Assembly: GCA_002786065.1 (NCBI GenBank)
Contig: NHNY01000007.1
Coordinates: forward strand, 586,155-650,154
From: Microcyclospora pomicola
Taxonomy: Eukaryota > Ascomycota > Dothideomycetes > Capnodiales
Direction of reading: 5' to 3'
DNA: 64,000 nt
Position numbers and translations under genes: made by a program. The notes below the pieces were generated by a model. The model searched no databases, was not told where the DNA came from, and saw nothing but the letters and a program-made list of their open reading frames with translations. Positions 1-64,000 of the stretch are shown here, in pieces (the first letter of the stretch is position 1; each line of letters starts with the position of its first letter).

Positions 1-2
1 CG

Positions 3-2580
3 CTGAAACCTACAGAACTGAGTCCAGCAAATTCACGACGAAATCAGAATGCTGCGGTGGATAGACCGCGTGAGGTGGAGAAGGACAGGTCGAAGAGGCT
101 GGGCGAGCATGCGTCCCCACCGGCATGGAGCCCTCGCGCAACTTTGATGCCACCGACCTCAAGTGCGCCGCTCGCTTCCAGGATATCAATCCCGCCATTG
201 TCTAAAGATGCTTCGATCCCAGTACGCCCTCCAGCGTTGAGGACTTTGAGCTTGCAGAAGCAGGAAAGAGCATTGATCGATGACTTGCTCTTTGTTCTCA
301 TGGGATTTGAAGGACAATATGTGTGCTACACGGACGGATACACGCCGTTTGAGGAGAAGTCTCGGTTGGTTGGACCACAGTTCAAAATTGAGCAAGGGCT
401 GGACCTGAGCTTGCGCGACCTCGCAAGTAGCATGCTCAACATCGCGACTCACTACTCAGCAGTTGAAGTGTTTGTTGAGGTTATGGGCAAGGAGGAGTCT
501 GGTACCGTCATTCACGCGCTATGCGCGGCCATGCGGAAGCTTCTCAAGGATTACCTTATTCTTATTGCTCAACTGGAACATCAGCTCTTGACGAACCCCG
601 TCTTTACTCTTCACCAATTGAACTTACACCTCAAGCCCACGAGTAACATGATGTCTCAATTGTACAATTTAGCGCAAGAGGTACTGCGCGAGAACAGCAT
701 GCTAGGTGATGTTGATGATGAGGTGGACCAGTCGGATGACATGGAGAACATTCTAGACGCGTTGCGAGAAGGTCGTGACGCGAATCTGCCTGGCAAGAAG
801 AGTTGCAAAGGTGGTGCAGTGCTACGATTGATCACTCGCCGGCTGCAATCGAGCTCAGGAGATCCAGCAGCATCACAGCTACTCAGCAATCTTCTACAAG
901 AGACGAGCAAACCCTATATGCGTATGCTGAACGAGTGGCTGCATCATGGAAATGTCCGCGACCCGCATAACGAATTTCTGATCAAGGAGCAGAAGTCCAT
1001 CAGACGGGAGGGGCTGCAACAAGACTACACGGACGAATATTGGGAGAAACGCTACACAATTCGTCCAGAGTCCGTGCCACCACAGCTGGAGGCAGTCAAA
1101 GAACGAGTGTTACTTGCCGGAAAGTACTTGAACGTCGTGCGGGAATGTGGTGGCATCACAAGTCTTGATCTGGTCAAAGGGACAGACGTACCGCACACTT
1201 TCGGCGACTCACGCTTTCTGGAGAACGTGAGTGGCGCGTACGCTTTCGCAAACAGATCGCTCATGGCCCTTCTTTTGAGCACACACAGTCTGCCAGCAAG
1301 GCTTCGAAGCTTGAAGCACTACTTTTTCCTAGACCGAAGTGATTTCTTCTCCTACTTCCTTGAGTTATCCTCTTCCGAACTACGAAAGTCCGCCAAGAAC
1401 GTCAACACGAGCAAGTTGCAGAGTTTGCTCGATATTGTGCTGCGCCAAGGAGGTTCCGTGGCAGCAGAAGATCCGTTCAAGGAAGACGTCAAAGTTACTA
1501 TGAGTGACACCGGCCTCACTGGATGGCTCATGCGTGTTGTCAATGTCCAAGGTATGGACGCTGATGCGAGCAGTCTTTCTGCTGCCTACACTCCTGCCGC
1601 GGGGAGCGTTGGCGGGAAAGACGAGAAGGATATCACCGGGTATGAAGCATTAACCCTGGACTACGCTGTACCATTCCCGTTGAGCCTGATCATATCACGG
1701 AATACGTTGACACGATACCAACTACTCTTCCGATACATACTCTCCCTTCGTCACCTCGAAGCCATGCTCACCAGCTCGTGGACGGAGCATATGAAAGCCA
1801 GAGCTTGGCATCATAAGCTGAAACCCAGTCAACTGGCCAAAATGACACCAGAAGCGAAGAAACATGCTGCCAGAATAGAGAACTGGAAACGTCGAGCCTG
1901 GACCTTACGAAGCCGCATGCTTTGCTTCGTACAGCAGCTCCTATACTTTTCAACCAGCGAAGTAATTGAACCGAACTGGACCTCATTCATGTCTCGAGTG
2001 TCTCACTCGGGGGAACCAAGCTTAAGTAGCAGCACGCAGGCGTCAAGTACTGCTGAACCCGTCGGCGAGGATGCACATGGAGCAGCCACGGGTGGAGTGA
2101 AGAGGACCGTAGATGAGCTCATGCAGGACCACGTTGACTTCTTGGCGACTTGCTTGAAAGAGTGTATGCTAACCAACAGCAAGCTTCTACGGGTACGCCT
2201 ATTCTGACATCTCGCTGATTCGATCCCCTCACTGACCGCGCTTCCAGATCAACTCCAAAGTCATGTCGACCTGCAATCTCTTCGCAAACTACACGTCCAG
2301 TCTGACCCGTTACCTCGCCTCCGCCGACCCAGACACAGCGTCTAATGACAACTCAACGACCTCATCGCCCAAGAATTACGACCCTGCCAAGCTCGACAAA
2401 CTTTTCTCGATTCTGCAACAGTACGAAGACCATTTCGGCCGCCACCTGAAGATCCTACTTGATGCGCTGAACTACCTTGCCGCTACGGAAACGGGGGTGT
2501 TCTTGGGCTTGTGCGCGCGCCTAAGCATGGCGAATGAAGGTGGCGTGGCTGGAGGCTCGGGGCCAAGTGCATATGCTTAG
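3..2580 (+). CDS. Gamma-tubulin complex component 2 (GCP2/Spc97 family), 5'-partial
   Basis: This is a subunit of the gamma-tubulin complex that nucleates microtubules at spindle pole bodies. The frame is open to the left edge of the window (first whole codon at base 3), so the true start lies outside. The codon at 57 is GTG, not ATG. Exons are 3-2192 and 2248-2580. The 55-bp intron (GTACGC...TTCCAG) joins ...KLLR to INSKVMSTCNLF, in phase 0. About 840 residues are visible. Family marks are the N-terminal LLFVLMGFEGQYVCY segment (near visible residue 85), LLLSTHSLPARLRSLKHYFF at the start of the C-terminal GCP domain (near residue 430), and the ending QQYEDHFGRHLKILLDALNY. The segment around 2030-2130 is Ser/Thr-rich and probably a disordered loop. 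Identity is from family resemblance; no search was run. Confidence 0.9.
2193..2247 (+). other. Intron of GCP2 gene
   Basis: A 55-bp intron with GTACGC donor, ACTGAC-type branch site and TTCCAG acceptor. Without splicing the reading frame ends at 2207, before the conserved last part of the GCP fold. Confidence 0.85.
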
Positions 2581-4368
2581 GCGCCTCCATGTTCACGAGT
2601 GTATGTGTGCTTCATTATCGTTTCGACTGGAAAGCGTTGGCGTTCTGGTGATGACATGGACCGGGACGGCTGGGAACGGCATTGGGCATGGAGTTATCGT
2701 AGAGGATTCTGGGCGGCGACCATGGGAAGGCTTGCAACTAAGTCATGAATCTCACGCAGGAACATAAATAATTTGCCGACGTGCTACAATAACGCTCACA
2801 CATCGTTGTGATTGACTTCCCCTTCGCTCCCACCCAGTAGAGCTGCGATACGTGTGTACACAGGGTTCGGCTTTCTTCGTGACAGACACCGCAAACCACT
2901 TGCACCATTAACATGTACGAAAGCTGCCAGACGAGGTGAAAACGTTCAATGCTCCAGACGACGAGTCGCCCGTCAGCTTTGCCGGAGCCTCGACCACCAG
3001 ATGTCTTGGAATCTGCATGGGATGGCTCGCAGGCTGCGCCACCTGTGATGAGAGATGTCTCGCATGGTTCGGGGCTTCTTTCGCCTTGTCATCATTCATC
3101 ATAGTACGGGCAATCGACGATGCCGCATGTGAGCTCCCCTGAACTGTCTTCGAGACCAAGACCAAAGCGACTGTAGTGACGTCCGACATCGAAAGTAGGA
3201 GAGACGATATCAGTACCAGCAACGAGTAGGCCTTCGACAGAAGCAAGCGATCGATCACATGTCACTTTTTCGAGGGCTGTGATGCTCGGCAGCCAATACC
3301 TCTGACGATTCTCGTCCACTTGGGTTGCGCAATCCCAGAGAACTTTCTCGTGATTCTGAAGTGTCGTATGAACCATGATGGTACTCAGCTTCTACCGAAA
3401 CATCACACGAGCCTCGTTTCTGGCGGATGTCGTCAAGAGAAGTCGTGTTGAGGGTGAGCTGCACGGTCATCGCAACCGCGAGAGCAACAGCACGCGCATA
3501 TGTCGGATTTCCTTCGAGTCGCATCCTCGATATGAGACTTGCGATATCGTGCCTTTCACTTGTGCTCTTTAGTCGTAGGGTCGACATCTGAGGGTTCGGA
3601 CCTCCGAGTCAATCGACTACAAGCAACACTCGTCCTAGATGAGCTCCGCTTCAGTATCGAAGGATACGATTGTGTACTCTCTTTCACGGAAGAGTGTCTG
3701 AGATCCTCGAATCGCGGCGCGCTCACTCGTGCTATCCTCGTCTGTGCAGCCTCCCAAGATTATAGGAGTACGCCAAACTTGAAGCGATCGTGATCTGACC
3801 ACTTCCTACTTCCATCACTGAGTATTGGCCGTGTAGGGTATTGACCAGAACATCTATGACCGCTGGCACCAAGCTCGAGTGTGGAATCGAAATCGAAGCC
3901 ATCAGTGCCGAGACTTGCACAGCGCAAGTGGTACCTCATCCGAGATCCTGCTCACGCGAGAAGCCAATCCGACATTCTTCGCATAACAAAATAACCACGC
4001 GCGGCTGATCTCAGCCGCAGCAACGCTGCACCGCCTACAACGTCGATACTTATTTTGATTTGTCTCTGTCGAGGTTAACAGTAAGCCTTGCCATACGTAC
4101 GTGTGAATTCCAGCCGACGCATTGAAGACGATCAAGTGAATGATTCCAGGTTTCACGAAACACGAGGATAGCCGTGATATTAGTGCCGATCGTCACCTCT
4201 CGAGGAATCAGGGCGTCAAAGAGTTCCGACTAGATGGCACTGTTGAGTGGAGATGCTATGCGTGGCGAGTCCGAATGCTATTGCTTTACCAAGTGTTGAC
4301 GACACTACAAACTCCTTCCGGATGAGGTCCAGGAAGATATGCTACGGTAGTCCATGCAGAGAAAGTCA
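2581..4368. other. Gene-poor 1.8-kb interval with a possible decayed coding relic
   Basis: No convincing intact gene lies between GCP2 and the LOG-family gene, which converge here. On the minus strand, three partly overlapping open frames (3255-3587, 3092-3376 and 2908-3258, about 94-116 codons each) and a short one at 3732-3920 follow one another in different frames. Parts look protein-like, for example LPSITALEKVTCDRSLASVE. I could not join them with plausible splice sites, so they are either a decayed gene or chance frames. I do not recognise a family. Confidence 0.3.
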
Positions 4369-5143
4369 TTATACAAACTTCAATCCGCCATTCTCCGACT
4401 GCTCCGTCTTCTTCCAGTCCAGTTTGAACCGGCCTTCCGCCCGTCGGTACTCGCTGAGCGCCTGAACGGCACCTTCTGCGTCCTCGACTTTGATCATGAT
4501 GTCTTTGTTGCCCGGAGATATGAAGCCTGCCTTGACAGCTTGGTCCCGCCACCGGAACAGGAAATCCCAGTAGCTGTCCACATCATAGACCACGATCGGC
4601 GCCGCGTGTATTCCGAGCTGGTTCCATGTGACCATCTCCATCAGCTCTTCCATGGTGCCGTATCCTCCTGGGAGCGCGATGAACCCACTCCCTGCTCCGC
4701 CCAAGCTCACTTCTGTCGCGAACATCTGCTTGCGAGTGTGCATGTCCTCGACAATAGTTGTCCGGCCATACTCGGTCTCGGAAATGACCTCGCGAAGGTC
4801 TCGTTTCGGGTCGTAGTTACGCTCCATGGCGAGAAGGGATCGTGGGATGATACCATGGACGCTGTCTGGACCTGCCAGGGAGACGAGAGTGCGTGCTAAC
4901 TCACCCATGACGCCGGTGGTGCCTCCTCCATAGATGAGCTTGATGTTGTGCTTGTGGAATGCTCCAGCGAGGGCGCGAGCTGCGGCAAGCGGTCCAGGTG
5001 AAGTGCCAGGACTAGCACCACAGCTGCAACGAGAAGTCAGTACTTAAATATACGCCATGCGAGCGGACTGAGACGTACAAGACGCATACCACTGCTTGAT
5101 GCTTGGCGTCATTAGTGGCCGAGGACATGATGGAAGAAGCCAT
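4369..5143 (-). CDS. LOG-family protein (nucleoside 5'-monophosphate phosphoribohydrolase)
   Basis: A Rossmann-fold protein of the LOG / lysine-decarboxylase-like family. Characterised members cleave cytokinin riboside 5'-monophosphate, or other nucleotides, to free base and ribose 5-phosphate. Exons on the minus strand are 5143-5079 and 5023-4369, with a 55-bp intron (GTACGT...TTGCAG). Splicing creates VCVFCGASPG, the family's N-terminal nucleotide-binding motif, and yields about 239 residues. The signature PGGYGTMEELMEMVTW is present (near residues 135-150), as is the YGGGTTGVMG loop. ATG 5143 (MASSIMSS) is chosen; ATG 5128 is a possible alternative. The fungal substrate cannot be told from sequence, so cytokinin activation is only one possibility. 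Confidence 0.9.
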
Positions 5144-5783
5144 GATCTCGAGTTCGAGGATGGCAAAGCGGGTGGGAGGAGCGAGACTGAGAAGCAGCAA
5201 ATCGTGGAAAGCTGGAGACTACTCAAATGGAGAAAAAGGAATTGGTATGAATGGGAAAGACACGGGTCTACTTATCCATTCAGGATCTGTCTGACGGGTC
5301 GTGAATGATGGAATGGAATCGAGTCCACCGCGTGATAAGTTTGTATTTGGGATGTGCATGATCGATCGATAGGCTCCAATGACTTCAGCGCGCCGTGGTT
5401 GATCTTCATGAATCCACGAAATGCCACACGAAGAAGCAACGTGTACAGCCATGAATCGCAGTTACCACTGCTGGATAGCGTGCAGTGCAAGATGATGAAT
5501 GGTATATTTGGGTGAATGCTCCGTACATGAGGCTACGAAGCATCGCGTAATAAGGTGAATCTGCACTCCGAGTCCCCTGCACCGTTTCAGTGATCTGCAT
5601 GACGACAGTGAGGCTCTGTGCACAGCATGATCGGCTATAGAGCTATCTTAAACCTCACTTCGGTTCCTTTGGACATAGAGGAAGAGATCTGCCACGTCCG
5701 ATCTCAGCTTCGAAGCTCTTTGTCCTTGGTCTCGAGAGACTGCGCTTCATACGCGATTCCCTGCCATCTTATTCTCTGCCTCG
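5144..5783. other. Intergenic, shared upstream region of LOG-family and Rab genes
   Basis: About 640 bp between two divergent genes. I see no further gene. Short frames here lack coding character. Confidence 0.6.
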
Positions 5784-6665
5784 ATGGCACAACCATGGGA
5801 TTACATAGCCAAGATCGTCTCCCTTGGTGATTCTGGCTCCGGTAAATCGAGTGTATAGCTCCCCCAATTCTCAGCTCTTGTCCACCAGTCCGTCCGCTGA
5901 TGACGGTCGATGATCTAGCTGACAATCAGGCTTTGTGAAGGCCGGTTTGTCTCCCACCACGATGTGACGATTGGCGTCGAGTTCGGCTCCAGAATCGTGC
6001 CAGTAGGACCGCCTGCGAGTCTGGAGTATAACATTAACAACCCAACGACTACCGCGCCCCCGAAAGCGCCCATGACGAAGAGCCCAAACGCGAAACGGGA
6101 TGTGGAGTCACAGCAGAAGCACATGAAGCTGTCCCTCTGGGATACAGCCGGGCAAGAGACGTACAAATCGATCACGCGATCATATTTCCGAGGCGCGTCT
6201 GGTGCGCTGCTGGTGTTCGACATCACGCGACGCAACACCTTCGATTCGGTCACATCATGGCTGCACGATCTACGGCAGATCGCCGAGGAGGATATCGTGG
6301 TGGTCCTGGTGGGGAACAAAAGCGATCTTGCGCCATCATCCCTTATCTCAAATCCGACGAGCAAGCAGGACGATAAGAACAAGCGACAGGTCACGCGAGA
6401 AGAGGCGGAGGAGTGGTGCCGAACGAATAAAGTCATGCAGTACGTGGAGACGTCGGCCAAGTCTGGAGAGAACGTGGAACGGGCGTTCCTGGAGGTCTCG
6501 GAGCGGATCTACCAGAACATCGAGGCAGGGAAATATGATCTACACGATCGGAGAAGCGGTGTGAAAGGGCCTGGTGCTGGGGGCGGAGCAAATGCAGCGC
6601 GGACGATCAACTTAGGACAGAAGAGCGGGAATACAGGTCAGAAGAAGGGCTTTGGATGTTGTTAG
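5784..6665 (+). CDS. Rab-family small GTPase (Rab2/Rab4/Ypt4-like)
   Basis: A membrane-trafficking GTPase. Exons are 5784-5852 and 5919-6665; the 66-bp intron (GTATAG...ATCTAG) is in phase 0 and lies within the P-loop region, joining GDSGSGKSS to LTIRLCEGRF. The product is about 271 residues. Visible motifs are G1 GDSGSGKS (residues 15-22), switch I DVTIGVEFG, G3 WDTAGQE (near 97), G4 GNKSDL (near 156), G5 ETSAKSG and a C-terminal GCC for double geranylgeranylation. The stretch SYFRGASGALLVFDITRRNTF is typical of the Rab2/Rab4/Rab14 branch. About 38 extra residues, rich in Pro, Thr and Lys (NPTTTAPPKAPMTKSPNAKR), are inserted between switch I and switch II. The subfamily call is tentative. 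Confidence 0.9.
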
Positions 6666-7431
6666 AGGGGTTGTACATTTCACATTCTCGCACTGATGCA
6701 TTGCATGGCGTTTTCGTAGGGCTATTCCAGCGCAGCGTCGCTTACAGTTGCATCTAATTTCTGCTGATATATGCCATCGCAATGCAGCGATTTCAGATCA
6801 AGGTTCACTCTCCGGCGCACATAGCCTGTTCTTGGCACCCATACAGATCACTCAGGTCTGACCTCTGGCTGTCGTATCGCGCTCATATCACAGTACGCTC
6901 GCGCTACAATGCTGCGCCTCGTCGAGCCGCAAACTGGGACGACGCTTCGAGCTCGTTGTGGACTCTGACAAGTGATAGCGCTCCGAACTTGGCTTGTTTG
7001 GCATGTATTTGTCTTCCGCTTCGGGACGCTATTTCTGTTCCGCTCGTTGGTACTGGCAACACTCAGCAGATATCCTTCTAGCTTGCAATTGCACGGCGCC
7101 ATGGGGTGAGGCCAGTCTAGCACTCATGTGCTGCTCTGGGATGGTAAGAGCCGTGTTCTGCCGTGGCTCCACCTCGCTGGGAGTCCCAAAGTCGCCAGGA
7201 GCACTCCCTCGTTGAAAAGGCTGCACCTCGCCGTGAGCTCCCACCTTCTCCATCTTCACCAAGCATCTCTTCCATTCATCACTTTCATGCTCAATTGACG
7301 GCTTTCAACTTTTTCATCAGTATCCTTCTTCCATCGTTATTGTATCACCAGCCAACCAATTTTGGAACATTCTTTATTGCTGCAGCAGGAGAACATCGGG
7401 CGAAGGCTCTAGTCCTTGCAGATAACTCATC
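6666..7431. other. Intergenic region
   Basis: About 770 bp with no supported gene. The part just before 7432 is pyrimidine-rich and is likely promoter and leader of the following gene. Confidence 0.55.
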
Positions 7432-9786
7432 ATGCCAGCGATGCCAAATAACCACGCGAGAGCCATCCCGATAGCGCCGCGTCCAGTGGATCCGCCTCCT
7501 AGCCTCTCTGTCCATCTGACGACTGAATCAAGAGCTCTCATCGCTCACTTCACCTCACAATTCGCGCAACTGATGCGCTGTGGGCGGAATGGAATCGAGA
7601 ACTGGTGCAAAGCCTACATTGAGAGTGGCGAAGCGTACTCCGATCCTTCGCCGGATCGTTTCTTTACCAATGAAGCGATCGTGGCGAAGAAGCTTGAGAT
7701 GTACGACAACTTTCGCACGCATTATGCACTCTTCATCACAGCTCGCGTGCTGTCTCCCGGCCCATGCTGCGCACACTTGCTGGCGAACAGACTGGCGGCT
7801 ATGGCCTCGCGGGATCTCTACCAACGAGATGGAGCGGATGAGTGGTATCGCCTGGTTGAAGAGGATCTGGAGAAGGTGTTTCGTCGGGCTGTGGCCACCG
7901 AGATGCCGATCATGACCGGGCCCTCGCATGGGTTCGCTTACCGCCATAATATGGTGTCAGCCAGCACCGTACTGCAGAGTCCATACTCACAGCCGCCGTT
8001 CAACAATAGCCACCATGGTTCACAAATGTCACCCATGCATGGAAGCATGGCATACCCCTGGCGATGGCCTAGAATGCAGACCAAGCTCCAATTCCCTGCC
8101 ATGAATCCCAGCATAGGCAACAATATGTGGTATCCTAATCTGGCGCTAAGTGGAATAGGAACTTTGCCAGATATCAGCATGGCAAATCAATCGCAGCTGG
8201 ACAGCGACCCTTGGAGAGGCGGATGGCAAGCTCAAGCACACTTTGACAACACCTTTGACCTGCAGCTGCCCAATGGAGCACAAAGTTATAGGGTACAAGA
8301 CTTGAACACGCCTGCATTCCTGCCAGACTTCTTACAGCCGGAGCGCGGAGGGCGTAACGGATCGGTGTCCGTAGATCCTGCCAATATCATGCCAGTTGAC
8401 ATGTCCGGGACACGTCAGACTCGGCCATGGTTGCAGGAACAGGCAAAGGTTCAACCACCTCGGATTTCGAGTGATCAAGCCACGAAGGTTATGCCAAATC
8501 AAGATCCGCTGCAGCACATGTCATCAATCGGTGCAGCCCAGCCTGTACAGCAGCCCTTGGCTTCATCCGGCTCGGACGTGCAATCCTTTGCGCCTTGTGC
8601 ATCATCCCCTGACAGCAGGGCTCCCAACATAAACGATCTCGGTCGTGCTGTCACGCAGGAGCCTAGAACTGATCCCGTCGATCAGGAAATAGCCATAGGC
8701 GCCTTTTCTGTCGATCAAAATATGGACCAGCGATCACATCAGGATACTTCTCGAGCCCTGAGCAATTTCTGCTCGATCTCCAAGTTGACCCCTGCCCAGT
8801 CAAGCCGACACGGCCGCGTCAAGCATGAGGCAAATGATCAGCCACGTCCTGCATTTGATAGTGGCGCAAGATTGCACCAGAGGCCGCCACTAGTATCACG
8901 AAATCCAGCCGATATAGAGCAGCATGTCCTTCGTCGTGTATTCACAGAGCTGATCGTCCGGAACAGCATCAGCAACAAGAGGCGTAGATCTTCAGGTGCG
9001 ACGCCTAAGCTGAGCAGTGACGAGAACTTGACGCCCACCTTACCACAACCAAGTGAGGGGTCTTCAAGGACGATGCCGCAACTGAACCTGGCTCCAGAAA
9101 CTCTGGTACCGTCTCCCATGATGGGAAATGAGCCTGGACCTGACTGGGATAGATATGCTCTAGCAGGCGAGGATGAAGTGTGGCTTACGCAAGTGGTACA
9201 AGCGCTACATGCGGATAGCCCTCCATCTAAAATGTATCAGGAGGATCCCCTGTCGTCCTTCGCAGCGCCATCGAAACCAGAGGATCGGTACAACACTGAG
9301 AATCCCATACCCGGAGATTACGCTTTGCCACAAGAAGTTGCCTTGGGAGAGGAGTCGGCTGAACAGTTCAGGAACCATGGCCAGCAATCACAGGAGGGTT
9401 TCGAAGTCAAGGCAGGATCACCAAGTCTTGGGGATTCGATGGAACCCACTCAATGGGATGCTCGTATGGCGCAAGCTCAGTCCGCTCGGTTCGCGGAAGA
9501 GGATCTCGAGCTGTCTAGATACGATGGAGCAGAGCCTCTCGCAGCTTCAGGGGCACAATATATGCCCTGTACTGGCGCAGCACAACAGCGGACAGTACAG
9601 AGCATTGAACGAGCCGTTAGCAACAGTGAGACCTCATTCGAGAGGACAGAGGCTAGACAAGTTCATGCTGAGCTGTTCACACAGGCTGCATCGACATTGT
9701 CGAACGTTCACAACCCCGGAGGCGAGTCCCAGCTGGAAATGGACTTGAGGGCAGCACTCATCCGTGCGCTAGCTGGTGGGCGCTGA
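7432..9786 (+). CDS. Hypothetical protein, mostly disordered, 784 residues
   Basis: A single uninterrupted frame of 785 codons starting at ATG 7432 (MPAMPNNHAR; ATG 7441 is equally possible). I do not recognise the family. Residues about 25-165 look folded: a helix-rich stretch containing ALIAHFTSQFAQLMRCGRNG, ENWCKAYIESGEAYSDPSPD and DEWYRLVEEDLEKVFRRA. After that the protein is low-complexity, rich in Gln, Ser, Pro and Met, with isolated hydrophobic patches. A basic KRRRSSG segment (near residue 520) could be a nuclear signal. Intrinsic disorder with a short helical N-terminus is common in fungal regulatory proteins, but no DNA-binding domain is visible and no function is claimed. The long uninterrupted frame argues that it is a real gene. 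Confidence 0.7.
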   Translation: MPAMPNNHARAIPIAPRPVDPPPSLSVHLTTESRALIAHFTSQFAQLMRCGRNGIENWCKAYIESGEAYSDPSPDRFFTNEAIVAKKLEMYDNFRTHYALFITARVLSPGPCCAHLLANRLAAMASRDLYQRDGADEWYRLVEEDLEKVFRRAVATEMPIMTGPSHGFAYRHNMVSASTVLQSPYSQPPFNNSHHGSQMSPMHGSMAYPWRWPRMQTKLQFPAMNPSIGNNMWYPNLALSGIGTLPDISMANQSQLDSDPWRGGWQAQAHFDNTFDLQLPNGAQSYRVQDLNTPAFLPDFLQPERGGRNGSVSVDPANIMPVDMSGTRQTRPWLQEQAKVQPPRISSDQATKVMPNQDPLQHMSSIGAAQPVQQPLASSGSDVQSFAPCASSPDSRAPNINDLGRAVTQEPRTDPVDQEIAIGAFSVDQNMDQRSHQDTSRALSNFCSISKLTPAQSSRHGRVKHEANDQPRPAFDSGARLHQRPPLVSRNPADIEQHVLRRVFTELIVRNSISNKRRRSSGATPKLSSDENLTPTLPQPSEGSSRTMPQLNLAPETLVPSPMMGNEPGPDWDRYALAGEDEVWLTQVVQALHADSPPSKMYQEDPLSSFAAPSKPEDRYNTENPIPGDYALPQEVALGEESAEQFRNHGQQSQEGFEVKAGSPSLGDSMEPTQWDARMAQAQSARFAEEDLELSRYDGAEPLAASGAQYMPCTGAAQQRTVQSIERAVSNSETSFERTEARQVHAELFTQAASTLSNVHNPGGESQLEMDLRAALIRALAGGR

Positions 9787-10445
9787 TAGGGCTTGTCGCA
9801 GCTGACAGACTCCTAGCTGAGACATCACAAGTTGATACATGAAGATGCATAGAGGTCATCCGGACAGCGAGGAGATTTGGGGCTGAGCGAACGATCGGGT
9901 AGTGTTCGATGGGCTTTTCAGTGCTGGGAACAAGCAGAAATTGCTGTCCGTGTCGGTGGCTCCGCTGTAGTACATTCATTCTGGTGTTAGGCTTGTCACT
10001 ATAGAAGTATCATTCGTGAAGTTGCTTCGTATTCATAATTCATTCATAGACGAAAGCATGAAGTCTGCCGGGAGGACTTGTCCCAGGTTACATTTCCGGC
10101 CTCTTCAAGTACCTTACTGAATGAATAGTGGCTTACGTCTATATCTATAACCGCACGATCAGGTGTGATTCCTTTCGTCCACCGTAGACTCCGATATAAG
10201 CACGTCCGTATCGTATGGCACCGAATGAGGCCAGGGGCAAAAAGAAAGCGGTTGCCTGTCGCATCATTCTGCCCTCCCCCGCCATGCGATCCCCACTTCG
10301 TCATACCGTAACACGCGCCTCTGTCATGAGTTGATTGCAGTACATTAAACACACTTCGTTGATCCTCGAATGGATCAAACCAGACCTCCGTAACCACGCA
10401 CCATTGTCACTGTTGGTCTCCGCCGTTGAGCGGCCCTCACTCAGT
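9787..10445. other. Intergenic region / 5' leader of the TBC gene
   Basis: About 660 bp. The frame of the downstream gene is open from 10335, but the better start is ATG 10446. No separate gene is seen. Confidence 0.55.
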
Positions 10446-13046
10446 ATGGCTCCCACAACTCCACCACCGATCACCACGGCCACTGCTTCCTCCGCCGACC
10501 AGCCCAGTCCCCCATCACCGACAGCTAGCTTCTACGATATGAGCGACGAGGACGAGAACGAGTACAGCACCATCCACCATAGTAAGACGAGCAAAGGCGT
10601 CAAGCTGCTATACACCAAGAGCAAGGTTTACATGCACCCGACGCCCTCGGCGAAGGACAACATTCCTGGTTACATATCGCTGCTCCAGCAGAAGCCTTCG
10701 CATGCGCCCACTTCAGCAGCGGCTCCGAGTAGCGGCTCCAGCAAACCTCATGATCACTCGGATCTACTCCTGGCTTGGCAGCCGGAGTCGTCAATAGGCG
10801 ATGCAGCGCACATATACACCAAAGTCGAGATGAGCGACGCATCGTCGCCCCCAAAGCAGTCGCATCTCGTTCCTCCTCCTCCAGTCACGTCATCGCATAG
10901 TGCTTCCTTGGGTACATCGGCGTTCTCCATACCAGTCAGCGAAGTCTTCAGCATTGTAGTTCGACCGCCTTCCACTGGCTGGTGGTTCGGTAGTGTGGTG
11001 ATCAACACTCGCGCCGGAGAGGGCTTTCCGGCTCTTTTCTTCCACGACCCGGAGTGTCAGAGCACCATCGATCAACGCAAGAAGCTGCAGAGGGAGACTT
11101 TCGAGATTAGCGCGAACGGAGATGGGACGTTCTGGGGTGGCGATGAGGTGCTGCGCTGGTTGAAGAAGTACTGCACAGTGGAAAGAAGCACGCAAGAGAC
11201 TAGCGTGTACTTGATCGATCCGAGTGATGCAGATAAGTTGTCTTTTGGAGGTGGTAGTAAGCCGACGCCGGACAAGATCCGGAATGTCTTGGAGGGGAAG
11301 CACAAAGACGACCCATACCAAAGGAGGGACGATCCTATGGACCCTGTCATGAAGGCGCTGAAGCAAGCGAGATGGACGTTCCTGGAGAAGATGAGCCAGG
11401 TCACCACATTTACGCGGCGGACAGCACAGGCGGTTGTGGAGAACAAGAACATACCACCCCAGGTTCGAAGACTGATGCAAGATCCTCAAGTACAGACTGT
11501 CAGCGACGAGTTCGACTCGGCAAGACTTTACTTGGCGAGATGGGCGATGGGTATCGCGGAACAATCAGAGCGAGACAGAAATCAACGGATCTGGAGCTCG
11601 AAAGATGTTCTTGAGATGGAAGAGTCGGAGGTTGGTCAGTTCGAAATCCTGGACATCGATGCTCAAGGTCTCAGCCTGGCAGATCGAAGAACGCCGGTCA
11701 CGCTGAAGGAGTGGAACGGGTTCTTCAACAGTCGAACAGGCCGGATTGAGAAGACCGCGGACGAAGTCAAGGAGCGCATTTTCCACGGTGGCCTTGACGC
11801 GGATGATGGCGTGCGAAAGGAGGCGTGGCTGTTCTTACTAGGTGTCTATGACTGGGAGTCGACAAAAGACGAGCGCCTGGCCAAGATGAACAGCTTGCGT
11901 GATGAATACATCCGTCTTAAGGGTGCATGGTGGGAGCGCATGGTTGATGAGCAAGGCACTCTTTCCGAGCGAGAATGGTGGAAGGAACAAAAGATGCGAA
12001 TCGGTGAGTCTGGCGCCCGATGTTTCTGCTACACCGCTGCTGATATGTCAACTGACCATGCTGTCTCTGCTGTAGAAAAGGATGTTCACCGCACAGACCG
12101 GCATATTCCACTCTTCGCTGGTGAAGATATCCCGCATCCGGATCCTGACTCACCATTCGCAGAAGCCGGCACTAACGTCCACCTGGAGCAAATGAAGGAT
12201 ATGCTTCTCACGTATAATGAGTACAATCGCGATCTCGGCTACGTTCAGGGCATGTCCGATCTCCTAGCTCCCATCTACGCCATTGAACAAGATGATGCTG
12301 TGGCTTTCTGGGGCTTCGTAGGCTTCATGGATCGCATGGAACGTAATTACCTGCGAGATCAATCAGGCATGCGTCTTCAGTTATTGACATTGGACCACCT
12401 GGTACAGCTACTGGACCCCAAGCTATACCAGCACCTCGCGAAGCTCGACTCTACCAACTTCTTCTTCTTCTTCCGCATGCTCTTAGTATGGTTCAAGCGT
12501 GAGTTCGATTTCCCTGACATTCTTCGACTCTGGGAGGGCTTGTGGACGGACTACCTCTCGTCCAATTTCCATCTGTTCATCGCCATGGCCATCCTCGAAA
12601 AGCATCGCGACGTCATCATGGAGCACCTCAAGGGTTTCGACGAGGTACTCAAATACGTCAACGAACTCTCCGGTGGAATCGACCTTCCCTCCACCTTGAT
12701 CCGTGCAGAGGCGCTCTTCCGGCGCTTCCAACGCACAGTCGAGGCTATCGACCGCAAGTCCAACTTTCCTGCAGCGCCAGTGGTGCGTCAACGACTGCCT
12801 CAACCACCAGACACGACGACGACGCCCAGCTCAAGCGGTCAGCCTCGGAAACCATCTTCATCTGCCGCTGCCGGGTCCGCAAACGTGTCAGGTAGAGACA
12901 AGACCGTCGGTGACCACATTGCTGCCGGCATTGGCGCTGAAAAACCAAAAGTCATCTCTCCCGAACTGAGGGTCTTGCTCAGTCGCGAGATCCCTAAGCT
13001 CGACAAGACTGAAGTCAGGGAACATGGCGGCGGAGTTGGAAGTTAG
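10446..13046 (+). CDS. TBC-domain Rab GTPase-activating protein, Gyp7-like
   Basis: A GAP for Rab GTPases (yeast Gyp7 acts on vacuolar Ypt7). Exons are 10446-12003 and 12076-13046. The 72-bp intron (GTGAGT...TGTAG) has no stop and is a multiple of three, but removing it restores the TBC catalytic motif RIEKDVHRTDR. The product is about 842 residues. The N-terminal half has the Gyp7-type segment KGVKLLYTKSKVYMHP and the GWWFGSVVINTRAG region. The TBC domain runs from about residue 440 to 720, with the arginine finger in DVHRTDR (near 524) and the glutamine finger in GYVQGMSDL (near 576), so catalysis should be intact. The tail is Ser/Pro-rich. ATG 10446 (MAPTTPPP) is preferred over ATG 10335, whose extra 37 residues look like leader sequence. 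Confidence 0.92.
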   Translation: MAPTTPPPITTATASSADQPSPPSPTASFYDMSDEDENEYSTIHHSKTSKGVKLLYTKSKVYMHPTPSAKDNIPGYISLLQQKPSHAPTSAAAPSSGSSKPHDHSDLLLAWQPESSIGDAAHIYTKVEMSDASSPPKQSHLVPPPPVTSSHSASLGTSAFSIPVSEVFSIVVRPPSTGWWFGSVVINTRAGEGFPALFFHDPECQSTIDQRKKLQRETFEISANGDGTFWGGDEVLRWLKKYCTVERSTQETSVYLIDPSDADKLSFGGGSKPTPDKIRNVLEGKHKDDPYQRRDDPMDPVMKALKQARWTFLEKMSQVTTFTRRTAQAVVENKNIPPQVRRLMQDPQVQTVSDEFDSARLYLARWAMGIAEQSERDRNQRIWSSKDVLEMEESEVGQFEILDIDAQGLSLADRRTPVTLKEWNGFFNSRTGRIEKTADEVKERIFHGGLDADDGVRKEAWLFLLGVYDWESTKDERLAKMNSLRDEYIRLKGAWWERMVDEQGTLSEREWWKEQKMRIGESGARCFCYTAADMSTDHAVSAVEKDVHRTDRHIPLFAGEDIPHPDPDSPFAEAGTNVHLEQMKDMLLTYNEYNRDLGYVQGMSDLLAPIYAIEQDDAVAFWGFVGFMDRMERNYLRDQSGMRLQLLTLDHLVQLLDPKLYQHLAKLDSTNFFFFFRMLLVWFKREFDFPDILRLWEGLWTDYLSSNFHLFIAMAILEKHRDVIMEHLKGFDEVLKYVNELSGGIDLPSTLIRAEALFRRFQRTVEAIDRKSNFPAAPVVRQRLPQPPDTTTTPSSSGQPRKPSSSAAAGSANVSGRDKTVGDHIAAGIGAEKPKVISPELRVLLSREIPKLDKTEVREHGGGVGS
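12004..12075 (+). other. In-frame, stop-free intron in the TBC gene
   Basis: 72 bp, GTGAGT donor, GTAG acceptor, ACTGAC branch site. Translating through it would insert 24 residues into the TBC catalytic motif, so it is almost certainly removed. Confidence 0.85.
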
Positions 13047-13906
13047 GTCGAGCACTGACTCTGCCATCGGATGGTACATCTTGGAATGATCAACGGTAGC
13101 AGTTTTTATTTGGTCAAGGCGACCTTATTGCATGGAAATGACGGCAAACGATGTTACGACGACGGTTTACAAAGGTATGGTGTATGGGGCGTCTTATGTA
13201 TGGATAATCTGGCTTCATGACCTCCGCGGGTACGATATCACTTCTCACATTATATGACAATAGTTCCCCTCCATTCGACACCTGACGCAGATCATGCTAG
13301 GTTATGTGAGCATGATATGATGTGGCTAATAAAGCAATTTGAGTACGTCCGGTGCTTGGTGTCACTCTTCATCATTGCTGCGACTGTCGCTAACATGTCC
13401 ACATGTATGCGGAGTTGACCCGGGAAAAACTTCTCCTTTGATTACATGGCTTCGGGCTGACTGCCCTCGTTGCTTTATTCATCAGGTACTACACATGGTA
13501 CTGTCTGGACGTTTCGTTCTCAGACCAATGGTCGGTGGGCCGGTCCTACACTCTACTAATGTCCACTCTCTCGCCTCCACCAAGGCTCTGACAAGGAACA
13601 CTTCATGGCGCTCTCGATCGGCCTGGGTCAGGGGGAAATCCTGCTGGAATCCTAGGGCAGTTTTGATGCTCAGTATCTTCTGGTCCCATCAGCCGGCTGC
13701 CAGTAGATCACTCATATTCGATTGACATGTGATCGAGACAATCGCTCGTAGCCTTGGCGATTCACAAGGTCAATGATGACCCCTCTTGATATCTTCTTCA
13801 CTTGCTGAATTCTTCTCTTCTCACACTTCGTTCACTTGCATGCGTTTTCATCATCTACAAGCTCGCTCACTTCAACTTCATCACATGATCTGACTCACCG
13901 TGCACG
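13047..13906. other. Intergenic region
   Basis: About 860 bp. A 128-codon open frame at 13339-13725 lacks recognisable domains and is probably chance. The last 110 bp before 13907 are pyrimidine-rich, as in fungal promoters and leaders. Confidence 0.55.
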
Positions 13907-15577
13907 ATGAAGCAACCGCATGGCCTTGAGGTCAAGTTGCTGCATGCCACCTCCTTATCCACCACGGTCATCAAGGAGTACAAGAACCCTGATGCTGGGA
14001 ATGATGCCCGACTTGGCGGCTTGCTGCGTAGTCAGGTCATTGCCGCCCAGCCTGGTCGACGATTTACAGTGGAAATCGTGGTCGATGCAGAATTCGTCAA
14101 GTTCTCTGCCCAAGGGGCTCGAGTCGTGATTGTGGCTCGAGAGCGTACAGTTCGAGGGATTAGCTCTTCCAACACGGTTACGTACTGGTGGATCAGCATG
14201 AGGGGCGGTACCAGCGAAAAGACGTACCACATTGACGAACGCATAAGCGGAGGAAAGGCACTGGTGATACCAGAGCCAGCCGGTAAGTGTTGAATTCCTA
14301 GGGAGTCTTGGAGACACGAGCTTATCCTGAATTTCTTAGATCCGGCGAAGGGAAATCCTGACTGGCATCGCCACCCAACAGAATACAGAGCAGATTCCGG
14401 ATGCATTGCGGTATACATTGAGCGAGGCAAGCTCTTGGATATGGAGATCCCATCGTAAGCCTGTCTTACTCTGCTGATTTACGGAAGAGCATAATGGATT
14501 GACTTGCGTTGAACAGGCCTGATGCCCCTCCGATCGCGATTGAGAACCACAACTTCCGGCCGTTGGTGAACGACAATGGGTTACCCTACATTTTCGAGTT
14601 TCGTAATCGTGGTTAGTCAAATTGTGTCCGCCAGCGTATATCACAACTCGATTGAGATCTTGACTGATTCTCTTGCAGGTCTGTCGGAAGCCTTCGGGCT
14701 CCAAGTGAGCCCACCATCGACATTTGAATATGATAGCGACAACTATGTCATTCCTGATCGCGAGATCAAGAAATATATCGCCGAGGTCGACGATGAAGAT
14801 GCTATGGACATCGATGAAGAGGAGGCGATTCTTGATGATGTTTTCTCATCCTCAGAATCCACGTCGGGTTCGACCAGTGGTGTAGATTTCGACGACGAAG
14901 AGGAATTCGAAGAGGACTCAGACCAGGAGTCAGACGAAGAAGACGAAACGTTAGAGCCTGAGAGGACGGGTAACGCGAAGAGCGGGGAAATGGCAAAGAA
15001 CGAGAAAAGACATGGGATGCGCAATGCTTCTCGAGATCACGGTCAACCGAAACATAAACTTCCAACGAAGCCGACGAGCAAAGCGACAAGACCTTCAGTT
15101 ACCACCAATGAGCTAAGGAAGAGTAGGAAACAGAATCATGCTCTGAGTCTAGAACCACGCAAGACGAACAGTCAATTGAGCGCCAGTCGACCGAAGGCGA
15201 AGCAAGCATACCACACTTCCCATGCAGGTCCCAACTATGACAGCGGTGTTGATGACGAGGAGCCTTTGGCTGCTCAAGACATCGAGAGGTACCGTCTACG
15301 ACAGGAGAAGAGCGTGCTGAACAGGGCCAAACCCAGCCACGCTCCTCAAACGATCGATCGACATGGGCCACAGGACAGTGCGCATAGCATGAAGCCTGCA
15401 TAATACTGCAGTGGTAACAGCGATCACGACAGTCAAGATGCCGATGAGGAATTGAGAATGATCGAGCTGGAGATCAGTAGGAACAGATTAGAGATCGAAA
15501 ATAATTTGTTGATGAAGAGGCAACTCGAGTTACGTCGCAAGCAGAGGAAGGACAGGAAACGCATGCGTGGTCAGTGA
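13907..15577 (+). CDS. DUF7918-like protein with acidic linker and basic coiled-coil tail
   Basis: Exons are 13907-14282, 14340-14454, 14517-14611 and 14679 onward; three introns of 57, 62 and 67 bp keep phase. The N-terminal ~195 residues resemble the fungal DUF7918 domain: HGLEVKLLHATS, IKEYKNPDA, then a beta-rich core ending in LPYIFEFRNRGLSEAFGLQV. No biochemical role is known to me. A very acidic Asp/Glu/Ser stretch follows (14770-14960), then basic linkers. The frame reaches TAA at 15401-15403 but stays open for 57 more codons to TGA 15575-15577, encoding a charged helix (ELRMIELEISRNRLEIENNL, then Lys/Arg-rich). A 123-bp intron 15289-15411 (GTACCG...CTGCAG) would remove the TAA in phase and join both parts. 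Either an intron or a nonsense change explains this; I favour the intron. Confidence 0.65.
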
Positions 15578-16470
15578 AGGATCACCGAAGCACGGATTTC
15601 TGATACTGGTCGTACAACTCTTTAGCGAAACACGGTCACACAGTGTGATGTGACTGCGTTCGGGCGATCCAGGAAGGTACGGGATTCCTGGTCTCTAACT
15701 GAGGTTATGGGGCTGCTTGGCGAGCATGGTCAACACTCTAGCCGCAGGGGGTCGGGAGGATACGCGCGCTATGTGGTAGCTCTCAGTTGGCTCTTTCCAA
15801 ACCGCTCATGCAGAGTTTGATTAACAATTGACTTGATTAGCATGAGCAACGATGAACCATGCAAAACGTTATGTGTTTCGAATCTCTTGATGCAATCCGA
15901 AGGGTCAGATTCAAGAGACGTGCTTCGAAGCTCACACGTTGATCACAATCGATGAATAAAAAAGGAGTTGATGCGTCAGTGCACATGCGCTTTATGCCCC
16001 GTATATTGGGCACCAATATTGACGTCAAACGTCTATCGCCAGTGTTCAGATGCTGTAGTCCGACCTCACGAGCCTCAGTGCCTCTGCAAGATGCGAGCTA
16101 GCCCCCACCTACAATCTACCACCAACCGAACTTTATAAGTGAAGATCGTCCTTTAGCGTCCGCGGCGTCTAGCAGGGATCAGCCTGCGCTGCTTGAACTC
16201 TGTGGAGCCCAACAATAACGCACAAGTAGAGCCTTGGCAATTTGCATGTGTGCTTGCAATGATGTAACGCATCACATTGGCTTCGGTATTTCGGTACTAC
16301 AGCATTGGACTTGCCCCTGAGTTGTTGTTCGACGTCTCAATGCTATTACGAGATACCCTACACGTGCAGCGGCATGTTTAACCACTACAGCAGACGTGTA
16401 TGCGTCGAAATATGGGTAGGGAGGAGAAACATGTTCGTTACAATTACCAATGCCTCGTCGGGCAACGTGC
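15578..16470. other. Intergenic region between convergent genes
   Basis: About 890 bp, no supported gene. It contains scattered A/T runs only. Confidence 0.55.
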
Positions 16471-17157
16471 TCATTGCTTGACCGCAGGCTCGAAGTCGCC
16501 TTCTTCTGCATCAGGATCTCTCCAGAATGCCCTCTCCAAGGCCCTTTCCCTCAAGTCCCACACATCCTCACTACTTCCCCATTGCTTCTTCCTTTTCTCA
16601 TCTCTCGTCCGATAGAACTGTGCAATCTGCTCTTCCTTATCTGGCCCGGGCAACGTTCGTACTCGCATGCAGAACCAGAATGCAGACCAGTGATCACTAC
16701 ACTCCTTCACCGCACCGTACCGGTAGACATCGTTGAACTTGCCGCCAAGCGATTGGCAGTAGAAGGCTTGGTCGAAGGCGTCGCGACACGACATGCTTCG
16801 GGGGTATAGGGCGTCCGGAGCGATGTTGAGGCGGCCATCTGGAAGTATTCGCTCATGCTTCGTGGAGTATTTGGGAAGATCGGCTTGTTGCGCGTTTGCG
16901 GATTCCGCCCCGCTGGCAGGGCTATCTAATGCCTTGAGAAAGGCATCAAGCTCGGCATCGGCTTGCGCTGGAATATGATCTGACGGTGGCCCATGATCGT
17001 CACTGCCCTTGCTCGGGGAAGGTGTTGGAAACTGTCCAAAGATGCGTGCTTTTTGCTCTTCAGACAGGCCAATACTGTTCGCTGAGGCTGAAGAGTCTTC
17101 GGGAACTGCAGCTGAGGCTGGCGAGGGCGCTGGAGAGGATGACCATAGCCATCCCAT
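16471..17157 (-). CDS. emi1: Emi1-like DUF3128 protein with twin CX9C motif
   Basis: An intronless gene of 228 residues. The DUF3128 core (residues ~118-165) contains MSCRDAFDQAFYCQSLGG and ECSDHWSAFWFCMRVR. Each has a Cys-X9-Cys pair, the twin arrangement typical of small disulfide-bonded proteins such as Mia40 substrates of the mitochondrial intermembrane space. Yeast EMI1 was named for early meiotic induction and has mitochondrial links. The N-terminus MGWLWSS fits the N-myristoylation pattern (Gly2, Ser6), so membrane tethering is possible; this is inference from the motif. The middle is Ala/Ser/Pro-rich and probably flexible. The start at 17157 is set by this MGWLW motif. Confidence 0.88.
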   Translation of the reverse strand: MGWLWSSSPAPSPASAAVPEDSSASANSIGLSEEQKARIFGQFPTPSPSKGSDDHGPPSDHIPAQADAELDAFLKALDSPASGAESANAQQADLPKYSTKHERILPDGRLNIAPDALYPRSMSCRDAFDQAFYCQSLGGKFNDVYRYGAVKECSDHWSAFWFCMRVRTLPGPDKEEQIAQFYRTRDEKRKKQWGSSEDVWDLRERALERAFWRDPDAEEGDFEPAVKQ

Positions 17158-18104
17158 AATGGAGATAAGAGAGACTGCCGGTCATTTCGGGCATGTGAAG
17201 AATGATGAAAGGAGTGGACGTCTCGGACTTCTGCCGAGAGATCGTGTGATTGGACAACCCTAATTACCCGCTAGTGGATGATTGCATGTTAAACGCGTGC
17301 GGCGCGAACCTATGCTTATCCTTGAATTTGAGTCACCCTTTACCAACTACATCATGCACTTCACCTCATACACCTCCAGTACTCTGCTTCTTCGACTTTC
17401 ATACGTGTCGACTTCTGGAGGCTCCTTGATGGCATTTGGTCCCAATGGGTTGCCTTGTTTCCATCTGAACACTATATGCTCCTGATGAAAATCGTAACAG
17501 ACTGCCAATTTTGCTTATCTGATAATACGAACATCCCACGCAACCGTTAATCTAGCGGAACCTTGTTCGTGATATACACACCGTTGTCATTCGTCACAGT
17601 GGTCCTACTTCACAGATCCTTGACGAAACGGGCTTTCTGTCATGCTCAGTGAAACCGCATGTCCTGCCACTTTACTGCATATGGCAATATCACAACAGGA
17701 GGACCACGCTTGAGGAATGAAAGCGACTTCATCTACGCGCGACCGTTGGCTGATCACCACCTCCCAATCTTGTCTCAACACAAGTCGGTAAGACCATTCT
17801 ATGCGCGAGCTGGTAGGCAATACACCACTTCGTTTTCGTCATGGAACATACCGAAAACATGTGAATCGAATCTCTTTTCGCGGTCAATGCAGCAACAACT
17901 CTCGATGATCGACATGAACTTCCGGTCCCGGTCGAACGAGCATCTGGTGCTCACCGTGCTCTGTTACCTTTATTACTTCTTCCCACTGCTTCCCTACTTT
18001 GCTCTTTCCCCCATCGCTCATCGTCACTGTCTTTTTGCTGTTCCGTACTATTGTTGTACACCGTCACTCTTTTCAACCAAATAAACACACTCGTTACCAC
18101 CACA
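17158..18104. other. Intergenic region, promoter of repeat-peptide gene
   Basis: About 950 bp between divergent genes. The stretch from about 17970 to 18090 is strongly pyrimidine-rich on the plus strand, followed by a CACCACAATGC start context. This is typical of well-expressed fungal genes. No other gene is seen. Confidence 0.55.
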
Positions 18105-19433
18105 ATGCATTTCTCAAGCTCCCTCGTCCTTCTGGCCGCCGCGGCCTACGCTGCTCCCGTGAGTCTACCCTCGTGAGCGGACAATACGAAGCTTTGCTGA
18201 CAACAAGGACAGGTGGACAAGCGTCAGACAAGCGATGTCAGCAACACGCTGTCAGAATTCCCCGAGACCGTAAGCTCGGCCTTCGGCATCGTCAAGCGCC
18301 AGGTCGAAGAGCTTGTCGACAGCCTCACTTCTAGCACAGGCATGAAGCGCGACGACAAGCTCGACCTATTGGCCGATCTCTCCAGCGTCACTGCCGACAT
18401 CAAGCGTGACAGCACAGTCTCTGAGATTGAGGAGGACTTCAAGAGCGTATCGGACAACCTGAAGCGCGATGACAAGCTCGCTCTCCTGGCCGATCTCTCC
18501 AGCGTCACTGCTGACATCAAGCGGGATGACAAGCTCAACCTCGGTGCCGATCTCTCTAGCGTCACCGCCGACATCAAGCGCGACGACAAGCTCAACCTTG
18601 GTGCCGACCTCTCCAGCATCACCGCCGATATCAAGCGCGATGACAAGCTCAACCTTGGTGCCGACCTCTCCAGCATCACCACTGATATTAAGCGCGACGA
18701 CAAGCTCAACCTTGGTGCCGACCTCTCTAGCATCACCACTGATATCAAGCGCGACGACAAACTCGCTCTTCCTGTCGATCTCTCCAGCGTCACTGCCGAC
18801 ATCAAGCGCGACGACAAGCTTAACCTCGGTGCCGACCTCTCTAGCATCACCACTGATATCAAGCGCGACGACAAGCTTAACCTTGGTGCCGACCTCTCTA
18901 GCATCACCACTGATATCAAGCGCGACGACAAGCTCAACCTTGGTGCCGACCTCTCCAGCATCACCACTGATATTAAGCGCGACGACAAGCTCAACCTTGG
19001 TGCCGACCTCTCTAGCATCACCACTGATATCAAGCGCGACGACAAACTCGCTCTTCCCGTCGATCTCTCTAGCGTGACTGCCGATGTCAAGCGTGACGAC
19101 AAGATCGACCTGCTAGCAGACCTGTCCAGCGTAACCGCTGATATCAAGCGTGACGACAAGCTTGACCTGCTCGCAGACCTGTCTAGTGTGACCGCCGATG
19201 TCAAGCGTGACGACAAGCTTGACTTGCTCGCAGACTTGTCCAGCGTAACTGCTGACATCAAGCGTGACGACAAGCTTGACCTGCTCGCAGACTTGTCCAG
19301 TGCCACTGCTGACATTAAGCGTGACGATAAACTGGGTCTGGACCTCGAACTCTCCAGCGTCACCATTAGCACCAAGCGTGATGACAAGCTCGACCTTGCT
19401 GCCGACCTCTCCAGCATCACTGCAGACATCTAA
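18105..19433 (+). CDS. Secreted Kex2-processed tandem-repeat peptide precursor
   Basis: Exon 1 (18105-18158) encodes a signal peptide, MHFSSSLVLLAAAAYAAP. A 54-bp intron (GTGAGT...GGACAG) follows, then exon 2 (18213-19433), giving about 424 residues. After a leader with Lys-Arg sites (VDKR, GIVKR, GMKR) come 19 tandem units: 18 start with DDK and have the form DDKLxLxxDLSSxTxDI followed by KR, and one is divergent (DSTVSEIEEDFKSVSDNL). I count 21 Lys-Arg sites. Kex2 cleavage and trimming would release 17-residue acidic, amphipathic peptides in several variants (NLGAD..ITT, LALPVD, LDLLAD). No Cys, Tyr, Trp or Phe occurs in the main repeats, so Tyr-based ustiloxin-type cyclisation is unlikely. 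Units 4-12 are nearly identical in DNA, pointing to recent copying. This is the general architecture of fungal Kex2-processed repeat proteins; the peptide itself is not one I recognise. Confidence 0.88.
18339..19430 (+). repeat. Tandem 57-bp coding repeats (19 units)
   Basis: The units are 57 bp long (one is 60 bp, the last is 51 bp plus stop), in phase with the peptide repeat. Central copies differ by only a few synonymous changes. A higher-order pattern (several NLGAD units followed by one LALPVD unit) appears twice, at about 18645-18806 and 18930-19091. Confidence 0.9.
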
Positions 19434-20232
19434 ATCTACGCTTCATGTGGAATCACTCATAGCAGTCTGACGGCATGTCTGTGATAAGAATGTCGAAATT
19501 TGTACAGAGCCACCGGGGGCTCCTCACAAATCATCCATAGACACCAAATCACTTGTCTCAAGCAGGCGCTTATGCTATCAGCGATATTTGTCGTTGTTGC
19601 TGCACATTATGCTACCCTTACGACGATCTGAGCATATCAATTCTCATTCTGGAATCCACATTATTTCGGCGGTGGCCATTCCACCGCCCACATCTGGTCC
19701 GTAGAAGGCCGCGGGCCGGCGATGTTCTATAAGGACGAGGCGATAGACCAAGTCGTAATTCATAATCACTCAATTGAACAGAATTTGTCCAATGTTGACT
19801 TGTCGTTGAAAAGCTTACCAAGTGCGAGCAGTTGATTGACCTTGTACCAGCGCTCTGCGAGCTGTCTTCATTCGCGTGACGATCCCACACATATCGCGCT
19901 GAAGATGCACTAGGCTAGATGCATGGTGTGCAAGCATACATTAAAGCTCTGCTCGTCGAAAGGTAGCATAAGTCAGTAGCACAAGCATTGTTGACGAAAT
20001 AGCATGGTCGTGACAACTACATGTATAGTTCCACTGGATGGGCCGTCAAAATGAGAAAAGACGGGTCTACCCGGGGATCGCAATCGCTGCGAATTCTCCA
20101 CGCAACAAAATGCCAAAGTACAGTCCATTACAACGAGATATCTGCCAAGAATGCATCTGAAGTGAATCATCAAGTTCGTCCACACAGCATCACTGCGCTA
20201 CACGTGAAGCGAGAAGACGAAGGAATGCAGCG
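19434..20232. other. Intergenic region
   Basis: About 800 bp, no supported gene on either strand. Confidence 0.55.
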
Positions 20233-20979
20233 ATGGAGCTCGTGGTGACAAGGTCAGATCTGCGAAGCCCGCCACTGTCTCCTAGTGTTACTGCGACAGA
20301 ACATGTGAAGATTCCCCAAGAATTCGAATACATTGATTACCAAAATACGACAACAGACAGCGTGCAACCCGCGGAAGAAGACCTCGAATACTTCTTGTTT
20401 GCACCAGGTCCATCGACAAACATATCGACTCAGAAAATCACAATTCGCACACCGACTCCACCGCATATCGAACCAGGCTTTGTCATACCCAGCAGGCCGC
20501 ACAGCTTCTATTTCACGTCCGCAATCAACCAAAGTTTCTTGGAACAAGCAGTCATCACTGGCGAGCAAGTGCGCTCACAATCCAGGATTCCATGGCCAGG
20601 CTCTTCGTATGGATGGAAAGTGACGCAGCTGCCGCATTCTTCATTGTCGAAAGCCGCTCGTGACATTGATGGTCTCTTTAGTAGCTCTGATGAGCTCTCA
20701 AGCCACGCAGATAGGAAGTGCGGAAGGCCGGGCAAGAAAGCTCGGATCTTGCGCCGCCGTAAGCACGAAGCCGAGCGGCTGCAGCATGGAAAAGCGCAGC
20801 CCCGGGCGCGGTCGTCGAGAGGACTGCCGGAGCAGGGTCAGGGGACGAAGCTGATAAGTGGCGATGCTCGCCTGGAGAAATCTGCTCGTAATCGCGAGAA
20901 GAAGTTGAAGCGGCGAGCTCGTGAGAAGAGGAAGAAGGCCCTGTTGGTGGAAGCGCAAATCGAACTCTCTGGGGTATAG
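20233..20979 (+). CDS. DUF2011-like basic protein
   Basis: An intronless gene of 248 residues. The central part matches the fungal DUF2011 pattern as I know it: EYFLFAPG, then ITIRTPTPPHIEPGFVIPSR, then SFYFTSAINQSFLEQAV and ITGEQVRSQSRIPWPGSSYG. The C-terminal third is very basic (KKARILRRRKHEAER; EKKLKRRAREKRKKALL), as in nucleolar or RNA-associated proteins. The function of the family is not known to me. Its last ~300 bp overlap the 3' end of an opposing open frame. The basic tail is a normal family feature, so this strand is coding there. Confidence 0.8.
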   Translation: MELVVTRSDLRSPPLSPSVTATEHVKIPQEFEYIDYQNTTTDSVQPAEEDLEYFLFAPGPSTNISTQKITIRTPTPPHIEPGFVIPSRPHSFYFTSAINQSFLEQAVITGEQVRSQSRIPWPGSSYGWKVTQLPHSSLSKAARDIDGLFSSSDELSSHADRKCGRPGKKARILRRRKHEAERLQHGKAQPRARSSRGLPEQGQGTKLISGDARLEKSARNREKKLKRRAREKRKKALLVEAQIELSGV

Positions 20980-21811
20980 GATCCATGTCAGAGGACTGAC
21001 CATGGAAGTTTGGACCGGCGAAAACATGGGCTCTGGTGTCGGAGCATTCCTGACAGTCTGACATGGCGGACTCGTCTATAGCAATCCTCTTGCTGGCGAC
21101 TGAGTCATCTTCATCTTCGTCTTCGCTTTCGAATCGCCGTTTTCTGCTGGGGCTTGCGTCTACCTCGTCCAGCCGATTGCCTCTCAGCCACTCGCCCTCG
21201 TCCATGGCCTTTCTCTTCGACTTGAAGCTGTCTTCCTCCTCTCCACTGGAGTCGTCCGTTGTGAAACCGGCGCTCGAGGTGTCTTCGTATAGTGGACCGA
21301 TATTACTGGAGCGCTCGGAAGAGCCACTGGAATTGATCGAAATCTCGTAAAGCTCATCTTCCAGGTAGAGCACGCGGAGGTTATGCGCAGCTGGCCGTCG
21401 AAGTCTAGCTGCCACAGAAGTTAAGCTCAGCTGGGACTGGTCACTTCCTGTGCTCCCGGAACTATCGGATGAGATACTCGCTTCGTCGTCCGCGAGAGAA
21501 TAGACGTCTCTGTACGAAGCCTGCCCCACATCGACACTACATTCGTCGTGGTCAACGCTGATGGGGACCATGATCCCATGCTGAGTACACCTAGTCTCGA
21601 TACCAGGTGCATTTGCAACCGCGGAGCAGCTGTCTGGGCCGACATTCGAAACCGAGTCTCTCAAATCTGCTACTTGTCAGAATAGCCTCGCGAGTGGATA
21701 GGTAAACCACATACCGGGCATGCGAACGCGATCATTCCGGCCATCAACAGCGAGCTCGGTCATGGTTTCGCCGTTTTCGATCTTGCCGATCGAATTGATG
21801 TTATGATTCAT
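20678..21811 (-). CDS. Hypothetical acidic/Ser-rich nuclear-type protein
   Basis: Exon 1 is 21811-21715, starting MNHNINSIGKIENGETMTEL. A 45-48-bp intron follows, then exon 2 from 21666 (or 21669) down to a stop at 20678. The acceptor reads TAGCAG, a tandem NAGNAG site, and either AG keeps the frame (one Ala more or less). The product is about 360 residues of low-complexity Ser/Asp/Glu sequence with putative nuclear-localisation clusters (KSKRKAMDEGEW, SPSRKRRFESEDEDEDD, SKRIAID). No folded domain is recognised. The last ~100 codons (20678-20979) lie antisense to the DUF2011-like gene, so the true 3' end may be earlier, through an unrecognised intron. The gene is likely, its C-terminus uncertain. 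Confidence 0.55.
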
Positions 21812-22529
21812 GTCGAATATGGTAGCTGGCTGGGGTGGCTGCACTGTAGGGGACTCTGCTGGATTGTGTCTTCAGCACTGTGCTACAACAACTTGCGGCG
21901 GAATGGCGTGGTATTGATTGTATCGATGATCAACACGCCAAAGACTGCGGAGGTTGCAGTGGCAAAGAGTCGTGTTCAGGAGGACTATGAGACTGCCAGA
22001 AGAGCATTGAGCATGAAGTATATATACCAATCACTTTCCGAAGACAGATTGGCACTGAGGACAAATACCAGATTTCTTCGTCCTGAGGATCGGAGATGTC
22101 CTCATTTGTTGCGGCCATGACCCATGCTCTGTAGATCTGCATTTGTACATCTGGTGAGCGATGTGGTGAGGATGTCTTCAACTCCTCAGATCCGGTTGTG
22201 ACGTCCTTGGGAAACACTGGAGGCGATCATCGTTACTTTCAACAAGCTGCAGCTACGCTTTCAGATAGAGCCTGTGGGTACCAAGCTTATGAATGCAACT
22301 AGAGAGCCAGAGTACTTTCATTGTGCATCAGCGTGTTCATAGGTATATCTATACATGTAGGTACTGTATGAATGTATATGCTGTGGCATGTACCAGGTAT
22401 CGACGACACAACATCAGGATAGGAAATGCCAACGCTCAGCATCTTTCAGAATGCTACCATGAGCCATCTTATAAACTACGACACTTCATCTTCTGCTATG
22501 ATGACCAAAAGTCGATAACCATAATAGGC
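21812..22529. other. Intergenic region between divergent genes
   Basis: About 720 bp, no supported gene. Short frames reaching into 22530 are upstream extensions of the next gene. Confidence 0.5.
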
Positions 22530-24481
22530 ATGGCCAGAGAGTCGGAGCTCACGTTCGTATACCAGTTCTCCGGGGAGACCCCGAAGCGAAGGCGGCTGGC
22601 GAAAGCATGCGACAGCTGTCGAGCCAGAAAGGTGAGTATCACCACCCCAACCGGCGACGAAACACCATGACCTGACGAGACCAATCCAAGAAACGTTGCA
22701 TGCACTTTGCCGGCGCTGGCAAAGACGCCATGGACGATAATGTCGACCAAGATGAGGGAGACCATGATCCGAAGCATGACGACTCTGGCTACGAGGCAGC
22801 ATCATCTAGCGCAGCAACTAGCAAGAAGTTTTTCAGTGACATGAATCCAGAATCAGCGCTTCTGAACCGGACTGCAAGTCGAGGCGGCGTGCTACCCAAG
22901 CCGAACGAAGACATAGGTGTCTGGGTCGACCGACGGGAGTGGAATGCCCTGATCAAGCAGAAGAACCATGCCGAAGCTGCGACAGAGCACAATGCTGTGC
23001 TTGAGGACCAGAAGCCACATCCCGATGTTCTGGAACCCCTTGTTGACTTGTACTTCTCCAAGATGCAGCCTCTGCTACCCGTTGTGGAGGAAGCAGAGTT
23101 CCGTGAGCGATTCGCTGCCGGGACAGCAGTAGAGCCTTTGGTGCATGCAATTTGTTTGGTTATTGCCAAACATACTGATGCTGCACCATTTCTCAAGCTT
23201 ACCGACTCAACAGCACCGCTCCCTCCTCGAACGTTCTGCAAGCGATTGTACAAGTCTGTGAGGAGCGTCACAGCTACACTGCATCATTACGACAGAATCA
23301 CTCAGATTCGCACACTTGCGCTATTCTCTATGCACAGTGAAGGGGCTGACGGTTGTGAAGAAGCATCCATGTATCTCACACAAGCTATGCATCATGCGCA
23401 GTCACTGGGTCTGCATCTCGGGCAACATCAGGGTCAGCGAGATGTTGCTATGAAACGACTGTTCTGGTGCCTGTGGGTTCTCGACCGTACCAGTTCTGCC
23501 ATGCACGGTAGACCGCTCATCATGAGTGACATCGACATTGCCAACGAACCATTTGCCTCGGGTGAGAGCGGCTACCCAGCCTTTGAGGCCCACATCCATA
23601 TCATCGATGTTCTCAACAAAGTGATCGACTTCTACCGCCCGCACAACCCAATCGACACGACAGGGTGGGAAGCCCAATTCCCAGGGTTGGAGGAGATCTT
23701 CGACGACGTCGGAGCATGGCAACTCCCCGAGTCTATCATCGCCACTCTACACATGGTCTATCTAGCCGTCGCGATCCTCTCGCACCGCTGTCGTGGCATT
23801 AAGCAAATTTCCCGGGGGACGCATTCTTCAATCCGGCAACGTTTGTGCGCTTCCGAAGTGATCCGGTTCATGGAGTCCCCTTCACAGCGCGCCAGCCTAC
23901 ACCCGCTACCCTGCATTCCATACGCTGTCGGCCTCTCCCTCTCCGTTCAATATCAACACTTGCGACAATCTCAGCTTACACACCAGCAACAAGACGCACA
24001 CGTGAACTTTCGTGCTGCGACGTTGATCCTGCAAGCCATGCGACCGACTTGGTCTTCTGCCGACACCATGGCCACGCTCGCACGGAAGGTCCTCGATGAA
24101 CTCGACCGCGCGCCAAACTTGCTCGCCTTCCGTGTACCACGCGACGCCAATCGCGCCACTGTTGTTGATGACGAGCATGCAATTGGCCCGCCAACAGCGT
24201 GCCATGGCATTACTGATATCCCAACCTCAGACTCTACTACTAACGGGTCAAATACAGTGGTCCCCGACTCCGGCGCCGTAGCTGATCCGCAGCTGCCCAC
24301 GAAACAGCCGGCCGTGAGTTTCGATGGTCTTGATCTCTTCGATGGCATGGACGATGTCTTCGGAACTTACCTCGACCCCAACTATCCGGTGAACCTAGAA
24401 GACTTCTCATTTGTCGATGAGGCCGGTCCGAACAGTGGGACACCTTATTCATGGGATCAAAGGGTAGGAAACATGGGATGA
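22530..24481 (+). CDS. Fungal transcription factor (Fungal_trans domain) with shortened zinc cluster
   Basis: Exons are 22530-22631 and 22691-24481; the 59-bp intron (GTGAGT...TCCAAG, CTGAC branch) falls inside the zinc-cluster region, as is common. The product is about 630 residues. The N-terminus KRRRLAKACDSCRARKKRC gives the first three cysteines of a Zn2Cys6 cluster (C27, C30, C37). The sequence that follows is acidic, with no fourth to sixth cysteine nearby. The middle has the fungal-specific regulator domain (residues ~125-420): VDLYFSKMQPLLPVVEEAEF, AMHHAQSLGLHLGQ, RLFWCLWVLDRTSSAMHGRP. The C-terminus is acidic (LFDGMDDVFGTYLDPN), compatible with an activation region. It converges on the GABA transaminase gene, but no regulatory link is shown. 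Target genes are unknown. Confidence 0.82.
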
Positions 24482-24654
24482 TAATGGAATAGCGCCGAAC
24501 ATATCAGCCTCTCTGGGCTGTGACGGCCATTTATAAGACTCACGATCGCGTCGTGCGACAGATTCGGGTGTTAAATCATGGGCCTGGTCATTAGAACTGG
24601 TCATCTACGAATTCTGGGGATCTAAAGGCCATCCGAGTGGACACACTACCCTGC

Positions 24655-26283
24655 TCATGCTTGAAACACTCGCTCGAGCCTCTCAACGAACATGTCTGCA
24701 TGATGGCGTTGAAACACCAACATCGGCCGCAGTCGCACCGCCCTCTCTCCAGACCCACCAACGTTGACGCCTTCACTCTTCATTTTACGCAGCACATCGT
24801 CCCGTCGTGGGCTGTCCCATGCAATGAATGTACCTTGGCCTTGGCCGCGCAGATTGAGGATCTCATTCGGGTACTTCTCTGCAAGCTGGGCTAGTTGCGA
24901 GTACAGATAGTCGCCAGTGGCGGCAGTGTGGTTGACGAGGTCAAGACGCTGGATTTCATTGATGATGGCACGGAACAGCAAGGCACGGGCAGGGTCGCCC
25001 ATCCATGTGTTGAATCTGATAAAAAGGGTTGTTAGTGGCTCAGATTAAGAAGAAATGGGATATAGGTTGGGGAAGACGTACTGTCTGTAAGGCTTGTTGG
25101 GCTTCAGATCCTTGTTACCGAAGTAGTAGCCTGCAGTCTGGGCTTTCTTGCTGAATGTCACCATGTCTGGAGGGTCGGCAAGGTTCCAGTGGTCGTGGGC
25201 CCAGAATTTGCCGGTAGCACCCACACCAGTCTGGACCTCATCCACGATCAGCAAGACATTGTGTTTTCGGGTCACCGCACGAAGGGCCTGGAAGAAAGCA
25301 GGCGACGCGTGGTTGTCTCCACCCTCGGACTGGACAGGCTCAACGACGACCGCCACAGGCGGAGCATGGAAAGTGGTGATCAAGTGCTCTACCTCTGCCA
25401 AGCAGCGTGCCTCCTCTTCGGCATTTTCCCGCGCATGTTCGTTGAGCGGATACTTCAGCATTGGAAACGAGGCCTGTGGCCAGTCGAAAGCAGGAATGTC
25501 CAGCTTGTGGATAGGCTTCGACCGAGTGGTGGACAGTGACCCGAACAACCGCCCATGGAACCCGGTCTTGAACGACAAGATGGACAGATCCGGCGAGCCA
25601 GGCATTTGGTTGTTCATGGATGACTGCGTCTCCTCGGGTGAGAAGTCGACATGCGCACCGCCTCGCTCCTGCTGCCGTCGCCACATGAACGCCGCCTTGT
25701 ACGCCAGCTCGTTCGCATCCGAACCAGCCTGGGCGGTGAAGACCTGATCCGTCCCCTTGGGCGCGACCTTGAGGATACCAGTCTCGAGGATCTCCGCCCA
25801 GTCGTGCTGTGGAAAGTTGCCCAAGGCCGGACGGTTGATTATCGCCGATGCCATGTCCGGGCTCGTGGCGGCCAGCATCAGACTGGGGTTGCTGTAGCCG
25901 ACCGGAATGGACGCGATCTGCGCATAGACATCGAGCAGGACATTCCCATCGAGGTCGGCGATGTAGTTGCCAATGGAGTTCTGGTAGTTGGCCATCATGT
26001 TGAGCGAGCGCGTGTCGAAGACTGTGTCGAGACGGGCAATGGCTTGTTTACTGATGGGGCCTGGGATCGCGGTCTTGACAATCGGAGCAGACGGCTCTTC
26101 GGGAAAGAAGGGTGTCTCGGAGCCATTGTACGAGTAGTCTTCTGAAGTGTCAATTGATGCTGTGGCGGTAGCGGCAGCGGCTTTCGGAGTCGTCTGTGAA
26201 GCCAGAGAGCGGGTGATGATGTGTGAGTGTGTGGGCAGGGGTCGCGTAGCGAGACGAGTCGCCGCTCGCAAGGAAGACAGCAT
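24655..26283 (-). CDS. 4-aminobutyrate aminotransferase (GABA transaminase), mitochondrial
   Basis: A PLP enzyme of aminotransferase class III. It converts GABA and 2-oxoglutarate to succinic semialdehyde and glutamate in the GABA shunt (yeast UGA1, Aspergillus gatA). Exons on the minus strand are 26283-25082 and 25015-24655. The 66-bp intron (GTACGT...TATCAG) joins KPYRQ to FNTWMGDP. The product is about 520 residues. ATG 26283 gives MLSSLRAATRLATRPLPTHS, a basic amphipathic mitochondrial presequence; the frame stays open further upstream but that part looks like leader. Landmarks are QAGSDANELAYKAAF (phosphate/PLP contacts), LLIVDEVQTGVGATGKFW (PLP-binding Asp) and FSKKAQTAGYYF with the Schiff-base lysine (near residue 378). 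All key residues are present. Confidence 0.93.
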
Positions 26284-26875
26284 TGTGGTGCTCTTGACTT
26301 TATGAGGGACACCGACAGAAGAAGAATCGAAGACCAACTTCTTGTTGATAGGAAAAATAGCAGGTCTCACCGTAAGATCCTCCACGAGCCCGTAGCTCTT
26401 ATGAGTCGTAAGTGGAGCTGGTCGTAAGGCGTGAACCAGGGTACTCTACAAGTGGGGTCTGGAGAAGCCTTCTAACTGCGTTGAGAAGGTCGATGCGATG
26501 TTATCTGATTGTGGCGGTTAAGCAAAAGGTGAGGTTACAGCACATTTACAACTGTCCCATAGGTATGCATATGATGGAAATCAATGATCTTGTTGAAGTA
26601 TGAAGGCGGGATGGAGAGAGATTGTTTTTTCATGATAGTTCTACTATGCCGCACTCTGTGACTGCTGACATCTGGTGAAGCATTCAGCCACTGATCTCCA
26701 TTGCTCGTCGCTGCATTTGAAATGCAGTACTGGGTATCTTGGCCATCATCGACAACGGCGGGCTAGAACATCTCTCATCTGATGGTCTATTGTACTTCCT
26801 GCCATGGTGCTGTACTTGACCCAAACCACGGAGCTTGTCTGTCCAGCCTTTACTGCCAAAATGAAGACTAGCTTC
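26284..26875. other. Intergenic region
   Basis: About 590 bp upstream of the GABA transaminase start and downstream of RAD23. No gene is seen. Confidence 0.55.
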
Positions 26876-28119
26876 TCAGGCACCCTCATCAGGCTCGTCA
26901 GGCTGATCGAAGAGGAAGTTGGCTGCCAACTCCTCATTTTTATCGCAAGCAAAGTAAGCTTGAATGACCAGATCTCGCTCGAAGCCAAGGCGGCATAGCT
27001 ATGATGATAGTCAGTACACAGCATAAGTGGAGGCACATTCCCAGCTGACTTACTCTCTCAATCGCCTCACGCTCTTCCTCTGTCACTGAGATCTGCTGCG
27101 TGCCTGGTGGCATTGCTGCATCATCATCCACATCCTCCGCTAGCAGCTGCATGAACTGTTCTTGATTCTGTGTGATGGCTTGTGCAAGTTGAGGGTTTCC
27201 GGCAGCGACCTGCTGCAAAATCGGCTCAAGCATTTGCGGTTGTTGCTGTACCACCTGTCGTAATTGCTGGAATTGTGGGTTGTTACGCAGGAAGTCCAAG
27301 GCATTGCCGCCAGCTCCGCCTCCAGGAGCACCACCCATAGCACCAAGGTCAGGACCTGCGCCGCGACCACCGCGACCTGCGGCCGCTGCTTGTTCGAAGA
27401 GGTTGACGGGCTCATCACCACCTGACGGTGCCGCAGTCTCGGTCTGTCCAGCTTGAGTCTGTGCAGCAGGCGGACCACCGCTGCTGGGTGGGGCTCGCTG
27501 TTCTTGCTCTGCACTCTCTGGAATTCCATTCAACAAGTACTCGACCGCGCGATCGGGATTGAAGAATGCAGCGCGCATCGCACGATCGATCTGGTCTCGA
27601 GGGAAACCCATGCTCTCCATATTGGCTACTGCTGCAGCACGCTGTTCGCCCAATGCGAGTGCGGATGGGTCATTGAATGAGGCCGAGTCACTGGTAGCAC
27701 CGGATGCAGCAGCGGGAGAAGGGGTTGCAGGGACGCCGGCGCTCGTACTTGAAGTGTTGGATGCGACTGGTGCTGATGGTGGGGCTGGCGAGGACACAGC
27801 CTTAGCCGGAGTGGATGGTTCGGGGGCAGGTTTGGGAGCAGCTTTCGGCTGTGGTCCCGTCAGTATCATTGTAAGGGCACGCATTGACACGCACACGTAC
27901 CTTGGAGGTCATGCACACAATAAAACCCTTCTCCTCAATCTTATACGACTCGATCGTGTTGTCATCTTGCAGAATCTTGCCCGAGTAGATGAGCTTCTGT
28001 GTTGACGGATCCCATCCCTTCTCAGCGCTGATCTTCTCCTTGACCGCACCAATGGTCTCTGTAGGCTCGGCGTCGACGGTGAACTTTTGCTGCTTCAGAT
28101 CCTTGAAGGTGAGTTTCAT
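26876..28119 (-). CDS. rad23: UV excision repair protein Rad23 (UBL-UBA shuttle factor)
   Basis: It carries ubiquitinated proteins to the proteasome and stabilises Rad4/XPC in nucleotide excision repair. Exons on the minus strand are 28119-27901, 27848-27054 and 26998-26876, with introns of 52 and 55 bp; the product is about 378 residues. Exon 1 is exactly the ubiquitin-like domain ([16 protein letters not shown] ... GFIVCMTSK, residues 1-73). A Pro/Ala linker, UBA1 ([20 protein letters not shown], then EYLLNGIP), the Rad4-binding STI1-like domain ([17 protein letters not shown] ... [15 protein letters not shown]) and UBA2 ([20 protein letters not shown], then [10 protein letters not shown]) follow. 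UBA2 is restored only when the last intron is spliced. The domain set and length are normal for the family. Confidence 0.95.
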
Positions 28120-28454
28120 GGTGGAGGCTGCTCGATGGTAGGTTTCGATGGTGGGAGGCGGTGTCCAAGGACGTCGGAGACTGTGCGGTGCTGCTGAAGA
28201 AGTATTGGGAAACAGACCGGGTGGGAGGAATGTTGATCAAGGCGGAAGATATACTTGGGTTTGTGAAGGCAAGCAACGATGATGTGGCGTAACAACACAG
28301 CCAGCAGCAAACCACCACCACAGCGTCACCTGCTTCCCACGACCCCACTACTGCCTCATATTTCAGCCTCAGGCAACCATATCCAGGCCCCTTAGATCTC
28401 CACTTCAACAATCATCAATGCAGCACTTACATATCTGTCTCTCTGCCCATCCGC
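28120..28454. promoter_or_regulatory. Bidirectional intergenic promoter region, RAD23 / HemK-like gene
   Basis: 335 bp between two divergent start codons. It must hold both promoters. No specific motif was assigned. Confidence 0.5.
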
Positions 28455-29693
28455 ATGCCACGCATCTCACCGCAATTGATTCGAAAAGCGAAACAGTACG
28501 ACCCGCTGGTATCTCGACTGCTGCCAATATGCAGAACTCTAGAGTCAGCTCACGCAGAATTGCGATGGCTTCGTCAACACGCCACCCAAGTAGCTGAAAG
28601 CAGCAGACGAAGCTCTAGCGTGGCGGCTCGAACATTATTATATCAACATATGTCTCGAAGAACGGCCGGTGAACCGCTGCAGTATATCCTCGGCAGCGAG
28701 TACTTCGGCGGGCTAGAGATGAAATGCCGTCCTGGAGTTCTGATTCCAAGGTTCATGATCTTCCTTACCGTCTGCTACGTGACAGGACCTATCACTGACA
28801 CACCACCTAGACAAGAAACTGCATCTGCCATCACGTATCTGGTCCGGAGGCTCCTTGCTCGCTCTACCAAGACAGGTGCGGACTTAGACTCCAGCACGGG
28901 TGACCATAGTCAACTGCCTTCGAAGCTACGGATCCTGGACCTCTGCACCGGCTCAGGCTGCATCCCGCTTCTCTTCCACTCCGAGTTCTTCGCGCACACT
29001 TCTCACACCCCTAGCGCAACGGAGCTGAGTGTGACAGCCGTCGACCTATCCCCGACCGCTCTGGCGCTCGCCAAGGAGAACCTGCAGATCCAACGCGACT
29101 CGTGCTCGCATTCCTCCGAGCACGCCTTACACGCTCTCCAGACCATGTCCATACTCCAAGCGGACATTCTTTCCGACCCCTCATCGCCAGAGTCGGCGAA
29201 GTTGCCAGAAACCGACATTCTCCTGTCCAACCCGCCATATATCTCCTTGGCATCCTTCCGCAGCACGACCGCGCGCTCTGTGCGGCTGTTTGAGCCCCGG
29301 ATGGCCCTGGTACCGCCCGCTTCAACCCCTAGCGGATCTGATGAGCCTGCCTGGTCCACTGCTTGCCTGCAAGAAGACACGTTCTACCCTGCGCTCCTCC
29401 AACACGCTTCGCGCCTAGGCGCGCGCATGTTCTGGTTTGAAGTTGCGGACCTCGCGCAAGCGCAGCGGGTGGCTGAGATGGCGGACGGTCAAGGTATATG
29501 GACCGGGGTAGAGATCTGGCGAGACTGGCTGGAGAGTGAAGAAGATGCGATAGGCAAAGCAGCGGATGCGCAGAGGGAGGCTGAGTTGGAGACGCTGACT
29601 TTGGAAAGCGGGCGTGTCGTCGAAGTGCGCGGTGAAGGCTTGGGCCGAAGTGTATTCGGCTGGCGAGGAGATGGCATTTCATGGGTTGGATGA
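28455..29693 (+). CDS. HemK-family protein (glutamine) methyltransferase, Mtq1-like
   Basis: It methylates the GGQ glutamine of a peptide release factor using SAM; yeast Mtq1 does this for mitochondrial Mrf1. Exons are 28455-28750 and 28811-29693. The 60-bp intron (GTTCAT...CCTAG) is stop-free and in frame, and its removal joins VLIPR to QETASA, matching the HemK LIPRPET-type motif. The product is about 392 residues. Landmarks are RRTAGEPLQYILGSEYFGGL (substrate-binding helical domain and linker), LRILDLCTGSGCIPLLF (SAM motif I), AVDLSPTALALAKEN (motif II) and the catalytic SNPPYIS. A C-terminal extension of about 60 residues is acidic. The mitochondrial versus cytosolic role is inferred from the Mtq1 likeness only. 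Confidence 0.88.
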   Translation: MPRISPQLIRKAKQYDPLVSRLLPICRTLESAHAELRWLRQHATQVAESSRRSSSVAARTLLYQHMSRRTAGEPLQYILGSEYFGGLEMKCRPGVLIPRFMIFLTVCYVTGPITDTPPRQETASAITYLVRRLLARSTKTGADLDSSTGDHSQLPSKLRILDLCTGSGCIPLLFHSEFFAHTSHTPSATELSVTAVDLSPTALALAKENLQIQRDSCSHSSEHALHALQTMSILQADILSDPSSPESAKLPETDILLSNPPYISLASFRSTTARSVRLFEPRMALVPPASTPSGSDEPAWSTACLQEDTFYPALLQHASRLGARMFWFEVADLAQAQRVAEMADGQGIWTGVEIWRDWLESEEDAIGKAADAQREAELETLTLESGRVVEVRGEGLGRSVFGWRGDGISWVG

Positions 29694-30374
29694 GGGAGAG
29701 GTGAAGCGACAGGGGAGCGATGGATGTCAATATTCGCATCGGGAGAGGAGATTCAGCCGCGGGCAGCATTGAACGATTCAAACTGCTAGGCATCATTAAA
29801 GCCCTGGAAATCATACTGCTGTAGAGTGTAGTGATGTGGTGGCATACCATCTAATGTATGGGCCCTCGCCAATTAAAGATACGCCGGACAGTATTACCGG
29901 AAACCTCCTGGATATCGCTGATCCTCCCATGCCTATCTGAACAAACGCCGTAATCGCTCGAAAGTGAGCAGCCGTCCCTTCACTCGCATACGCTAAAATT
30001 AACCGATAACTCCTTCGCTGAAGGTCAAAAAAAAGCAAACGTGTAACTGTATTTGCTCAGGGAGTGCGCCAGGGCATTGCCAACTCTGACGTTAATCACC
30101 GTCCTCGGCACAGCAGCGCTGTAGGAATCGCGGGGGTTGCTGGAACCTGATCTCTGCTGATCTCATATACACCCCGCACGTCTCAGGACTCTTCGACGCC
30201 TTCATCAGTGCTGCCAAGTTCGAAACGCACACGACTCGCTGTCTCTCGATGCGTCGTCGCACGCGTCCGCAACAGTTCTCGCACCACACGGGCGTCCTGG
30301 AGGAGGCTCTCGGTAGACGATGAAGACGCCAAAGTTGAATTTGGAAAAGCCGGCCGATGGTCGAGTATGCCGCG
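29694..30374. other. Intergenic region between convergent genes
   Basis: About 680 bp. A 170-codon minus-strand frame that begins inside the PFK-2 gene and runs through here is a shadow. No gene is supported. Confidence 0.55.
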
Positions 30375-32795
30375 CTACAGCATATCGTCTTCGGCACGCT
30401 TGAGAGTGAAGTTGGGTACCTCGTGAAACCACTCCGAGTCCTTGTGCCACTCGTATGCCTTGAAATCGACACCGTATGGCTTCGGCTCAAGACAGTAAAG
30501 CATGCCAAGAGGTACGTCAAGATCGGCGACTTCTTCACGCTTGAGGCCGCGGAAGTATGCGAGCAGGACGCGCGCAACGGAGCGATGGCCGATGAGCAGG
30601 ACATGGTCGGTCATCCGCTCGAGCTCAACGATGACCGGGCGCAGTCGGTTGATAATATCGAGGTAGCCTTCGCCTCCAGGACCTGGGTAGCGGTAGTGCA
30701 GCTTGTCGCGCTTGCGATTGCTGTACTCCTTCGGGAATTGCGATGAGATACAGTTGTAGGTAAGGCCCTCCATGACGCCTGCGTTGAGCTCATCGAGCAT
30801 GCGCATCTGTTTCATGTCGTACTCGTCCTCGTTGAAGTATTCGGCGGTCTCGATGCTACGCTTGAGCATTGAGGTCCAGACACAAAAGCTCTTCGATTCG
30901 AAGCCTGGAGGAATCTCTCCAGGATCTTGCTCGGTGGGGTTCGCGGGAGCTCGTTCTTCGGTAGGCGATTGTGGTTGGTAGTGTGGGTTGGGTGGTGTCA
31001 CATCGCCGGGCTGTGGAGGGAAATGCGTGTTCTTCAGGTTCTCGATCTGCTTGCGATCCCACTCTCTCCGCTTCTCGTCCATGAACCGGGCAAGGGACTT
31101 TGCATACCGTAGTCCCTCGGGTGCAAGCTCGCTGTCGCCACCTATCTTGCCAGAAATATTATCAAGACTCAAGCCGTGTCGTGTGATCCAGATCTGCCTT
31201 GGCGCCAGGTTGAAATTAAGCAGATAGTAGTTCGCCTGCGCAGATAGGAACCCCTTCACCTGGTGGGACACGATCTTACGGCCAACATCGATCATCTGAA
31301 TGTATGGCATGTTGTTCTTCTCTTCGTAATCTCCGAGCGGCACGTAAGCTTTCTCGTACACCTTCACACGTTTACGGAAGTCCTCTAGGGCCACGACAGG
31401 ATCCATGTCTCTATAATCCGGTCCGTTCAATTTCAATCGCATATTCGCCTCGAGGAGGTCTTGGTCTACACATCTCGACTCCAGGAAGAGGACGTTGAGA
31501 TCAGGCCCAGCGCGCTCCCGGATTCGATCCATGATCATTTTCCGTCGCTCTAGTGTGCTATTGGTGGCGTCCAGAATGCCTACGCTGCCGTCTCCATCGA
31601 GAATGTAGTCGAGTAGTTCTTCTAGAGTATCCCGCGCGCACTGCTCTCGGATTTGAGACGCTCTTTTGTTGTCAGGGTCGAAGAACTCCGCATCCTGCTC
31701 CATGGCCGCGTCTTGCTCCTTTTGTGCCTGTCTCAACTCTTCGCTCTCGTAATCGACGTCGCCAGCTCCACTCGGTGATATGACAGAGCCTCGGTCTCGC
31801 GTTTTGCTGCGTGGTGGAGTCGCAGGCGGTTCCAATTCCGTCTCGCCATTCAATATGATGCTCGCAATGTTATGTCTCTTATGTTGCGACTCATCCGACT
31901 CATCAGTTCTCTGTGGGGAAGCCGCCAGGTCAGAGTCTGAGATTCGAGGCTGGTGTGAGTCTTGTCGCTGCTCACGCAACGCCGGGCTCTTTGCCCTCTC
32001 GAGAGAGTGCGGACCACCTGCGATCACTCTTCTTCGCTCCCCCACGTTAAATATCCGGGTATCATGCTGGAGCCAGTTCATGTATCTCGCCAACTTTTTC
32101 GTGATATAACTCTTGCCACGGGCGGGAAGACCGACCATCACAATGACCAGTTTCGCGCCAACATCGCGCTTGGCGATGCGGCCATCTGGAGAGACCTTAC
32201 TCTTGGTCAAGCCTGGAATGTCGAGGGTTGTTGGTCTTACACGCGGTGTTGTAGCACCAGATCGTTCTCGCATTGGCAGACCCAGGCTGAGCGGTGCTGA
32301 ACCATCCACGGTGGGTGGTGCAAAGTACTCGCCTCTTATGTTGGGGCTGCCGGGTGCTGTTGTTGCGGGTGTATCGTTCATGGCCCTGGTTGCTCCGTTG
32401 AAATTTGAGAGGCTGCCATTTAGAGCAGCTGCAAGAGAGCCACCATTCATGGGAGTCAGACCATGTGCTTGCGCAGAAGCGTGCTTGTCTACTTGCACAA
32501 GATCGAGCTGTCGGGCGCTGGTTCTATGAGCATTCATGCTTGCTAACAAGGTCTTATCCAATTTGTCCCGCAGCATATCCACGTCTTGCTGGTCGTGGGC
32601 AACGGCCTCTTCACTCTGCTGCCGTTTCAGCTCATGAAAATGTGTGCTCGAAGCCATAGCTTTGCGAGCTAAGACGCTTTGTTGCGATTGTCGCCGTCGG
32701 AAATGGCCGAGAGGGCTCTCGTCGACCTGAGAGCAGGTGCAGTTACCGGCAGCGTGAATGTTGTCTTCCCATGTCGTCGTCGTCTTGTGGGGCAT
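30375..32795 (-). CDS. 6-phosphofructo-2-kinase / fructose-2,6-bisphosphatase
   Basis: A bifunctional enzyme that sets the level of fructose 2,6-bisphosphate, the activator of glycolysis. One uninterrupted frame encodes about 806 residues from ATG 32795 (MPHKTTTT; upstream codons in the open frame are GTG). A long Ser-rich N-terminal region comes first. The kinase domain has the Walker A motif VGLPARGKSYITKKLARYMN (near residue 222), FFDPDN and GILDATNSTLERRK. A ~90-residue Ser/Pro insertion with an acidic stretch splits its first part. The bisphosphatase domain has the histidine motif TRHGLSLDNISGKIGGDSEL (near 540), ELNAGVMEGLTY with the acid residue, and LLIGHRSVARVLLAYF with the second histidine. 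Catalytic histidines and Glu are present, but Leu replaces the Glu of the usual RHGE. A 78-bp stop-free stretch near 32660-32740 could be an intron, so the N-terminus is uncertain. Confidence 0.93.
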   Translation of the reverse strand: MPHKTTTTWEDNIHAAGNCTCSQVDESPLGHFRRRQSQQSVLARKAMASSTHFHELKRQQSEEAVAHDQQDVDMLRDKLDKTLLASMNAHRTSARQLDLVQVDKHASAQAHGLTPMNGGSLAAALNGSLSNFNGATRAMNDTPATTAPGSPNIRGEYFAPPTVDGSAPLSLGLPMRERSGATTPRVRPTTLDIPGLTKSKVSPDGRIAKRDVGAKLVIVMVGLPARGKSYITKKLARYMNWLQHDTRIFNVGERRRVIAGGPHSLERAKSPALREQRQDSHQPRISDSDLAASPQRTDESDESQHKRHNIASIILNGETELEPPATPPRSKTRDRGSVISPSGAGDVDYESEELRQAQKEQDAAMEQDAEFFDPDNKRASQIREQCARDTLEELLDYILDGDGSVGILDATNSTLERRKMIMDRIRERAGPDLNVLFLESRCVDQDLLEANMRLKLNGPDYRDMDPVVALEDFRKRVKVYEKAYVPLGDYEEKNNMPYIQMIDVGRKIVSHQVKGFLSAQANYYLLNFNLAPRQIWITRHGLSLDNISGKIGGDSELAPEGLRYAKSLARFMDEKRREWDRKQIENLKNTHFPPQPGDVTPPNPHYQPQSPTEERAPANPTEQDPGEIPPGFESKSFCVWTSMLKRSIETAEYFNEDEYDMKQMRMLDELNAGVMEGLTYNCISSQFPKEYSNRKRDKLHYRYPGPGGEGYLDIINRLRPVIVELERMTDHVLLIGHRSVARVLLAYFRGLKREEVADLDVPLGMLYCLEPKPYGVDFKAYEWHKDSEWFHEVPNFTLKRAEDDML

Positions 32796-34166
32796 TACCA
32801 CTCTGCCGGAGTTGCGCGAAGGCTATGGAGGTAGTGATGAGAGCTGAGACCGTAAGCAGGATATGATGCAATGCTGCAGGAGTTCCTGACTGTTGGCCGA
32901 TCGTGAATTGAGTTGAGCCGGCCTCACACCCTGTCGCTCAGATGCTGCTATACAAAGCTGTCAAGGACCAAACGAGGATGGAGCAGACTCGGTGTAGATA
33001 TTGTGGGCGTTTTGACGGAAGGGAGGTGTGAACAGGTGGAGGACAACGATGCAGCTATCAACCTGGCCAGAACCAAGGCTGACCGATTTCGCTGAGGCCG
33101 GCGGATGACTGGAAGTTCAGGTTGGCTTTGATTCACCGCGTGGCGTTCAACAAGCTCCGGCGGATGAACGTGCAGCACTAGACGCCGGCAGTCGCCGACC
33201 CGACACGCCGCAAACGTTCTGGCTCACACGCTAGAAGGCTGCGATACTACAGTCGATATCATGTACTTTCGGACTGTCAGATAGATGTACTGTACCTGGT
33301 CGTGGATCATTCCAAACTGAGTTGAATGTTCTGCGCAGCCAATATGGTGTCGAACGAGGCTGCGACGAAAGTGAAGAAGAAGCAAGAGGAAATAAGGGCA
33401 CAGCGTGACGAGACGAAACGAGACGAGACGGGACGCTCAACACCGTCGAAGAAACCGCTACTCATCGCTGAGACAGGGCACTGTAAACCACAGGAGACCT
33501 TACCTAGTAGCTTGTTCAAAGCCTACAGAATGTTAACGGGTAGATTGATGAGAGACTGACTCATTGCCTCGGACTGTTTGAGATGGGCCTGAATTCTGGA
33601 GCTTTGGCTGCAAGAGAGTATGAACACTTCGACTCACTGCAGACCGCTGTGCTTAATGTCGATTCGTATTGTTGATTCAGCATCCCACAAAGGATTGAAC
33701 GGATGATCAAGACATATGGTCTTGTGTTGCACTTAGTGCGCTTATGACGAGAGCGGACATCTGAACTACCAGGTCTCCGCAGCCCATGCAAGGGAAAGAA
33801 GAGAATTCAAACGAACAAACGCTACGAGCAACGACATCATAGTATCTTAGCATGGGTGCTTGACGCGACATGCACACGAGTTGTCCTTTTGTGTGTTGTT
33901 GAAGACGAACAGCGGTCCAGTGTATCCATCATGATGGCGGGGCACAGCCTGATGTCAGCCTTGCGTTCTATAGGTAGCAGTGCTTCGCTGTCTCTGCATA
34001 CAAGGTTGCATGCATAATGTACGCAGCCATGTAACACGTCACGATCTGCCTCACCGGTCCAAGGACCTTGGAGATCACAGCACTGTACAAGTTAGTACCA
34101 CTTCCAATCGAACAGCTGACATTCGGCACAACCTTACTTTTCCACAGGCACCACTGTCTCGCCAAT
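32796..34166. other. Intergenic region between divergent genes
   Basis: About 1.4 kb, no supported gene. A short GAGAC-type direct-repeat patch lies at about 33404-33433. The rest is unremarkable; it includes the promoters of the PFK-2 and dynamin-like genes. Confidence 0.5.
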
Positions 34167-36479
34167 ATGTCTGCGGTGGAGCTTCAATCTCAAGATCATC
34201 GAGATCTTCTCGACATCATCGACAAGCTACGATCTCTGGGGATTGCTCGATACATCGATCTTCCCCAGATCGTGGTCTGCGGTGATCAATCCGCTGGGAA
34301 GAGCTCTGTTTTAGAAGCCATCTCCGGTCTCTCCTTCCCAACCAAGGACAATCTTTGCACACGATTTCCCACGGAACTAGTGCTTCGCCGTGATACCACA
34401 TCCGGTGTCAAAGTCTCCATCATTCCTGCGTCCAACAGGTCTCCACAAGAAATCGCAGACCTGTCCAAATTCCATCATGAAATCGACGTCGGGAAGCCTG
34501 ACTTATCGGAGGTCGTCGAGCAAGCCAAAAAGATCATGGGCATCTCAGATCACAAGAAGTTCAGCGAAGATATCCTTCGTGTGGAGTTGACAGGTCCGGA
34601 TCAGCCACACTTGACACTTGTCGACATCCCTGGACTCTTCCGCGCGGGCAGCCGGGATCAAACTGTTGATGATGCAGCCGTCATTCAGCAGATGGTACGC
34701 AATTACATGGGGAAGCCTCGAAGCATCATTCTGGCTGTCGTTTCGGCACAGAGCGATCTCGCGTTGCAGCCGATCACGGAACTGTCGCGTGAGCTGGATC
34801 CAGATGGTCACCGCACGTTGGGACTCATAACCAAGCCTGATACGTTGCCCCAGGGGTCCGACAGTGAAGCCTCTTACGTCGCTCTGGCAAGGAACAAAGG
34901 TGTCGTGTTTCATTATGGGTGGCATGTCCTCCGGAATCGTAGTTACGAAACTCGCAATGCGTCTTCGGCGGAGCGAGATCGAGAAGAGAGCGAATTCTTT
35001 GCCGATGGTCTGTGGGCGCGGCTGGACCGTAACACTGTCGGTATCCACGCGCTGCGACCGCGCCTTAGCATCTTGCTCCGAAACCTGATCCTCCAACAAC
35101 TACCAAGTCTCATCAGCGACGTTTCATCTGGCCTGCATGAGTGCCAAGATCACATGGAACGGCTGGGTGAACCACGCGGAAGCATTCTCGAGCAGCGGAA
35201 ATATTTGCGTCAGGTCAGCTGGCGCTTTTCTCTGTTGATGAGGGCTGCTGTCGATGGGTTCTACACCGATGCTTTTTTCGAGCGGGCAACCACAGAGACT
35301 GGCTACCAAAAACGCCTGCGAGCCGTTGTCCAGAACGAGCTTGAATCTTTCGCTAATACCATCCGCCTCAATGGTCGTTCTCTGATCATTGACGATGAGG
35401 AAGTTGAATATGTAGGGGATAAAAGCTCTACTGCACGCGTCAAACGAAGCACTTATCTTCTTCATGTGGAGAATCTGATGCGACGGAGTCGAGGTTGCGA
35501 ACTGCCGGGCTCCTTCAACCCTTTGATCGTCGGAGAGCTTTTCCGTGAACAGTGTCAGCCGTGGGAGAAAATCGTACAACGCACGCAGGATACCATCATC
35601 GAAGCCAGCCGAAAGGTCACTAGAATGATCATGGATAGCGTTGCAGTTCCGGAGATCGTCAATGTCATATCCGCCATGTTGGACCAGAAGATCGACGAGA
35701 TAGAGTCCAATGTGGAGGCTAAGACGGGAGAGATGCTGCAGCCTCACTTGACTGGCCATCCGATTACCTACAACCACTACTTGACTGACACCGTGCAGAA
35801 GATCCAATTCGAGCGGATAAGTGAAACTGGAGTCGAGGTCAACATGAAGACATATGCAAGCCAGCTAGCCACCGATTACATGCAGGCCTATTACAAAGTG
35901 AGTGCGTTCCTACAAATGAGGAGGCGTCGTGACACTGACATTCCCGGAGGTTGCCATGAAAAGATTTGTCGACGACGTGAGCGTGTTCTCGGTCGAAGAG
36001 CAGCTGATGCAGCGACTCCCTCACCTCTTCGACGTGGATGGCGTCGAACAGCTGTCAGACGACGAAGTCGGCGCCCTGGCGGCTGAGAGCGATACCACGG
36101 TGTTGGAGCGCAAGCGCAACGAAGAAAAGCTTGTCACTCTCGAGACTGCTATGCAGGAGCTCAAACGACTCCACAGATACCATCACGCGTTGTCGGGTAA
36201 GTCATCGTGGTAAGCTACATTCGTATCGACCAAGCCGCTAAAAGATGGGTAGATCTGTTGATCACTCACGAGGGGGCGATGGGAGAGAGCTCTTCGCGAA
36301 GGGTATCTCCATCTGCTACTGAGCCCTCCTCTCCTCAACCTCGCAGTGAAGACGGGTGGAGACCGAAGTCACCAGTGGACACACCTACGCTGGTGGCAGA
36401 CACATCACCCGATATTGATTGGGGCGCTTGGGCGGTCTCATCGGTAAAGGCAAAGAAGAAGTCAAGGCTGAGAAAATAG
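34167..36479 (+). CDS. Dynamin-superfamily GTPase (Mx-like fungal type)
   Basis: A large GTPase of the dynamin family, membrane-remodelling in known relatives. Exons are 34167-35897, 35950-36196 and 36253-36479, with introns of 52 and 56 bp; the product is about 734 residues. The GTPase domain (residues ~30-320) has G1 VCGDQSAGKSSVLEAISG, the switch threonine in NLCTRFPTEL, G3 LTLVDIPGLFRAGSRDQT and G4 LGLITKPD. The stalk follows (QQLPSLISDVSSGLHECQD and on), then a GED-like helix in exon 2 (VAMKRFVDDVSVFSVEEQLM ... RNEEKLVTLETAMQELKRL). Exon 3 is a disordered Ser/Pro tail ending in KAKKKSRLRK. No PH domain or transmembrane segment is visible, so it is neither a classical dynamin nor a mitofusin. 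ATG 34167 (MSAVELQSQDH) is preferred over ATG 34068. Cellular role unknown. Confidence 0.9.
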
Positions 36480-37384
36480 AGGCAAAGACAAGAAGAAAGC
36501 TAGATTAGCATGGGCAGGAAGCAAGCACTGCCCGTCCAATGGCTACTCAACATTCTCCAAATCGCGACTCATTCTCATCAACCTGTCGTGGTAGCGCACA
36601 CATCATCGCATCGTTTGGGAGTTCTAAGCCTTAACACGGTTCATCCACCCTTTCGCCCAAATTCGTCGTTGAACATTGTACTCAAGGCAATGTTTCGGTG
36701 GTGTGAGCCGGTGGGCAGTACAAATAATTTTGCTTTCTACGCTGGGTGCATACCATTCACTCAATAATCTCGGTGCTGTTGCTAATATTCACTTAATGCT
36801 GTGGTAGAATTATACTCCAGACTCCAGACACTGACCAGGGGCATGCTTTGACGAAGAGCCGCGTCTCAAGGCCGCCGGGGCCAGCGCAATTGTAATTGTC
36901 AGGTAATTGTGATCGTCGTACCAAGGACAGCGTAATAGTAAATCCTACCACATCGGCGTACTTGGCACCTTGGCCCGCTTACCACCCGACGTTCATACGC
37001 GACCATGGAATGACGAAAGGAGCTACTCAACGCGGATGCGATGTACGGTTGATTGAATGCTTCAGCGATATCTATACATGTAGTCTACAGATGCAGCGTA
37101 TTGACCTGCTTCAATTGTTGCACATAGGTATCTTAGCGTGAATCATCCGAACGCCAATGGCAAGCAAGAAGTTATATCCTTTCTCAACGCTACCAGTATT
37201 CGTCATCTGTATGCCGACGGCTGAGTCGCCGCAGGATACTGCTTCTACGAGAGGATGCATGTTGCGAGACTCCATCTCCGTCACTGACACGTCGACGCCA
37301 TACTCGCGACTTCCGCCTTGAAAGAGGTACGGTACGACTGTCTGCCAACCCGAACTCTTCGTGTCTCTGCTGCTCATTAGAGTC
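36480..37384. other. Intergenic region between convergent genes
   Basis: About 900 bp, no supported gene. Confidence 0.55.
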
Positions 37385-40300
37385 CTACCCCTGCTGCATT
37401 CCTTGCCTGCCAACCCACCATACCACCCTGCGGAAATAGTGACCGATGAAGCTCTCCGTATAGAACTCGTGCTGGGCGCAGTGCTCGCTAACCAGATTGT
37501 GGGCCAGCTCGTGACACAACGTGATCCACCAATATGCCATTGCTTCGACTTTGCCGTCCATGGTGTGCACATCAGCGAGATGGAGTTGTTCGAAGTAACG
37601 CAGGTTGCAGAAAATGGACCCATTAAGGTTGAACGCGATGGAACTGCCCGAATCGTCGTGGTAGATGTTGAGCGTCTTCGTGTCCAGTTCGAACAGATTT
37701 GCGGCCTCTCCAAGCAAGCCAGCAAAGACCTCAATGCTCTGCATGTGCTGTGCGATGAAGTCTGTTGGTGACACCTCAGCCCCACCTGCTTGAGACATGA
37801 AAACTTTGAGCGCGCTAGGGCCGACTTCAGAAATGTATTTGAGGTTATGGCCTGGTTTACTATCGCAGTAGGTAGGAGTCTCTTTGATGTTGTTGGTCTG
37901 CGGCGGCGAAAAGAGCGAGCTCGAGTTGTAGGCCCGAGACGCTTTGATGGCACTCTGGAGGTTCTGCTGCAGATCTTGTGGCGAGGTCACAACTTCAGTA
38001 CCAGGCGTGATGGTTTTGCCAGGACGAGGATCCTTCGTCTGGTATGGTGGAGGAATGTCATTGCCTCCACCCAGGAAATTTGACAGTTGATTCGGCATGG
38101 GACTGCCACTACCCAGCAGGTTTTGCATTTGCTGACCCATCTGGCCACCAGCATTGAAACCCAGCTGCTGACGAATATTGCTGAAGATGCTGTTCGTTTT
38201 ACCTCTGTTCACAACGGACTGCTCAGGTGAGCTTTCGAAAGCTCCAGGCATTGCAAGTGTGCGGTCCGGCGTCATCGGAGAGTCGGCATGATGGTCATTT
38301 GCGCCGCTCGTAATGGCTTTTTGATCTTGGGGATAGGGCGGTGCGCCATTCGTGATCTGCCTCTGCTGATTGTGTGATGCAGATGCTTCAACCACGAGTC
38401 GTCGTTGCTCGTCTTCTCGACGCCGACGTTCAGTCTCAGCGATCCGTGACTCAGCTTCTCTCAACCTAAGAATTCGATCGACGTTGTAGCCCTTGACCTT
38501 GAGTCTACGAAGGTCACTGGCTAGGATCGTTTCAAGAGCAAGGAAGTCTTGTTGCTTCGGCCGCTTGATCAGAAGGGCCACCACAGCCTTGCTGACTTCA
38601 TATAGATCGTGAGTTTTGGTCACATACAACACAGCTTCTTTCTTAGATACGCGTTGTAGTGTTGCTGTGCGTTTCTCCGCAGCCTGCACTCTATAGCCCT
38701 TCAGTTTTCGGGTGACCTGAAGGAACTCTATACATTTGACAGTGAGATTTTGCTCTAGCCATCTGGCATCATGCCTAATGACATCCGTTGGGTGATCATG
38801 TAGAAACAGGCGGCAGCGTTCGCCAATCAACTTATGTAGCTTCTGTGCGGACGACTGGTCATTAAGCAGAGAACCGATCCGGTGATCTTCCTGGACCAGA
38901 TCGCTGATGTATGGCGTCTCAAGTGCTGCATATAGACTTTCCACTTTCTCTTCTTGCGGCGCAGCCAGTAGCGACGAATGAAAGAGCTGGTACGTTCCAA
39001 AGTCATCGACGATAACTAAACTCGACGCAATGGCAAGAGAGTACTCTTTGATGAACATTGGATCTTCATCAAGCTCTCGAGGCTTCTCGTTTCCAACTGA
39101 GACGAGCTGTGGAACCTCCTTCACTGCGAGTAAGCATGGCGTAGACTTCAATTGCTGCCATAAGCTTCGATCCTTCTTCAAGACAGCGGTCCTCTCAGCA
39201 ATTTTGGCGAGGAGTTGCATATACTTGTCCGGACCCAGCGTCTGCAAGAGACGCGAAGGCTGAGCTACGACCATGCCCGCCAACTGTGCAATATCCGGCT
39301 CGTGCTTGCAGCCGATACGCAGGAGAAACGAATTGGCTTCATCACCAAAGTCGATGAAGTCAAAGATTTCTCCATACGTCTCATTGTCGCCGATGAAACA
39401 AGATCGTGGCGACACATAGCGAGACGATATTCTCTTCTCGTTGCTGCGACTAAAGATCGGAATGATCCTTGCATCGCTGAGTCTATTCACTAGGTTGCCG
39501 GCTGTGGGAATCTCGTTCAAGCGGCCTGAGAAGTATGCAAAGAGAGTCTTGGCGGAGGATGCATCGGTGGGAGGAGATTTAATAAGTCGATCAACGCAAA
39601 GATCGATTGGAGGGTTCAAAGCGACTCCAAACATGGCATGGTGAGCCTGCAAGTCTTGTCTGAGAACGCGGAAATTCAGCACAGCCGCTTGAGGATTGGC
39701 AAAGCATTGCGATGGCTTGCAGACAAGGTTGTTTGCTTCTCCTGGAAATGGCTGGACTGGTAGGAATGCCTTGTCAATCGAACTCATAGGATATTGACCG
39801 TAACCATTTCGGGCATTGTTGACTAGGAAGTATCTGATCGCATGCGCTTGCAAATCGCTCTTAGCGATGGCTTGGCTGAGAATGTCGACCAGAACAGGCA
39901 CTGATGGAAACGGCAATAGCCCGAGAGACTTCATGAAACGTCCCTCCGGACTTGAACCACGATAGACACCTGGCCAATGGAGAAGCGGCAGTCCAAGCTT
40001 TCCGATCTCCTCATCCGGTTCGTACAGATCTGAAAGACGATACAGCTTGCTGGTGACGGCTTTTCCACCAGCTCCGAGAGACGCTGTGCATATTGGTGTT
40101 TCGCGTAGCCTCTTAAGGTCGTCCTGTGGAATGTCGTCCTTCACGCTCATAAGGTACTTGATCAAGTCAACATGACTCCATTTGCCCTCTTCGCCGGCGA
40201 GTGTGGCAGACTTAGCCATCAGCCGGTCGAAGACAACGTTGAGCTCCACGGTTTTTCGCACGCCCAGCGCGGATAAGAACTTTTCTTTCGTGCCCTGTAG

Positions 40301-42682
40301 GCCTGTGATTGTAGGCAAATCGTCGAAGAGCTTGACACTGGCAAAATAGGCTTGTGGAGGCTTTCGCATACCTAACTTGGTCGGAATGACAGTACGTGGT
40401 GAAAGCAGCTCGGTGACAGTTCCCTTCGATGATTGTGAGAGTGCTTCCCATGCCTTGGAAATGACAGGCAGCACCTGGGAGGCTACATCAGGCGACCCTG
40501 TGAGAGTCTGACCTGGGCCAAATGCACGTCCATCGTCTTGTGCAACCCACCGTAACCAAGGAACAATCTGAAGCTCTTCCCAGCCTATTGAAAGCAACTG
40601 CGCTGGTTGTAGACCTTTCGTGAGACGATAGGGGATCGTTTCGGGTGGAACTGGCAAGTCTGATGGCATGCGTGCCGTGCTGACAAAAGTTTTGACTTGT
40701 CCCAATTGTAGCACGGGGCTGGAAGAGGTAGCTATGAACTCTTCCTTAATACTGGCTACAGTGCCGTCGAAGAGGGATTGAACAGCACCTGCGTCCATGT
40801 CTCTGTTGGAGACTTTGGTGCATGCCCATCGCACAAGCTCAATCACTTGCTGTTCGGTAAGCGCCTGTGCCTCCAGCTCTTTCTTGATGTCTCCGGTCGT
40901 GATGTCGGAAAGCAAGCCATAGTCTCGCAACTTCGTCAGAAAGCCGTGGGCCTGGGTCATCAGATCGTCAGGGATGACGGGAATGCCTTCAACGAAGCTA
41001 AGATCTTCGGTAGCAACACGCACTGCTTGGCTAGGCAGCACACCCCGAGTACTGAGGATATCGATGCTGGCTCTGGTATCACAGATCCAGAAAGCCTCTT
41101 CGATGTACTGGCCCACTTTATTAGAGGGGGTCGACTCGTCAAAGCTGTACTGTTTGCATGTATGGACAGCGGCAGGCATAAGAGCTTTGAGGTCGTCCTT
41201 GCTCATTTTATTGCGCCCCTTCGCGATCATCATCCGATCCAGCTTCACCTTCAAATCTGCCATTGCTCCTGTATAGGCGATCCTACAAGCAATCCCAGCA
41301 ACTCGCAGCATTTCGATGTTCCAGTCCCGAACATATCGCGCGTTAAGGTCGATACTTTCACGCTCGACAGTAGGGATCACACTCGGGGCTGAGATATGAG
41401 CCAGTAGGCCGGTGGTTTGTGCAGTCGGAAAACCAATAAAGATCTTTCCGTTCTTGGTGGGAGTGACAAAAGCAAATATTTCACCCGCTTTCTTCGAACC
41501 CGAGCCACTCATCGTGGATGCTGATGCTGAAGTTTCATCGTAGTTGGAAGTCAGAATAGCAATTTTAGTAGTTTTTGGGGGCGGTTTCTTTGTAGCTCGC
41601 TCGAGCTCCGCGGCAAGTTGTCGAGACACAAAAGTCCGCACATGCACTGTGCTCAATCGCAGAAAGACTGTGGCTGTGTTATAACCGGCAAGGTCTTCGA
41701 CGATAGCTTGTTGCAGGGCCTGCTCGTCTCGCTGTGCCTTTTTCAAGGCAGGAGTGGAAGTCGCGGTTCCCATTGAGAGTTTACTAAACCAGCTTCGCAA
41801 GGAACCCCCGGCATCTGACTGCTGTGGCTGTTGCTGCACAGTACTGTTGGTGGCGGCTATTGTCGTGCGATCCCATCCTACAACATTCATCCAATGAGCA
41901 TCAATCTGCGCATTCTGGTGCTCCACGGCGGTAATCTTCATCAATCCATCTTTCGTCGTGGGGCTCACATTTCTCGGTATGTCGACACTTGCTCCTGGTG
42001 ACATTTTCTTATCGAGGGTCAAGATGTTGAAATCGTTGAGATACAACTCGATGCACTCCAAGCCGACAAACGTGAGACTTGTGGCAAGAAATTGGCAAAT
42101 GCTCATCAACTGTGGTACAGGGGTGGTCGCATTTCGATAGTCTAGTAAGAAGGTAGTACCTGCATCTGCTTGATCTGACGATAGCTTGCCCCGACGTGTG
42201 AAAAGACTGTCCTTCTTCCAGTAGAATGCCATGCTCTCTAAGCCTGAGCTGACGAAAGGTGTCTCGCAATCTGCGAAGACACTGTAGAACCCGACACCAA
42301 AAGCTCCAATCTTTGTCTCGTCAGGGTTGCCCTCAGCGATACGCTTCAGTCTCGCCCAATCTTGGTCACGGAAACGTTCTCCGTCGTTCGACACGAGCAG
42401 TGTCTTGAGAGTGTGATGCTGCACAACATGCTTCAAATGTTCGCTTCGACTCTGACTTTGTGGGAGTGGAACGGTAGCGGATGGATGTGTCTCAAATCGA
42501 ATGGTGACCTTCTTCGCTTGAGCATCGGCGGCATTTTGGATGAGTTCTCGAAGAGTGGTCCACTCTCCCGAGTAGCGAGCGAGGACTTTGTCTATAAGGG
42601 CGCGGGTGTTGACGGTCACGGCTTCTTCATCCTCTTGCGAGCCCATAGTCTGCTCGCGCAGACGAGCATAGGTGGAAGACAT
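37385..42682 (-). CDS. Large GHKL-ATPase protein (DUF3684 / sacsin-like N-terminus), 1765 residues
   Basis: A single-exon frame from ATG 42682 (MSSTYARLREQTMGSQEDEE) to the stop at 37385. The N-terminus is a GHKL (Hsp90/sacsin-type) ATPase domain: WTTLRELIQNAADAQAKKVT (N box with the metal-binding Asn), LLVSNDGERF (Asp box region), and TKIGAFGVGFYSVFADCE (glycine-rich lid). This matches the DUF3684-type fungal family, whose function is not known to me. The long middle is helical. A Gln/Asn-rich linker around residues 1450-1600 follows. The C-terminus has WWITLCHELAHNLVSEHCAQ with a HELAH motif, which resembles a gluzincin zinc site but is only suggestive. It shares a 563-bp promoter region with CSE1. 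The frame is clean throughout. Confidence 0.85.
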   Translation of the reverse strand: MSSTYARLREQTMGSQEDEEAVTVNTRALIDKVLARYSGEWTTLRELIQNAADAQAKKVTIRFETHPSATVPLPQSQSRSEHLKHVVQHHTLKTLLVSNDGERFRDQDWARLKRIAEGNPDETKIGAFGVGFYSVFADCETPFVSSGLESMAFYWKKDSLFTRRGKLSSDQADAGTTFLLDYRNATTPVPQLMSICQFLATSLTFVGLECIELYLNDFNILTLDKKMSPGASVDIPRNVSPTTKDGLMKITAVEHQNAQIDAHWMNVVGWDRTTIAATNSTVQQQPQQSDAGGSLRSWFSKLSMGTATSTPALKKAQRDEQALQQAIVEDLAGYNTATVFLRLSTVHVRTFVSRQLAAELERATKKPPPKTTKIAILTSNYDETSASASTMSGSGSKKAGEIFAFVTPTKNGKIFIGFPTAQTTGLLAHISAPSVIPTVERESIDLNARYVRDWNIEMLRVAGIACRIAYTGAMADLKVKLDRMMIAKGRNKMSKDDLKALMPAAVHTCKQYSFDESTPSNKVGQYIEEAFWICDTRASIDILSTRGVLPSQAVRVATEDLSFVEGIPVIPDDLMTQAHGFLTKLRDYGLLSDITTGDIKKELEAQALTEQQVIELVRWACTKVSNRDMDAGAVQSLFDGTVASIKEEFIATSSSPVLQLGQVKTFVSTARMPSDLPVPPETIPYRLTKGLQPAQLLSIGWEELQIVPWLRWVAQDDGRAFGPGQTLTGSPDVASQVLPVISKAWEALSQSSKGTVTELLSPRTVIPTKLGMRKPPQAYFASVKLFDDLPTITGLQGTKEKFLSALGVRKTVELNVVFDRLMAKSATLAGEEGKWSHVDLIKYLMSVKDDIPQDDLKRLRETPICTASLGAGGKAVTSKLYRLSDLYEPDEEIGKLGLPLLHWPGVYRGSSPEGRFMKSLGLLPFPSVPVLVDILSQAIAKSDLQAHAIRYFLVNNARNGYGQYPMSSIDKAFLPVQPFPGEANNLVCKPSQCFANPQAAVLNFRVLRQDLQAHHAMFGVALNPPIDLCVDRLIKSPPTDASSAKTLFAYFSGRLNEIPTAGNLVNRLSDARIIPIFSRSNEKRISSRYVSPRSCFIGDNETYGEIFDFIDFGDEANSFLLRIGCKHEPDIAQLAGMVVAQPSRLLQTLGPDKYMQLLAKIAERTAVLKKDRSLWQQLKSTPCLLAVKEVPQLVSVGNEKPRELDEDPMFIKEYSLAIASSLVIVDDFGTYQLFHSSLLAAPQEEKVESLYAALETPYISDLVQEDHRIGSLLNDQSSAQKLHKLIGERCRLFLHDHPTDVIRHDARWLEQNLTVKCIEFLQVTRKLKGYRVQAAEKRTATLQRVSKKEAVLYVTKTHDLYEVSKAVVALLIKRPKQQDFLALETILASDLRRLKVKGYNVDRILRLREAESRIAETERRRREDEQRRLVVEASASHNQQRQITNGAPPYPQDQKAITSGANDHHADSPMTPDRTLAMPGAFESSPEQSVVNRGKTNSIFSNIRQQLGFNAGGQMGQQMQNLLGSGSPMPNQLSNFLGGGNDIPPPYQTKDPRPGKTITPGTEVVTSPQDLQQNLQSAIKASRAYNSSSLFSPPQTNNIKETPTYCDSKPGHNLKYISEVGPSALKVFMSQAGGAEVSPTDFIAQHMQSIEVFAGLLGEAANLFELDTKTLNIYHDDSGSSIAFNLNGSIFCNLRYFEQLHLADVHTMDGKVEAMAYWWITLCHELAHNLVSEHCAQHEFYTESFIGHYFRRVVWWVGRQGMQQG

Positions 42683-43245
42683 GCTGAGAGGTAGTTGCTG
42701 GTGGCGGACTACCAGGAGTGGCGTCTATAACATGGCTGTAGGGAGGAGAGGATGGACTGGAGCAACAGCGCGGAGGATATAGGTAGGAGAGGACGCCAAA
42801 TGTGTCGGCGGCGTAGAATGTCACAGAAGGTCTTGAATGGTGAGGCTGAGAAGGGTACTAGATCAGCTGAGGTTGTGTATGCGTATTAATGTAAAGTACG
42901 TGTACGTGAATCCATTTGGTACCTGAGGCGAGATCCAAATGTGGCGATGACATGATGTCTAGCATTCACATGCCAAAACGCATGACAGCTGAGCTAGTCT
43001 GTTCGGCAAACCTTCCCTATAGTTCTATGGATGATCGGAGAGCTTTGGTTTGTTTGGAGGGGACAATATAATTCCAGCCTCTATGCAACGGTACAAGCTT
43101 GTTGTTTGTCCTTCTTCACCTACGTTCGACCCTACCTATTGGCCTTTTCCTGGCACTTCTTCGGATCTTAGTCGACTCTCACTGGAAGTTGTACCCTTGA
43201 GAGCGACACCTATAGGAGGAACGGCACAAGTTTGACTCCGAAGCT
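42683..43245. promoter_or_regulatory. Divergent promoter region, GHKL protein / CSE1
   Basis: 563 bp between the two start codons. No specific site assigned and no gene seen. Confidence 0.5.
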
Positions 43246-46203
43246 ATGGCGGTGGACATCGAGAACATTGCCCATCTGCTACAGTCCAGTCTCCAACCAA
43301 GCCAGGCCAGACAATGTAAGCGAAGAGACAAGCACTTGAGCTCTTTCCATATGGTCAAATCACTAATAATCCGCGTACCATCAGCTGAACTGTCGTTACG
43401 AGAACAAGAGAACAAACCTGGCTTCTCACTTGCGCTTCTCCAGATCGTAGCCACCGAATCGTTCCCACAGAATACTCGATTAGCCAGCGCCCTCTTCTTC
43501 AAGAACTTCATCAAGCGCGGCTGGGTCAATGAAGATGGCAACCACCGGTTACCACAGGCTGAAGTGACAACAATCAAAAGCGAGCTAATCGGATTGATGG
43601 TAAAAGTGCCGTCCAACATCCAGGCACAACTAGGTGATGCGATCAGCGTGATTGCCGACAGCGACTTCTGGGAGAAATGGGACACTTTGGTAGATGATTT
43701 GGTTTCACGATTCACACCGGACAATGCCGCAGTCAATAACGGTGTTCTGCAAGTGGCACATTCCATATTCCGACGATGGGAGCCTCTTTACCGGTCTGAC
43801 GATCTATACACCGAAATCAACCATGTGCTATCCAAGTTTGCTGCACCATTTCTCCAACTATGGCAAACAATTGATCAAGCCATCGAGCAAAATCAAAGCA
43901 ATCCTGCAGTCCTCAAGGCACATTTCACCACTCTCGATCTTATCCTCAAACTCGTTTATGATCTGTCCACACACGATCTGCCACCGCAATTTGAGGAGAA
44001 TTTTGCTGCAATCAGCGCACTCCTGCACAAATACCTCACCTACGAAAACCCGACACTAAGCACGAACGATGAAGATGAGCCCGGCCCACTTGAAGAAGTA
44101 CGAGCTGGGGTGTTCTCAGTATTGGTGCTATACACGAAAAAGTTTGAAGAAGATTTCAGGCCACACCTCAATCAATTCATAGGGACGTCATGGAACCTTT
44201 TGACTTCCTTGGGGTCAGAAGCGAAATATGATGGCGTGGTCAGTAAAGCCCTCGAGTTCTTGACCGTTGTAGCAAGTGTACCCCGGCATGCTGAGCAGTT
44301 CAACAACGCCGATGTATTGGGTCAGATCACGGAAAAGGTCGTGATACCGAACCTTTCGTTGCGTGAGTCAGATGTCGAGCTGTTCGAAGATGAACCTATT
44401 GAGTTCATTCGACGTGACCTCGAAGGCGCCGATGAAGGCACCAGGCGGAAAGCAGCGACAAGCTTTCTTCGCACTTTGATGGAACAATTCGAAAAGCTTG
44501 TCACAGATGTTGTATCACACTATATCGACCATTTCCTGAAAGAGTATGCCAAGGACAAGTCTGCAAATTGGAAGTCGAAAGACGTGGCGGTCCATCTCTT
44601 CTCCTCCATTGCCGCAAAAGGTGTTGCGACTATGGCAAAAGGTGTACTAAGCGTCAACTCGCACGTTGATGTGATAGATTTCTTCGAGAAGCACGTGGCG
44701 GAAGATCTCACCAATGCCTCCTCGGAGCCACTGCTGAAAGTTGATGCGATTAAGTATCTATACCTTTTCCGCAGCATCCTATCCGCGCAGCAATGGCAAG
44801 CAGCGTTCCCACTTCTCGTCCAACATCTCAACTCATCAGTATATGTGGTGTACACATATGCCGCAACCGCGGTCGATCGCGCGCTATACCTCACCAACGA
44901 GCAACGACAACCCGTCATCCCTCGCGAGTCTATCGTCCCCCTTGCTAAGGATCTTTTGCAGCATCTCTTCGCGCTTATCACAAAAGATACCAAGCCCGAG
45001 AAGGTCCAGGAGAATGAGTTTCTGATGAAGTGTGTGATGCGAGTCCTCATTGTCATTCGAGACGGCGTGGTACCCATCGCAGATATGGTAACCACTAATC
45101 TTGTAAACATCACTAAGGTCATTCGACACAACCCATCAAACCCTGGATTCTGCTACTATCATTTCGAATCACTCGGCGCCTTGATCCGTTTTGTTGCACC
45201 TGCGCAACCCGAGAAGATAGAAAGCAGTCTCTTCCCTGTCTTCATGGAAGTGTTGCAAGGGAACGTGGAAGAATTTTCACCATACGTCTTCCAACTGTTC
45301 GCTTCCATGGTCGCTTCAGATCCATCCGCCAACCTATCTTCAAACTTCCAGCAGCTTATTCAGCCAATACTTGTGCCAACATTGTGGAACAGCAAAGGCA
45401 ATGTTCCGGCCCTCAACCGACTGCTTTGCAACATACTCCCGCGTGGCGCTGCTCAGATCTCTGCGGCTGGTCAGACAGAAGCAGTGCTCATCATATTTCA
45501 AAAGCTTGTCTCGAGTAAGGCATATGAAAGTCATGCAATGGACCTTATCGAGACCGTTGTTACCTCATTCCCAGTAGCTGCGCTTGAGAACTTCTGGGTC
45601 CCAATGTTCCAGCTAATGCTGACCCGATTGTCCAACTCGAAGACAGAAAACTTCACCCAGCGATTCGTGAGATTCTATCATCTTGTTTCAGCCAACACAG
45701 AAAAAGGACTTGGTGCCGACTTTTTCGTCGCGACCACCGACAAGGTCTCCAAAGACGCCTTCACACCACTCTACATTAGCATCATCCTGCCGGACACGCA
45801 GAAGATCTCTCGTCCGACTGATCGCAAGACAGCGGTCATTTCACTGACCCGCACACTCGCGGACTCGCAGGCTTTCGTCGAGCGTTACTCCAAGAGAGGC
45901 TGGACCATCACCTGCCAGGCGCTACTCAAGCTGCTCATCAACCCACCTCTTCCGGTCGCGGCGGACGATACCATCGAGGACCGCGACGTGGACGAGCTCG
46001 GGTTCGGAGCCGCCTTCACGCAGCTCAACACGTGCAAGCGGCCTGCTGTAGACCCCTGGCCACAAGTCGTGGACGTCAAGCAATGGGTCGGCGCCACCCT
46101 TCGTGATGCCGACCAACGGCATAAAGGACGAATCGGCCAGTTCGTCGAACAGAAGCTGGACACGCAAGAGAAAGCCGCGCTGCAACTGGTCATGAGTTCG
46201 TAG
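43246..46203 (+). CDS. cse1: Exportin-2 / importin-alpha re-exporter Cse1
   Basis: A karyopherin-beta family protein that returns importin alpha to the cytoplasm with Ran-GTP. Exons are 43246-43315 and 43385-46203. The 69-bp intron (GTAAGC...CATCAG) has no stop and is a multiple of three. Splicing gives QARQSELSLREQENKPGFSL, the expected first HEAT repeat and importin-beta N-terminal domain, and a protein of about 962 residues, normal for Cse1. Further landmarks are RLASALFFKNFIKRGW, IVATESFPQN, DDLVSRF, and the central CAS/CSE1 part (YLFRSILSAQQWQAAFPLLV, MKCVMRVLIVIRDG). The C-terminal part reads ALENFWVPMFQLMLTRLSNS and GLGADFFV. Identification is firm. Confidence 0.94.
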   Translation: MAVDIENIAHLLQSSLQPSQARQCKRRDKHLSSFHMVKSLIIRVPSAELSLREQENKPGFSLALLQIVATESFPQNTRLASALFFKNFIKRGWVNEDGNHRLPQAEVTTIKSELIGLMVKVPSNIQAQLGDAISVIADSDFWEKWDTLVDDLVSRFTPDNAAVNNGVLQVAHSIFRRWEPLYRSDDLYTEINHVLSKFAAPFLQLWQTIDQAIEQNQSNPAVLKAHFTTLDLILKLVYDLSTHDLPPQFEENFAAISALLHKYLTYENPTLSTNDEDEPGPLEEVRAGVFSVLVLYTKKFEEDFRPHLNQFIGTSWNLLTSLGSEAKYDGVVSKALEFLTVVASVPRHAEQFNNADVLGQITEKVVIPNLSLRESDVELFEDEPIEFIRRDLEGADEGTRRKAATSFLRTLMEQFEKLVTDVVSHYIDHFLKEYAKDKSANWKSKDVAVHLFSSIAAKGVATMAKGVLSVNSHVDVIDFFEKHVAEDLTNASSEPLLKVDAIKYLYLFRSILSAQQWQAAFPLLVQHLNSSVYVVYTYAATAVDRALYLTNEQRQPVIPRESIVPLAKDLLQHLFALITKDTKPEKVQENEFLMKCVMRVLIVIRDGVVPIADMVTTNLVNITKVIRHNPSNPGFCYYHFESLGALIRFVAPAQPEKIESSLFPVFMEVLQGNVEEFSPYVFQLFASMVASDPSANLSSNFQQLIQPILVPTLWNSKGNVPALNRLLCNILPRGAAQISAAGQTEAVLIIFQKLVSSKAYESHAMDLIETVVTSFPVAALENFWVPMFQLMLTRLSNSKTENFTQRFVRFYHLVSANTEKGLGADFFVATTDKVSKDAFTPLYISIILPDTQKISRPTDRKTAVISLTRTLADSQAFVERYSKRGWTITCQALLKLLINPPLPVAADDTIEDRDVDELGFGAAFTQLNTCKRPAVDPWPQVVDVKQWVGATLRDADQRHKGRIGQFVEQKLDTQEKAALQLVMSS

Positions 46204-46695
46204 ATACAGATATGTCTCCGGCATAAAAATGACGAAAACAGGAGCACACTTGTGTGTGTACACAGCCATTGTAGAAGCAGTAGACGTGAAATTGTGTACT
46301 GTGATGTCTGAAGTGTGCATCGTGCCGGGGCAGGCTATGGCACGGTTTCCATTCTAGTGAATCGGGCTCCTGGCAATCTCACACCATAAACATGCAATGT
46401 CTGATCACACGACCTCTTGCTTGACTAGGTGTGCAACAACAAATAGTCACTGCACCTGATATCAATGGTGATCGCGTCTATACTTGCCATATCTTCACGT
46501 TTACCGTCCAAGTCTGTATATCGGTCAAAGTCTGTAAGACTGTCACTCGCATCCGAAGAACAATGAGGCAACGGGACACATATCAGCAGGGGTGATCTCG
46601 ATCACGAAAATGGTAACGCTCATGCTATCCTAGACCTACTGACGCTCTGAAGACGTAAAGTGCTCGTCAAAATTGCCCTCTCTCCCAGCTATCCC
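46204..46695. other. Intergenic region between convergent CSE1 and HDA1
   Basis: About 490 bp of 3' flanks, no gene seen. Confidence 0.55.
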
Positions 46696-49172
46696 TCATC
46701 GTCTCGGACTCTGTATACCCACTAGCTTTGTCGGACTTCTATGCGGTGAGGCAAAGTTTTTGATCGGAGGCAACGAGCCACCACCCAAGCTGGGACTTTG
46801 CAAGCCCGCATCGTCACCCTGCGGCCGGGCCCAGTCTTGCGTGTCCTGTAGCAGATCTGCAAACACAGCGTCCTTGTGGTTCGCCAGCATCTCCGAGATG
46901 CTATCCGCCGAGCTCTTCTTCAATTTCCCAAAGCGCTTGCGGATCTTGTGCTCGTTGGTCCAGAAGCTGTGCTCGTGGGTGACGAAGACGAGCGAATGGG
47001 TGTAGTACCATGATGCGAGTTGGTCGTTGGTTGGGGAGCGCACACTCATGAACGCCACGTCTTGGACGAGGGAGATGGCTCGGGTCAGCCGAGCTTGTGC
47101 CCGTTGTTCGTACGCGCGGATGAAGTTGACGATCGCCCCGTGCCCCGTGTTCGTGCCCATGACGAACACGTGTGTGCTGTCATTGAGCTCGATGTAATTG
47201 TCCCACAGGTAGCTGAGCAAGGTCTCAGCTTCCTTCGTCCTGGCTTCGGCAGTATCTGCCTCCTCGTGTCCATCGCTATCATCGCTGCCAGTGATGTACT
47301 TGGGTAGGTTGACATCGATCACGGCGAAGCCTTGCTTGACTGCCCAGTCGATGTATGTCTTGATCACATCAGTCTTAGGTCATTGTCAGCATGTGCTGGA
47401 TCTACGACTGTGTTGGAGTACGTACCACCCATGTGTTGTGGAGTTCTACCTTTCCTGTCCTCGGATCAGGTGATGCGAGCATCTCTGGGGCATCGTGTAA
47501 GATTACCAGCAAAGGTCTTGCTTCAGCATAGTCTGGTCTGGGTAACGTCAGCATGTCACTGGGTTTCGATGGTCCTTCCTAGCAGTACTTACGTTGCGAG
47601 AACCTGGTTCTCGAACGACTTTGATATTTGAGCCCGATGGATGAACAAGGGCGTCATCTCGTATTCTTCCCATAGCTTGGAAGCTTGCCACGCGCGCACA
47701 ACATCGTGCATTCTTTCGCCTTGACCATGCTGTGGTGCCAACTGAGAAAGACGACTGTTGGGGTCTTTAGGGTGTAAACAACTCCAGAATTTGCTTTGTT
47801 GGCGAACGACGAGTTTCACGACGTCAACGCCACTTGTCGTCGGCTCTAGGTCAACTAAGCGATCTGGTGGTTCACCCATCAATGTTCTCGCGACCGCAGT
47901 CGCTGACCTTGCAATGGAATCGAGATTGTACCCTCCTTCTAAACATACGGCTACCTTTCCACTTGCCAACGACATCAGCATGTGTGTCATGTGTGCATAC
48001 CCAGCAGGCGATACATGGCATAGTCCGAGCATGTCGCCTTCAGCAGCATCGAAACCGGCCGCGATAATCACCAAGTCAGGATCAAACTCTTGCGCAATCG
48101 GCATGATGACTTGTTGGAAGGCGTAAATGTAATCCGCGTCCCCCATACCAGTCTTGCGCCACGGAATGTTCACATTCCGCCCGAGGCCTTCGCCTTCGCC
48201 ACAGTGAGTATGGTCCCCGTAGAAGAGCCGGTCGTCTCGGTATGATCTTTCAGGATAGAAGTTACCTTCCTGATGGACATGTAAAGAAACGTAAAGGACG
48301 TTCGGATCCGCATAATTTGCCTGTTGTATGCCGTTTCCATGATGGACGTCCCAATCCAGGACGAGGACCTTACGACACTTCTCTCCAAATTCAGCTTGAC
48401 ACACCTTCAGAGCAATGCTGACATTGTCATAAAAGCAGAAGCCTTTGACGTCTTCGCGTTCTGCATGATGGCCTGGCGGCCGTATCACAGCGAAAACGTT
48501 CTTGACCTTGCCAAGCACCACGGCTCGACATGCTTCAATGGCACCGCCTGCTGATAGCGCAGCACAATATGGGGTGGATGGCGATAGATAAACAGAGTCC
48601 ATTCGCCCGTACTCCGGGTGCTGGTTTTCGTGCGCTAGTTGCTCCGGTGTAAAATGTGTAACCGATTGGATCCAGTCCCAGTGTTTTTCGGTATGGACCA
48701 GACAGACTTCCTCTTTCGTTACCAGTCGGGTGTCGATCCTCCCCATCATCCATCTGGGATCTTCGGTTGAGCCAAGTCTCCAAACAAGCCCTGCAGCCAC
48801 GAAAGCTTCGAAGATGGCATGAATGCGGCGGGGATCCTCTGGGTGGATATCTGTCTCTGAGGGGATTGTCTCCACATGGAACCTCATACGGACATCATAT
48901 ACAAGGCCGGTCTGCGCGCTTGCATATGGCAACAGGTCACTTTTGGGAGGTCTCGGGGCATCTACGCGTCCAGTAAGGTGCTGATTATGTGTGGTAATGC
49001 TCGAGCCATTGGCTTCCAACTCTCTCTTCACGCCGTACCCTTTAAGAGACGGTGCATTAGACTTTGCCATGATTTCCAAAGGTTCAGATGACATAGCCAT
49101 CATATCTTCAGTCGAGGGCATGATGCCATCGGCCATTAGCACATCCATGGTACCATTCTGATCTGGGTCCAT
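46696..49172 (-). CDS. hda1: Class II histone deacetylase Hda1 with C-terminal Arb2 domain
   Basis: A Zn-dependent lysine deacetylase, the catalytic subunit of the fungal HDA1/Clr3 complex in gene silencing. Exons on the minus strand are 49172-47593, 47537-47426 and 47373-46696, with introns of 55 and 52 bp; the product is about 789 residues. The HDAC domain spans residues ~90-420: VIRPPGHHAEREDVKGFCFY (active-site His pair), VLVLDWDVHHGNGIQQANY (zinc Asp and His), IIAAGFDAAEGDMLG (second zinc Asp) and CLEGGYNLDSI (lid Tyr). After the linker, the Arb2 domain is assembled across all three exons: YAEARPLLVILHDAPEML, VIKTYIDWAVKQGFAVIDV, HVFVMGTNTGHGAIVNFIRA. The N-terminal 60 residues are Met-rich. 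ATG 49172 (MDPDQNGT) is used; the frame upstream of it has only GTG. Confidence 0.95.
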
Positions 49173-49986
49173 GCTTATGGCCGTGAGCCACAGCACTGGT
49201 AGTGTTAAGAGTCGTCCTCATGCATGCGCCTTCAGGACATGCAGCGCTGCTCCCTATAGCTTTAGGACAGATCGTTGTCAATAGTGAACTACCTAGTTTT
49301 GTTAGTCACGTGGTAATGTTTCAGACGCCTGGTCCAAACATAAGGTAGTAAGGCGATGAAGTGAAAGACAAAAGCAAATATAGCTTGGTGACTTAAGGAC
49401 AAGTAGAGTACGCAAAGATCAGTTCAGTGATCGCAATAGGAGTGTAGTAATGAAGGCGAAATCGCCTTTAGCAACAGTATTCGACCGTAAATAGCAGATA
49501 AGTAAAGACTTACTACGACCATGCTACTGCGTTTGCTGCTTAGGCCGCGCTTAGTAGCAGCGAAACTTCGCGCATGTCAAGATTGCGTGCACGAGCTGCG
49601 TATGCTATGCCAGGCTGTGGTCAAGTGGATGTATGTAGACTCGGCGGTGTAAGTTGATGTTTTGAGGACGGGTTAAGAAAGTGAAGACCAGAAGTATAGG
49701 TAGTTAGCTTGGCACGTCAATGCTAACGCGTTACGTAATCAGCATATATCTAGGTCCTTCACATGCAACACGCATACCTCCCTACGTCTTCACTTGAGCT
49801 CAATGCGAAGCATTATCAAGACTTCACTGACAGCAGTTAATGAATCGTTCAGACGGTACTGGGTAGCTTTGTTGCATTCAAGTGCGTCGACGCAGTGACT
49901 ATGCAATGGCAAAGTCTAGCCACACTGTGTTCATTGAGAAACTACCTCACACTACCAAGATTGGATTGTGGCCTTTAAACACATTG
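49173..49986. other. Intergenic region with short hairpin
   Basis: About 810 bp, rich in TAGTA-type words. A perfect 7-bp hairpin (AAGGCGA / TCGCCTT, 2-nt loop) sits at 49453-49468. No gene seen. It could contain a decayed repeat, but I cannot define ends. Confidence 0.45.
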
Positions 49987-52305
49987 CTATGATTTCGCCT
50001 TGATTTGCGGCACTACCCACCACTGATGATATCGTTTCCCTGGCGGTGGTATGCTGAGCTCGATGACATCCTCAAGACCATTCTCAGGATGATCCTTGTT
50101 CTTTTTGGCCAATTCGGCTATTCTCAATAACTGCGATGACTGCACTGCGGTAGCAACGCATGTCGTCTCCCACTGCTTGATTTCCTTCTTCCACTGTTCT
50201 TCTGTTCCGACATACTTTCCTTGTTCTGGCGTGACTTTCTTGAGCTGTTGTAAGAGCGCTTTAGCATTCCTGATGTCGGTGTCGATTTCATCGACTGTTT
50301 CTTGCAATGAGCCTGGAGATCTTGGCGCTCGTCCAGCAGCCAAGATGTGATCGTTCGCGAGAGCTAGAAAAGGCTTCATGCGAGCCTCGTAGAGTAAGTC
50401 GTCCACAGCATAGCCACGCTTAGGCGATTTGATGACCTTGAGGTCATTCAGAACACCATATAAGCGCGATAAAGCACGCGACATCGCACAAGCAATGTTC
50501 CCTCGCAGTCTCAGGCTCCGAATCCAATCTTGCGAGGCTATAGCTTCGACAACATATTTCGTGTGTCGCGTCTTGGTCAAGCCTTTCATGCGATGTAAGA
50601 GCACGCCATCAATCTCATCCACCAGCTCACAGGACGCGCGACTGAACACGTACAACAGATGGTACATTTCGCTCAGCTCGTCAGGAAGATAGATGTCCGT
50701 CTCGAAGCCAAGCTGGACTGTCCATGCCATGAGCTGCAACTTGTGATACTTCGTCCATGTCGAGAGTGGTTGAAAGCTGCTTGATGCTTCAGCACTTCCA
50801 AACTGACGCCATGAATCTGTAATTTCATGCAGCGTTCTGTCGACTTTGATTGCTTCGCTTTCAATATTTCCTAAGATAGAGATGGCTTGTGTGAACGTTC
50901 GTCTGATACGACATCGATTCTGACACACCATTCTATACAGATTCATGTATTCATCAAAGGCTTTGTCCATGAATGCTTCGATCTGACGAGCGCAAACATG
51001 TCTTGGGTCAGATGGCATTTCCACCTGGAAGCTTTGAGGGTCTCCGAGAGGGTCTCCCGCGAGCACGAGCTCTCGTATGTCCGTCAGTAAGAGATCAAAG
51101 TGGGTTATTTCCTCAGTGATACGATCATTTCCGAACAAGATCTCCTGAAAGTACGCTCGAGCATAGGTATTTGGTTGAGGTTCCAGATAAGAAAGGGTCC
51201 ATGTCGCTCGCTGTAATGCAGCTGGGCTTTGACATACTGACAAGGATGTCAGGTCAATCGCTACTTTGATGTCAGTGAACATCTTGACCCATCTCCGACA
51301 AGCTTCTTCCCAGGAAAGGATCAGCATCGGCCGAGGTGGCGTGCTAGTGGCGAGCTGACGCTGCACTTTGTCTGAGAAGGCCTCTGGGATGGGTGTACCG
51401 AGCGCATGAGTCTCCTGAATCTGCTGAACGATCGTCTTCAGCTCGTGCCAGCCAAGCTCATCGCTTCCCGCGCTGCTAAGAAAGCATTTACGCAGGCGGA
51501 GACGTGAGAGTAGAGCTTGAGATATAGGTTCTGGTATATCGGTTTCATTCAGCCATGTGATTGCCTCATCAAGCATGCGGCCTGCTTCAGCACTCTTCAG
51601 CTTTGGAAGAAGTTCGCGACCAAACAAGTGTGTGACGAAGTCCTCCTCTTCGTAGAAGTTTTGCGATTGTATTGTTTGCAGAACCAGCTGACAGCACTTG
51701 ATTTGTCCCACGCAGAATGCCCTCAGCACCTTGTTGGTAAGCTGATCGCTTACAGATGGGTCTGAAGAGGCCACTTCGCCAAGATGAAGATCGTATGGAT
51801 ATGTATTTTCCGGGTTCAGCAGACGATCGATGTGTAATGATGAAAAGATTGTCTGCGACAAGGGATAGCCTTCGTGCCATATTATCTCGAGATACAGCAG
51901 ATGGTCCATGATCCAGAGTATTTCTGAGGCTTGCCGACCTAAAGACACCTCGAACTCTGACATGAAACTGTCACCGGGAGGGATGTAGCCACTGTCCATC
52001 TTCGAATCCATGATCTATATGTACAGTCAGTGTTTGGTCTGAACAGGGACTCATTGCAGAGGAATTACTTCTAGAGCACCAACTGCTTCAAACAAGGTGA
52101 AGAATTCATCTTTCACCAATTGGCCACGCTGCAGTCTTGCAGTGGCCTGGGCGAAGTCTGTGGTCACATCACGTATCCGGCGTCCGAATGGCAGCGATAT
52201 TGCTTCACGAGCCTCTCGTGCCAGCCGATCAACTGCTATAGAAAGGTTTGCTATCTTGCCTTCCTCTGGTGCATTGCTGCCCTCACCGGGCAGATCTGCG
52301 AACAT
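49987..52305 (-). CDS. mak10: N-alpha-acetyltransferase NatC auxiliary subunit (Mak10 / Naa35)
   Basis: The scaffold subunit of NatC, which acetylates N-termini beginning with Met followed by a hydrophobic residue. Exons on the minus strand are 52305-52069 and 52014-49987. The 54-bp intron (GTAATT...ATATAG) joins LFEAVGALE to IMDSKMDSGYIPPGDSF; the combined motif is the strongly conserved Mak10 signature. The product is about 754 residues. Further landmarks are EILWIMDHLLYLEIIWHEGY, PLSQTIFSSLHIDRLL and a helical rest typical of the family. The start at 52305 (MFADLPGEGSNA) is the only in-frame ATG near. NatC partners Naa30 and Naa38 are not in the window. Confidence 0.93.
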
Positions 52306-52676
52306 GTTGAACCCATCTACCGAAGGTTGCGGTAAATATTAAGGCAAGATTAATTTCTTTCAAAAGACGACTAATGTTGTAGAGCGTTGATGACCATCAT
52401 GTACATGTTCATGGTCAAAGTGAAACGCCTCTTTTCGGGGTTGAGAAGACAACGCCGAAGCGAGCTAATGAGCTTGCCCAGCACGAAGCCATGTAGTACA
52501 GCTTCGCAAGACATTTTAAGAGGGCTTCTATGTACAAATCTTACAAGCTCATCCTCTAACAACATAGTAGAAAAATGCTTCGGGCCCCTCATTGCGATGG
52601 GAAGTCCGTCTTTTGCCAGTCATGGACTTCCGCTTCCTGTATCATAATGACCCTGAGCCTCAATCTATGCTGCCCT
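52306..52676. other. Intergenic region
   Basis: 371 bp between two minus-strand genes, holding the MAK10 promoter. No gene seen. Confidence 0.5.
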
Positions 52677-53064
52677 CTATGATTGCGCCTGCTTGGCAAA
52701 CTCGGCCATGGCGGACTCGTTCGCAGCGGCGACCGACTTGTTCTCGCCCTGTTTGCCATTCTGTACGTAGCCAGGTCAGCACTGTGTCCATTTCCGAGCA
52801 TGCTTGTCGGTCCGTTTTGCAGCCATTGTGATTCCGGATTGTACACACCTCCCACTTTGCGAATCTCAACTCCATCTCTCCTCTCCTCTCGGCAGCAATT
52901 CTCTTGTCATCCTTGAGCGACCGGCGAACCACGCGCGATGCAATGGCCAGGTATCGGTTGTAACTGTTCCCAGAAGACTGTCAGCGTCCAGCCCCTCTCC
53001 GACCAGTTTTCCGGCATTGAGTGACAACGTACGTGATCCCGGAGGCTTTCCACGCGAACGGCAT
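52677..53064 (-). CDS. atp15: Mitochondrial F1-ATP synthase epsilon subunit
   Basis: A small central-stalk subunit of F1Fo ATP synthase. It is too split for a simple frame search: exons on the minus strand are 53064-53033, 52963-52849 and 52760-52677, with introns of 69 bp (GTACGT...GAACAG) and 88 bp (GTGTGT...TACAG). The product is 76 residues. It starts MPFAWKASGITYNRYLAIAS, continues RVVRRSLKDDKRIAAERRGE and FAKWENGKQGENK, and ends AEFAKQAQS. These are clear matches to fungal Atp15. Reading phase is kept at both junctions and the length is normal. Start codons of this gene and QCR2 are only 237 bp apart on opposite strands. Confidence 0.93.
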
Positions 53065-53301
53065 TGTGAATGTGTGCTTGTGGTGTGATGTTTGTGATGG
53101 TGCTTGTATTATGATTCGGTCAAGCAAAGAGCTTCCATGGTAGGAGAGGCTCGGGAAAGATCGTGCGGCAGCTCATCACGTGACGGCAGCTCGGAAGTCT
53201 GTTGCAGCTCAAACATCGGAGCGAAAGCTCACATCACTCTTTCTCCACCACCCATTGGCGCACTCAACTCCCCTCGTTCTTCGTGAGAGCCTTCGTACGC
53301 C
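53065..53301. promoter_or_regulatory. Bidirectional promoter of two oxidative-phosphorylation genes (ATP15 / QCR2)
   Basis: 237 bp separate the start codons of an ATP synthase subunit and a complex III subunit. Shared control of both nuclear OXPHOS genes is a reasonable inference. No individual site is assigned. Confidence 0.55.
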
Positions 53302-54795
53302 ATGCTCTCGCGTTCCGCCATCAGCCGGCAGGCTCACCGAGCTGTCCGCCAGACTTGCCAACAGCCCACGAACCGCAGGGGTCTCGCAGCTCCAGCATCT
53401 GGATCCTTCCAATACACCACCGGCGAAGCGCAAGGCATCAAAATCGCCAGCAGAGACATCCCTGGCCCTGTTGCCACGCTTTCGATTGTATCGCAGGCGG
53501 GAACGAGATACCAGACGCTGCCCGGTCTCGCCGCAGCACTCAACCGCTACGCGTTCAAGGTGAGGATAAAAGAAGGGGAGGAGGCATTGGAGCGTGATAC
53601 TGACAGGAATGCGAATGTAGAACACCGAGAGACGTTCGACACTGCGGATACAGCGTGAATCTGAGCTCTTGGGCTCTGCTTTACAGTCCTACCAAAACCG
53701 CGAGAATGTCGTCGTAGGAGCAAAATTCCTGAGGGATGATCTGCCATACTTTGTTGAATTGCTCGCCGAGGTCGCTACCCTTACCAAATATGAGTGTAAG
53801 TGCGACGACTCAGATACACAGCAACCAGATCAAAGCTAACAGGTGGTCATCAAGCCCACGTTGTGAACGAGGAGATTATTCCTTTGCTTCAAATGGAGCA
53901 GAAGAAGTATCTGGCCAGCACTCTCGAGATGGCCATCAACAGCGCACACGGGCTTGCCTTCCACCGCGGTCTTGGTGTCCCAGTCAAGCCGTCCTCGTCA
54001 ACACCTGTCAACAAATACTTGACTGTCGACACCATCGCTGAATACGCTGCCTCCGCCTACGCAAAGCCGTCGTTCTCCATTGTCGCGAATGGTGCCGACC
54101 AGGCGGAACTCAGCAAATGGGTCAACGAGTTCTTCACCGACGTTCCCGCGCAGCCTCTTACCTCGCTCAAGAGCGAGCAGAGCAAGTACTACGGTGGTGA
54201 GGAGCGTATCGCACACGCAAGTGGCAACAGCCTTGTGCTTGCTTTCCCAGGCTCCAGTGCTCCCACCGGCGGATTCTACAAGCCTGAGGCCGCTGTCCTT
54301 GCCGCTCTTCTTGGTGGTCAGAGCACTATCAAGTGGTCGCCAGGCTTTTCCCTGCTTTCCAAGGCTACACAAGACGCACCTAACATGCACGTGGCCACCA
54401 ACTCGCACATCTACTCCGACGCTGGCCTCCTTACCATTGAGCTCAGTGGCTCCGCTGCCGACATCAAGGCCACTGCTGGGAAGGTTGTTGAGACTCTCAA
54501 ATCAGTTGCTCAAGGTATCAGCAAGGAAGACTTCCAAAAGGCCAAGGCTCTTGCCAAGTTCAAGGAACTCGAGTACGGCCAAGAGACTCAAGCAGCTATG
54601 GAGCTCACCGGTGCTGGTTTAGTCCACGGTGGAAAGGCCTACCAAATCGATGACGTGGCTAAGACAACCGACAGTGTTTCCGTCGAAAAAGTGGTGCAGT
54701 TCGCGAAGGAGGCACTGGAGAACAAGGCCTCGGTTGCCGCAGTCGGTGACCTTTTCGTGTTGCCATACGCCGAGGAGATTGGCTTGAAGGTGTAG
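53302..54795 (+). CDS. qcr2: Ubiquinol-cytochrome c reductase core protein 2 (complex III)
   Basis: A core subunit of the mitochondrial bc1 complex with an M16 peptidase-like fold lacking catalysis. Exons are 53302-53559, 53621-53795 and 53855-54795, giving about 457 residues. The N-terminus MLSRSAISRQAHRAVRQTCQ is a mitochondrial presequence. Landmarks are GIKIASRDIPGPVATLSIVS, SQAGTRYQTLPGLAAALNRY, FKNTERRSTLRIQRESELLG (across intron 1), VVVGAKFLRDDLPYFVELLA, and late GDLFVLPYAEEIG. For intron 2 two acceptors fit the phase: AAG at 53854 (59 bp, product KYESHVVNEEI) or CAG at 53842 (47 bp, adding four residues). I prefer 53854 because it fits the family length. Confidence 0.93.
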
Positions 54796-55318
54796 ATGAA
54801 GTTAGGAGAAGCCATAGAGATGTGATTGTCGCAGCAACAGATGTACCATTAGGTTGTACAGCCCAATTTTGATATGTTTCAAATCCGTCAATTCTCTGCT
54901 TGTACGCAGTCATCGAACTCATGTGCCCGTTGTGAATCACTTAATGTGTTAAAGTACAACGATGAGACTCGACTCGATACAGTGTATCTAACCTATTGTC
55001 ATCATCGCGATCCCACAGATTATTAGTACTGGGTCAAAGCGTTCCTGAGTGGGGTTCTGAATGCTCTGATGTACTAACGAATTTATTCAATACTCACATG
55101 CTCAATAGCAAAAAATCCCTTGGGTCACCAACCGCGCTGTCAGCTTGCAACTGTGCTACTTCTTCACTTCATTCTTCACTTCACAGCTGCTGGTCACTCC
55201 CAAGTGTATAGATCAACCCATGATGTCCAGTTGATTCGCCGGTCGACTGCACCTCATGCGCAAGCGCCGATAGCCTGAATTGGGTCGGTGAGAGCGACCC
55301 TCCATCTATATCGACGAA
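54796..55318. other. Intergenic region
   Basis: About 520 bp between two plus-strand genes; no gene seen. Confidence 0.5.
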
Positions 55319-57462
55319 ATGTCAAAGGTAGCCTCTACCAGCCTGCAGACCACGAGGTCACTTTCTGCACATCTGGAATGAACGAGCTGACAGCTTCTCG
55401 AAGTCCCTATCCGACTTGTGCGTTGTTCTGATCAAAGACCAGTTCGGCGAGCTATGCGCGGTATGCAACACAACGATCGCGAGTCGAAGCACTCCACAGA
55501 CTGACCGAGCTACGATTTTTAGCACATCTTTGGTACTCTGGCCGAGCATGGCCGCTTACATTTACACACCCTCGCCCTTCACTCTAAGATACCCATTCGA
55601 CGACTGAAACATGGTCTCGGAATCCTCCTCGAGCAGCAACTTGTGCGCCGCCACATGAATGAAGATGATGGACCGGTTATATATCAGGCAGATTGGCGTA
55701 ATGCTTACGATATTGTACGGCACGACGCGACCGTTGAGCTGGTGAAAGAGAGGTTTGGCGAAGGTGCTGGGCAGGTCTTGGGGAGCATCTTGCAGTCGGG
55801 CATTGCGAGGATTGGTGATGTTGCAGATTCGTACGACTTCGCAGCGGATACCAAGCGGGACCATGGACCAGAATCTGCCAACGGGAGTAATGGTGTGCTC
55901 AATGGTAAGGCTCAGAGTAACGGACAGACCTTGGCGCAACACGAGCCTGTGATCAAGACACTCGGCGAATTACACAAAATCCTGCGGTTGCTCCTCGATG
56001 CGCAAATCTTGGTCAAGATTGCCCCACGCTCGTATGAGCCTCCGACAGACCGAGACGACCAAGCACGGGAACAAGTCATCAACGAGCGCTTTCCCGATGG
56101 CAAGATCACCGGCGCGAAGAAGGCAAAAGAGTTCAGCAAAGCGGTCAACACATTGAAGCGTCAGATACGTGAAGAGGATGAATACTCTGAGTCGCGCGAC
56201 CTAGGTGCGAAAAACAGCATAGTCTTGGCCGCGAACTCGAACAAGCGTGTGAAGCTCAATGGTAGTACGGCAAACGGATATCATGCTGGCGAAGAGGCTG
56301 TTCGAATGGTTTCGGTACACTGACACCCTTCCAATAAGCCGTAATGGTGAAACTGACCATATCCAACTAGAACGACCTCGTGGTGCGCGTAAACCATAGT
56401 CGATGCATTTTGGCACTACGCACACGACGACTGAGACAGATGGCGAAACGCTATTTCGGATCGACTACTGCTACAGTTTACGGAGCGCTGTTGGAGAAAC
56501 TCGAAAGTAAATGCAGGTCAACTCGTGACGAACTCTGGCTGGCCCCGGAAGACTACGATGACGACGATGATGATCCTCATGACCCGCCGCAACCTGTTTG
56601 TAATGTCAGCGATGTTGCAGACCTGTTGGATCCGACAATCGATCTTGCATCGGTAATATCTGGTTTGGGAGCTGGGAATGTTAATAATGGTACTGGGAAA
56701 GATGGCAAGAGGCCCGTGAAAGTAGATGATGACGACAACGTCCTCGCAAATGTCGGGATGAAGCCAGAACATCACGATGACGATGAATCTAACGGATACA
56801 CCTCCTACCGTGATCGGGCCAAACGGATCCAGCACGTTCAGGCTCATCTCGCAATCCTGGAAGAACATGGGTATCGCTTCTGCGAGCACGTCGGCCAAAG
56901 CGAGTGGAGGGTGAATTTTCCAGCCCTGACAGAAACTCTGATACATGCCGAAATCGATGCGACCGTGAGTGCACGCTACGAGCAATCACACCTGCGCGTC
57001 ATCCGCATGCTTCGCGAGCGCGGTAAAATGGAAGAGAAGCAGATCGCCGGGTCTGCATTGACTGTCATCAAAGACATACGAGGGCTGCTCACGCAACTCC
57101 AATTTGACGGCTATCTCGAGGCCCAAGAATTGCCCAAAGACAATACCCGGCATCCCACTCGCACGCTATACCTCTGGTTTTGCGATGAGAAGCGCGTCCG
57201 AAGCTTGCTGCTGCAGCAGAGCTACAAAACTATGGTACGCATGCTCCAGCGGGTGCAAGTAGAGCGCGCACGCTTCCGCGACATCATCGACCGGATGAAC
57301 CGTACCGACGTCAAGGGCCGCGAGGAGAAGCTCATGCCGGCAGAGCGTGGTCGTTTGCGGAACTGGCGCGACGTGGAACAACGTCTGCTCGCACAAGTCG
57401 CGCGGCTGGACGAGGTCGTGACGGTGTTGAGAGATTTTGATGGCAAGGACACTTCACTGTAG
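55319..57462 (+). CDS. rpc82: RNA polymerase III subunit RPC3/Rpc82
   Basis: A subunit of the Pol III initiation subcomplex (Rpc82/34/31), built of winged-helix domains. My model has four exons: 55319-55327 (just MSK), 55404-55460, 55523-56314 and 56371-57462, all in phase 0, giving about 649 residues. Exon 2 reads SLSDLCVVLIKDQFGELCA and exon 3 begins HIFGTLAEHGRLHLHTLALH, the first winged helix. Later parts include YQADWRNAYDIVRHDATVEL, ALTVIKDIRGLLTQLQFDGY and LYLWFCDEKRVRSLLLQQSY. The three-codon first exon is inferred: the exon-2 frame has no ATG before an upstream stop, and a CTGAC branch site precedes the AAG acceptor at 55403. An acidic linker (EDYDDDDDDPHD) splits the middle. Confidence 0.9.
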
Positions 57463-58960
57463 GCCTGGAAGACCTGTGAAGGAAAAGGCTCGCATGGCCG
57501 GTTTCAGGGGGAAGGCATGGCCGATAACTCTACTCGTCAACCAGGCTCCTTTTGCCATTTTCATCTTCGGAAGCAAGACTTGCTTCCAGGACTATTTTTT
57601 GGTATCATTTGCATCGCAGGAGCTGTAGCGATGTGCGCTATCCGTCGAAGGTAGAAACGACTTCATCTTGGCAGATATCAACATGGTGCCCCAAACACAT
57701 TTGTATATAATTCTTGAAGAGCATTGGCACTCTGACCACAAGTATGCATCTTCTGCGCCGCTTAGCAACATCCATCGTCGCCTTGTTTAAATGTCACCTG
57801 GCGTGATTTCACTAATTCAGCAACCTAATGTGAAAACGGCGAGAGCTCGAGGCCGAGTGACTAACTATATTACCCTTCACATCAGTCCACGAACAACCAG
57901 GATCTCTAGCCAGCGTTCGTATGCTGGCTTTCTTCCTTCTTTTCGCAAACCAGCACTACATGAATAGTTGATCAGGCACTCCTCGGCTTCTCCGACCATC
58001 GTGCCGCCTTACAGCAGAGCTCCCTGACAAACCATACCAGCTTGCGTCAGAGAACATCCCTGCGAAAGACCGGACACACTGTGATGCTCACTCTGATTTC
58101 CTCGAATCGTGCGATGCACCGGATATTCCGGGACTTACCACAGCGGCGATGGATTCCCATCCTAGTCCGCCAGAAGCGGTTCGTTAGTAACGCTTTGCTC
58201 CGGATTGGGATTCTGCTAGTGGTATTGCGCGATTCTTGCGACGACCAGGCTGACCATACCGGTAAGGAGAAGACTGGATGCTGTGCTCAGAGGGAGCGTG
58301 ACTGAGGTCTCATCCGGTCAGAAATCGTCTCTGAGATCTGGCGAGGTTTGACGCTTTGGACGAAGGTCACTACATCTTGGAGGCTACATAAGGGTTGTGT
58401 TGGATAATCATGCGGACAAGAACGTCCTCCAGATTTCAGTGGGGACGTCACGAACGAGCTCGAGCAGATCCAGCATCCAGCTTGCCAAGTGGCGAAGCGC
58501 GTACATGAACGTCAGCAATGTGACATTCTGCGGGATGGGGATGCAGTCCTGACTACATGTCCCTGTCATAGACACCCTTGAGAATGCCGGCCACCAAGCG
58601 CATGGCTCCCGTGCAGGATGATGGTGAGCGTGCTGACAGAGGCGCCGATTGGGGCATGGGTGCCAGGCAGGGAACCACGCCGGCCATACATCAGAGATGC
58701 AGTCTACTGTGTTCCAAGTGGAGCGTGTTGTTGGTTTTGTGGCTGGCGGACATGGAAGTTCCCACGGTAAGCAAACATGTATCGTAGGTGTGTAGATGTA
58801 ACAGAGCAGCAGTGTGGTTCCAGCGGCTCGGAGTAGTGAGGCGGGAACTGTGGGGCGCAGGGTCCGGGGCGAAGGTCCGTTACGGTGGGACATAACGAAC
58901 TTTGGGTCACATCAGTTTTGAGTTCGCTACTTCCCGCTCGCGCCTCGCTTACAATAATCA
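57463..58960. other. Gene-free transition zone
   Basis: About 1.5 kb downstream of RPC82. A 161-codon minus-strand frame (58408-58893) and an 87-codon plus-strand frame (58042-58305) have no recognisable domain and odd composition, so I do not call them genes. This is the last part with ordinary GC content before the AT-rich zone. Confidence 0.5.
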
Positions 58961-58969
58961 TTTCGCAGT

Positions 58970-60660
58970 TCTGTAATAATAATCCATATGTACATTAGTA
59001 ACCAAAGGCGGTGAAGGCCCAGAATAGTCCATTGGCAGCTTTCCTATCTATTTGTGTTTCTGTAGCTCTGTAACACAACCATCTTCAAACTATCAAAACA
59101 TCGCTATCTTGAGTGGCATCATCATTAAGAACACAGTATGTACAGTCTGTTAATGATGTCAATCCTCAAAGAGCATCGCCGCCTACCGAACCGACGCCCG
59201 CACCAAATTGTCATATAAAGGTTATCCTATCTCGAGTCTTTAGGGAGTCTCCCTTGTACCGATTGAACTGCTGCAAAAGATACGACATGTACAATGGCAC
59301 ATAAGAAGAGAGGCTACGTAATTGCGAGGTCTGGGGAATATAGATCAAAATTGATCTATATCCTAGCAGCAACTTAGTAAGAGCTTCAGGAAGGATAAAA
59401 ATGGCGCTGAACGCAGAGAAGGGCAAATATCGGGCTGCACAACTGTTAAAGAAAAGCCTAGATAGCGTAAGGTTGTCCAGTTTGTAGATCCCTAGGTAAA
59501 AGCACTTACTAACCTAGAAGTATTTTAGTGTACTCTCTAAATCCTAGCTTGTAATGCTCGGGGTGAGGACAAGTGTCTATACAAAGCGTACAATCCTACG
59601 CCTAAGCTCAAACCCCTAAGGAATCCTCCTAAAAAGATTCTTGGATTCAATACAGTCAGCAGCCTAGCCATAATTCAGCATTCCTCCCAAATATCGATTT
59701 ATAGGGTTTGGGTAGACATCTTGCAGATATACTGCGTGTACAATCGTCCGCTCTAGCTATGGCTAGTAGAAAATCCCTGGAGCAGGCGTCTATAGGTCAA
59801 TGCAGTTAGTAGCCCGGCAGAGATTTAGCAGCGCCTCCGAGTTTCTAGTTCCTTAGGATAGTTGCTAGATCGGCAAATATACGGTATGCACAATCTTGTC
59901 TTCTAGCTATGGCTGCGTAAAAGCTCCTTAAAAAGAGAATAGAAGGTCAATAGAGTAGGCAGCCTAGCCGAGATTCAGCAACATTCCCAAGTTTTCAATT
60001 GCAGAGGACAACCGTAGGGTCAGCAAATATACCGCCTGCACAATCCGACCGTCTAGCTGTAGCTGCGTAGAAGATCTCCGAAGCAGAACCTACAGGTCAT
60101 TAGAGTTAGCAGCCTAGCCGAGTTTCAGCAACACCCCCGAGTTTCTAGTTCTAGAGGATAATCGTAGGGCCAGCAGATATACCGCCTGCACAATCCAGCC
60201 GTCTAGCGGTAGCTACGCAGAAGTTGTCCGAAGCAGGACCTCTAGGTTAATAGAGTCGGCAGCCTAGCTAAGATTTAGTAATGCTCCTAAGCTACTACTA
60301 GCTTGGTCTAGTTGCAAGGCTAGCAACTATACAGTGTGCATCAACTACAGTGTAAGGCTTAGCAGTTATAAAGCTCCTTGATCTACAGACATCAAGCTGT
60401 GCTACTCACTAGTCTAGCTGCAATCCAGCATTCCTCCTAAGTCGCTCATTTCCCGTCCAAATCAGAAGGCTAGGGAATATACAGCATGCACAATTATTGG
60501 GGTAGGAGGCAGTCACGTACAAACGCGGGGATCACACCTTTCGAAGGCCGTTAAGCTGCCACCCTGTAGCGATCTAGCATGTTTCCTAAGCATCTTTCTG
60601 CAAGCACTAAGTGTACGGCACGCAAATATACTATCTGTACAAACATAGCATAACGCTCCA
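58970..60660. repeat. Degenerate tandem array, 150-bp period, about 11-12 units
   Basis: A short motif of the form CAAATATACxGCxTGCACAATC recurs at almost constant spacing. The ACAAT-type core (or its decayed form) begins near 58991, 59142, 59291, 59439, 59590, 59739, 59890, 60040, 60190, 60340, 60490 and 60639, with intervals of 148-151 bp. A second landmark, AGCCTAGCCGAGATTCAGCA and variants, keeps the same period (about 59660, 59811, 59961, 60110, 60261, 60410, 60560). The units from 59890 to 60300 are best preserved, with divergence growing outward. High TpA content suggests RIP-type decay. No coding capacity is seen. The period matches the DNA length on one nucleosome core. Confidence 0.85.
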
Positions 60661-61717
60661 CTTAGACTTTAATGGCGTTCAAGAATCTTACCTGCTTTGT
60701 AGATTTCAGTCCTGCCCCTTATTTGCTTATCTGTCTAACATCTATTTCCTTCATAGCAGAACTTCGTTCGCTACGCTTTCGGCATGTACATTCCTTACTC
60801 GTTAACAGCCCTAGGCTAGTAAGCAAGCATCGCTTATGTGTTGGTTCAGTTCACTTGCTAATCATTCTTTACTATAGCTATCTTCAGTTAACAGTGTCAG
60901 CTGATACAGTCAGCCGTCTTCTGCACATGAAAGGGCGTTGATTATTCACGCTTAAACGCTTTGTTTCTTTCTGTTTCCTTAACATTCCTTTCGACACTAT
61001 CTTCTCCCTAACCTTCTCTCTACCTTACAACTACATCTGCTCTAACATTCCTTAGCCTTCCTACTGCTATTTAGTCTCAATCCCTCCTTCGAATCTACGT
61101 GTACAACGCGGCATTAAGCAGAACTTAGCATAGCGGTCCTCGACCTTAAGGCGCTCATTAGAAAGAAGAAGGTCAGAAATGAGTACTAGCTACATCTTTA
61201 CATCAACAGAAACAGGGTATGTCTTTATTCACTCTAGTAGAGGCCACCATGGGGCGGGTTGGGGCGGAGGTGGAGGAAAATTTGGGGCTTACCCAATTGT
61301 TTGGGTTCTTCTATTTAACCTCTATATTGTGCGGGGACCCATGTTATTCGGGTCCCCGGTCCTGAATTTGGGTTTAATTGGGGAAGTTACCCTAATAGAA
61401 ATTGGGGAATGACCGTTAGAGCGTTAGAAGCTACGCTAGCTCTAAAAGGAAGGTTAGACGCTAATCTTACATACTAGTATGAAACGTTTATACTAACGCT
61501 ATTTCGAATGCCAATCACAGTGCCAATCACAGTGCCAATCACAGTGCTGCTTATATCACGTGTAGGAGATAGTTTATAAGACACAAGGCATTACGATATA
61601 GTGGGTATCATCGGTTTTTAGTAGCTATCTACGCTACTATATGGGTATCATTGTTGTTTAGTAGCCAACCTTGCTACTAGGAGCCTAACTAAGCAAACAG
61701 CCTAGCCTAGTCTAGCC
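60661..61717. other. AT-rich non-coding DNA with a G-rich hairpin island and CCAAT triplet
   Basis: No gene supported. At 61251-61287 there is a G-rich tract on the plus strand. At 61332-61358 lies a perfect 9-bp inverted repeat (CGGGGACCC / GGGTCCCCG, 9-nt loop). At 61509-61542 three TGCCAATCAC decamers occur at 12-bp spacing. The 77-codon frame 61179-61412 covers the G-rich island but has no coding look. Confidence 0.5.
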
Positions 61718-62396
61718 TCAATTGCCGTCCATCCTTACAGGGCTCTCCATAAGAAGCTTAAGTAGCTGCATGTCTTTCTGCTGGATAGTGACACGCTTCG
61801 AGTGAATAGCAAGCAGGTTCGTCACTAGAAACAGGGGATTAGCTAAGTAAAAGAACTAGAAGCTAAACAGACGACTTACTCTCGAAGACTCGAACCAAGA
61901 ACGCCTCTGCAGCCTCCTGAAGACACTCAAGCGCGCTAGCCTGGAACCTGAGATCGAACTTGTAACCCAGGCCAATCTCACGGACGAGACGAGCAAAAGG
62001 CGTTCTCGGGATGAGAAGTGAGACACTCTTCTGAAAGTGGCGAATCTCTTTGATTTGAGAGACTAAACACAAGTTAGTAAGTGCCAATCACTATGCCAAT
62101 CACTATTACTCACGCTCTGGCCTGATAGCTTTCTTCTGTCCATGCTTGTTCTTCCTGTACTTTCCAGGGATCTTGTTGAAAGGCACCCAGTCACGACCTT
62201 GTGTGAGCCTCTTACGGACTGTCTTAGACTTTTTTGGAGCGAGAGTCTTTCTTGGACCCTTTCCGCCTGTAGATTTGAAGCCTGTCTGTCTCCTGACTGC
62301 AGTACGCTTGATGGGTGATGCGTCGACCCGGATGCGCGTCGAAGGGGTCTCGCCGTCTTGCTGGGTGGTCGCGGGTGGTGGATTGGCGTCGGCCAT
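61718..62396 (-). CDS. Divergent histone H3 variant with H3-like tail and N-terminal extension
   Basis: Exons on the minus strand are 62396-62114, 62062-61880 and 61824-61718, with introns of 51 bp (GTGAGT...TTTAG, TACTAAC branch site) and 55 bp (GTAAGT...TCTAG). Phase is kept; 190 residues. A 30-residue extension comes first ([16 protein letters not shown]...). Then [20 protein letters not shown] aligns with the canonical H3 tail, keeping the positions of Lys9, Ser10 and Lys14. A basic insert of about 30 residues ([20 protein letters not shown]...) follows. The histone fold is complete only after splicing: [78 protein letters not shown], then [10 protein letters not shown]. Loop 1 has canonical H3 length (seven residues between REI and LRFQ). 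The fold is certain from motif order; function is unknown. The start is favoured by the good CACAATGGC context. Confidence 0.88.
62063..62113 (-). other. Intron 1 of H3-variant gene carrying a CCAAT-decamer pair
   Basis: 51 bp, GTGAGT donor, TTACTAAC branch, TTTAG acceptor. About half of it is the doubled GTGATTGGCA-type element (minus-strand sense) also found in the flanks. Confidence 0.8.
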
Positions 62397-63259
62397 TGTG
62401 TGGGAGTGTGAGGTACCCAGGATTGTGATTGGCAAGTGATTGGCAGGTATGTAGATGGCGGACGAGTTTTGATGGGTTTCGCAGTGTCTGGCGATGCGAG
62501 GAACGACAGCGGGGCAGCAGGTGTGATTGGCAGTGATTGGCAGCAATGTAGGGCAGCTTGTCAAAAGGATGTGCAGGGGTTTGTCAAAGTGAAGGTGATG
62601 ACTGGTGGAACGTTGAGGCGGTGACGTCATAAAAATTGGGTGGCTGGGGCGGGGTAATCACGTGGCGACCTCTGATTGGTCAGGTAAGCGAACCGTCACA
62701 TGCCTGAAGTGAAGCCTGGGATGTTTTTTCCAAAACCGCTGAGAGTGATTGGCTTTGTGATTGGCAGTGTATGACGCTGAATCCCGCGACATCTGGCAGT
62801 GTGAGCGCATAGCGCGCGAAATAAGGCTGTTGTAGACACTTGTCGCTTTTGGGTAACTTGAAAATAAACCGAAAAATCTGAAAAGCTCTAGGGAGAGGAT
62901 AGTTAGCTTAAGAGCACTATATCGACAACAAGAGCTCGAAAGGACGTACTAATAATCGTTTTACAACTTTCTAGAAGGAGAAATTTAGTTCTTTTGCTTA
63001 TAGCGGGTATAAAAATTTCGTATACATACTAGGTGTGATTGGCAGTGATTGGCAGTAAAGAGTGATTTTTAGCTCATAAGGGGCTACACAAAGTCGTTAG
63101 GTTACGCGAAAATGAATTTCTGTAGATAGCAAGGAACAGTACATGTGGAAGGTGTGATTGGCAGTGATTGGCACTAGTAATAGAGACGATCTCAAAGTAA
63201 AGCTAGAAAAGAATGTTAGCAATTAGGTAATATATACATGTGAATAAAAGGAGCTTACA
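62397..63259. other. Spacer between the two H3-variant genes with paired CCAAT elements
   Basis: About 860 bp. The decamer GTGATTGGCA (complement TGCCAATCAC, containing CCAATCA) occurs at 62425, 62436, 62523, 62533, 62757, 63035, 63045, 63154 and 63164, plus one mismatch copy at 62745, mostly in adjacent pairs. The first four lie 29-147 bp upstream of the 61718-62396 gene's ATG. No gene is seen in the spacer. Confidence 0.75.
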
Positions 63260-63789
63260 CTAGTCTAGCTCGTAGTATGGGTCGCCATTCATCCTATGTC
63301 GGAGCATCCGGATCAGGCGCATGTCCTTAACTGCCATCGTGACGCGTTTTGCGTGGAGGGTCGCGAGTAAGGACATCTCGAACTCTGTTATAAGAAATGC
63401 CTCCGCAGCTTCCTGTAAGGCTCCTAACGCAGAGCCTTGAATGCGAAGCTGACCCTCTGATGATATATCTGACATTATCTCACGTACAAGACGCGAAAAG
63501 GGAAGGCGCGGTATACATAGAACGGTCGTTTTCTGGATCTGTCGAATAGCGCGTAATGCAGCAGTGCCAGGCTTAAGTCTTCGCTTTTTTCGTGACTGAG
63601 ACTGCTGTCCCATACGAGGTCGTTTTAAAGGGAACTTGACACTGCGTTTTGCTACAAGTTTCGTGCGCCCTTTACGTATGATAGCTAATTTTTTTCGTTA
63701 GTTAGAAGATCGGTGTGTTAAAAGAAGGCATAAATTACATACCATTGCTAGAAGACAATGCAGTAGATGCAGGTGTAAGAGGCGGCATT
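63260..63789 (-). CDS. CENP-A-like (CenH3-type) divergent histone H3 variant
   Basis: Exons on the minus strand are 63789-63744 (MPPLTPASTALSSSN) and 63684-63260. The 59-bp intron (GTATGT...ATTAG) has tandem CTAAC branch sites; 156 residues. A basic tail (RKGRTKLVAKRSVKFPLKRP) follows, then the fold: [80 protein letters not shown]. Between REI and LRIQ there are nine residues, two more than H3. This longer loop 1, with AAEAF and TLHA, is the pattern of CENP-A. The H3 KSTGGK tail is absent. Tyr/Asp-rich end (NGDPYYELD). A ~90-bp pyrimidine tract just upstream (63790-63880) looks like an active promoter or leader. It is more divergent than usual fungal CenH3, so it may be an extra copy and not the main centromeric histone. 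Confidence 0.88.
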
Positions 63790-64000
63790 GTAGAGGGATT
63801 AATAGCTGATAAGGAATGGTAGAGGAGGTCAGAAATCAGAGAGAGAGGGAAGGAGAGGGAAGAGGAGAAGCAATCTAAGAATAAAAGCTTACATATGTTG
63901 AGAATCACGCTAGATCTACGCTAGTGATATCCCTATTATCACGCTTTAAAACTGGTTCTTAAATCGCTTACTTTTGATTTTGTTTATTTATTAATATTGC
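63790..64000. promoter_or_regulatory. Promoter/leader of CENP-A-like gene, AT-rich edge
   Basis: On the minus strand, 63800-63880 is a near-continuous C/T tract directly before the ATG at 63789, as in fungal 5' leaders. The last 100 bases to the window edge are AT-rich with no gene. Confidence 0.55.

What the first reader, a model, noticed from the sequence alone, without database searches (positions are those of the whole stretch)
61718..63789. Tandem pair of divergent histone H3 variants in AT-rich DNA
Two spliced genes in the same orientation encode full histone folds that resemble neither canonical H3 nor each other closely, yet both share the unusual IPRxPFxRLVREI stretch and AAEAF helix. 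This suggests they arose from one another or from a common divergent ancestor. Canonical fungal H3 is almost invariant, so such divergence inside a gene-poor repeat zone is unexpected. They may be accessory chromatin components specific to a mobile or accessory compartment. Intact splice sites, open frames and good start contexts argue that they are functional.
Basis: partly seen in the sequence, partly recalled or inferred. Interest (0 to 1): 0.88.

Follow-up and report, generated by a model that had tools for sequence, protein, structure and literature searches.

The report
Jumping gene carrying two histones
Two odd histone H3 genes in a fungus turn out to be passengers of a DNA transposon that spread to several places in the genome, a kind of arrangement already reported but here unusually intact and accompanied by a short DNA motif repeated through the element's non-coding parts, which makes it a good test case for whether mobile DNA can bring its own chromatin to dodge silencing.

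Summary
Two intact, spliced, divergent H3-type genes (190 and 156 aa, both on the minus strand) lie at 61718-63788. They are not free-standing accessory genes: they lie in an 8,259-bp hAT DNA transposon whose left end is window 61238; the window stops inside it. The element also encodes a 359-aa protein without Pfam match and a BED/hAT-dimerisation transposase. The 23.4-Mb assembly shows ten left ends in different flanks; six pair exactly with a right end by an 8-bp target duplication. hATs carrying H3-like genes are in print for Pyrenophora tritici-repentis (2013) and Pseudocercospora fijiensis and relatives (2019). New here: an intact, intron-bearing pair of H3 genes, evidence that both proteins were held by selection, and a 10-bp motif (GTGATTGGCA, 37 copies, mostly tandem pairs, none in predicted exons) whose tandem pairs were found nowhere else in the assembly. 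One protein keeps the H3 K9-K18 tail but lacks R8, which Neurospora DIM-5 needs; the other has no H3 tail. I read this as element-encoded, silencing-resistant chromatin, possibly recruited by the motif, as in Arabidopsis VANC anti-silencing. Element identity is close to certain; the mechanism is inference.

The parts
61230..61237 (.). CACTCTAG, presumed left copy of the 8-bp target-site duplication of this insertion
   Evidence: Flank of the left end. The right-end partner of this insertion was not found, so this site's duplication is inferred from the six exact pairs at other insertions.
61238..64000 (.). Left 2,763 bp of an 8,259-bp hAT transposon; the window (end of contig C56) stops inside it
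   Evidence: 99.9-100% match in 10 other contigs from window 61235-61238 on, with unrelated flanks apart from the C14 tip, which repeats the C3 flank. Full copy in contig C14.
61238..61258 (+). Left terminal inverted repeat, TAGAGGCCACCATGGGGCGGG; 19 of 21 positions match the right end
   Evidence: Ends printed, compared by eye.
61718..61824 (-). Gene 1 (H3-like, 190 aa), exon 3
61825..61879 (-). Gene 1, intron 2 (55 nt, GT..AG)
61880..62062 (-). Gene 1, exon 2: most of the histone fold
62063..62113 (-). Gene 1, intron 1 (51 nt, GT..AG), holding two GTGATTGGCA motifs
62114..62396 (-). Gene 1, exon 1: N-terminal extension and H3-like tail ([18 protein letters not shown])
63260..63684 (-). Gene 2 (H3-like, 156 aa), exon 2: whole histone fold, loop 1 two residues longer than H3
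63685..63742 (-). Gene 2 intron (58 nt, GT..AG)
63743..63788 (-). Gene 2, exon 1
61509..61542 (.). Three tandem GTGATTGGCA motifs (as TGCCAATCAC), 3' of gene 1
62082..62103 (.). Motif pair inside gene 1 intron 1
62425..62445 (.). Motif pair upstream of gene 1
62523..62542 (.). Motif pair upstream of gene 1
62757..62766 (.). Single motif between the genes
63035..63054 (.). Motif pair between the genes
63154..63173 (.). Motif pair 3' of gene 2

Best explanation
Shown: the two genes are cargo of a hAT DNA transposon with ten left ends in the assembly of a fungus in which RIP has acted. Inferred from sequence: the two proteins are real H3-type histones kept by selection, which pair with host H4. 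Inferred, and less sure: they serve the element by building nucleosomes that cannot take silencing marks. Gene 1 has K4R, A7G and R8F and no second ARKS site; gene 2 lacks the H3 tail. The repeated GTGATTGGCA pairs would be the address at which an element protein (the BED transposase or the 359-aa protein) or a host CCAAT-type factor binds, so that the element's own copies stay open. Order: expression, H4 pairing, deposition on the element, failure of H3K9/K27 methylation, continued transcription and transposition.
For: hAT identity: transposase pieces match zf-BED (E 3.4e-5) and Dimer_Tnp_hAT (E 1.3e-12); six exact 8-bp target duplications; inverted ends. Recent spread: of ten left ends, nine have one and the same difference from the C14 copy in 2,763 bp, and C12 has that one plus three (collapse caveat below). 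Selection: gene 1 against gene 2 over the fold, pN 0.365 and pS 0.864 (saturated); shuffled pairs give pN 0.73 and pS 0.77. Residues invariant in seven H3/CenH3 references are kept in 26 of 35 (gene 1) and 27 of 35 (gene 2), against 25 of 59 and 26 of 59 at other positions (Fisher p 0.003 and 0.002). Motif: 37 copies in 18 clusters, 17 of them with two or three, none in 4,789 predicted coding bp; 0 of 20,000 random placements kept all clusters out of exons; 100 of 100 tandem pairs in the assembly lie in element copies, 0 for the reversed control. Marks: in Neurospora R8A abolishes DIM-5 activity in vitro, and R8-G12 are the residues DIM-5 needs (PMC3248561, passages). Parallels: VANC binds short tandem motifs in non-coding parts of its own VANDAL elements (PMC5735166, passages); fungal transposons carrying TET/JBP genes are read as silencing escape (PMC12730594, passages).
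Against: No expression, H4-binding or localisation data. In Neurospora R8A, beside wild-type H3, showed little or no reduction of DNA methylation, though selected R8A transformants are shown among those with partial loss; a strong global dominant effect of gene 1 is thus not expected, and local deposition would be needed. An old copy (C37) is RIP-mutated: 68 of its 79 differences in the right-hand 1,892 bp are RIP-type. The element's own RIP indices are intermediate (TpA/ApT 1.09, second index 1.14), so young copies are not clearly free of past RIP. Published H3-carrying hATs of P. fijiensis and relatives were all RIP-killed (PMC6710886), so the cargo does not give lasting protection. The transposase of the only full copy has an in-frame stop near the end of exon 4. 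Selection on the proteins may partly predate capture. The motif may serve transposition only. Identity between copies is partly an effect of assembly collapse: eleven contigs hold the same 2,763-bp stretch, and ten of them end at its inner edge.
Confidence: 0.35

Rival explanations
1. Passenger capture: a hAT took up an H3-type gene by chance (transduplication), it duplicated inside the element and drifts without function, as discussed for Pyrenophora and Pseudocercospora.
For: Published reading of both precedents (PMC3538342 section 20 part 1; PMC6710886 Results and Discussion part 1). Sequence is far from canonical H3.
Against: pN far below saturated pS between the two genes, and core residues kept preferentially; exons of both genes open and splice sites intact; H3 cargo reported in separate hAT lineages.
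Confidence: 0.3
2. Transposition factors: the H3-like proteins help the transposase, by compacting or synapsing the element or by tethering it to host nucleosomes, with the motif as transposase-binding site.
For: Transposase has a BED zinc finger; motifs lie near both ends as well as inside.
Against: Subterminal sites would suffice for that (recalled for other hATs); here motifs run through introns and between genes. No direct test.
Confidence: 0.2
3. Dominant interference with host chromatin: many copies flood the cell with an H3 that dilutes host H3 and weakens heterochromatin genome-wide.
For: [quoted passage not shown] ten left ends here.
Against: Gene 1 keeps K9; R8A beside wild type showed little or no reduction in the constructed strains; a genome-wide effect would harm the host.
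Confidence: 0.12
4. Gene 2, or both, is a captured CenH3 that brings centromere-like chromatin to the element.
For: Loop 1 of gene 2 is two residues longer than H3; both genes share five residues with some CenH3 references and not with the three H3s; gene 1 is 52 of 92 identical to fission yeast Cnp1, marginally above its best H3 value of 52 of 94.
Against: No W in loop 1 (LRFQ and LRIQ against RWQ in the host CenH3); identity to the host CenH3 is 48 of 95 and 49 of 97, below that to H3; tree unresolved. Neocentromeres at ten sites should be lethal (established knowledge).
Confidence: 0.03

Closest known systems
H3L-carrying hAT of Pyrenophora tritici-repentis (Manning et al. 2013, PMC3538342)
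   Same: [quoted passage not shown] ESTs there (section 20 part 1 and passages read).
   Different: About 5.6 kb with one H3L, against 8.26 kb with two different H3-type genes here. No motif array is described in the part read. Sequence relatedness not testable with these tools.
H3-carrying hAT of Pseudocercospora fijiensis, Cercospora and Sphaerulina (Dhillon et al. 2019, PMC6710886)
   Same: Long hAT (9.5-9.9 kb), one or two H3-like copies per element, the second with a 16-aa insertion, 20-bp inverted ends, 8-bp duplications, AT-rich blocks (abstract and Results read).
   Different: There the element copies are RIP-dead, lack introns and were read as a captured transcript or retrocopy, with no other direct or inverted repeats found (Discussion part 1). 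Here both genes are intact and carry introns, and a motif array is present.
VANDAL/VANC anti-silencing of Arabidopsis (Hosaka et al. 2017, PMC5735166)
   Same: A short motif in tandem repeats in the element's non-coding parts, introns included (passages).
   Different: VANDAL DNA transposons of a plant, with VANC proteins in place of histones. Whether any protein here binds the motif is unknown.
TET/JBP-carrying DNA transposons of fungi (Kojima 2025, PMC12730594)
   Same: DNA transposons, hAT-type ones included, carrying a chromatin-related gene read as escape from silencing (passages).
   Different: The cargo is an enzyme that oxidises methylcytosine, not a histone; the hAT-type families there make 7-bp duplications, against 8 bp here.

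Membership tests
hAT superfamily DNA transposon | Transposase with hAT C-terminal dimerisation domain | tested here: met
   PF05699 E 1.3e-12 on the last exon; zf-BED PF02892 E 3.4e-5 on exons 1-2; exon 4 alone gave no Pfam match
hAT superfamily DNA transposon | 8-bp target-site duplication | tested here: met
   Of 10 left ends, 6 pair exactly with a right end; C12/C37 agrees in 7 of 8; C4/C9 shares eight bases offset by one (by eye); C7 and C56 have no partner among 8 right ends
hAT superfamily DNA transposon | Short terminal inverted repeats | tested here: met
   19 of the first 21 positions match (ends printed, compared by eye)
hAT superfamily DNA transposon | Intact transposase frame in the copy read (bears on autonomy, not on superfamily) | tested here: not met
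   In-frame TGA near the end of predicted exon 4 in the only full copy (C14); the old C37 copy lacks that stop but has three others in the 132-aa stretch compared
H3L-carrying hAT (Pyrenophora type) | hAT transposase, central ORF and H3-like gene between the same ends | tested here: met
H3L-carrying hAT (Pyrenophora type) | Sequence homology of transposase, central ORF and H3L to the published elements | not testable with these tools
   No fungal sequence collection is held, and the texts read give no sequences
Canonical histone H3 | Near-invariant tail and fold | tested here: not met
   50-53 of 94 fold residues identical to three canonical H3s; tail changed in gene 1, no H3 tail match in gene 2
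CenH3 (CENP-A/Cse4) | Longer loop 1 with W (RWQ) and clearly closer kinship to CenH3 than to H3 | tested here: not met
   Loop 1 longer in gene 2 only; no W in either; identity to four CenH3s 47.9-56.5% (gene 1) and 42.7-54.3% (gene 2), to three H3s 54.3-55.3% and 53.2-56.4%; tree unresolved
VANC-type motif-guided anti-silencing | Element-specific short motif in tandem, restricted to non-coding parts | tested here: met
VANC-type motif-guided anti-silencing | Element-encoded protein that binds the motif and removes silencing marks | not testable with these tools
   Needs binding assays and ChIP

The most novel reading that the evidence does not exclude
The transposon carries its own chromatin: a pair of H3 variants that cannot take H3K9 or H3K27 silencing marks, placed on the element's own copies through arrays of GTGATTGGCA in its introns and spacers, so that a fungus equipped with RIP fails to silence it while it spreads.
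Probability: 0.2. Interest if true: 0.9.

Novelty: new variant of a known kind. Interest (0 to 1): 0.58.

Why it matters
H3-carrying hATs were described as cases of gene capture, in most species with dead copies. An intact pair of selected, intron-bearing H3 genes with an element-private motif array gives the question 'why do hATs keep taking histone H3?' a concrete object: two proteins and one DNA motif that can be expressed, bound and mapped. If the anti-silencing reading holds, histones join DNA demethylases and VANC-type proteins as tools by which mobile DNA escapes epigenetic defence.

Tried and rejected
Subtelomeric block: the pair sits at ends of many contigs, and TTAGGG arrays exist at ends of other contigs, but ten of the eleven contigs end where a shared repeat stretch ends, and flanks and target duplications show dispersed insertions. 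Accessory chromosome: no evidence. Chance ORFs: excluded by profile matches and splice structure. CenH3 capture: see rivals. Structure prediction of gene 2 exon 2 from the single sequence gave mean pLDDT 53.2 and was not used further; gene 1 was not folded and no fold search was run. Viral contigs: no relative of gene 2 or of the transposase fragment; the other collections were not scanned. Related fungal genomes: none held for G000, so no selection test between species. Papers: of eight searches, the listings gave two primary reports of H3-carrying hATs (PMC3538342, PMC6710886). One search listed 20 of 496 and 15 of 25 papers, so others may exist; PMC4994206 holds the terms in its reference list only, PMC8616336 and PMC9594970 gave no such case in the passages seen. 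Most subscription papers and bioRxiv preprints are outside that library. Host species not identified.

Full report
1. The observation. Both genes exist as described. Gene 1 (minus, 62396-61718, three exons) encodes 190 aa; gene 2 (minus, 63788-63260, two exons) encodes 156 aa. The three introns are 51-58 nt with GT..AG ends. Both match Pfam Histone far over its cut-off. The shared IPRxPFxRLVREI and AAEAF stretches are there.

2. What they sit in. The window is the end of contig C56 of an unnamed 23.4-Mb assembly of 58 contigs. From 61238 to the window end the sequence recurs at 99.9-100% identity in ten other contigs, whose flanks differ, except that the 57-bp tip of C14 repeats the C3 flank. 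Contig C14 runs on: from TAGAGGCCACC to GGTGGCCTCTA the element measures 8,259 bp. Order in the window's orientation: gene 1 (-), gene 2 (-), a gene for 359 aa without Pfam match at E 0.1 (+), a transposase predicted with five exons (+). The transposase pieces hold a BED finger and the hAT dimerisation region.

3. It is a transposon that moved. Ten left ends have different flanks, and eight right ends were found. Six pairs share an exact 8-bp duplication: C2/C14, C3/C47, C42/C22, C46/C36, C30/C10, C47/C6. C12/C37 agrees in 7 of 8, the difference being of RIP type. C4/C9 shares eight bases offset by one (by eye). C7 and the window's own C56 have no partner. Flanks at the eight other sites measured have TpA/ApT of 1.36-2.05, against 0.57 in the first 50 kb of the window; beside the window's copy it is 1.59. 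The insertions thus tend to sit in RIP-like blocks, as reported for P. fijiensis (AT-rich blocks). The element itself is intermediate (TpA/ApT 1.09, second index 1.14).

4. An old copy. C37 holds a copy covering element positions 2674-8259 at 95.1 and 95.8% identity, interrupted by an insert of about 7.2 kb flanked by a 5-bp overlap. In the right-hand 1,892 bp, 71 of 79 differences are C>T or G>A seen from the young copy, 68 of them in CpA/TpG context. RIP has thus acted in this lineage and has met this family before.

5. Limits of the copy comparison. Ten of the eleven contigs with the 2,763-bp stretch end at its inner edge, which suggests a collapsed graph edge. The identity of the H3 region is therefore not eleven independent readings. 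At the other end, six right ends (C47, C36, C22, C10, C6, C9) share two differences from C14, and C6 and C10 have a third, so copies are near-identical rather than identical. The only full transposase read (C14) has an in-frame stop at element 7343-7345, near the end of predicted exon 4. Whether other copies are open cannot be seen.

6. The histones. Over the fold, gene 1 and gene 2 are 49 of 96 identical to each other. The maximum-likelihood tree joins the two genes with weak support (72/65), flags long branches and leaves five of six inner branches open; it does not settle their origin. Both have R63P and D106M, absent from the seven references, which favours one ancestor. Constraint: pN 0.365 against saturated pS 0.864 (shuffled pairs 0.73 and 0.77), and superfamily-invariant residues kept in 26 of 35 and 27 of 35 against 25 of 59 and 26 of 59 elsewhere. 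H113, K115, R116, V117, T118 and D123 are retained in both (read from the alignment; numbering and roles recalled). Part of this selection may predate capture.

7. The tails. In the alignment, gene 1 has K4R, A7G and R8F and keeps K9, S10, T11, G12, G13, K14, P16, R17 and K18; no second ARKS site is visible (by eye). Gene 2 shows no H3 tail (one search aligns it from the end of the tail on). In Neurospora, R8A abolishes DIM-5 activity in vitro and K4L does not; R8A in vivo lowers H3K9me3 and DNA methylation when it is the only H3, with little or no reduction beside wild type in the constructed strains, although selected R8A transformants are shown among those with partial loss (PMC3248561, passages). 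Gene 1 nucleosomes should thus be poor DIM-5 substrates, but a strong global effect is not expected. R8F itself does not appear in the passages I saw.

8. The motif. GTGATTGGCA occurs 37 times in the element, in 18 clusters, 17 of them tandem pairs or triplets 10-12 bp apart. None touches the 4,789 predicted coding bp, and four of nine predicted introns hold some. Random placement kept all clusters out of exons in 0 of 20,000 trials. TGATTGGCA is absent from the other 61.2 kb of the window. Tandem pairs: 100 in the assembly, all within element copies, control 0. Subtracting about 199 that I infer for the element copies leaves about 69, against about 44 expected from base composition (my arithmetic, not a call): single motifs elsewhere are near chance, though above the reversed control. 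The core ATTGG is also a CCAAT box (recalled), so a host factor is possible. The layout resembles that of VANC motifs in VANDAL elements (PMC5735166, passages).

9. Known relatives. Manning et al. 2013 (section 20 part 1 and passages) and Dhillon et al. 2019 (abstract, Results and Discussion part 1) describe hATs with H3-like genes. This element is of that kind. It differs in holding two intact genes with introns (against intronless, RIP-dead copies in P. fijiensis and one gene in Pyrenophora) and in the motif array. Introns argue against a recent transcript capture for this pair, though introns could have been gained later. Descent from the published elements could not be tested.

10. Verdict. 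My estimates: element identity about 0.97; functional H3-type proteins about 0.7; anti-silencing as their role about 0.35; motif-guided private chromatin about 0.2.

Noticed in passing
G000, whole assembly: No canonical H3 and no canonical H4 was found; the H3-family hits were the host CenH3 (C34:521151-521635) and the transposon genes, H4 gave a gene on C55 at 74% over 53 residues. Five further Histone-family hits on C34, C13 and C51 were not identified. Probably unassembled or withheld; if real it would be remarkable.
   Followed up: partly
G000 C12:1-2763 and C37:93378-106168: These look like the two ends of one old, RIP-mutated insertion (duplication 7 of 8), yet the H3-bearing 2.75 kb on C12 differs from the young left ends only by three RIP-type changes in its first 14 bp. 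Assembly collapse or gene conversion.
   Followed up: partly
G000 C37 (element position 6368-6372): Insert of about 7.2 kb in the old hAT copy with a 5-bp overlap at its ends, as an LTR retrotransposon would leave.
   Followed up: no
window 18105-19433: Probable secreted Kex2-type repeat protein: signal-like start, likely intron, then many KR-DDKLNLGADLSSITADI-like units (57-bp tandem repeat); no Pfam match over its cut-off in the part scanned.
   Followed up: partly
window 59644-60496: Decayed 150-bp tandem repeat array, stretches 60-85% alike between units, next to the insertion.
   Followed up: no
L030 and L015 (C14), element 7343-7345: In-frame TGA near the end of predicted transposase exon 4 in the only full copy; the RIP-damaged C37 copy does not have it.
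   Followed up: partly
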